Of a stretch of 24,247 nt of DNA, positions 1 to 24,247 are shown piece after piece (the first letter of the stretch is position 1; every line of letters starts with the position of its first letter). The DNA is taken from the IMG/VR virus record IMGVR_UViG_3300042450_000488, positions 1-24,247 of that record; one strand, written 5' to 3'. Origin of the DNA: a virus. The position numbers were made by a program, and so were the translations under genes. A model generated the notes under the pieces. That model worked only from the letters and a program-made list of their open reading frames with translations, had not been told where the DNA came from and ran no database searches.

Positions 1-441
1 TATCCTAAGAGTGCATCAACAGTAGCAGCAGCAGACTGGTTTAAGAAAAATAATCGTTGGGCAGATGCTCGTAATGATGATCCATCAGCAGGAGATTGGA
101 TTTATTTTGATTTTCCAGAAGATGGTGTAAATCGTATTTCACATGTTGGCCTTTGTATTAAAAATAATGGCGATGGGACAATCCAAGTCATTGAAGGAAA
201 CACTTCAGGAACTGCAAAGGGAGACCAACGCAATGGCGGAATGTGTGTAGAAAAAACTCGTGGTTATGTAAAGAATAACAAAAAGAAGTTAGTAAACGCT
301 GTAGTTGGTTGGGGTCGTCCAGTTTACACTGGTGAAGAAAATGCTCCACTGCTAAACAAGATTGCCGAATCAACAACTCCTGCATTGCCAGTAGCAAAAA
401 AGGCAGCAGTAAAGAAGCCAGTAGTTAAGAAAACAAAGTAA
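1..441 (+). CDS. Endolysin with CHAP domain (C-terminal part, 5' end outside window)
   Basis: Open from the first base, 146 codons plus TAA; the start lies outside. The visible part is the second half of a CHAP (cysteine, histidine-dependent amidohydrolase/peptidase) domain: a GDWIYFDF strand, the catalytic-type His in ISHVGLCI (about residue 56) and the following EGNTSG motif, then VVGWGRPVY, the usual closing strand. The catalytic Cys would lie upstream. CHAP enzymes cut peptidoglycan, so this is probably the phage lysin, matching the holin-like genes downstream. The last 25 residues form a Lys/Ala/Pro-rich basic tail, resembling the tail of the gene at 5245. A virion-associated hydrolase is an alternative. 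Confidence 0.8.
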   Translation, partial: YPKSASTVAAADWFKKNNRWADARNDDPSAGDWIYFDFPEDGVNRISHVGLCIKNNGDGTIQVIEGNTSGTAKGDQRNGGMCVEKTRGYVKNNKKKLVNAVVGWGRPVYTGEENAPLLNKIAESTTPALPVAKKAAVKKPVVKKTK

Positions 442-642
442 ATGGACTCAACAAAGAGAACACTACTTAAGACAGCAAGTTGGGAAACCTTTCACCTTGT
501 TGGTGTTGCTGGAGTTATCTATATTTTTACTGGTGAATGGGAATACGCAAGTCTTGGAGCCTTGATCTATATTGGTTGGGAAGCTCTAGGATATTTCTTA
601 CATGAAAGAGTTTGGGCAAAGTTTGGAAAAAAGATAAAATAA
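442..642 (+). CDS. DUF2061-like small membrane protein
   Basis: 66 residues whose ATG directly follows the lysin stop, so the two are probably translationally coupled; no Shine-Dalgarno is seen. An early K-TASWETFH segment, two hydrophobic stretches (about residues 17-31 and 36-50) with a TGEWEYA turn between them, and a closing YFLHERVWAKF motif match the DUF2061 pattern (the YxxHExxW ending is diagnostic). DUF2061 proteins are predicted inner-membrane proteins of unknown role. Next to a lysin, a holin or lysis-accessory function is possible, but this is inference from position only. Confidence 0.7.
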   Translation: MDSTKRTLLKTASWETFHLVGVAGVIYIFTGEWEYASLGALIYIGWEALGYFLHERVWAKFGKKIK

Positions 643-827
643 TGCCAGCGTACGAATATAGATGCACTGGAGCATGTCCAGAAACTGTTTTAAAAGTTCG
701 TTCAATTAAAGAAGACGATCCAGGGTATGATTGTGAAACTTGCAATCTACCACTGGAACGTGTATACTCTAATGTAGGAGCAGTATTCAACGGTAGTGGG
801 TTTTATTCCACTGACAACAGAAAGTAG
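642..827 (+). CDS. FmdB-type zinc-ribbon protein
   Basis: 61 residues. I chose the ATG at 642, which overlaps the previous stop (TAATG), rather than an ATG 30 nt upstream, because MPAYEYRC is the canonical start of FmdB-family zinc ribbons. Cys 8 and 12 and the CETC pair (31, 34) would bind one zinc. The C-terminus FNGSGFYSTD is the family hallmark. FmdB proteins are often called putative regulators, but their role is not established; in actinophages they occur as small stand-alone genes like this one. Confidence 0.8.
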   Translation: MPAYEYRCTGACPETVLKVRSIKEDDPGYDCETCNLPLERVYSNVGAVFNGSGFYSTDNRK

Positions 828-836
828 CGGTATACT

Positions 837-1091
837 ATGAACACAATGATTATAGAAGAAGAAGTTAAGCAAAACTGGTTACTAAGTCCTATTGATCGTT
901 GCGATTCCTGTGCAGCAGAAGCTTTAGTTAGAGTTACTGGATTAAATGGTGAGTTATCTTTTTGCGGTCATCACTATAATAAAATTATAAATAATCCTGA
1001 AGGGTACGCAAATATGATGTCATTTATGATTACTATAATTGATGAACGAGATAAACTTATTGAAGATAAAGCGAAAGGTAAAGACTACTAA
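837..1091 (+). CDS. DUF7455-like small zinc-binding protein
   Basis: 84 residues. CDSC at 22-25 and FCGHH at 42-46 with a short strand between them fit the pattern seen in DUF7455 proteins, which are widespread in actinobacteria and their phages; the residues probably bind zinc. Function is unknown. There is no Shine-Dalgarno. A TATACT hexamer (831-836) abuts the ATG, so the in-frame ATG at 846 could be the true start of a near-leaderless message, but no good -35 supports this. The stop overlaps the next ATG (TAATG). Confidence 0.65.
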   Translation: MNTMIIEEEVKQNWLLSPIDRCDSCAAEALVRVTGLNGELSFCGHHYNKIINNPEGYANMMSFMITIIDERDKLIEDKAKGKDY

Positions 1092-1498
1092 TGTATGAAT
1101 ATTATGTAAGAAAAGTAGAGAATGTAGTAGATGGAGATACCATTGACGTTCTTATTGATTTAGGGTTTGATATCCTATTTGCATCTCGTGTAAGGCTGGC
1201 TGGTATTGATACCCCAGAGTCTCGCACAAAGGATCTTGCTGAGAAGGCTCTTGGTCTTGAAGCTAAGGAGTACCTAAAGAAGTCTCTAAAGGATGCTAAG
1301 TCTGTTGTGATTAAGACTGAAAAGATGGACTCATCTGAAAAGTATGGTCGCATTTTAGGCTGGGTATATATTAATGGAGATACTGTATCTCTTAATGACA
1401 TGATGATCAATGATGGATACGCATGGGGATACCTTGGAGATACCAAAGTAAAAGATTTTAATGCCTTAAAGAAGGCACGAGAAAAGTCTGGTAAATGA
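1091..1498 (+). CDS. Thermonuclease (staphylococcal-nuclease-like, SNase domain)
   Basis: 135 residues forming one SNase-like OB-fold domain. The metal and catalytic positions of staphylococcal nuclease can be recognised: VVDGDT (12-17), RVRLAGIDTPE (33-43, holding the equivalents of Arg35, Asp40, Thr41 and Glu43) and YGRILGWVY (85-93, equivalent of Arg87). The family hydrolyses DNA and RNA with calcium. No signal peptide is seen, so it should act in the cytoplasm, perhaps in host DNA breakdown or nucleotide salvage. It overlaps the next gene by 4 bp (ATGA), implying coupled translation with the thioredoxin. Confidence 0.85.
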   Translation: MYEYYVRKVENVVDGDTIDVLIDLGFDILFASRVRLAGIDTPESRTKDLAEKALGLEAKEYLKKSLKDAKSVVIKTEKMDSSEKYGRILGWVYINGDTVSLNDMMINDGYAWGYLGDTKVKDFNALKKAREKSGK

Positions 1499-1755
1499 AT
1501 ACAGTCCTCTATTTTACAGCACATTGGTGTGGTCCTTGTAAAAAAACTAGGCCAATTGTAGAGGATCTTAATCATGATCAAACCGAAACAAGGTTTTACA
1601 TTATTGATGTAGATATTGAAATGGAAATGGCAAAAGATTTTGGTATTCAATCTGTACCAACTTTTATTGTAATGAAGGATAACACAGAGGTGCACAGAAC
1701 TACTGGCGCTAAGACAAAGCAGCAATTAGAGGAACTGATTAACTATGGCGAATAA
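1495..1755 (+). CDS. Thioredoxin-like protein
   Basis: 86 residues, shorter than the roughly 105 of host thioredoxins, as often in phages. WCGPC at 11-15 is the classical redox-active pair; the cis-proline loop is in IQSVPTFIVM. It probably reduces disulphides, possibly as donor for phage or host ribonucleotide reductase, though no reductase lies in this window. It overlaps the nuclease stop by 4 bp and the next gene by 11 bp. Being cytoplasmic, it may also reduce the peroxidase-like protein encoded at 13459-14235; that pairing is speculation. Confidence 0.85.
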   Translation: MNTVLYFTAHWCGPCKKTRPIVEDLNHDQTETRFYIIDVDIEMEMAKDFGIQSVPTFIVMKDNTEVHRTTGAKTKQQLEELINYGE

Positions 1756-2074
1756 AGAAGACGAGATTATATCAATGCTTATTCTAGAGGGAGCTTTAGA
1801 AATAGGAGCATTAGATGCCGAAACTGGAGAGTTCCTATATACCATTACTCCAAAAATGAAGGATGTAATGCCAGAGTTGTATGAGGAGCACATTCGTTTT
1901 GTTAATAAAGATATCCTAAATTTATGGGAAAAAGGGTTTGTAGATATTAACTTTTTAGAAGAAGATCCAGTGGTTAAGGTATCTAAAAAAGCCTTTAATA
2001 AAGAGGCTGTATCCCAACTATCCAAACAGGAATCTTGGGCATTGACGGAAGTTAAAAGACTACTTTTAAAGTAA
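1745..2074 (+). CDS. Hypothetical protein, possibly winged-helix-like
   Basis: 109 residues, acidic N-terminal half and Lys-rich C-terminal half. It overlaps the thioredoxin by 11 bp. The order of predicted helices, with ITPKMKDVMPELYEEH followed by a helix and a short strand pair around GFVDINF, would suit a small helix-turn-helix-like fold, but no recognisable DNA-binding motif is present. I do not recognise the family. It is the last gene before an internal promoter at 2079-2087. Confidence 0.6.
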   Translation: MANKEDEIISMLILEGALEIGALDAETGEFLYTITPKMKDVMPELYEEHIRFVNKDILNLWEKGFVDINFLEEDPVVKVSKKAFNKEAVSQLSKQESWALTEVKRLLLK

Positions 2075-2078
2075 AGTC

Positions 2079-2087
2079 TGATATAAT
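2079..2087 (+). promoter_or_regulatory. Extended -10 promoter, leaderless type
   Basis: TGATATAAT is a perfect extended -10 element. Only six bases separate it from the ATG at 2094, so the expected transcription start falls on or beside the start codon. No -35 match is seen. It should re-initiate transcription for the genes from 2094 onward. Confidence 0.7.
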
Positions 2088-2093
2088 CGGTAT

Positions 2094-2666
2094 ATGATAA
2101 AAGAAGGCGACTTTGTTATGGGCATGACATCCGAAGGGATGATTCATGGAGTTGTAGAGCATATAATGATTGAAGGTGGAACCTATGGTGTTCCTGGAAC
2201 AGAGTATGCGATTGAATCAATGCCCCCAGATAACCCAGCAATGGCTGTTAGAATCTATAAAGAAGATGATGGCAAGTGGGAACCAACTGCCTACAGCATT
2301 GGAATGATGTATCAAGATGCAAAGATTGCAGACATAAATAATCACACTATGGAAAATGAAAACGAAGAAATGGATTCAGAGGTAGCTATGGCAATGTATG
2401 ATTCTTCAATTGGAAAAGCAAAGAAGCCTAATTATCAAGATATGATTAAGCCACGCAGAGGTGGATCAAAACCTGCAGACTCACAGCTTTATGCAAGAGT
2501 TGTTCAGGCAGCTAAAGATAAGTTTGATGTATACCCTTCTGCAGTTGCAAATGCTTGGGTAGTTCAAGAGTATAAGCGCAGAGGTGGCACATATAAGTCT
2601 GACTCAGTTAGCAAGAGTAGTGTTTGGACTGGTAGTTTGTTTGATCCAAAAGGATTTTCAAAATAA
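2094..2666 (+). CDS. Hypothetical phage protein with C-terminal YPSAxANAW-type domain
   Basis: 190 residues in two parts. Residues 1-75 begin with GDFVMG and GVVEHI, which look like a small beta-barrel (SH3-like); residues 76-115 are an acidic, low-complexity linker; residues about 116-175 carry LYARVVQAAKDKFDVYPSA then ANAWVVQEYKRRGG. This last module is familiar from many phage proteins, some of them structural or linked to head proteins, but its function is unknown to me. Read from a leaderless promoter, with no Shine-Dalgarno. The stop overlaps the next start (TAATG), so it is probably co-translated with the 2666 gene. Confidence 0.65.
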   Translation: MIKEGDFVMGMTSEGMIHGVVEHIMIEGGTYGVPGTEYAIESMPPDNPAMAVRIYKEDDGKWEPTAYSIGMMYQDAKIADINNHTMENENEEMDSEVAMAMYDSSIGKAKKPNYQDMIKPRRGGSKPADSQLYARVVQAAKDKFDVYPSAVANAWVVQEYKRRGGTYKSDSVSKSSVWTGSLFDPKGFSK

Positions 2667-3025
2667 TGGCTGATACTTATTCTCCAAATGCTGGCATGAA
2701 GGCAGCAGCAAGACGTGCTTTAAAATGGAAAGAAGATGGAAAAGCAACTGGAGCAGGTACTCCTGTAGGCTGGGGTAGAGCAACAGATATTGTAAATGGA
2801 TCTGCTATGTCTCTTAGTACTGTTAAGAGAATGTATTCATTTTTTTCACGCCATGAAGTAGATAAAAAAGGTAAAGGTTTTTATGATGGTCCAGAGTTTC
2901 CATCTAACGGTAGAATTATGTGGGATGCCTGGGGCGGAGACGCAGGGTTTTCATGGTCCAGAGCAATCGTAGAACGTGAAAAGAAGTTTTGGTCAGGAAG
3001 TTCATTTAGTTTTAACAAGGGGTAG
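2666..3025 (+). CDS. Hypothetical phage protein (ARRALxW / WDAWGGDAG family)
   Basis: 119 residues. The conserved blocks AARRALKWKEDG, TPVGWGRATDIVNG, LSTVKRMYSFFSRHE and IMWDAWGGDAGFSW define a module found in many phage genomes, often fused to or beside head maturation protease or portal proteins and sometimes alone. Its role is unknown; the helix rich in basic residues might bind nucleic acid. It pairs here with the C-terminal module of the preceding gene (overlap TAATG), and the two modules often travel together, which suggests a joint task. Confidence 0.65.
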   Translation: MADTYSPNAGMKAAARRALKWKEDGKATGAGTPVGWGRATDIVNGSAMSLSTVKRMYSFFSRHEVDKKGKGFYDGPEFPSNGRIMWDAWGGDAGFSWSRAIVEREKKFWSGSSFSFNKG

Positions 3026-3026
3026 C

Positions 3027-3452
3027 ATGCTATATTTTATAGTTATAGGCTTGACATTGCTATCATCATGGGCTATAATTAATTTAATAGCTAAAAGAAA
3101 AAGAAAAAAATATGCTCAGGTTTTATATAGACAAAGTGATCTACATAAAGTAATGAAAAGATTTTTTTCTTATCCTTTAGAAGATAAAGAAAAACCTCTT
3201 ACGCAATCAGAAAAGCGTAATAGTAAAGACAAGATTAATGTTTTAGTTATAGATGAAGAAGCTTATTGGGTTTCCGATAACACATTCTTTATTGCTAAAG
3301 CCGAAGATGGAGAGGTTATGTTGGAAACAGCAAAGCCTATTAATACCAAAGATATGTCTAAAAAAGATATTGATAAGATGTTGTTTATATTAGACAACTT
3401 ACAGGGAAGAGATGCAAATGATAGTGGTAGTTCAGGGAACGAACGATTTTGA
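3027..3452 (+). CDS. Hypothetical membrane-anchored protein
   Basis: 141 residues. I chose the ATG at 3027 because AAGGGG lies 4-5 nt upstream and the alternative start 51 nt earlier sits inside the previous gene. Residues 1-20 are one hydrophobic helix (IVIGLTLLSSWAIINLIA) followed by a strongly basic RKRKK cluster, giving an N-out, C-in anchor. The cytoplasmic remainder has a mixed alpha/beta look, with INVLVIDEEAYWV then FFIAKAEDGEV. Family not recognised. It overlaps the next gene by 35 bp. Confidence 0.65.
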   Translation: MLYFIVIGLTLLSSWAIINLIAKRKRKKYAQVLYRQSDLHKVMKRFFSYPLEDKEKPLTQSEKRNSKDKINVLVIDEEAYWVSDNTFFIAKAEDGEVMLETAKPINTKDMSKKDIDKMLFILDNLQGRDANDSGSSGNERF

Positions 3453-3768
3453 TGATTATCAAGTCTTTCTTCGTGCAATGAGCGTTGCCTTATCGAGCAT
3501 GAGAAAAGAAGATACAGACTTTACAATATACTCAGTTGGGCCAGCAAAGGTTCACGCATTTGTTTCTGAATTTTCTAATCTCTCAGAAAGAGGCATGAAG
3601 GCAAGAGGTCGTAAGATTAAATTTTACAAAGCTCCAACAAATTGGGTAGAAGAAAATATATCTTATGTAAACTATTTTGCATTCTTGAGTAATCCAAAGC
3701 AACCAACTTCAAAATTATTTGAGGTTGCAGAATTAAACAATGTCGAAGTGGGAATCTTTAGACACTAA
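3418..3768 (+). CDS. Hypothetical protein, Rossmann-like (possibly SLOG-type)
   Basis: 116 residues from ATG 3418 (AGGGA ten bases upstream); ATG 3412 would add two residues. It begins with a beta-strand and glycine loop, MIVVVQGTNDFDDY, then a helix, a second strand (DFTIYSVG) and an alternating pattern ending in NVEVGIF. This suits a small nucleotide-binding Rossmann-like fold such as the SLOG superfamily; similar short proteins occur in actinophages. No catalytic residue can be named. The assignment to SLOG is tentative. Confidence 0.6.
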   Translation: MIVVVQGTNDFDDYQVFLRAMSVALSSMRKEDTDFTIYSVGPAKVHAFVSEFSNLSERGMKARGRKIKFYKAPTNWVEENISYVNYFAFLSNPKQPTSKLFEVAELNNVEVGIFRH

Positions 3769-3779
3769 AGGGGAGCAGT

Positions 3780-3989
3780 ATGTTAGTACAAGATCTTAAA
3801 ATGATGGAAAAAATCGTTGCCAATAACCGTGAATTAAAATGGGAAGGCTGGGATGTTCTAGAACTTAAAAAAACAAACATTGCTAGAACAGATGTTAACG
3901 GTGTGAGAATTAATAACCAGTGGTACATAAAGACTGCTTTTGTTCCTAATCGTATGGGGTGGGAGATTCCAAGTAAGTACAAGGTGTAG
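3780..3989 (+). CDS. Hypothetical small protein
   Basis: 69 residues with a good Shine-Dalgarno (AGGGGAG, 5 nt before the ATG). Trp-rich: WEGWDVLEL, NNQWYIKTAF, MGWEIPSKY. The C-terminal NRMGWEIPSKY resembles endings of several small actinophage proteins of unknown role. Only 2 nt separate its stop from the WhiB start, so the two are likely one transcription unit. No function proposed. Confidence 0.6.
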   Translation: MLVQDLKMMEKIVANNRELKWEGWDVLELKKTNIARTDVNGVRINNQWYIKTAFVPNRMGWEIPSKYKV

Positions 3990-3991
3990 GC

Positions 3992-4273
3992 ATGAAGCAG
4001 CATTTATGGAAAGACGATGCTCCATGTCGTGATTTTAATACAAATTTATTTTTTGAAGAGTATGAAGATAATTTAAGTAATAGATTAAAGATTGATGGGA
4101 TCTGTACTGCATGCCCTATGGTTAAGCAATGCTTTGCTGTTGGCATTTCAGGTAAAGAATGGGGTGTCTGGGGTGGTGTATACTTAGAAAATGGAGAAAT
4201 TTCAAGAGAGTTCAACAATCATAAATCAAAAAGTGATTGGGCAGACATGTGGCAGAAAATGACAACGGATTAA
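3992..4273 (+). CDS. whiB: WhiB-family iron-sulphur transcription regulator
   Basis: 93 residues. All WhiB hallmarks are present: Cys12, then CTACPMVKQC with Cys38, Cys41 and Cys47 to hold a [4Fe-4S] cluster, and the GVWGG turn at 58-62 followed by a short polar C-terminus. WhiB proteins bind the principal sigma factor of actinobacteria and steer transcription; phage copies can override host WhiB regulators and affect septation or superinfection. The family is confined to actinobacteria and their phages, so it identifies the host phylum. A basic DNA-contacting tail is weak here (NNHKSKSD), so action may be mainly through sigma binding. Shine-Dalgarno AGGTGTAGG precedes the ATG. Confidence 0.9.
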   Translation: MKQHLWKDDAPCRDFNTNLFFEEYEDNLSNRLKIDGICTACPMVKQCFAVGISGKEWGVWGGVYLENGEISREFNNHKSKSDWADMWQKMTTD

Positions 4274-4276
4274 AAA

Positions 4277-4507
4277 ATGTATACAAATGAAATGCGAAGA
4301 GCTTTTCATCAAGTAACACCTCCAAAAGGATTTAAGGTGGACTTGATTGACAACGAACACTTCCTAACAATAAAGTTAGATGAAAGAAAGTTTGTTAATT
4401 TAGTTCATGATGAAAAGATTGCTGCATTACAATATGTAGTTCAATTAAAACACGCTCTAGAACTAGAGGGTGCAATTGTTTTAGTGACTAGGGAAGCCTT
4501 AAAATGA
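4277..4507 (+). CDS. Hypothetical small protein
   Basis: 76 residues, mixed strands then a long helix (DEKIAALQYVVQLKHALELEG) that could form a dimer interface. Three nt after the WhiB stop, no clear Shine-Dalgarno, and it overlaps the next gene by 4 bp (ATGA). I do not recognise the family; position suggests co-expression with WhiB. Confidence 0.6.
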   Translation: MYTNEMRRAFHQVTPPKGFKVDLIDNEHFLTIKLDERKFVNLVHDEKIAALQYVVQLKHALELEGAIVLVTREALK

Positions 4508-4920
4508 AAATTGCGATTGTTATACTAAGTATCTTGTCTATTTCTTTTGCTGTTGCTTATACTGCAACACTAAGTGCTTTGATAAAAGCAAATAATATAT
4601 TAACAAAAACTATCATTGATAAGTTTATCTTACAAGAATATATTGATACTGTTCAATCTGGTAAAGATATAAAGACCGATGAAGAAATTCATCAAGAAAG
4701 TTTTTTAAATTTTATTTCTGAGTCAAGAGATTGGGCATTTGAGTATATAGAAAATGTTCAGGCTGCTTTAAATAAGTTTGTTGCTGAAACCGATCCTTCT
4801 ATTGAGTATTTTGAAAAGTATGGAGATGTAGTTGCAGGTCCAAACAATGAAATTTTAAAAAAGATTTCTGTTTCATATAAAGAATTAAAGAATGTGTTAC
4901 CAAAGGATCAAGATGTTTAA
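4504..4920 (+). CDS. Hypothetical membrane-anchored protein
   Basis: 138 residues. The N-terminus is one hydrophobic segment (about residues 3-28, IAIVILSILSISFAVAYTAT) with no cleavage-site motif, so it is more likely an anchor than a signal peptide. The rest is hydrophilic and helical with many Glu and Lys, and could form a coiled coil (residues about 60-100). A spanin-like or membrane-associated structural role is conceivable given the lysis genes in the same transcript, but nothing specific shows it. Confidence 0.6.
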   Translation: MKIAIVILSILSISFAVAYTATLSALIKANNILTKTIIDKFILQEYIDTVQSGKDIKTDEEIHQESFLNFISESRDWAFEYIENVQAALNKFVAETDPSIEYFEKYGDVVAGPNNEILKKISVSYKELKNVLPKDQDV

Positions 4921-5077
4921 GCTAAAAGATCCAAGAAAACTAACTCTTTCTGCATTTCAAATTTGTGAAGAAGAAAAATGTAAAGAAGAATCTACTAAGA
5001 TTTGGACTAACAGTGAAATCAGAATACTAGATCTTTGTGATAAACATTATGATGAATTAGAATCGGAGAACTTTTAA
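4913..5077 (+). CDS. Small zinc-finger-like protein
   Basis: 54 residues. ATG 4913 is preferred over 4892 because AAGGA lies 5 nt upstream and the overlap with the previous gene becomes 8 bp. Cys18 and Cys23, with Cys42 and His45 in LCDKHYDE, look like one zinc site; the layout recalls the gene at 837 and the DUF7455 group, but with a C-x4-C first pair. Role unknown. Confidence 0.6.
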   Translation: MFKLKDPRKLTLSAFQICEEEKCKEESTKIWTNSEIRILDLCDKHYDELESENF

Positions 5078-5236
5078 ATGAAAGATGTTCTACTATCAAC
5101 ACTAACAGGTTTTGGATGCGGGATCGTGTTTGCTGCATTCAAATTGCCAGTACCAGCACCACCAGTTTTTGCGGGAGTCGCAGGAATTATTGGTCTTTGG
5201 ATTGGCTTCACAATACTAACACGAGTTATATCCTAG
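5078..5236 (+). CDS. XapX-domain (DUF1427) membrane protein
   Basis: 52 residues, ATG immediately after the previous stop. Two hydrophobic helices flank a KLPVPAPPVFAGVAGIIG core; the P-x-PAPP motif followed by a glycine-rich helix is the signature of the XapX / DUF1427 family of tiny bacterial membrane proteins. Function of the family is not known. Directly before a holin-like gene and in a transcript starting with a lysin, it may be an accessory membrane protein in lysis; that is inference. Confidence 0.75.
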   Translation: MKDVLLSTLTGFGCGIVFAAFKLPVPAPPVFAGVAGIIGLWIGFTILTRVIS

Positions 5237-5244
5237 GAGGAATA

Positions 5245-5517
5245 ATGAATACAACACAACTAAAGGCACTACTTGCCTCATACGGAAGATCAGTCCTGGC
5301 ATCAGGCCTTGCCCTATATATGGCAGGAGTAACAGATCCAAAGGATCTATGGACTGCTCTAGTAGCAGCACTTGCGCCAGTGGCAATCAGAGCAATTAAT
5401 CCAAACGACAAGGCTTTTGGTGTACTGCCAGATGCTAAGGCCGTAGAAGAGGCTTTAAAGGCTGCTAAGGCACCTGCAAAGCGAGTTGCTAAGAAGGCAG
5501 CAGCTCCAAAGAAGTAG
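5245..5517 (+). CDS. Holin-like small membrane protein with basic tail
   Basis: 90 residues from ATG 5245, which has the strongest Shine-Dalgarno in the region (AGGAGG, 4 nt upstream). Two apolar segments, SVLASGLALYMAGV (about 15-28) and LWTALVAALAPVAIRAI (about 33-49), are followed by NPNDKAFG and an Ala/Lys-rich tail (KAAKAPAKRVAKKAAAPKK). Size, two helices and charged C-terminus fit a phage holin, which times release of the lysin. A small structural membrane protein cannot be excluded. Last gene of the plus-strand block, followed by a terminator. Confidence 0.6.
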   Translation: MNTTQLKALLASYGRSVLASGLALYMAGVTDPKDLWTALVAALAPVAIRAINPNDKAFGVLPDAKAVEEALKAAKAPAKRVAKKAAAPKK

Positions 5518-5533
5518 TCTCTACTTACAGATC

Positions 5534-5562
5534 AGCCAGTCTAGAGATAGGCTGGCTTTTTT
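5534..5562 (+). terminator. Rho-independent terminator closing the plus-strand block
   Basis: AGCCAGTCT (5534-5542) and AGGCTGGCT (5549-5557) form a nine-pair RNA stem including one G-U pair, with a 6-nt loop, followed by six T (5557-5562). It lies 17 nt after the holin-like stop and two bases from the stop of the converging gene. Confidence 0.88.
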
Positions 5563-5563
5563 G

Positions 5564-6601
5564 TTACCCGTTTATTATTTCTAGGTATTTATCTTTAAGG
5601 TTTTCAACAGAGAAATGACTAAACCCTAAATTAATAGCCTGTTGTTTACTATCTATCTTATTAGAGTTCTTAACATAATCATCAATAAGACTAGCAAACT
5701 TATCAAGGTTTGGAGAATAAAGATCAACCATTGTTTTAGTTTTAAATGATCCTATTTTTTCTGAGGGGATAAGCCATTGACTTGGAAGAATAAGATTGTT
5801 AGGAGATATATCTGTCATAAATACAGGTAGTCCACTAATCAATGCTTCATTCATTGGCAAGCATAATCCAGCATACCTTCTTGGTAAAATCATAGCATCA
5901 TAACCAGAATAAAGATCTTCTCTGTTTTTAACGTTATCAGTATCAATAGTTATTCTTGAATCTTTAACTTTAATATTTAGATCTGTTTGTGTTTTAATTA
6001 CTAACTCAAAATCAGCTTTAGATTTTGTCATCATTTCTAGTACAGACTCTGTACCATTTCTATCTCTAGCAGCTTTCTTTCCACCAATGTGAAGAATTCT
6101 ATTATGAGTTTTAGATAAGTTATTTGATCTAGGATTATCAAAGATTGATGTAGTTGTTGGTGGCGGTAAATAAATAACTTTAGTCTTGTCCCCAAACATT
6201 TTTTGAACTACTTCAATATTCCATAAACTTGGTGATAGCAAAACATCTGGAAGTGTTATGCTTGAATTGTTTAGATGATCAAATAGTTCATAGTTATATT
6301 GTAATATTGTTTTGACATTATGCTTCTTAGCTAAGTCTACAAAGTTAAAACTGTAAAATGTTTCACAGCTTAACACTACATCAATGTCTTGTATGAACCG
6401 AGTGTACTCTTTCATTGTTGGCATTCCTGCAGAGGTTGTTCTGTAGTTGTATCCTTCATACCATTCTGGATGTTGTTGATTACCATTAAAGTGTGTTGAA
6501 TCAATTAGTAGTATCTTGTCTGGGTTAAGCATGTTAACAAGTTCTCTTGTTTGATTACCTAGTCCAGTGTTATCTGATCTTGCTATGATTCCTAGTCTCA
6601 T
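5564..6601 (-). CDS. GT-B fold glycosyltransferase (GT4-like)
   Basis: 345 residues. N-terminal acceptor domain begins RLGIIARSDNTGLGNQTRE, with the glycine loop typical of GT-B enzymes. The C-terminal donor domain starts near HIGGKKAARDRNG (171-183) and carries PRRYAGLCLPMNEALISG (240-257), where the Glu of NEALISG matches the nucleotide-sugar-binding Glu of GT4 enzymes. It should transfer a sugar from an NDP-sugar to a glycan or protein in the cytoplasm; donor and acceptor are unknown. Last gene of a five-gene operon, coupled to the upstream nucleotidyltransferase by a 4-bp ATGA overlap. Confidence 0.8.
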   Translation of the reverse strand: MRLGIIARSDNTGLGNQTRELVNMLNPDKILLIDSTHFNGNQQHPEWYEGYNYRTTSAGMPTMKEYTRFIQDIDVVLSCETFYSFNFVDLAKKHNVKTILQYNYELFDHLNNSSITLPDVLLSPSLWNIEVVQKMFGDKTKVIYLPPPTTTSIFDNPRSNNLSKTHNRILHIGGKKAARDRNGTESVLEMMTKSKADFELVIKTQTDLNIKVKDSRITIDTDNVKNREDLYSGYDAMILPRRYAGLCLPMNEALISGLPVFMTDISPNNLILPSQWLIPSEKIGSFKTKTMVDLYSPNLDKFASLIDDYVKNSNKIDSKQQAINLGFSHFSVENLKDKYLEIING

Positions 6602-7260
6602 GAGTCCATCTCTTTGTATAGTTGTTTTAATCCTTTTAGTGTTCCAATGTCCATATATTTTCCACCAGGATTTACGGATCTAATATCAAGATTCATGTCT
6701 ATCCAGTCTTGTATCTGTTTTCCTGGATGCTCTAATAGTGGATCGATGTATCTGATAAGATTTTTACGAAACAGCATTGTTCCCCACATGTCTGTATATT
6801 CACAATCAGAGACTTTATCTCTAGATGAAATAACTTTACCATTAGATACTAAGACCTGTCCAACTCTACCCTTAAGTTCTGGATCACAACTCCAAGTTCC
6901 AAGAACTAAGTCGCCAGCAGTATCCATCATTTCTTTATAGATATTAGTTTTACAGTCAAGAATATAAGTGTCTGGCATTCCAATTAAAACGGTATCGTTA
7001 TAGTTTCCAACCATAAACTTAACAGCATCAGACATAGTTGAAGGTTCACGAACAACTAACTTTATATCCATGTTCATGTTTTGAATAATAGGAACCCATT
7101 CAGCCCTTGTTGAAACTCTAACTTCATCACATACCTCAAGCATTTGATTAACATGCCATTGAAGTATAGATTCTTTTTCTGAAACTGGAAGGCAAAACTT
7201 TGGGATACCACCTATTCTAGATGCTTTCCCAGATGCTGGTAAGATTCCTATTGTAGCCAT
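6598..7260 (-). CDS. Sugar-1-phosphate nucleotidyltransferase
   Basis: 220 residues, GT-A-like NTP-transferase fold. GILPASGKASRIGGIPKFCLP (5-25) is the nucleotide-binding loop of the RfbA/GlmU type with the signature Gly-x-x-x-Arg and the Pro-Lys; MPDTY (95-99) supplies the metal-binding Asp; YMDIGTLKG near the C-terminus is typical of UTP- or dTTP-using members. It should make an NDP-sugar from NTP and sugar-1-phosphate, feeding the glycosyltransferases around it. Substrate cannot be told. Overlaps its neighbours by 4 bp (downstream) and 1 bp (upstream). Confidence 0.82.
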   Translation of the reverse strand: MATIGILPASGKASRIGGIPKFCLPVSEKESILQWHVNQMLEVCDEVRVSTRAEWVPIIQNMNMDIKLVVREPSTMSDAVKFMVGNYNDTVLIGMPDTYILDCKTNIYKEMMDTAGDLVLGTWSCDPELKGRVGQVLVSNGKVISSRDKVSDCEYTDMWGTMLFRKNLIRYIDPLLEHPGKQIQDWIDMNLDIRSVNPGGKYMDIGTLKGLKQLYKEMDS

Positions 7261-8048
7261 CAGTCTAAACCATATTGTTTCTTTAAGGTTGGTATGTCAT
7301 TTACGGGCCAGTAGTCTAAAGATTTTGTAGGATCATTAAAGGGATACTTATATTCTCCCCAACCTTCTCTTGTTCTATCCCCGCCCCATTTAGATTTAAA
7401 ATAACCGTGAACACCTTCAAACTTTACCTGTAGTCCATCTATGGTTGCGCCACCATCTACTTGACATGAAGCGTCAACTTCTGCTGTTGAAGCACTAATT
7501 CTCATTACATAACTTATTGGGGTATTAGAATGTACAAATTGACTACGCCAAGATACTACAAGATCTGATTCAGGATTAGTCATAGACTGCTCTTCAAGTA
7601 ATCTACACCTATGATCCCAATCACAGTCATCAAAATTATAGGGATAAAAGTTTTCATCAAAATATCCAATAGCTGAAACTAATTTTTTATTTATTCCACA
7701 AAGATGCCACCCGTGCTGTGTTCTAAACATTACACCCTTAAAATCATTGAGCATATCAATGATATGTGAGAAAGGTTTATTAAATAGCATTGAAGATGAA
7801 ACAACAAATGTCCAATCATGATTCTTTTTTAATGCTATGTTCCATGCTCTTGATAAACCAATATTTTCTGATTGATATTCTACCTGAAAACCATACTTTT
7901 TTTCAAATACTTCGCACTCTCTGTTACCGCTATTGTCTATCAACAAAACATTTTTATCTTGTATAGACTCCATACATTTATATACTCTTTCTGTTACTCT
8001 ATAAATAGGTATACAAATTAAATAATCAATCTCAGTATCTGTTTGCAT
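7260..8048 (-). CDS. GT2-family glycosyltransferase
   Basis: 262 residues from ATG 8048, preferred over a start 108 nt upstream because a GAGGGGGG tract lies 7-8 nt before it and the protein then begins just before the first strand (YLICIPIYRVTERV). LLIDNSGN (35-42) and ENIGLSRAWNIAL (61-73) are the donor-site blocks of GT2 enzymes, and FDDCDWDHRC (139-148) the acceptor-side Asp region. The usual metal-binding DxD is replaced by VVSSSMLF (82-89), so activity may be altered or metal-independent. It overlaps the FkbM gene stop by 17 bp. Closest in feel to rhamnosyltransferase-like proteins. Confidence 0.78.
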   Translation of the reverse strand: MQTDTEIDYLICIPIYRVTERVYKCMESIQDKNVLLIDNSGNRECEVFEKKYGFQVEYQSENIGLSRAWNIALKKNHDWTFVVSSSMLFNKPFSHIIDMLNDFKGVMFRTQHGWHLCGINKKLVSAIGYFDENFYPYNFDDCDWDHRCRLLEEQSMTNPESDLVVSWRSQFVHSNTPISYVMRISASTAEVDASCQVDGGATIDGLQVKFEGVHGYFKSKWGGDRTREGWGEYKYPFNDPTKSLDYWPVNDIPTLKKQYGLD

Positions 8049-8730
8049 AAATGTACCCCCCTCTTTCAGGACTACCCAAGATATCAATTCCAAATTGTTT
8101 TGAAAGCTTTTCAACCATTTGACCAAACTTTCCATCAAAAGATTTATCAAATTCAAGGACTAATATTTTTATTTTTGCTAAAGTTTTTGCGGGAGTATTT
8201 AGAATAAGATCAAACTCTGCACCCTCTATATCAATCTTCATAACATCAACCTCTTTAATCTTATAAGTTGAGAATAAATTTTCCATAGTTATTGCTAATA
8301 CTTCTGACTTATCATTTTTTTCTAGATCTACAATGCTGCTATTACCACCACGATTACTAATTGAAACCATTTTCTTTTCATGCCAGATAGCGTTATTAAT
8401 TACAGTAATATTTTCAGTAACATTATTTTTTATATTTTGATTAAGCAAGTGTAAATTGTTTGGCTCTGGCTCTACAGCATATATTTTAATTTTTTTATCA
8501 CCTTCTCTATTTTTATTAAAATTATCTACAAAGAGGCTAACTGCTCCAATATTTGCACCAATATCAACAAAAACTCCACCGTCAGTAAACTGATAATCGT
8601 GTATTCTGTATACATTTTCTATCCATGTTTCGTTAACTACCTTAAAATCAAGGTTGTGATCGAAGCTAGGATCTTCTGCGTTCTCTCTTATTTCAAAACT
8701 ATACTCTTCATGATTTAGAATAGATGTCAT
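8032..8730 (-). CDS. FkbM-family SAM-dependent methyltransferase
   Basis: 232 residues from ATG 8730, which gives a 4-bp ATGA overlap with the upstream gene; a start at 8760 would add ten residues but has no Shine-Dalgarno. VFVDIGANIGAVSLF (53-67) is the SAM-binding motif I, AVEPEP (85-90) the acidic motif II, and VDVMKIDIEGAEFDL (161-175) the family signature. FkbM enzymes O-methylate sugars or other hydroxyls. In this operon it probably caps or decorates a glycan made by the neighbouring transferases. Confidence 0.85.
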   Translation of the reverse strand: MTSILNHEEYSFEIRENAEDPSFDHNLDFKVVNETWIENVYRIHDYQFTDGGVFVDIGANIGAVSLFVDNFNKNREGDKKIKIYAVEPEPNNLHLLNQNIKNNVTENITVINNAIWHEKKMVSISNRGGNSSIVDLEKNDKSEVLAITMENLFSTYKIKEVDVMKIDIEGAEFDLILNTPAKTLAKIKILVLEFDKSFDGKFGQMVEKLSKQFGIDILGSPERGGYIYANRY

Positions 8731-9668
8731 AGACTTAACTCTTTTAATATTTGTTGCCATCTATTTTTATAAGTATAATTAGACTTAACTAATTCATGTC
8801 CTGCTTTTCTAATCTCTTCACGCTCTTCATCATGCTCTATGTAGTAATCAATTAATTCTTTTAGTTGTTCAAAGTTACCGTACTCGTAAAATACTAAATG
8901 TTTTTTGTCTTCAAACTCTCTTTCCATACCCTTTACGTATGGGTGAATCATAAAACCACCACGCCCTAAAGTTTCATAAACACGATCAGACCAATAATCT
9001 GGGTAATCAAAGTTTATACAAAGAGTGTCACCAACAACAACTTTTGTAGACCAGTAAAGTTTATTGAGTGTTAGTCCACGAATTGATGGTAATCCACCAC
9101 TTCCATACTGTTTAAAGTTGTTTTTGTAGTTATCCTCAAGCCAGTTAATAAGCTTAGGCCTATAGCTCCACTCTTGGTGATATTTTTTACTACCAACAAA
9201 TATAACTTGGTTGTCTAAGTTTGACTGCTTATAAATACATTCTTTATCATAAACTCCAGCAGGTACGTAATGACCAACTACACTTGTTTTTTCATTAAAC
9301 CATTCAGACATCTTGCTATCTACTGTGAAGAAATGCCCAATGTGTCTATATACTGGGTGAGTGTCTAGATCCTTTTGTCTTTGTAGTCCAAACCAAAGAT
9401 CAAGATGATAGGTCATTGTTGGGACATTATATTCTTTAAGTGTTAACAACACCTTGTCCATTTCAAACTTTCCAGGAGTCTTCCACCCGTGTGTATGAAT
9501 CCATATAAAAAGATCTGAGTCAACAGAAAGCTTTAATATGTCTTCGCTTTTAGCTTCTGTTTCCTGTAATCTTATGACTTTGTGCCCCAAAGATTCCAGG
9601 GTATTGGCATGATGACTCTCACTAGTATAGTCAACACGAAAGTTACCAAGAAAAACTATTTTTGACAT
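8727..9668 (-). CDS. CgeB-like GT-B glycosyltransferase
   Basis: 313 residues from ATG 9668, which has AGGG 5 nt upstream; a GTG at 9674 is the only longer choice. N-terminal Rossmann half starts KIVFLGNFRVDY; the C-terminal half has DYWSDRVYETLGRGGFMIHP (224-243) and then GMEREF...YGNFEQLKELIDYYI, the pattern of the CgeB / Glyco_trans_1_2 group. These are glycosyltransferases found in spore coats, surface glycans and many phages. First gene of the sugar operon, read from the minus-strand promoter at 9696-9704. Confidence 0.78.
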   Translation of the reverse strand: MSKIVFLGNFRVDYTSESHHANTLESLGHKVIRLQETEAKSEDILKLSVDSDLFIWIHTHGWKTPGKFEMDKVLLTLKEYNVPTMTYHLDLWFGLQRQKDLDTHPVYRHIGHFFTVDSKMSEWFNEKTSVVGHYVPAGVYDKECIYKQSNLDNQVIFVGSKKYHQEWSYRPKLINWLEDNYKNNFKQYGSGGLPSIRGLTLNKLYWSTKVVVGDTLCINFDYPDYWSDRVYETLGRGGFMIHPYVKGMEREFEDKKHLVFYEYGNFEQLKELIDYYIEHDEEREEIRKAGHELVKSNYTYKNRWQQILKELSL

Positions 9669-9695
9669 TGCCACCCTATCTTATTTGTTCTTAAT

Positions 9696-9704
9696 ATTAT
9701 ATCA
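9696..9704 (-). promoter_or_regulatory. Extended -10 promoter for the sugar operon
   Basis: On the minus strand TGATATAAT is a perfect extended -10. It gives a leader of about 20 nt with AGGG before the ATG at 9668. It is set back to back with the plus-strand promoter at 9714-9722; the two elements are only ten bases apart, so they probably compete or are controlled together. Confidence 0.7.
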
Positions 9705-9713
9705 TGCCTAATA

Positions 9714-9722
9714 TGTTATACT
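9714..9722 (+). promoter_or_regulatory. Extended -10 promoter for the Stealth-like gene
   Basis: TGTTATACT, an extended -10, 12 nt before the ATG at 9735, leaving a leader of only about five bases. No clear -35 is seen. Confidence 0.6.
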
Positions 9723-9734
9723 ATTATAAAAGGT

Positions 9735-10436
9735 ATGGGGAATATGAATTTTATATATATATGTCGTATTGGTGAAAATGAAGAGCTAAGGTATTCTATT
9801 AGGTCAGTGCTTAATAGCTTCCCAGAAGCCAGTATATGGGTTATAGGCGGTAAGCCAGACTGGTACGTTGGAAATTATATATATGTTGACCAAAATAATA
9901 GTAAATATCATAATGCCATGTCTAATCTTAATGCCCTATGTAATTCAGATTTAACCCCTGAAGAATTCTTTCTAATGAATGATGACTTCTTTATATTACA
10001 AAAGATAGATAAAATAGATACTCTTCATGGAGGTTTGTTGTCTGAAAAGATTAGTAGATATCAACAAATAGCAAGGTCTTCATCCTACATTAGAAAATTG
10101 TTCTCAACTAACGACAGACTAAAGAAAAATAACATACCAGATCCTTTAGACTATGAACTCCATGTTCCGATGCACATGGAAAAACAAAAGCTAAAGAAAA
10201 TTATAGATCAATACCCAGAACTTTTATGGAGATCTATGTACGGTAATACTTTTAGTGTTGGTGGAATTGAATACCAAGACGTAAAGGTATACGGCAGCCA
10301 TGTTATTAGATCTGAAAGAAAGGGAATAGACTATGCTAAAGATATATTTTTATCTACAGATGACATTTCTTTTAAAAAGATAGTGTTGCCAGAATTTCAA
10401 AGTATGTTTAGTGCTAAAAGCACTTTAGAGAAATAA
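9735..10436 (+). CDS. Stealth-like sugar-phosphate transferase / GT-A-like protein
   Basis: 233 residues (ATG 9744 is a possible alternative start). RYSIRSVLNSFPEASIWVIGG (19-39) and EEFFLMNDDFFILQ (76-89) match conserved regions of Stealth proteins, which transfer hexose-1-phosphate in capsule synthesis and share a fold with GT-A glycosyltransferases; the NDD acidic motif is intact. The C-terminal Stealth regions are not obvious, so this is a shortened relative. Sole plus-strand gene in the area, divergent from the five-gene sugar operon and probably part of the same pathway. Confidence 0.6.
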   Translation: MGNMNFIYICRIGENEELRYSIRSVLNSFPEASIWVIGGKPDWYVGNYIYVDQNNSKYHNAMSNLNALCNSDLTPEEFFLMNDDFFILQKIDKIDTLHGGLLSEKISRYQQIARSSSYIRKLFSTNDRLKKNNIPDPLDYELHVPMHMEKQKLKKIIDQYPELLWRSMYGNTFSVGGIEYQDVKVYGSHVIRSERKGIDYAKDIFLSTDDISFKKIVLPEFQSMFSAKSTLEK

Positions 10437-10437
10437 A

Positions 10438-10584
10438 CTAAGATTCTTCTTTATCTTTCTTAAAGAATCTTTTAAACCATCTTTCTATTTTTTGTTCCAT
10501 CTTTCCACCAGCAGTCTCGTTTTTATAGTAATCACTCTGAAAATAAGGTGAAGCAAAGGTTTTAGCAAAATGGTTTCGTCCCAT
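10438..10584 (-). CDS. Hypothetical small basic protein, leaderless
   Basis: 48 residues, starting MGRNHFAKTF and ending in a basic amphipathic helix (KIERWFKRFFKKDKEES) that could bind membrane or nucleic acid. Its TATAAT lies six bases before the ATG. It converges with the Stealth-like gene, the two stops being one base apart. Too short for family recognition. Confidence 0.5.
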   Translation of the reverse strand: MGRNHFAKTFASPYFQSDYYKNETAGGKMEQKIERWFKRFFKKDKEES

Positions 10585-10590
10585 TCCTAA

Positions 10591-10599
10591 ATTATACCA
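10591..10599 (-). promoter_or_regulatory. Extended -10 promoter, leaderless type
   Basis: Minus-strand TGGTATAAT, six bases before the ATG at 10584. The TAA stop of the upstream gene (10592-10594) lies inside the TATAAT. Confidence 0.6.
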
Positions 10600-10780
10600 C
10601 TATAACTTGAGCCTCTACTAGCTTATCGTAGATGTTAGACATCATAAAACCAAGACTCATTTGACTTTGTGCTATGCTTTCATTAGCCTTTTCTTCGCTC
10701 ATACCGTTGTCTAAACAGAATTGTTTATTGTCTGTATTGATTGATTCCATCATAATTGCTACTGCATCTTCTTTGTTCAT
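10592..10780 (-). CDS. Hypothetical small helical protein, leaderless
   Basis: 62 residues, Met-rich and helical (EDAVAIMMESINTD, EEKANESIAQSQMSLGFMMS). No Shine-Dalgarno; it is read from a complete promoter whose -10 ends six bases before the ATG. Function unknown. Confidence 0.6.
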   Translation of the reverse strand: MNKEDAVAIMMESINTDNKQFCLDNGMSEEKANESIAQSQMSLGFMMSNIYDKLVEAQVIVV

Positions 10781-10786
10781 AGTTAT

Positions 10787-10816
10787 ATTATATACCTTTC
10801 ATTGTTAAATAGTCAA
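10787..10816 (-). promoter_or_regulatory. Sigma-70-type promoter, leaderless type
   Basis: Minus strand: TTGACT (10811-10816), 18-bp spacer, TATAAT (10787-10792), then six bases to the ATG at 10780. The transcript should begin at the start codon. Confidence 0.8.
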
Positions 10817-10835
10817 ACCCATTGGCTTAACTTAG

Positions 10836-10906
10836 AGCGAGTGACCAGAATCGAACTGGCACTACCAACTTGGAAGGATGGTGCACTACCATTATGCAAC
10901 ACTCGC
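10836..10906 (-). tRNA. tRNA-Gly (anticodon UCC)
   Basis: 71-nt cloverleaf on the minus strand: acceptor GCGAGTG/CACTCGC, anticodon loop CTTCCAA, T loop TTCGATT with a G-U pair in the T stem. One T-T mismatch sits in the anticodon stem. No CCA is encoded. Reads GGA, a frequent Gly codon in this window. Confidence 0.9.
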
Positions 10907-10910
10907 TTAG

Positions 10911-10983
10911 CTGGGGATGCTGGATTCGAACCAGCGACCTAGAAGTTAACAGCTTCCCGCTCTGCCTGCTGAGCTAATCCCCA
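10911..10983 (-). tRNA. tRNA-Asn (anticodon GUU)
   Basis: 73-nt cloverleaf: acceptor TGGGGAT/ATCCCCA, D arm GCTC/GAGC, anticodon loop CTGTTAA, T arm GCTGG/CCAGC. No encoded CCA. Four bases separate it from the Gly tRNA. Confidence 0.93.
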
Positions 10984-10987
10984 TTCG

Positions 10988-11061
10988 TACACCAGATAGG
11001 ACTTGAACCTATGATAGCCGAATTATGAGTTCGGTGCCTTAACCAACTTGGCTACTGGTGC
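10988..11061 (-). tRNA. tRNA with CAU anticodon (elongator Met or Ile2)
   Basis: 74-nt cloverleaf: acceptor GCACCAG/CTGGTGT, anticodon stem CCGAA/TTCGG, loop CTCATAA, T arm ATAGG/CCTAT. It lacks the three G-C pairs of an initiator stem, so it is not fMet. Whether it is Met or an Ile tRNA with lysidine cannot be told by eye. Confidence 0.9.
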
Positions 11062-11066
11062 CTATG

Positions 11067-11139
11067 TCCCCCTGGCAGGAATCGAACCTGCGACACATGG
11101 CTTAGAAGTCCATTGTTCTATCCACTGAACTACAGAGGG
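11067..11139 (-). tRNA. tRNA-Arg (anticodon UCU)
   Basis: 73-nt cloverleaf: acceptor CCCTCTG/CAGGGGG (one G-U pair), D arm GTTC/GAAC, anticodon loop CTTCTAA, T arm GCAGG/CCTGC. One A-G mismatch at the loop end of the anticodon stem. Reads AGA, a common Arg codon in this AT-rich phage and probably rarer in its host. Its 5' end overlaps the stop of the small gene at 11130. Confidence 0.9.
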
Positions 11140-11258
11140 GTATCGTGTTCTTTAGAATGTCTAGACAATGTTTCATGTGCAAAAATACCTTTTCTAACCT
11201 CAAGTTCTTTTTTGCAAACGGGACAAATAACTATTCTAGTTATCTTGATCAACTCCAT
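11130..11258 (-). CDS. Small C2H2-like zinc-finger protein
   Basis: 42 residues: CPVC (12-15), then His28, His34 and His38 in a helical segment (FAHETLSRHSKEH), a classic single C2H2-type finger that could bind DNA, RNA or protein. It overlaps the 11236 gene by 23 bp in another frame and has only a weak Shine-Dalgarno. Its last three codons and stop lie inside the tRNA-Arg acceptor arm, so tRNA processing would remove the end of the message. Small but the finger spacing argues for a real gene. Confidence 0.5.
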   Translation of the reverse strand: MELIKITRIVICPVCKKELEVRKGIFAHETLSRHSKEHDTPL

Positions 11259-11325
11259 ATGTCATCTGAACATAGCATGTAGCCCAACCAGCAACAAACA
11301 TAGCAATTCCTATAAATATTTCCAT
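11236..11325 (-). CDS. Very small single-helix membrane peptide
   Basis: 29 residues, mostly one hydrophobic helix (IFIGIAMFVAGWATCYV) with an acidic end (GVDQDN). A strong Shine-Dalgarno (TAGGAGG) sits 5 nt before the ATG, and the start overlaps the upstream stop (TAATG), so it is very likely translated. Role unknown. Confidence 0.55.
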   Translation of the reverse strand: MEIFIGIAMFVAGWATCYVQMTYGVDQDN

Positions 11326-11528
11326 TAGTATCCTCCTAAACATAAATTACGAGTATGGTACAAACGATTTTCTGTAATAGTTTTTTTAGTAGGAGCAAAA
11401 AGTTTTTCACTACATGCCCCACACATAAAAGACCACTCACGAGCAAAAAAGTCATACTTAGAACCTTTATAGTTTGCGTACTTTTTAGTTACAAACTCTA
11501 AAAAATCATCAGGCATGTCGTATCTCAT
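11325..11528 (-). CDS. Hypothetical small protein with CxxC, leaderless
   Basis: 67 residues, starting MRYDMPDDFLEFV, with FMCGACSEKLF in the middle and one more Cys near the end (NLCLGGY), possibly a metal site. First gene of a unit that continues through two tiny ORFs into the tRNA cluster. Read from a complete promoter ending six bases before the ATG, no Shine-Dalgarno. Unknown family. Confidence 0.6.
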   Translation of the reverse strand: MRYDMPDDFLEFVTKKYANYKGSKYDFFAREWSFMCGACSEKLFAPTKKTITENRLYHTRNLCLGGY

Positions 11529-11534
11529 ATACTA

Positions 11535-11563
11535 AGTATACTCTTTCTAAGATAAAAAGTCAA
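11535..11563 (-). promoter_or_regulatory. Sigma-70-type promoter, leaderless type; probably drives the tRNA cluster
   Basis: Minus strand: TTGACT (11558-11563), 17-bp spacer, TATACT (11535-11540), six bases, then ATG 11528. No terminator is visible before the tRNAs, so their expression likely starts here. Confidence 0.82.
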
Positions 11564-11966
11564 TATTAGTTGGCAATAGGTATCTGACTTCATCAATTAT
11601 GTCATGTTTTAAGGCGGTATTAATCATTTCACTAGCATAACCTTCATTAGGCTCAGCTGAAAAATACACTACATAGTAAGCACCAATGTCTACAGTTTGT
11701 ATTAAGGCACCATTAGCAATAGCTTTTTTAACATTATCTGTTCTCTTAGCTCCTGGCCTTTTGCCATCGCCATCAAGACCACCCTTGGCTTCTACATACT
11801 CAACAAGATCATACTTGCTATCATAAGCAACAAAGTCTACTTCACAACCAGCACCCTCAATATAAACATTTGGCTGGATACAATCAAAGCCCCTACTAAC
11901 CAAATCTTCATATACAAGTTCTTCAAAAGCATCTCCTGACTTTTTTGATTCTGATTGAAAGTTCAT
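11547..11966 (-). CDS. PD-(D/E)XK superfamily nuclease
   Basis: 139 residues. KKSGDAFEELVYEDLVSRGF gives the family's first helix with its Glu; CEVDFVAYDSKYDLVEYVEAKGG (41-63) gives the metal-binding Asp44 and the E-x-K triad (EAK 59-61). The layout is that of a restriction-endonuclease-like or Holliday-resolvase-like fold, as in many small phage nucleases. It may act in host DNA degradation, recombination or packaging. Last gene of an eight-gene operon; start overlaps the upstream stop (TAATG), weak Shine-Dalgarno AAGAAG. Confidence 0.75.
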   Translation of the reverse strand: MNFQSESKKSGDAFEELVYEDLVSRGFDCIQPNVYIEGAGCEVDFVAYDSKYDLVEYVEAKGGLDGDGKRPGAKRTDNVKKAIANGALIQTVDIGAYYVVYFSAEPNEGYASEMINTALKHDIIDEVRYLLPTNIDFLS

Positions 11967-12136
11967 TAAACTTCTTTCTTAATAATTGGTTCTAACCTAT
12001 CCCAATAACCATCTTTATTACCAGTATACACCTGTCCTGTTTCACGGTCAACTAACATCCACTTTGTAGGTGAAAGAGTATGTACTTGTAAATCTACAGG
12101 CTCATCCAATTCTTCAAACTCAAAACTATTACGCAT
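11966..12136 (-). CDS. Hypothetical small acidic protein
   Basis: 56 residues. N-terminus acidic (FEFEELDEPVDL), then a strand-rich part with WMLVDRETGQVYTGNKDGYW. Both ends overlap neighbouring genes by one base (TAATG), strong support for translation. No family recognised. Confidence 0.6.
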   Translation of the reverse strand: MRNSFEFEELDEPVDLQVHTLSPTKWMLVDRETGQVYTGNKDGYWDRLEPIIKKEV

Positions 12137-12498
12137 TAATCAGGCATGTCCCATTCTTGTGGAATAAGGGCAGGATCTAAAGTTTTAATCCCAAATTTTT
12201 CATATGCTGCACGAGCTGAAGCATTGTTTTCTATAGCAAGTGTAGTTACAAATCCAAATTCTTGTGCAACCTGTCCTTTAAACTTATGAGAATCTTGATA
12301 GTTACCAGGATTCATAACAAGCCTATCATATTTAATGCTAGCGTTATGTAGTTGAGCAACAGTTTTAATTCTTTCAGAACTGTTTCTGCCAGTTACGATA
12401 ACCTTGGTATCATAAATACTATTTACATAATCAATGACGTGCTGTATAGGAGTACCGTCCCTTTTTAAAAGGGTATCATCAATATCTATAATTATCAA
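12136..12498 (-). CDS. HAD-superfamily phosphatase (polynucleotide kinase 3'-phosphatase-like)
   Basis: About 120 residues from TTG 12498, which has GGAG 6 nt upstream and a TTGA overlap with the previous stop; TTG 12510 is an alternative. IIIDIDDTLL is HAD motif I (both Asp present), KVIVTGRN is motif II, the Lys of DSHKFKGQVAQE is motif III and TLAIENNASA motif IV, weakly acidic. The layout recalls the phosphatase half of T4-type polynucleotide kinase, which removes 3'-phosphates during RNA or DNA repair; no kinase domain is present. A generic nucleotidase is the alternative. Confidence 0.72.
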   Translation of the reverse strand: MIIIDIDDTLLKRDGTPIQHVIDYVNSIYDTKVIVTGRNSSERIKTVAQLHNASIKYDRLVMNPGNYQDSHKFKGQVAQEFGFVTTLAIENNASARAAYEKFGIKTLDPALIPQEWDMPD

Positions 12499-12701
12499 CC
12501 TTTTCTCCAATGCATAAATGATTTAACATATACAATACCATAAGCAATAGCAGCAACGATAAACCCATATTGGTCTGTAGCAATGGCATAAGCAATCCAT
12601 AAGCATTCATTAACACATAGTACCAACCAACCCCAGATAGTCTTTCTACCGACCAGGAAGATGCCTGTAACGCCTATTGCTGCTAATACCCATGACCACA
12701 T
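12495..12701 (-). CDS. Small membrane protein, PnuC-like half
   Basis: 68 residues with three likely helices (WVLAAIGVTGIFLVG, GWLVLCVNECLWIAYAIA, FIVAAIAYGIVYV). The Trp- and Gly-rich spacing (GRKTIWGWL, LWIAYAIATDQYGF) recalls one half of PnuC nicotinamide riboside/mononucleotide transporters; such short versions are seen in phages. If it forms dimers it could import an NAD precursor, but this is guesswork. Overlaps both neighbours (1 and 4 bp). Confidence 0.6.
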   Translation of the reverse strand: MWSWVLAAIGVTGIFLVGRKTIWGWLVLCVNECLWIAYAIATDQYGFIVAAIAYGIVYVKSFMHWRKG

Positions 12702-12856
12702 TAGAAATTACCTAAGTGTTGTGCAAGGATATCTTGACGAATTCTTGCAATCTTTGCCTCATGGCTAGAAACCTTTGGCTTATCTGCTAATCTTTTCTTA
12801 TTCTTTATTGCTCTTTTTACTTTATGCTGTGAAGATTTTACATTTGTTTTTTTCAT
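12701..12856 (-). CDS. Hypothetical small basic protein
   Basis: 51 residues, very Lys/Arg-rich N-terminal half (HKVKRAIKNKKRLADKPK) and a helical C-terminal half (EAKIARIRQDILAQHLG), suggesting nucleic-acid or ribosome binding. Good Shine-Dalgarno (AAGGGG) and ATGA/TAATG overlaps with both neighbours. Unknown family. Confidence 0.6.
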   Translation of the reverse strand: MKKTNVKSSQHKVKRAIKNKKRLADKPKVSSHEAKIARIRQDILAQHLGNF

Positions 12857-13158
12857 TCTTGTTCCCCTTTATCATTATCCCAATATGCTTTACCAAATTC
12901 ATCATAGTCATCCCATGCTGATCCTTTTAAGAATTCTTTGTCATCAGAAAAATCAACTTCATAAAAGGTCCCCCACCAACGATATGGTTTGTTTAAAATT
13001 CTCCATACTTTTGCACGGTACTTATATTTAAATCCCCAATTAGCATTTTCATCTAAGTCTACAGCTTTAATAAGACTCCTAGTAGCAATAGCACCACACC
13101 AATTGGCAATCCAACGAAGTGGAACTATCTTAGTATTCTCAATCTTCGTGGTTATCAT
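12853..13158 (-). CDS. Hypothetical protein
   Basis: 101 residues from ATG 13158 (GGGA 5-6 nt upstream); ATG 13182 would add eight residues but overlaps more of the previous ORF. N-terminal basic strand region (KIVPLRWIANWCGAIATRSL), then NWGFKYKYRAKVWRIL and a Trp-rich, acidic end. One could imagine a small RNA-binding or decoy protein, but nothing is diagnostic. Confidence 0.55.
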   Translation of the reverse strand: MITTKIENTKIVPLRWIANWCGAIATRSLIKAVDLDENANWGFKYKYRAKVWRILNKPYRWWGTFYEVDFSDDKEFLKGSAWDDYDEFGKAYWDNDKGEQE

Positions 13159-13246
13159 CTTTTTCCCACACCAATCTGCCATCTTTATAGACAGGCCAAT
13201 AGCCGAGAGATTTCCAGTCCATACGAAATATGCTTGATTCTTTCAT
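13139..13246 (-). CDS. Hypothetical small protein
   Basis: 35 residues (MKESSIFRMDWKSLGYW then VYKDGRLVWEKDD). Start overlaps the upstream stop by 4 bp (ATGA) and its end overlaps the next gene by 20 bp. Evidence is positional only. Confidence 0.45.
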   Translation of the reverse strand: MKESSIFRMDWKSLGYWPVYKDGRLVWEKDDNHED

Positions 13247-13416
13247 TCGTAATCCTCATCATCATAATCTTCATCTATTTCAATTACGTAGGCAACACTA
13301 GATTGTCCTTGATGAAAAGAAGGTGGGTCTTGCCATATACCCCAAGATAATTCATTATCCGATAGCGATTCCGATACTAGGTCTCCACCCCATTGGGATG
13401 CATAAGTTGTTGTCAT
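13243..13416 (-). CDS. Hypothetical small acidic protein, leaderless
   Basis: 57 residues; Ser/Asp-rich first half (GGDLVSESLSDNELSWG) and an acidic end (IEIDEDYDDEDYE). First gene of the eight-gene operon running to 11547. No Shine-Dalgarno; a complete promoter ends six bases before its ATG. Acidic tails like this recur in the 16.8-19.1 kb genes. Confidence 0.55.
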   Translation of the reverse strand: MTTTYASQWGGDLVSESLSDNELSWGIWQDPPSFHQGQSSVAYVIEIDEDYDDEDYE

Positions 13417-13422
13417 ACTCTA

Positions 13423-13451
13423 AGTATAGCGGATAGAATGGTTTAAGTCAA
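13423..13451 (-). promoter_or_regulatory. Sigma-70-type promoter, leaderless type
   Basis: Minus strand: TTGACT (13446-13451), 17-bp spacer, TATACT (13423-13428), six bases, ATG 13416. Nearly the same in hexamers and spacing as the promoter at 11535-11563. Confidence 0.82.
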
Positions 13452-13458
13452 ATACAGA

Positions 13459-14235
13459 CTAGGCATTAGGATTAATTAGAGATTTTTTACCAGCAATAAG
13501 ATCTTCAATAAGAGCACATACTACAGCATACTCTTCTTCAAAGATTTTTTGTGATCTACCAGCACCAACGCCAATAATCTTTCCTTCTTTTTCTGCTGCC
13601 TCTTTAACGCCTTTTTCTGAATCATAATTCAATACTGTACATTGGAACCATTTTGCAATATATCCATCTTTATCAATAATATATTTTTCAAAGTTTCCAC
13701 CTTGCTCAGATCCACCAGTATCCATGTTTAACCAGTGTGAGTAGTATTCTTTTTTATTTACAATTCCTAATTCTTTTTCTTTAGCTGCCATCGTAATCAT
13801 TTGATCTGAAACTTCTTTGTAAAGATCATGAGTTTCTTTTCTTGGTTGACCCAATCCATTTACTGTTGCATCTCCGTTGTGAGGACTAATTTCATTAACA
13901 GAAATATTTGGATTTGATGCTACCATCTCTGAAAATTGAAAAGTAGTTCCATAAACATCTCTACCATATTCCTGTGAGTCTAAACCACAAGTGATACCCT
14001 GTGACCACTTACCATGAGTAATTCCTGGACCGCAGTAGTCGTTAGTAGGAATGGCAATAACTTGGAAGTCATCTCCGCCATACTTATCTTGAAGCCACTG
14101 TAGGATTTCCATCTGGTTAGCGTTACCGCAACCAACTGTAGTGTTTACTAATAGACCAACCTTGCCTTTAAATTGATCTAAGAAATTTGGGGCTTCATCA
14201 GCCGAGTTAAGCGGGATATCGTAAATTGATTTCAT
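13459..14235 (-). CDS. Glutathione-peroxidase-like thiol peroxidase
   Basis: 258 residues, longer than usual GPx proteins (about 160-200). It starts like the family (SIYDIPLNSADEAPNFLDQF), then GKVGLLVNTTVGCGNANQME, where Cys36 stands at the peroxidatic position of the NxxxxCG motif; QWLQDKYGGDDFQVIAIP follows, and FEKYIIDKDGYIAKWF (182-197) is the closing motif. The enzyme should reduce hydroperoxides with thioredoxin or a low-molecular-weight thiol. A roughly 50-residue insertion (about 120-170) departs from ordinary GPx. Stand-alone gene, leaderless, converging with nothing; a virus-borne stress gene. Confidence 0.75.
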   Translation of the reverse strand: MKSIYDIPLNSADEAPNFLDQFKGKVGLLVNTTVGCGNANQMEILQWLQDKYGGDDFQVIAIPTNDYCGPGITHGKWSQGITCGLDSQEYGRDVYGTTFQFSEMVASNPNISVNEISPHNGDATVNGLGQPRKETHDLYKEVSDQMITMAAKEKELGIVNKKEYYSHWLNMDTGGSEQGGNFEKYIIDKDGYIAKWFQCTVLNYDSEKGVKEAAEKEGKIIGVGAGRSQKIFEEEYAVVCALIEDLIAGKKSLINPNA

Positions 14236-14242
14236 ATTCTGT

Positions 14243-14248
14243 ATTATA
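14243..14248 (-). promoter_or_regulatory. -10 element, leaderless type
   Basis: Minus strand TATAAT, seven bases before the ATG at 14235. A GTG precedes it; no -35 is obvious. Confidence 0.6.
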
Positions 14249-14311
14249 CACTATTTTTAAAATTCGGCGGAAAATAGAGGGTAACAAACCTTCCCCTGCC
14301 CTACACGGGCA

Positions 14312-14710
14312 CTATTGGTTAGCATCCATCTCAGGCTTCCAAATAATAAGACAATTCTTACAAGTAATACCTTCATCCCGCATATACCATTTGTGGTTAC
14401 AATCTAATTTATAGGTATGAGTCTTATAACCTTTTTTCTTGGTTTGCTCTCTAAATTTTCCTGCTGGATCATGGACATGGCAAAAACCACTGGTTCTCCA
14501 TGCTTCTACTAAGATTGGGCATGGTCTTTTCTTCTTCGTAATGGCGTTGCACTTACTCATGGCTGGTGCCTTTTTCTCATTGGTTTTTTTAGAAAGCTGT
14601 CTAAGCTTTTTGAGCTCTCTCTTTCTAGCTGGTGTTAAGATATTTCCAGCACTGTCGTATTTTACAGTATTGTATTTATTACTTTTTGTTCTGACTTGTC
14701 TAATTGTCAT
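14312..14710 (-). CDS. Double zinc-finger protein (DUF5763-like)
   Basis: 132 residues from ATG 14710 (AGGA 6 nt upstream). Basic N-terminal 50 residues (ARKRELKKLRQLSKK). First finger: Cys54, Cys64, Cys77 and His80 (KCNAITKKKRPC then GFCHVHDP), the pattern of DUF5763-type small proteins. Second finger: Cys104, His106, Cys117 and Cys120 (LDCNHKW then ITCKNC). Probably binds nucleic acid. A weak hairpin (TGCCC/GGGCA) follows the stop but has no T run. Confidence 0.65.
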   Translation of the reverse strand: MTIRQVRTKSNKYNTVKYDSAGNILTPARKRELKKLRQLSKKTNEKKAPAMSKCNAITKKKRPCPILVEAWRTSGFCHVHDPAGKFREQTKKKGYKTHTYKLDCNHKWYMRDEGITCKNCLIIWKPEMDANQ

Positions 14711-14741
14711 CAAGTATCCTATAAGTTTTAGAAATTTTAAG

Positions 14742-14764
14742 TAGACAGTTTATACTCATGTCTA
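14742..14764. repeat. Inverted repeat, possible operator
   Basis: TAGACA (14742-14747) and TGTCTA (14759-14764) are perfect inverted arms 11 bp apart, centred two turns apart, in the gap between the 14775 and 14312 genes. Could be a dimeric regulator site; no other evidence. Confidence 0.35.
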
Positions 14765-14774
14765 GGAGATATTT

Positions 14775-14936
14775 TTATTCTATTTCTACTTCTTCAAAAG
14801 GGTCAAATGCTTCAAACCCTTCAGGATCATGCTTTTTTACTATATCTCTGATTTCTTGGATACTAACTTCAGTCATGCCACCTGAGTGCTCAGGCCAGTA
14901 CGCTGCTGTTAGTATATCTTTTGTCATTGTTGTCAT
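14775..14936 (-). CDS. Hypothetical small acidic protein
   Basis: 53 residues (MTTMTKDILTAAYWPEHSGG, then an Ile/Lys helix and an acidic end FDPFEEVEIE). Strong Shine-Dalgarno (AAAGGAG) and a full promoter upstream. Unknown family. Confidence 0.6.
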   Translation of the reverse strand: MTTMTKDILTAAYWPEHSGGMTEVSIQEIRDIVKKHDPEGFEAFDPFEEVEIE

Positions 14937-14957
14937 GTATTTCTCCTTTTCAATCTA

Positions 14958-14986
14958 AGTGTATCAAATTTAAAAGGGTATGTCAA
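14958..14986 (-). promoter_or_regulatory. Strong sigma-70-type promoter
   Basis: Minus strand: consensus TTGACA (14981-14986), 17-bp spacer ending in TGA, TACACT (14958-14963). Gives a leader of about 20 nt with AAAGGAG before ATG 14936, so this one is not leaderless. Confidence 0.82.
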
Positions 14987-14991
14987 GCACC

Positions 14992-15669
14992 CTATTTATG
15001 CGGGGAAGTCAAGAGATACTTACTTCTAAGTTCTAGCCAAGTATTAAGATCATGAGGATAGTCAAAGTCTTCAGTCCAATCATTTATATTTATATAAGCA
15101 AACCTATGCTCAGGTACAAATATGTCTCTTGTTTTCTTAACACCTAGTAGGTATCGCAATAGGGTCCATCCTGCTGGTAGTGGAGTATCTTGAACAACAC
15201 GCCTAAATATAATATTTTTTAAAGTTTGTAGCATTACCTTATTAAAGTAACCAGCAAAGGAGAAAGCAAAAATCTCTCCCCAAGGCTTTCCAGTTATCTC
15301 AGACTTCTTGTCACGTAGGAAAAAGCACCATTTTCTGTTATTGGTAGCAATTATTTCCACTGCCTCATCTGTAAAATAGACATCACCATAGACAATTATA
15401 GTCCTATCATCAGACCATTGTTCATGAGAAGAAAGAAACTTGTCCATGTCCTTATGCTTTTTACTTTTTTTAGCAATGTAGGATGAAGTTCCAGGTATAT
15501 CAGGTAAGCCACCATCAGATACTATAACAATATCATCTGTATATTTAAGGAATTGCCTTACAGTTCTTTCAACTAAGACTTCACCTTCAATAACAACCAT
15601 ATGCTTGGTAACATTTTTATTATTATTCCATCTTGAGCCTTCACCAGCACATAAGATTAACACTCTCAT
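14992..15669 (-). CDS. NTP-transferase-like sugar nucleotidyltransferase
   Basis: 225 residues, GT-A-like fold. VLILCAGEGSRW (3-14) is the nucleotide-binding loop with Gly-x-Gly-x-Arg; KHMVVIEGEVLVERTVRQF follows as in the MobA/RfbA group; VYGDVYFTDEA (93-103) carries the metal-binding Asp. The C-terminus (NINDWTEDFDYPHDLNTW) matches the 'D-x-D-x-P-x-D' closing of such proteins. It may make or transfer an activated sugar for the 5.5-10.4 kb glycan genes, though it is separated from them by 4.5 kb. Third gene of a leaderless operon starting at 15932; no Shine-Dalgarno. Confidence 0.72.
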   Translation of the reverse strand: MRVLILCAGEGSRWNNNKNVTKHMVVIEGEVLVERTVRQFLKYTDDIVIVSDGGLPDIPGTSSYIAKKSKKHKDMDKFLSSHEQWSDDRTIIVYGDVYFTDEAVEIIATNNRKWCFFLRDKKSEITGKPWGEIFAFSFAGYFNKVMLQTLKNIIFRRVVQDTPLPAGWTLLRYLLGVKKTRDIFVPEHRFAYININDWTEDFDYPHDLNTWLELRSKYLLTSPHK

Positions 15670-15672
15670 AAA

Positions 15673-15804
15673 TTATTTTTCAGATATGATCTCAACTGTA
15701 GGTTTATCTTTTTCAGGAGAATTTGCGGGGTAAAAGAAAACAACTCCCGTTAACGCTATAACAAGTATAAGAGCTAAAACACTTATAGGTCTGTAGTCAT
15801 TCAT
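15673..15804 (-). CDS. Very small membrane peptide
   Basis: 43 residues with one transmembrane helix (ISVLALILVIALTGVVFFY) and a polar, charged C-terminus. ATGA overlap with the upstream gene, 3 nt before the nucleotidyltransferase start. Role unknown. Confidence 0.5.
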   Translation of the reverse strand: MNDYRPISVLALILVIALTGVVFFYPANSPEKDKPTVEIISEK

Positions 15805-15932
15805 GATGATAGCCCCATTCTAAGATGATTCTTACATACGCCAGAAACAGAATATACTAGGTCTTCTACCACAATGTCATTATACTCTGCTGGCTTATCG
15901 CAGTAATAACATTGTTCGGTTAAGATTTCCAT
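15801..15932 (-). CDS. Small zinc-finger-like protein, leaderless
   Basis: 43 residues with Cys8, Cys11 and then GVCKNH (Cys33, His36): a CxxC...CxxH zinc site like the genes at 837 and 4913. No Shine-Dalgarno; an extended -10 lies six bases before the ATG. First gene of a three-gene operon. Confidence 0.58.
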   Translation of the reverse strand: MEILTEQCYYCDKPAEYNDIVVEDLVYSVSGVCKNHLRMGLSS

Positions 15933-15938
15933 ATATCC

Positions 15939-15947
15939 ATGATACCA
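15939..15947 (-). promoter_or_regulatory. Extended -10 promoter, leaderless type
   Basis: Minus strand TGGTATCAT, six bases before ATG 15932. Same design as 16136-16144. Confidence 0.6.
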
Positions 15948-15981
15948 CACAGCCAGAGGTTTGAATACCCTGACAAATTAG

Positions 15982-16018
15982 GTAAAGGCTAAGGTTTGTT
16001 AAGTAAAGGCTAAGGTTT
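15982..16018. repeat. Tandem direct repeat, two 16-bp copies, 21-bp period
   Basis: GTAAAGGCTAAGGTTT occurs exactly at 15982-15997 and 16003-16018. The period equals two helical turns, so a protein could bind both copies on one face. The second copy covers the stop of the 16010 gene. Confidence 0.7.
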
Positions 16019-16129
16019 TAATGGCATTACAGCATCACAAGGACAGATAATAGACTCTGGAAGGTCATGAACCTTGGTTGTAATGACAATAGATGTAGCA
16101 CATTCTGGACACTTATATGTATTTTTCAT
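16010..16129 (-). CDS. Very small zinc-ribbon protein, leaderless
   Basis: 39 residues with CPEC (Cys7, Cys10) and CPCD (Cys29, Cys31): a minimal zinc ribbon. No Shine-Dalgarno; extended -10 six bases before the ATG. It borders the non-coding control region, so it could encode a local regulator, but this is only position. Confidence 0.52.
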   Translation of the reverse strand: MKNTYKCPECATSIVITTKVHDLPESIICPCDAVMPLKP

Positions 16130-16135
16130 ATAGCT

Positions 16136-16144
16136 ATCATACCA
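16136..16144 (-). promoter_or_regulatory. Extended -10 promoter, leaderless type
   Basis: Minus strand TGGTATGAT, six bases before ATG 16129. A bipartite repeat copy (16150-16175) sits immediately upstream, where a -35 element would be. Confidence 0.6.
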
Positions 16145-16149
16145 TGATT

Positions 16150-16175
16150 GGGGAAAAGATTTGCTCTATCGTAAT
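16150..16175 (+). repeat. Bipartite repeat copy 1 (GGGGAAAA-N11-TCGTAAT)
   Basis: Exact match to the consensus with an 11-bp spacer. The flank ATGATT is shared with copy at 16721, giving a 33-bp imperfect direct repeat (16144-16176 and 16715-16747). Confidence 0.75.
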
Positions 16176-16188
16176 GTTTATTTAGGAG

Positions 16189-16242
16189 TTATCCACAGGT
16201 TATAGGCATGGTTTGATAAAGTTATCCACAGGTTTATCCACA
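16189..16242 (+). promoter_or_regulatory. Three DnaA boxes (TTATCCACA)
   Basis: TTATCCACA occurs exactly at 16189-16197, 16222-16230 and 16234-16242, all in the same direction. Centre distances are 33 and 12 bp, close to whole helical turns. Each is followed by GG or GA as in many functional boxes. This matches the classical DnaA-box consensus perfectly and would not be expected three times in 54 bp by chance. Confidence 0.8.
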
Positions 16243-16374
16243 GATAGATCTTACTGATATTTTTTAGATTTATCTTTGAGTGGAGGAAAAGGGAGGGAAG
16301 TGGAGTATGGAGCATTTAGACAGAAGGGTTCGTAATGTCCAAGACGTTCAAACCCCCTACCACAAAACCTTTCC

Positions 16375-16439
16375 TTTGTCAAACCTTTACTTCCAAGCTG
16401 TGGAGTATACCATTCAAACCTCTATTTGTCAAACCTTTA
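16375..16439. repeat. Direct repeats TTTGTCAAACCTTTA, 50-bp period
   Basis: The 15-mer occurs exactly at 16375-16389 and 16425-16439. TTCAAACC precedes each (16347-16354, 16413-16420). On the minus strand the repeats read AAGGTTTGACAAA and each supplies a TTGACA hexamer, so this may be a duplicated promoter whose second copy has decayed (TAGGGG at its -10). Confidence 0.7.
16404..16432 (-). promoter_or_regulatory. Consensus sigma-70 promoter without an adjacent gene
   Basis: Minus strand: TTGACA (16427-16432), 17-bp spacer ending TGG, TATACT (16404-16409). It points at the DnaA boxes, 160 bp away; the next start codon downstream with evidence of use is at 16129. The product may be a non-coding RNA, a replication primer or a long leader. 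Confidence 0.7.
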
Positions 16440-16526
16440 TAGCTAAAAAACCCTATACAAATCTGCTCGAAATGTCCAATTAATTAATAAAAAGAATATA
16501 AAGGTTTTATAAATATCTAGAAACCA

Positions 16527-16551
16527 GGGAAAAAGGTTTGTTATTCGTAAT
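16527..16551 (+). repeat. Bipartite repeat copy 2
   Basis: GGGAAAA (16527-16533), 11 bp, TCGTAAT (16545-16551). Confidence 0.65.
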
Positions 16552-16585
16552 GTGTTTTATAGTGTAGGGTTTGGTATATCTTTTG

Positions 16586-16640
16586 ATCCCCCGCTGCGGG
16601 ATGTGTAGCTATCCTAGGAGTCATTTCTGGGGCGGGGGAT
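16586..16640. repeat. Perfect 9-bp inverted repeat with 37-bp loop
   Basis: ATCCCCCGC (16586-16594) and GCGGGGGAT (16632-16640). GC-rich arms in an AT-rich region; they could form a stem, a terminator-like barrier or a protein site. The right arm merges with a degenerate bipartite repeat (TCGTAAT at 16653-16659). Confidence 0.6.
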
Positions 16641-16651
16641 AAATAAGAGAG

Positions 16652-16680
16652 TTCGTAATGTCAGTAGTATAAGATACAAT
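16652..16680 (+). promoter_or_regulatory. Possible TGTCAG-type promoter on the plus strand
   Basis: TTCGTA (16652-16657), TGTCAG (16659-16664), then ten bases and TACAAT (16675-16680), the same spacing as four promoters at 20.1-23.1 kb. It overlaps a TCGTAAT repeat half, and no plus-strand gene follows, so it is less certain. Confidence 0.35.
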
Positions 16681-16720
16681 ACAAAACCTTTATAGCTGGT
16701 TTGAAGGTTTGTCTATGATT

Positions 16721-16780
16721 GGGGAAAATTATTTGTTCATCGTAATAAAGTTCTGGGAAAAATAAAATTGGGTTCGTAAT
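16721..16780 (+). repeat. Bipartite repeat copies 3 and 4 in tandem
   Basis: Copy 3: GGGGAAAA (16721-16728), 11 bp, TCGTAAT (16740-16746). Copy 4: GGGAAAA (16755-16761), 12 bp, TCGTAAT (16774-16780). The repeat period is 34 bp. Confidence 0.72.
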
Positions 16781-16814
16781 AAGGTTTTAAGGTTTGATGG
16801 TTTGATAAATTTGC

Positions 16815-16850
16815 AAAAAAAATCCCGGGGTGCCCCGAAGGGCCACACCC
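16815..16850 (-). terminator. Rho-independent terminator for the right-hand operon
   Basis: Minus strand: GC-rich stem with one bulge and one mismatch around a UUCG tetraloop closed by CCC/GGG, then GGGA and eight T (16815-16822). It follows the 16864 stop by about 14 nt and isolates the control region from upstream transcription. Confidence 0.8.
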
Positions 16851-16863
16851 AGGCAGCTAAAAA

Positions 16864-17121
16864 TTATTGGTGTGGAATACTTTCTATCAGATGATCAAGA
16901 TCTTCAAACCCTGTATCATCAACGTCCATCTCTGCTAATAATAATTCCCATGTTTCTTCGACATAACGTTGCCCATCAACCTTAGCCATTACTAAACCTT
17001 CGGAATGGAAGTATGCTATTGGAAAACCTATATCGTTGAACTCAATAAATTCTTTATACTCTTCTTCATACCTTACAGCAAAATCTTTTAAGATGTCACA
17101 TTTAAGATAAAAGTCTGTCAT
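16864..17121 (-). CDS. Hypothetical acidic protein
   Basis: 85 residues from ATG 17121 (AGGA 7 nt upstream; ATG 17127 lies too close to it). Acidic, helical: YEEEYKEFIEFNDIG, VEETWELLLAEMDVDD. Overlaps the upstream gene by 20 bp; last gene before the terminator. Unknown family. Confidence 0.6.
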   Translation of the reverse strand: MTDFYLKCDILKDFAVRYEEEYKEFIEFNDIGFPIAYFHSEGLVMAKVDGQRYVEETWELLLAEMDVDDTGFEDLDHLIESIPHQ

Positions 17122-17338
17122 GGTCATATCCTATTCTCTCTTGTTCCATTATATCATCTTGGAATTGTGCTGACTCTAATACTTCTAGTGACCGCTTAAA
17201 TAATAGAAGTGGTATTGCCTTTGCTAGGTAGTATCCTACCTTTTCTAGATCAAGAGTAAAGTCTGATAACAATACCGAGATTTTTTGAGCAACCTTTTCC
17301 TCTTTGGTGGTATGGGTACTACGACTAATTCGATACAT
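17102..17338 (-). CDS. Hypothetical small helical protein
   Basis: 78 residues. Starts MYRISRSTHTTKEEKVAQK; a hydrophobic helix VGYYLAKAIPLLLF in the middle and an acidic end. Strong Shine-Dalgarno (AGGAGAGG) and its own promoter (17356-17384). Similar small proteins occur in actinophage early regions, role unknown. Confidence 0.6.
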   Translation of the reverse strand: MYRISRSTHTTKEEKVAQKISVLLSDFTLDLEKVGYYLAKAIPLLLFKRSLEVLESAQFQDDIMEQERIGYDHDRLLS

Positions 17339-17355
17339 GTTTTCCTCTCCTGTCC

Positions 17356-17384
17356 ATTATAGCAAATAAAAGAGAGAGGCGCAA
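17356..17384 (-). promoter_or_regulatory. Sigma-70-type promoter
   Basis: Minus strand: TTGCGC (17379-17384), 17-bp spacer, TATAAT (17356-17361). Leader about 10 nt with AGGAGAGG. Its -35 lies inside the stem of the preceding terminator. Confidence 0.68.
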
Positions 17385-17408
17385 GTTCACCACAAGCATG
17401 CGCCCCTC
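17366..17408 (-). terminator. Terminator with perfect ten-pair stem
   Basis: Minus strand: GAGGGGCGCA (17399-17408) pairs with TGCGCCTCTC (17374-17383), one G-U pair, 15-nt loop, then TCTTTTATTT. It follows the 17418 stop by nine bases. Confidence 0.78.
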
Positions 17409-17417
17409 ATCTTTATA

Positions 17418-17576
17418 TTAGCGAGAGGTGACCCGTTCCCCTTGCTTTAGGGCAGTAAGACTGGTATTATCGACAAACTTACCATTCTTACGAAGTACAA
17501 GACGTTGAGACTTACCGTAACGGGTATCCCATGTTTCTAGGTACGGGATTGTTTTTGCTTTTGATTTCTTAGCCAT
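17418..17576 (-). CDS. Hypothetical small basic protein
   Basis: 52 residues, basic start (MAKKSKAKTIPYLETWDTRYG) then strands QRLVLRKNGKFVDN and ALKQGERVTSR; looks like a small beta-rich nucleic-acid-binding protein. Good Shine-Dalgarno (AAGGAG). Last gene of the operon before the terminator. Confidence 0.6.
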   Translation of the reverse strand: MAKKSKAKTIPYLETWDTRYGKSQRLVLRKNGKFVDNTSLTALKQGERVTSR

Positions 17577-17586
17577 TTGTTTCTCC

Positions 17587-17943
17587 TTAGTTAGTTAGTG
17601 ATAGATGAGGTGCATATGCATTAATAAATGCGTTAAATTCAACTGGGTGGATATCAGTAACAGTATTATTAACAAAGTCAACAACAATGCTTTGCTCGCC
17701 AAGGTCCCATGACTCATTGTTAATTGCATAGATTCCAAAACCGTGCTCGTCTAGAACACTGTCTTGAATAAGATAACTAATCATCATGCGGGTGGCATAT
17801 GAAGAGTCTGACCAACGGGCCCTTGAATGTGTTAGGGCTGCAGCGATATCAGGTTGCCAGTCTGTCTGGCCCCAATGACTATATAGTACTACACTAGGCC
17901 CTGACTCTGAGTCTTTAAATATAAAGTTAATACGTGCTCCCAT
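17587..17943 (-). CDS. Hypothetical protein of actinophage type
   Basis: 118 residues, MGARINFIFKDSESGPSVVLYSHWG then a helix with ALTHSRARWSDSSYATRMMISYLIQD. Shine-Dalgarno GAGGAGA; start overlaps the upstream stop (TAATG). The N-terminal 'xARINFIFKD...VLYSHWG' block is familiar from small actinophage proteins of unknown role. Confidence 0.62.
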   Translation of the reverse strand: MGARINFIFKDSESGPSVVLYSHWGQTDWQPDIAAALTHSRARWSDSSYATRMMISYLIQDSVLDEHGFGIYAINNESWDLGEQSIVVDFVNNTVTDIHPVEFNAFINAYAPHLSLTN

Positions 17944-18125
17944 TAGTTCTCCTCATCATAACATCCGCAGCATTCTGTGCAGATCTGTTCGTCATCTTTG
18001 TAGCAGTTAGGGCACATGTACTCTGACATATTCATATCAGGGTCCTTGCACCATTCACATATGGCAACGCATAGTTCGTCGAATGTATACTCAGATAATC
18101 GCTTATCTAATCTATTCGTCGTCAT
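17943..18125 (-). CDS. Cys-rich small protein
   Basis: 60 residues from ATG 18125 (ATG 18131 is possible; a longer GTG start at 18203 would overlap the upstream gene by 92 bp). Nine Cys: LCVAICEWC (19-26), MCPNC (37-41) and ICTECCGC (48-55), suggesting two metal sites, then acidic DEEN. Role unknown. Confidence 0.58.
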   Translation of the reverse strand: MTTNRLDKRLSEYTFDELCVAICEWCKDPDMNMSEYMCPNCYKDDEQICTECCGCYDEEN

Positions 18126-18411
18126 CTTCATCGTATGGGTCTGAGATGTATTCTTTCTCCAACATCCACTCCCTGATATCCTCGTGAAGTGACTCCGAAC
18201 CAAACTCCATAGAGAAACCCATGCCGTTTTCTACAGCCTCACATAGGTGCCCCCACATTTGCTCCTCTGTTACATTTACTTTATACTCAGCGTCGCCTAA
18301 AATACTTTTAACAACATCCCATGTCCATAGCCATACTAAGGACGGAAAGAGGTCCGTGGATTCTAGAAGGGATATACATTGGTTTAGTTTATCTTTATCA
18401 GTCGGATTCAT
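18112..18411 (-). CDS. Hypothetical acidic protein
   Basis: 99 residues from ATG 18411; a TTG 27 nt upstream is possible. Helical (KDKLNQCISLLEST, FPSLVWLWTWDVVKSIL, EEQMWGHLCEAVENG) with acidic end SDPYDEDDDE. Overlaps its upstream gene by 14 bp, so probably co-translated. Unknown family. Confidence 0.58.
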   Translation of the reverse strand: MNPTDKDKLNQCISLLESTDLFPSLVWLWTWDVVKSILGDAEYKVNVTEEQMWGHLCEAVENGMGFSMEFGSESLHEDIREWMLEKEYISDPYDEDDDE

Positions 18412-18745
18412 AGTGGTCAATATCCCCTTCGAAATCAATAACTACCTTAGTAATTGTGCCTTCCTCGTCTGTATGAACATAGACAGGATATAGTCCGTCA
18501 CCAAGTCCAGTACTGAATACCACAGCAGTAGCAGTTTCTAATTGCCCATAGTTCTTAGTAAGAGTAGTAGCGCTAGCACCCTGATATGAGTACTGGCCTA
18601 CTTTGCCTTCGAGATTCCATTCTTTAGTTTTGTCATCATCCCAGTTATCAAGGTAGGCAGGGTCGCCAACCATTGCTTGCCCTGAGTCAATTGCTATCAT
18701 GCCAGCGTAGTGTAGGTCTAGGTCTAGTGTTATTTTTTTGGTCAT
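18398..18745 (-). CDS. Hypothetical protein, possibly DUF4241-like
   Basis: 115 residues, beta-rich. IAIDSGQAMVGDPAYLDNW near the start and GLGDGLYPVYVHTDEEG then ITKVVIDF near the end recall the DUF4241 pattern (a 'GDG-x-Y' turn before a final strand). Domain function is unknown. Shine-Dalgarno GAGGAG formed by the acidic codons ending the upstream gene. Family assignment is tentative. Confidence 0.6.
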   Translation of the reverse strand: MTKKITLDLDLHYAGMIAIDSGQAMVGDPAYLDNWDDDKTKEWNLEGKVGQYSYQGASATTLTKNYGQLETATAVVFSTGLGDGLYPVYVHTDEEGTITKVVIDFEGDIDHYESD

Positions 18746-18754
18746 ACTACAATT

Positions 18755-19087
18755 TTACTCCTCATCCTCATCATTGTCAAGTTCATCATCTGCTGGGATA
18801 ACTAAAGCTTGAACATCATTTACCCAAGGCCGTTCAGTAATAAAATATCCAATCCGATTAACAAAACTATAACCAGACCAGATATACGTGCCTCCATCAT
18901 CACCATCCCCATAAGTCCAAATAACGTTATCATTGGCCCCCTGTATAAAAGTTAGTTCATCTCCATATGTTTCAAACATATAGCCATACTCTCCATCGCT
19001 AAATGAAGCATTCTCGTCTATATGATTAGGTATTGGCTTGTAGGTATCAAACCATTCATCATAGTCCATTTCAATTAGGATACTCAT
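18755..19087 (-). CDS. Hypothetical acidic protein
   Basis: 110 residues, pI clearly low; MDYDEWFDTYKPIPNHIDENA, a GDGDDGGTYIWSGY turn-rich middle and a DDELDNDEDEE tail. ATGA overlap with the upstream gene. Strand pattern with Asn/Asp turns; no family recognised. Strong acidity could allow DNA mimicry, which is speculation. Confidence 0.6.
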   Translation of the reverse strand: MSILIEMDYDEWFDTYKPIPNHIDENASFSDGEYGYMFETYGDELTFIQGANDNVIWTYGDGDDGGTYIWSGYSFVNRIGYFITERPWVNDVQALVIPADDELDNDEDEE

Positions 19088-19263
19088 ACTTTACCCTCAA
19101 TGTTAATAGACTCACACTCTTTACAGGTGGCTTCCTCTGGTTCATGATACTCTTTATAGATTACATCTATCATCTCACCGCTTTCGTCATACTCGGCTTC
19201 GTTGTAACTGTTCTCACAGTAAGTAAAGAATTTAGTGTTACCACAATCTAAACACTTAGGCAT
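19084..19263 (-). CDS. Small zinc-ribbon protein
   Basis: 59 residues from ATG 19263 (GAGGAG 7 nt upstream); a start 30 nt earlier would overlap more. CLDC (4-7), Cys16 and CKEC (47-50) make a zinc ribbon around an acidic linker (NEAEYDESGEMIDVIYKEY). Role unknown. Confidence 0.6.
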   Translation of the reverse strand: MPKCLDCGNTKFFTYCENSYNEAEYDESGEMIDVIYKEYHEPEEATCKECESINIEGKV

Positions 19264-19537
19264 TATATTTCTCCTCAATATTTTTACGGTCAATACTTAA
19301 ATTATACGTTAGGCAGTACATATCTGTCAAGGCCTGTAGGTACCCCTGATGATAATCATCTGATTCATCATACTCATCTTCTTCTAATGGGTCCCCGTTT
19401 TTAGCAGCCTCCCATATTTGTTCAGTAATAAGCATTAGATTCTTTAGTTCACCATGCATGATATCAATTAATGGAATAGAGATATCTTCTAATGCCTTAG
19501 TTAAATGGTCAGGTATAAAAGGATACTTATCGCTCAT
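19256..19537 (-). CDS. Hypothetical helical acidic protein
   Basis: 93 residues from ATG 19537 (GGAG 7 nt upstream). Helical: LTKALEDISIPLIDIMHGELKNL as two adjoining helices, then acidic DPLEEDEYDESDDYHQGYLQAL. Overlaps its neighbours by 8 and 11 bp. Confidence 0.58.
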   Translation of the reverse strand: MSDKYPFIPDHLTKALEDISIPLIDIMHGELKNLMLITEQIWEAAKNGDPLEEDEYDESDDYHQGYLQALTDMYCLTYNLSIDRKNIEEKYNA

Positions 19538-19691
19538 TGATATACTCCAAGTAATGATTAGATACGTTGATAGCACCTTCTAAGGCAACTCTATCATTAG
19601 CCCAACGACCAGAGTTTTTAATTGTCTCTAAGTCTTGTTCCATTGATACCTTATGTATGTTTATATACTCAGTTATTGTTTTTAGGTCCAT
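19527..19691 (-). CDS. Hypothetical small protein, leaderless
   Basis: 54 residues, MDLKTITEYINIHKVSMEQD then a helix (ETIKNSGRWANDRVAL). First gene of the operon 19691-16864/17418. No Shine-Dalgarno; full promoter ending six bases before the ATG. Confidence 0.55.
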   Translation of the reverse strand: MDLKTITEYINIHKVSMEQDLETIKNSGRWANDRVALEGAINVSNHYLEYINER

Positions 19692-19694
19692 ATA

Positions 19695-19937
19695 CTAATT
19701 ATAGGGGTTTGAATTGATTTTTACAAGCGGCGTAGGTGTGATACTGGTCACATCACTATGGTGTGAGGCAAAGATAGAACCTGGTAGGACATGTGTGTTT
19801 AATTTAATAATGGCCTGGTGAGGGCACGGACAAATCGGGGTAGCAATATATTCATCTTTCCAATAAGTAGTAAACTCCATAAGAGTATCACACTCAGTAC
19901 AAAGAAACTCATGCTTAGTCCAGTGGTTTGAAAACAT
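19695..19937 (-). CDS. Zinc-finger-like small protein
   Basis: 80 residues; CTEC (13-16) and CPCPH (36-40) make one zinc site in the first half, the rest is Thr/Pro/Ser-rich. Start overlaps the upstream stop (TAATG). Its last codons TAT AAT form the -10 box of the next gene's promoter. Confidence 0.6.
   Translation of the reverse strand: MFSNHWTKHEFLCTECDTLMEFTTYWKDEYIATPICPCPHQAIIKLNTHVLPGSIFASHHSDVTSITPTPLVKINSNPYN
19698..19726 (-). promoter_or_regulatory. Sigma-70-type promoter, leaderless type
   Basis: Minus strand: TTGTAA (19721-19726), 17-bp spacer, TATAAT (19698-19703), six bases, ATG 19691. It lies entirely inside the end of the 19695 gene. Confidence 0.75.
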
Positions 19938-20095
19938 TAGTCAAAGTACCCTTCTGCCCATAGGCCTTGTAAGAATTCGTGAGCGGTAACTAAATAATTA
20001 TGAATAGCAGGATTCTCATCAGCATTGATTAACAGATCAGCAGAGCCAACTCCATAAATCATATTATCTAAATCTTCTTTAGTATAGCCAAGCAT
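19937..20095 (-). CDS. Hypothetical small acidic protein
   Basis: 52 residues (MLGYTKEDLDNMIYG, then HNYLVTAHEFLQGLW). Shine-Dalgarno AAGGAG, 4 nt from the ATG, and a TGTCAG-type promoter. Helical, unknown family. Confidence 0.58.
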   Translation of the reverse strand: MLGYTKEDLDNMIYGVGSADLLINADENPAIHNYLVTAHEFLQGLWAEGYFD

Positions 20096-20125
20096 AATTC
20101 TCCTTGTGGTTTGTGGTATATATTA

Positions 20126-20154
20126 ATTATAGCGCAGGGGTCTGACAAATGCAA
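20126..20154 (-). promoter_or_regulatory. TGTCAG-type promoter 1
   Basis: Minus strand: TTGCAT (20149-20154), TGTCAG (20142-20147), ten bases, TATAAT (20126-20131). Spacer between the two hexamers is 17 bp, so TGTCAG lies just after the -35. Leader about 25 nt with Shine-Dalgarno. Confidence 0.68.
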
Positions 20155-20159
20155 GGTTT

Positions 20160-20218
20160 GGGGAAATGGTTAACTCTATCGTAATTAGAAATTGGGAAAA
20201 ATGTCATCTTACCGTAAT
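20160..20218 (+). repeat. Bipartite repeat copies 5 and 6 in tandem
   Basis: Copy 5: GGGGAAAT (20160-20167), 11 bp, TCGTAAT (20179-20185). Copy 6: TGGGAAAA (20193-20200), 11 bp, CCGTAAT (20212-20218). Period 33 bp, as for the pair at 16721-16780. Just upstream of TGTCAG-type promoter 1. Confidence 0.7.
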
Positions 20219-20264
20219 AAGGTTTGTAAGAAAATGTTATAAAAATATCAATCCCGGGCTCTTG

Positions 20265-20338
20265 CGATCTGTATCGGACTTGAACCGACGACCTCTACCG
20301 TGACAGGGTAGCGCTCTAACCAACTGAGCTAACAGACC
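20265..20338 (-). tRNA. tRNA-Asp (anticodon GUC)
   Basis: 74-nt cloverleaf: acceptor GGTCTGT/ACAGATC, D arm GCTC/GAGC, anticodon stem CTACC/GGTAG with loop CTGTCAC, T arm GTCGG/CCGAT. No CCA encoded. It follows the DUF932 gene and probably shares its transcript. Confidence 0.93.
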
Positions 20339-20344
20339 TAATGG

Positions 20345-20370
20345 TGAGCAGTTTGAAATCATGCTCAGGA
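20345..20370. repeat. Intergenic hairpin repeat copy 1 (AGCAGTTT...TGCTCAGG)
   Basis: AGCAGTTT (20347-20354), 7 bp, TGCTCAGG (20362-20369). TGAGCA/TGCTCA form a six-pair stem. Six T follow on the plus strand (20371-20376), so it may also stop plus-strand transcripts. Lies between the DUF932 stop and tRNA-Asp. Confidence 0.6.
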
Positions 20371-20377
20371 TTTTTTG

Positions 20378-21394
20378 TTAGGCTAACGCCATAACATTTT
20401 GAACAACTTTTAGCAAACGATTTTTTTCTGCGTTGATAGCAGGATCAAATCCACTTGCGCTTGCGAGCATAGATTCGTTATTACCACCACGAGCAGAACG
20501 ATACCAGTCAAGGCGTTCGGTAAGAGCGTTAAACGCACCCCACGCATTACCAGCAATCATTCCATTAAACTCACCAGTGTAAATATCATTGACCATGCCA
20601 ACTTTATTTTCCCACTTTTTGATTGAGCCCTTAGAATCCTTGTCGGGCTTAGGATAAGCAGCAAGAATGATGTCATTGAATGACTTAGCATTGACTTCTT
20701 TTTCGATCATAGCCTTAGCCATGATGTCGAATTCGTCCATATACTTGTTAGCCATGCCAAGAGTTTCACGAGCAATTTGTACTTTGCCGTTAGCAGTTTG
20801 AGTATGGCGAATCTTGAAAGATTGCTTGACACCATTCTTTTTCTTGATTGAACCAAGAGCAAGGTTGAGAGTGTTAGCGCATACAACACGAACTGGCGTG
20901 ATACTTGCTTGAATAGCAATCGAGCCGTCATGTGATGTGTTGATGAGCAAATAAGTTTTAACCTTATCGGCAACACCATTAGGGTCAAGAATTGTTTCAC
21001 GCTCTAGTGCTAACGCACCGAATACGACACGACCACCCTTGATTGAGCCAGCAGTTTCCCAACGACCACCGCCGTCTAGGATATTGTCACCGAATGAGAA
21101 TAGATCCTCATTTTGTAACGGGTGATAACGTTCGCCAACGATACCAAGAATATCGGTTTGAGTGTTATCTGTGGGATTAGTTCGCAAGACATATTGGTAC
21201 GCCTTGTCGCTTGCTAGATGTGCTGGGGTTTCCAAATCCTCAAGACGAACATTCCACCCATTAAGGTTAGCAGCAGCCAACATTTCTGATGTGGTTTTTT
21301 CCTCTGTGAATACAGTACCCAATCCATGCCAAGCGGGTTCACGGAAAGAAGCGAATGAAGCCTTGCCGTTTTGTGTTTCGATGTCATGTGCCAT
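20378..21394 (-). CDS. DUF932 phage/plasmid-type protein
   Basis: 338 residues. Opening MAHDIETQNGKASFASF then REPAWHGLGTVF, then YHPLQNEDLFSFGDNIL, PVRVVCANTLNLAL and AWGAFNALTERLDW are the conserved blocks of DUF932 (TIGR03299-type), found in many phages and plasmids. Biochemical function is not established. Full length for the family. Read from a TGTCAG-type promoter with leader and Shine-Dalgarno (AAAGGA), and followed by tRNA-Asp. Confidence 0.85.
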   Translation of the reverse strand: MAHDIETQNGKASFASFREPAWHGLGTVFTEEKTTSEMLAAANLNGWNVRLEDLETPAHLASDKAYQYVLRTNPTDNTQTDILGIVGERYHPLQNEDLFSFGDNILDGGGRWETAGSIKGGRVVFGALALERETILDPNGVADKVKTYLLINTSHDGSIAIQASITPVRVVCANTLNLALGSIKKKNGVKQSFKIRHTQTANGKVQIARETLGMANKYMDEFDIMAKAMIEKEVNAKSFNDIILAAYPKPDKDSKGSIKKWENKVGMVNDIYTGEFNGMIAGNAWGAFNALTERLDWYRSARGGNNESMLASASGFDPAINAEKNRLLKVVQNVMALA

Positions 21395-21426
21395 GAGTTT
21401 ATTTCCTTTTCTGTTGTTGAATCTTA

Positions 21427-21455
21427 AGTATAGCAGGATAGACTGACAAATACAA
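21427..21455 (-). promoter_or_regulatory. TGTCAG-type promoter 2 (DUF932 gene)
   Basis: Minus strand: TTGTAT (21450-21455), TGTCAG (21443-21448), ten bases, TATACT (21427-21432). Hexamer spacer 17 bp. The leader is about 25 nt. Confidence 0.7.
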
Positions 21456-21495
21456 CCTAGGACAGTTAAGCATGGACAATCTGGACATTTTTCTA

Positions 21496-21511
21496 GGTGA
21501 TCTTAATCACA
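21496..21511. promoter_or_regulatory. CRP-like palindrome
   Basis: GGTGATCTTAATCACA: perfect GTGAT...ATCAC arms and nine of ten consensus CRP/FNR half-site bases (TGTGA-N6-TCACA). It lies 40 bp upstream of the DUF932 promoter's -35, a position suited to activation. A single occurrence, so possibly chance. Confidence 0.35.
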
Positions 21512-21555
21512 GCTTATAAACTTGACAAATCAAAAATGTTTGCCCCGGGATTTGT

Positions 21556-21580
21556 GAAGCAGTTTAAGGACGTGCTCAGG
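21556..21580. repeat. Intergenic hairpin repeat copy 2
   Basis: AGCAGTTT (21558-21565), 7 bp, TGCTCAGG (21573-21580). Stem only four pairs here, so the sequence is kept better than the pairing. Just after the 21599 stop. Confidence 0.6.
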
Positions 21581-21598
21581 TCCATTAGTAGCCCCCTA

Positions 21599-22003
21599 CT
21601 AAATATCTATGCGGTCAATCGTTCCCGAAAGATATGTGATTGGTTCGTCATATGAAATAGAATCAAGATCAAGATCATGAATTGCGTTCATGGCCTCTTC
21701 TAAATTCTTAGCGTTGACTGTCATTGAATATTGAACTGATACTTCTAATTCAAATTCTTGTGTTAATTCAAAACCAGCAATATCGGCAATCTCTTGCGCT
21801 TCTGCTTCATTGATTGAAGCCTCTTCCAATGCGTTCATAGTCCATTTGTGAAGGTCATCCCGTAGTTTTTGTAGGGTGCCTGCTGTGTCATAGTCACGCT
21901 GCGCTAAGCGCTGGGAATGTAGAACTAAATCATTAATTCGCTCCTCTTGCTTAGCGATAGTGGCCTTAAGAAAATCCTCTGTTGCGATTGCTGTTGTATT
22001 CAT
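21599..22003 (-). CDS. Hypothetical coiled-coil protein
   Basis: 134 residues. Residues 10-75 are helical and charged (LKATIAKQEERINDLVLHSQRLAQR), likely a coiled coil; the rest has EFELEVSVQYSMTVNAKNLEEAM and a strand-rich end, resembling the small 'sheet plus helix' domain that also seems present in the 23843 gene (FNTFIDVEAENYDEAI). Three bases after the upstream stop. Unknown role. Confidence 0.62.
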   Translation of the reverse strand: MNTTAIATEDFLKATIAKQEERINDLVLHSQRLAQRDYDTAGTLQKLRDDLHKWTMNALEEASINEAEAQEIADIAGFELTQEFELEVSVQYSMTVNAKNLEEAMNAIHDLDLDSISYDEPITYLSGTIDRIDI

Positions 22004-22006
22004 GGG

Positions 22007-22270
22007 CTATTCCATTTCCTCTGTTAGTTGATTCATTTCTTTCATTGTAGCAATCATGTCTGACATATCTGATTCTGATAAGCAAATAGATGAGACAAGT
22101 GTTGCTGTTAGGGCTGATAGTGAGGCACTATATTTAAATAGTAATTGAGCAAACTCATCATTTTCCATATGCTCATGATTTTTAAAAATAAATTGCGCTA
22201 AACCCATTAGTTCATGATCGAATAGGGCTTCCTCTGTTGCTTCTTTAATTGCTAGCATTGTGCTAATCAT
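22007..22270 (-). CDS. Hypothetical helical protein
   Basis: 87 residues, all-helical, Met- and Glu-rich (KEATEEALFDHELMGLAQFIF; SDMSDMIATMKEMNQLTEEME). Shine-Dalgarno AAAGG. It has no promoter of its own and probably depends on read-through past hairpin repeat copy 3. Confidence 0.6.
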   Translation of the reverse strand: MISTMLAIKEATEEALFDHELMGLAQFIFKNHEHMENDEFAQLLFKYSASLSALTATLVSSICLSESDMSDMIATMKEMNQLTEEME

Positions 22271-22296
22271 TGGGCTACCTTTCTAAAGTTGTGTGT

Positions 22297-22323
22297 TGAG
22301 CAGTTTAGCATGTCATGCTCAGG
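22297..22323. repeat. Intergenic hairpin repeat copy 3
   Basis: AGCAGTTT (22299-22306), 9 bp, TGCTCAGG (22316-22323); TGAGCA/TGCTCA six-pair stem. Between the 22339 stop and the 22270 start. Confidence 0.6.
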
Positions 22324-22338
22324 ACATTATTTAATTGT

Positions 22339-22761
22339 TTATAGGTATTCGGATACTGCGTTGTAGGTTGAGGTATTTACTGTTTCCTCATCTGTCATCT
22401 TTAGAATACGAATTGCGTTTGACAATTCCTTCTTAGACTCACGATAAGTGCTGGCATGAATATACTCGAACTCACGCTCAGGCTCTACTGGCATATCGCT
22501 TTCTTTAACTGTTAAGTCAAAGTCAACATTGAGTGTGTTGTTGTATGAGCGATAGTTAGTGCGAAGGTTAAAAGACTTCTTTACATTTGCCATAGCAAAC
22601 TCAAAGACTTCTGCTTTCCACTTTTCTACTGCTTTGTCATACTTTGCTTCATTAACTGCTTGTGTTGCGTAGTCTGCTTCTAACTTAGCAAGAGAGGCTT
22701 CTAGTGCTGTGATGATTTTAAGTGTTGGTACTTTTACATTTATTGCTTTGTTTCTAGCCAT
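22339..22761 (-). CDS. Hypothetical protein
   Basis: 140 residues. Basic start (MARNKAINVKVPTLK), long helix (ITALEASLAKLEADYATQ), then FNLRTNYRSYNNTLNVDFDLTV and a helical end. TGTCAG-type promoter with leader. Family not recognised. Confidence 0.62.
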   Translation of the reverse strand: MARNKAINVKVPTLKIITALEASLAKLEADYATQAVNEAKYDKAVEKWKAEVFEFAMANVKKSFNLRTNYRSYNNTLNVDFDLTVKESDMPVEPEREFEYIHASTYRESKKELSNAIRILKMTDEETVNTSTYNAVSEYL

Positions 22762-22793
22762 GTGTTTCTCGTTTCTGTTTGTGGTGTATTTAT

Positions 22794-22815
22794 ATTATAG
22801 GGGGTTGGTCTGACA
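22794..22815 (-). promoter_or_regulatory. TGTCAG-type promoter 3
   Basis: Minus strand: TGTCAG (22810-22815), ten bases, TATAAT (22794-22799). The -35 position (ACCAAA) is poor, so TGTCAG may matter most here. Confidence 0.65.
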
Positions 22816-22821
22816 TTTTGG

Positions 22822-22846
22822 TGAGCCTTTTGGTATCTTGCTCAGG
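22822..22846. repeat. Intergenic hairpin repeat copy 4 (degenerate left arm)
   Basis: TGAGCCTTTT then TGCTCAGG (22839-22846); a five-pair stem TGAGC/GCTCA is kept. Confidence 0.5.
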
Positions 22847-22868
22847 ATAGTTCACGCCACTTATTTAT

Positions 22869-22889
22869 AGTGCCTGTACGCTAGGCACT
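22869..22889 (-). terminator. Hairpin after the 22901 gene, possible terminator
   Basis: AGTGCCT (22869-22875) and AGGCACT (22883-22889) form a perfect seven-pair stem with a 7-nt loop, eleven bases after the stop. No T run follows, as in many actinobacterial terminators, so activity is uncertain. Confidence 0.5.
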
Positions 22890-22900
22890 TAGTAATTAGA

Positions 22901-23065
22901 TTACTTTGCTGTCCAAGTTGTGTAACGGGTTGTGCCATTTACATCTAACTTTACTCGGACATTACCATTTGCTTGTGGGTCAATGGATACAATCGTTCCT
23001 GTAACCTTTGACTTTTGAGTTGTGTAGGTGTCGCCTACATTGTAGAGAGCAGTTGCTACTGTCAT
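22901..23065 (-). CDS. Small beta-rich (SH3-like) protein
   Basis: 54 residues: ALYNVGDTYTTQKSKVTGTI then IDPQANGNVRVKLDVNGTTRYTTW, alternating strands with Gly/Asn turns, suggestive of a small barrel. Shine-Dalgarno AAAAGGA. Two promoters lie upstream (23099 and 23179). Unknown role. Confidence 0.6.
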   Translation of the reverse strand: MTVATALYNVGDTYTTQKSKVTGTIVSIDPQANGNVRVKLDVNGTTRYTTWTAK

Positions 23066-23098
23066 TTTGTTTTCCTTTTCTGTTTGGTTGATATTTTA

Positions 23099-23128
23099 AG
23101 TATAACATTTCCTACTGACATTTATCAA
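23099..23128 (-). promoter_or_regulatory. TGTCAG-type promoter 4
   Basis: Minus strand: TTGATA (23123-23128), TGTCAG (23115-23120), ten bases, TATACT (23099-23104); hexamer spacer 18 bp. Leader about 28 nt. Confidence 0.68.
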
Positions 23129-23178
23129 ATTATTACCTAATAATCTCAATATATGGAATTGTTATTTGGTTATACCTA

Positions 23179-23207
23179 AGTATGACAGAAAATCTAGGAA
23201 ATGTCAA
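23179..23207 (-). promoter_or_regulatory. Upstream sigma-70-type promoter
   Basis: Minus strand: consensus TTGACA (23202-23207), 17-bp spacer ending TGT, CATACT (23179-23184). It would give a leader of about 105 nt for the 23065 gene and overlaps a bipartite repeat copy, whose occupation would block it. Confidence 0.6.
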
Positions 23208-23220
23208 TTCGTATCGTAAA
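23195..23220 (+). repeat. Bipartite repeat copy 7 (degenerate)
   Basis: TAGGAAAT (23195-23202), 11 bp, TCGTAAA (23214-23220). Less exact than the others but the spacing is kept. Confidence 0.45.
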
Positions 23221-23283
23221 TCGGGGAAGTGATAAATCTCACACTTAATAGGTTTGACAATCATTGGGGTTGGGGGGCCCGGG

Positions 23284-23297
23284 CCTGCTTTCGCAGG
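23284..23297 (-). terminator. Hairpin after the 23308 gene, possible terminator
   Basis: Minus strand CCTGC-GAAA-GCAGG, a stable five-pair stem with a GNRA loop, ten bases after the stop, followed by C-rich sequence and no T run. Termination is plausible but not certain. Confidence 0.45.
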
Positions 23298-23307
23298 GTA
23301 TAGCTAA

Positions 23308-23550
23308 TTACTCATCATCCTCAACATAAACATATAGCGAAATTAAATCGTCATGTTTGAAATTAACAATATCTTTTTCACCAAACTCATCAATAAATTC
23401 AATTTGGTAATCATCTCCGTTATTAGTATCATTAACTCCAATAACTTCAACAACATCATCCTCAACGCCAATTAAATCATTAAGCATTAGTTGCCCAGGC
23501 GTTAGACGATCAGCAAAAATTAATTCCATAGGTTTCATTGTAGCATTCAT
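23308..23550 (-). CDS. Hypothetical acidic protein
   Basis: 80 residues from ATG 23550 (GAGGA 6 nt upstream). Strand-rich: PMELIFADRLTPGQLMLND, DVVEVIGVNDTNNGDDYQIEF, then an acidic end. The layout recalls a small SH3- or Hint-like barrel. One base after the upstream stop. Unknown family. Confidence 0.6.
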   Translation of the reverse strand: MNATMKPMELIFADRLTPGQLMLNDLIGVEDDVVEVIGVNDTNNGDDYQIEFIDEFGEKDIVNFKHDDLISLYVYVEDDE

Positions 23551-23551
23551 T

Positions 23552-23839
23552 TTATTCCTCATCTACTGGATCAATAAACCAATTAAGGTGGTGTTGTTCA
23601 ATAATAGCCCATGCTGGTGCTTGAGTCAATCCACGCCAGCGTATCTGAAAGTCACCAACCATAGGCATATCAATTACACGCTCATAGTCCTCATCATATG
23701 CAGCATCTATTGCTTCAATACAAGGGGCAACCATTTCAACGGGTACTGGTGGATAATGATTACCCTGTAAGTGATAACGCAATTGCGTTTCTAAGTCTAA
23801 GGTTGTGTCTGCTAATCCAATTGCTGTTACTGATCCCAT
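23552..23839 (-). CDS. Hypothetical protein of a common actinophage family
   Basis: 95 residues. LQGNHYPPVPVEMV, APCIEAIDAAYDEDYERVIDMP and TQAPAWAIIEQHHLNWFI are blocks I associate with a frequent small protein of actinophages (the 'YPPVP' and 'HHL' motifs), function unknown. Shine-Dalgarno GAGG. Gap of three bases from the upstream gene. Confidence 0.65.
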   Translation of the reverse strand: MGSVTAIGLADTTLDLETQLRYHLQGNHYPPVPVEMVAPCIEAIDAAYDEDYERVIDMPMVGDFQIRWRGLTQAPAWAIIEQHHLNWFIDPVDEE

Positions 23840-23842
23840 TAT

Positions 23843-24010
23843 TTATACCTCTACGCCTTCATTGTTGTAAATAGTTAATTCTTTTATGTCTGCAACATAA
23901 ACATTATCTTTATCTATTCCATATTTTAATTGGAATTGAAAAACATCAATAGCCTCATCATAGTTTTCTGCTTCTACATCTATGAAAGTGTTAAACTCAA
24001 ATCTTGCCAT
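23843..24010 (-). CDS. Hypothetical small acidic protein
   Basis: 55 residues, MARFEFNTFIDVEAENYDEA then IDVFQFQLKYGI: strand, helix, strand, resembling the end of the 21599 product. Start overlaps the upstream stop (TAATG). Confidence 0.58.
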   Translation of the reverse strand: MARFEFNTFIDVEAENYDEAIDVFQFQLKYGIDKDNVYVADIKELTIYNNEGVEV

Positions 24011-24219
24011 TACTTTACTCCTACTGTTCCGTTGCGGTGAAAGGTCTTAGTGAACATCTTACCCGTTGGGTCTGACAAGTTATAGGTAGCGTATTCCTTA
24101 GCAGTGCCATGATCAACGCATAGATTCCAAGCATTTACAATTTCCAAGAGGTCTGCTACCTTTAAGGTATTGACCAATTCTCCGTCATACGAAGTGGTGA
24201 GTGAGTAGTTATATTCCAT
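24010..24219 (-). CDS. Hypothetical small protein
   Basis: 69 residues, MEYNYSLTTSYDGELVNTLK then a helix (VADLLEIVNAWNLCVD) and a beta-turn end (KMFTKTFHRNGTVGVK). Shine-Dalgarno GAAGGAA. Start overlaps an upstream stop (TAATG). Unknown family. Confidence 0.6.
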   Translation of the reverse strand: MEYNYSLTTSYDGELVNTLKVADLLEIVNAWNLCVDHGTAKEYATYNLSDPTGKMFTKTFHRNGTVGVK

Positions 24220-24247
24220 TAGTTTCCTTCTTTCGTAGTTGATATTT
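24219..24247 (-). CDS. C-terminal end of a further minus-strand gene (partial)
   Basis: The frame ending in ISTTKEGN and TAA at 24219-24221 runs off the window edge and overlaps the next ATG by one base, as at many junctions here. Only eight codons are visible. Confidence 0.35.

Follow-up and report, generated by a model that had tools for sequence, protein, structure and literature searches.

Which molecule receives the sugar that a compact set of phage enzymes appears to make, and why do the genes for these enzymes change between closely related phages? Both questions are raised by a block of glycan genes in a linear IMG/VR virus fragment of 24,247 bases, here called the window. A WhiB gene at 3992-4273 (PF02467, 1e-10) indicates that the host is an actinobacterium. 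The relatives of the window come from metagenomes, as contigs reaching about 112 kb in length; their records carry no habitat, and a freshwater origin is suggested by published freshwater actinophages of such a kind. The best explanation, with a probability of roughly 0.6, is that the block serves a freshwater actinophage as a modular, cassette-switching locus for virion glycosylation.

The block consists of five overlapping minus-strand genes (9668-5564), in the order GT1b, FkbM methyltransferase, GT2-like, NTase1 and GT1a. The original prediction had described these five and a divergent neighbour, and all six genes lie where it placed them, with two start codons refined below. Adjacent genes in the window overlap by 1-34 bp, which shows that the proposed coupling is real; in the blocks of relatives, 421 of 441 junctions overlap as well.

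The opening gene, GT1b (8727-9668, minus strand), encodes a GT-B glycosyltransferase that passes the Pfam cutoff for PF13524 (3.6e-24) and matches phrog_28745 (1.8e-38). Its reading frame opens at GTG 9674; ATG 9668 is the likely start, since the equivalent methionine starts the relatives. The FkbM-family SAM methyltransferase (8032-8760, minus strand) lies above curated cutoffs in both PF05050 (2.3e-18; 67.3 vs 22.7 bits) and TIGR01444 (6e-24; 85.1 vs 37.7 bits). It is followed by a GT2-like (GT-A) glycosyltransferase (7260-8048, minus strand) with a weak match to PF00535 (1e-3) and one to phrog_29879 (8e-9). The start of this gene was moved from TTG 8156 to ATG 8048 with the support of family alignment A6, and a DxD motif is absent from its usual place. 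NTase1 (6598-7260, minus strand) is a predicted RmlA-like sugar-1-phosphate nucleotidylyltransferase. By sequence it reached no family cutoff; Pfam gave no match and NCBIfam a weak partial one to MobA. Its loop LPASGKASR-x-GGIPK, of the nucleotide-binding G-x-x-S-R...PK type, is conserved in 14 relatives; GMPDTYI is a further conserved stretch, and the top Foldseek matches of its low-confidence model (pLDDT 52) are RmlA (E 2.6e-8, probability 1.0). The final gene, GT1a (5564-6601, minus strand), encodes a second GT-B glycosyltransferase, which matches PF13692 (2.5e-5, slightly below the curated cutoff) and phrog_2170 (1.7e-12); the PRRYAGLCLPMNEAL motif is invariant in its family alignment, A1. 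Sequence evidence is weak for GT1a, NTase1 and GT2; the PHROGs that GT1a and GT2 match are phage glycosyltransferase families. PDB sequence searches with NTase1, NTase2 (see below), GT1a and GT1b returned nothing useful, and tblastn searches of GenBank phages with GT1a, NTase1, FkbM and the GT47-like interior protein of other blocks gave no match.

The window block encodes phage glycosyltransferases of recognised folds. The classes assigned at the outset, namely a nucleotidyltransferase, three glycosyltransferases and an FkbM methyltransferase, are upheld by the Pfam, PHROG and TIGR matches and, for NTase1, by the low-confidence RmlA-like model. These enzyme families support the suggested pathway of glycan activation, transfer and methylation. 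It is near certain that the block enzymes build a glycan; that this glycan is capped by methylation is plausible.

The block is flanked by a terminator and a tRNA array. The intrinsic terminator (5534-5557, plus strand), which closes the rightward gene run ahead of the block, had been predicted and is real; it combines a 10-bp stem with a T-run, and its fold of -20.5 kcal/mol (z -4.1) was equalled by none of 200 shuffles. The accompanying statement that the lysis genes are immediately followed by the block is only loosely correct, as some 5 kb separate it from the CHAP endolysin fragment (1-441). For the gene adjoining the block (5245-5517), no family match was found. A promoter scan was uninformative (28 found, 28.3 expected). 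Across the freshwater phages, the block sits beside late lysis-side genes on the opposite strand, outside the head and tail structural operon.

The divergent neighbour (9735-10436, plus strand) had been proposed as a Stealth-like member of the pathway. The fold stands: the model (pLDDT 89.7) is closest to M. tuberculosis CpsY (2.9e-9) and to GNPTAB, and the protein shares the NDD motif of this family. A structure search, suggested as a check, has matched glycan-family folds for this protein and, at the confidence given above, for NTase1. Unlike the Stealth family proper, the protein has only about 230 residues, scores below the PF11380 cutoff (20.2 vs 39.4 bits; phrog_7999, 2e-49) and is widespread in actinophages, away from glycan genes. 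Membership in the pathway was rejected. Homologs occur in 50 actinophage records, and in the three contexts read their neighbours are rIIAB, WhiB or terminase genes, with no glycosyltransferase or glycan gene beside them. Among the window's relatives its position varies, some having it to one side of the block, some to the other and some not at all, and most blocks of the window's type lack it. It is probably a separate, independent and widespread phage gene.

A second sugar nucleotidyltransferase, NTase2 (14992-15669, minus strand; PF12804, 3e-6; phrog_33187, 2e-31), is unlinked to the block in the window. Its homologs adjoin GT1b homologs in nine Streptomyces phages, and a similar protein is encoded within the block of another contig (L258); this places NTase2 in the functional world of the block, as had been suggested, and it likely supplies the same pathway. 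The Streptomyces phages Dryad, Yara, Wentworth and their kin share with the window a GT1b homolog (27% identity, hhalign 99.8%), an NTase2 homolog (31%) and an FkbM-like methyltransferase. These are adjacent in the order GT1b-NTase2-FkbM-like methyltransferase, downstream of endolysin and tail genes. This cassette differs from the window in having three genes only, with no GT1a, GT2 or NTase1 found; it is annotated, and no functional study of it was found in the literature.

What holds the block together across phages is its two outer genes. Profiles for GT1a and GT1b were run on all fetched loci, and a pair was counted when both fell within 15 kb. At least 142 loci, which include overlapping records and are not independent samples, hold both genes (at least 104 distinct blocks); the two are always on one strand, GT1b first and GT1a last. 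In fetched loci that extend 8 kb or more on the side where the partner would lie, every GT1a is accompanied by GT1b (79 of 79) and every GT1b by GT1a (87 of 87). GT1b is scarce in host genomes: it was found in 1 of 399 and in 2 of 396 genomes, one of which is the query genome itself. Between the two frame genes, the 104 unique blocks carry at least 20 gene families in at least 23 arrangements. The interior genes scanned are mostly sugar enzymes: NAD-dependent epimerases (PF01370, E down to 2e-60), PIG-L deacetylases, FkbM and class I methyltransferases, a GT47/exostosin-like enzyme and other glycosyltransferases. None of the 545 proteins in these blocks has a convincing transmembrane segment; marginal values, slightly above 1.6, were obtained for six, all of the GT1b or FkbM families.

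When genomes were scanned with a profile of GT1a, only two bacterial loci were recovered, both on Nocardia contigs with phage genes. In one prophage locus (L272), a major tail protein gene (phrog_792, 3e-94; at the DNA level 64-68% identical to genes annotated as major tail) is followed by GT1b, FkbM, GT1a and a phrog_854 transferase. Identity to the window is 56% for GT1b, 43% for FkbM and 34% for GT1a, and the phrog_854 transferase is 47% identical to gp110 of mycobacteriophage Che8. In the other (L271), GT1b and GT1a enclose a single protein in which GT47-like and GT-A parts are fused, and a gp110 homolog follows; the fused protein is the alternative interior type in the same frame. Freshwater actinophages and Nocardia prophages have this frame in common, and in both groups it holds one or the other of the same two interiors. 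In a virus contig of 66% GC (L269), which is probably isolate-derived, a terminase-like gene lies close to GT1b-FkbM-GT1a and a homolog of gp110.

To our knowledge, phage virion glycosylation has so far been shown only in a few mycobacteriophages. PMC12363180, citing Freeman et al. 2023, describes Che8 gp110 and Corndog gp38 as essential to the glycosylation of the capsid, and the virion glycosylation of Che8, Corndog and Myrna is covered in PMC12363180, PMC12619734 and PMC11256854. Che8-type systems resemble the window in that the phage encodes its own soluble glycosyltransferases, to which a methyltransferase is attached or linked (in Che8, gp108 fuses a GT2 to a methyltransferase), and relatives of the GT1b and GT1a frame genes are directly linked to a gp110 homolog. 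The freshwater locus departs from the Che8 type in carrying a nucleotidyltransferase of its own and in having an interior that can be exchanged. Profile comparison detected no homology of the GT1a, GT1b, NTase1, GT2 and Stealth families to Che8 gp108-110.

Virion proteins and the host surface had both been named as possible targets. The virion is the better supported of the two and is, on balance, the likely target; it is favoured by the soluble pathway, by the lack of hydroxymethylase or TET/JBP matches above cutoff in 14 large relatives (see below) and by the link of the Nocardia prophages to a gp110-type capsid glycosyltransferase. The main rival is modification of the host cell surface during infection, for example through cytoplasmic precursors of wall teichoic acid or polysaccharide, which would block superinfection or the adsorption of progeny to debris. 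It holds this position because the block lies outside the structural operon, because 16 large freshwater relatives yielded no member of phrog_854, the Che8 gp110 family, and because no clear acceptor site was recognised on reading the capsid and tail-tube termini of two phages (G002/G014). Soluble cytosolic glycosyltransferases can glycosylate wall precursors without a flippase, and a capsule phosphotransferase is among the relatives of the Stealth fold. A host-surface role is also the usual reading for phage glycosyltransferases in variable islands, as in the HRC of pelagimyophages (PMC7029224) and in the Nanopelagicales phages E7 and F5 (PMC10202952). Against this reading, the proteins of the 104 blocks include no membrane-embedded flippase, membrane glycosyltransferase or lipid-carrier transferase; the pair that marks Gtr-type serotype conversion, a membrane flippase with a membrane glucosyltransferase, is absent from all 545 block proteins. 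In addition, the prophage versions lie in the late structural region beside a capsid-glycosylation glycosyltransferase, not in a lysogenic-conversion position. A route by strictly cytosolic modification of wall precursors is possible; as a whole, the host-surface explanation is unlikely.

How the interiors change is seen in the window itself. The nearest lineage is represented by a 56-kb contig (L027), elsewhere mostly 94-99% identical to the window. Identity is 86-99% over window positions 3400-6601, only 42-65% between 6602 and about 9670, and 88-99% again beyond this, save for one bin near 10600. A 105-kb contig (L010) shows the reverse pattern: it is mostly 65-84% identical to the left flank of the window where alignable, 78-96% identical over 6602-9670, and has little or no homology in the next kilobase. 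Relative to the nearest lineage, the interior and GT1b have been swapped as a unit (6602-9674), with breakpoints at the GT1a start codon on the left and at the GT1b start on the right. The window is a clean recombinant, with flanks that match one lineage and an interior and GT1b that match another. A break at the same base is found in three further contigs (L028, L125 and L126) and the arrangement of the window in four (L002, L005, L006 and L008); this recurrence shows that it is not a single misassembly. An assembly chimera is ruled out as the source of the mosaic, as both arrangements span the junctions in several contigs from different metagenomes.

Swapped interiors and recombination breakpoints bear out the suggestion that the block behaves as an exchangeable cargo module. 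The same site holds different genes between conserved flanks, the pattern of a hypervariable (metaviromic) island. Like the host-recognition and metaviromic islands of aquatic phages (PMC7029224, PMC7468147, PMC10202952), the locus is a hypervariable region that carries glycosyltransferases; those islands are large, loosely ordered and often contain tail fibres, whereas the window locus has a fixed two-gene frame around a variable interior and gene-precise breakpoints. Bacterial O-antigen and capsule serotype loci likewise place exchangeable sugar-synthesis and transferase genes between conserved flanks. Unlike these, the block is phage-borne, comprises 2-8 soluble genes and has no polymerase, flippase or initiating membrane transferase.

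Exchange of this kind could also be neutral. The locus might be a general auxiliary one without any one structural target, either producing a glycoconjugate that is free or linked to lipid or drawing off sugar nucleotides of the host, and its variation would then reflect passenger exchange at a hotspot. A position between a terminator and a tRNA array is a plausible recombination hotspot. Strict independence of the two major interior types (A and B) from phylogeny was not found: in a quick flank-gene tree the type is mostly inherited, with 5 changes over 73 rows. The same comparison shows accessory genes turning over between close relatives. Neutral passengers would not be expected to retain GT1b and GT1a obligately while the interiors change, or to have breakpoints at gene boundaries, which makes this explanation improbable. 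Glycosylation of phage DNA to evade restriction, as by T4 and other virus-encoded glycosyltransferases, is one role proposed for the glycosyltransferases of Nanopelagicales phages (PMC10202952), and a range of glycans can be placed on DNA as hypermodifications by viral glycosyltransferases (Pyle et al. 2024, as cited in PMC12619734), but it is the least probable alternative here, since none of 14 large relatives, which may be incomplete, has a thymidylate synthase/hydroxymethylase (PF00303) or a TET/JBP oxygenase above cutoff, and since FkbM, epimerases, PIG-L, several glycosyltransferases and the capsid glycosyltransferase link fit protein or polysaccharide glycans better.

In the preferred reading, a modular locus for virion glycosylation, GT1b and GT1a are a pair of soluble glycosyltransferases, fixed as their obligate co-occurrence and constant order show, and the exchangeable enzymes between them would make or alter a variable sugar. 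In the window, the RmlA-like nucleotidyltransferase would activate this sugar, the GT2-like enzyme would add it and FkbM would methylate it; in other phages, as homology shows, epimerases, PIG-L deacetylases, other methyltransferases and a GT47-like transferase take these places. The pathway would operate in the cytoplasm during infection, because membrane proteins are absent from the blocks. Its products would be O-glycosylated proteins of the virion, as in Che8-type mycobacteriophages, with subunits of the capsid or tail the most likely acceptors. Phage lineages would trade interiors through recombination within or beside GT1b and GT1a, as the window has done, and related phages would in this way come to bear different glycan types. 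A more tentative extension, at somewhat under even odds, is that the block is a phage 'serotype locus', in which homologous recombination swaps sugar-making interiors within a constant glycosyltransferase pair, so that virions otherwise nearly identical would carry different surface glycans and be bound or neutralised by different agents as a result.

What is new here is the obligate GT1b/GT1a frame, its interchangeable interior, the demonstrable exchange and the connection with a capsid glycosyltransferase family that has been validated. The GT1b/GT1a pair provides a marker for finding such loci. The locus suggests that virion glycosylation is widespread, modular and cassette-switched in abundant freshwater actinophages, and selection on virion glycan variation, whether through host range, decoys or virion predators, becomes testable.

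The frame formed by GT1b and GT1a, the first and last genes of the glycan block, recurs as in the window in two Nocardia phage loci (L271 and L272), which between them represent both alternative interiors; in one of these loci, the major tail gene immediately precedes the frame. Odd genes are also seen within glycan blocks (L140, 8498-9082; L247, 10912-11436), encoding a JmjC/cupin-like protein and a protein without a family match. Matches to TET/JBP oxygenases in two large relatives (G027 and G023) are weak and below the cutoff, and possibly represent general 2-oxoglutarate oxygenases. The RmlA-like nucleotidyltransferase NTase1 is also present in a second phage group (L020, L021; 78-79% identical), in whose fetched contigs neither GT1a nor GT1b was found.

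In the GT2-like enzyme (window 7260-8048), SSSM occupies the position of the usual GT2 DxD, as it does in all aligned relatives (15/15), while a downstream FDE...DCD motif is retained. The protein is possibly a metal-independent or altered transferase.

The divergent gene (window 9735-10436) and its counterparts in L103-L105 belong to phrog_7999, whose PHROG function label is 'unknown'. The protein is predicted to adopt a Stealth fold. The family occurs in phages of Mycobacterium, Gordonia, Microbacterium and Streptomyces; among the records listed, its members are annotated as hypothetical.

A four-tRNA array (Gly, Asn, Met, Arg; window 10835-11139) adjoins the variable block, and a tRNA-Asp lies at 20264-20338. 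Genes to the right of the block for a HAD-like phosphatase (12136-12510), a short PnuC-like membrane protein (12495-12701) and a glutathione-peroxidase-like protein (13459-14235) constitute redox and NAD-related cargo.
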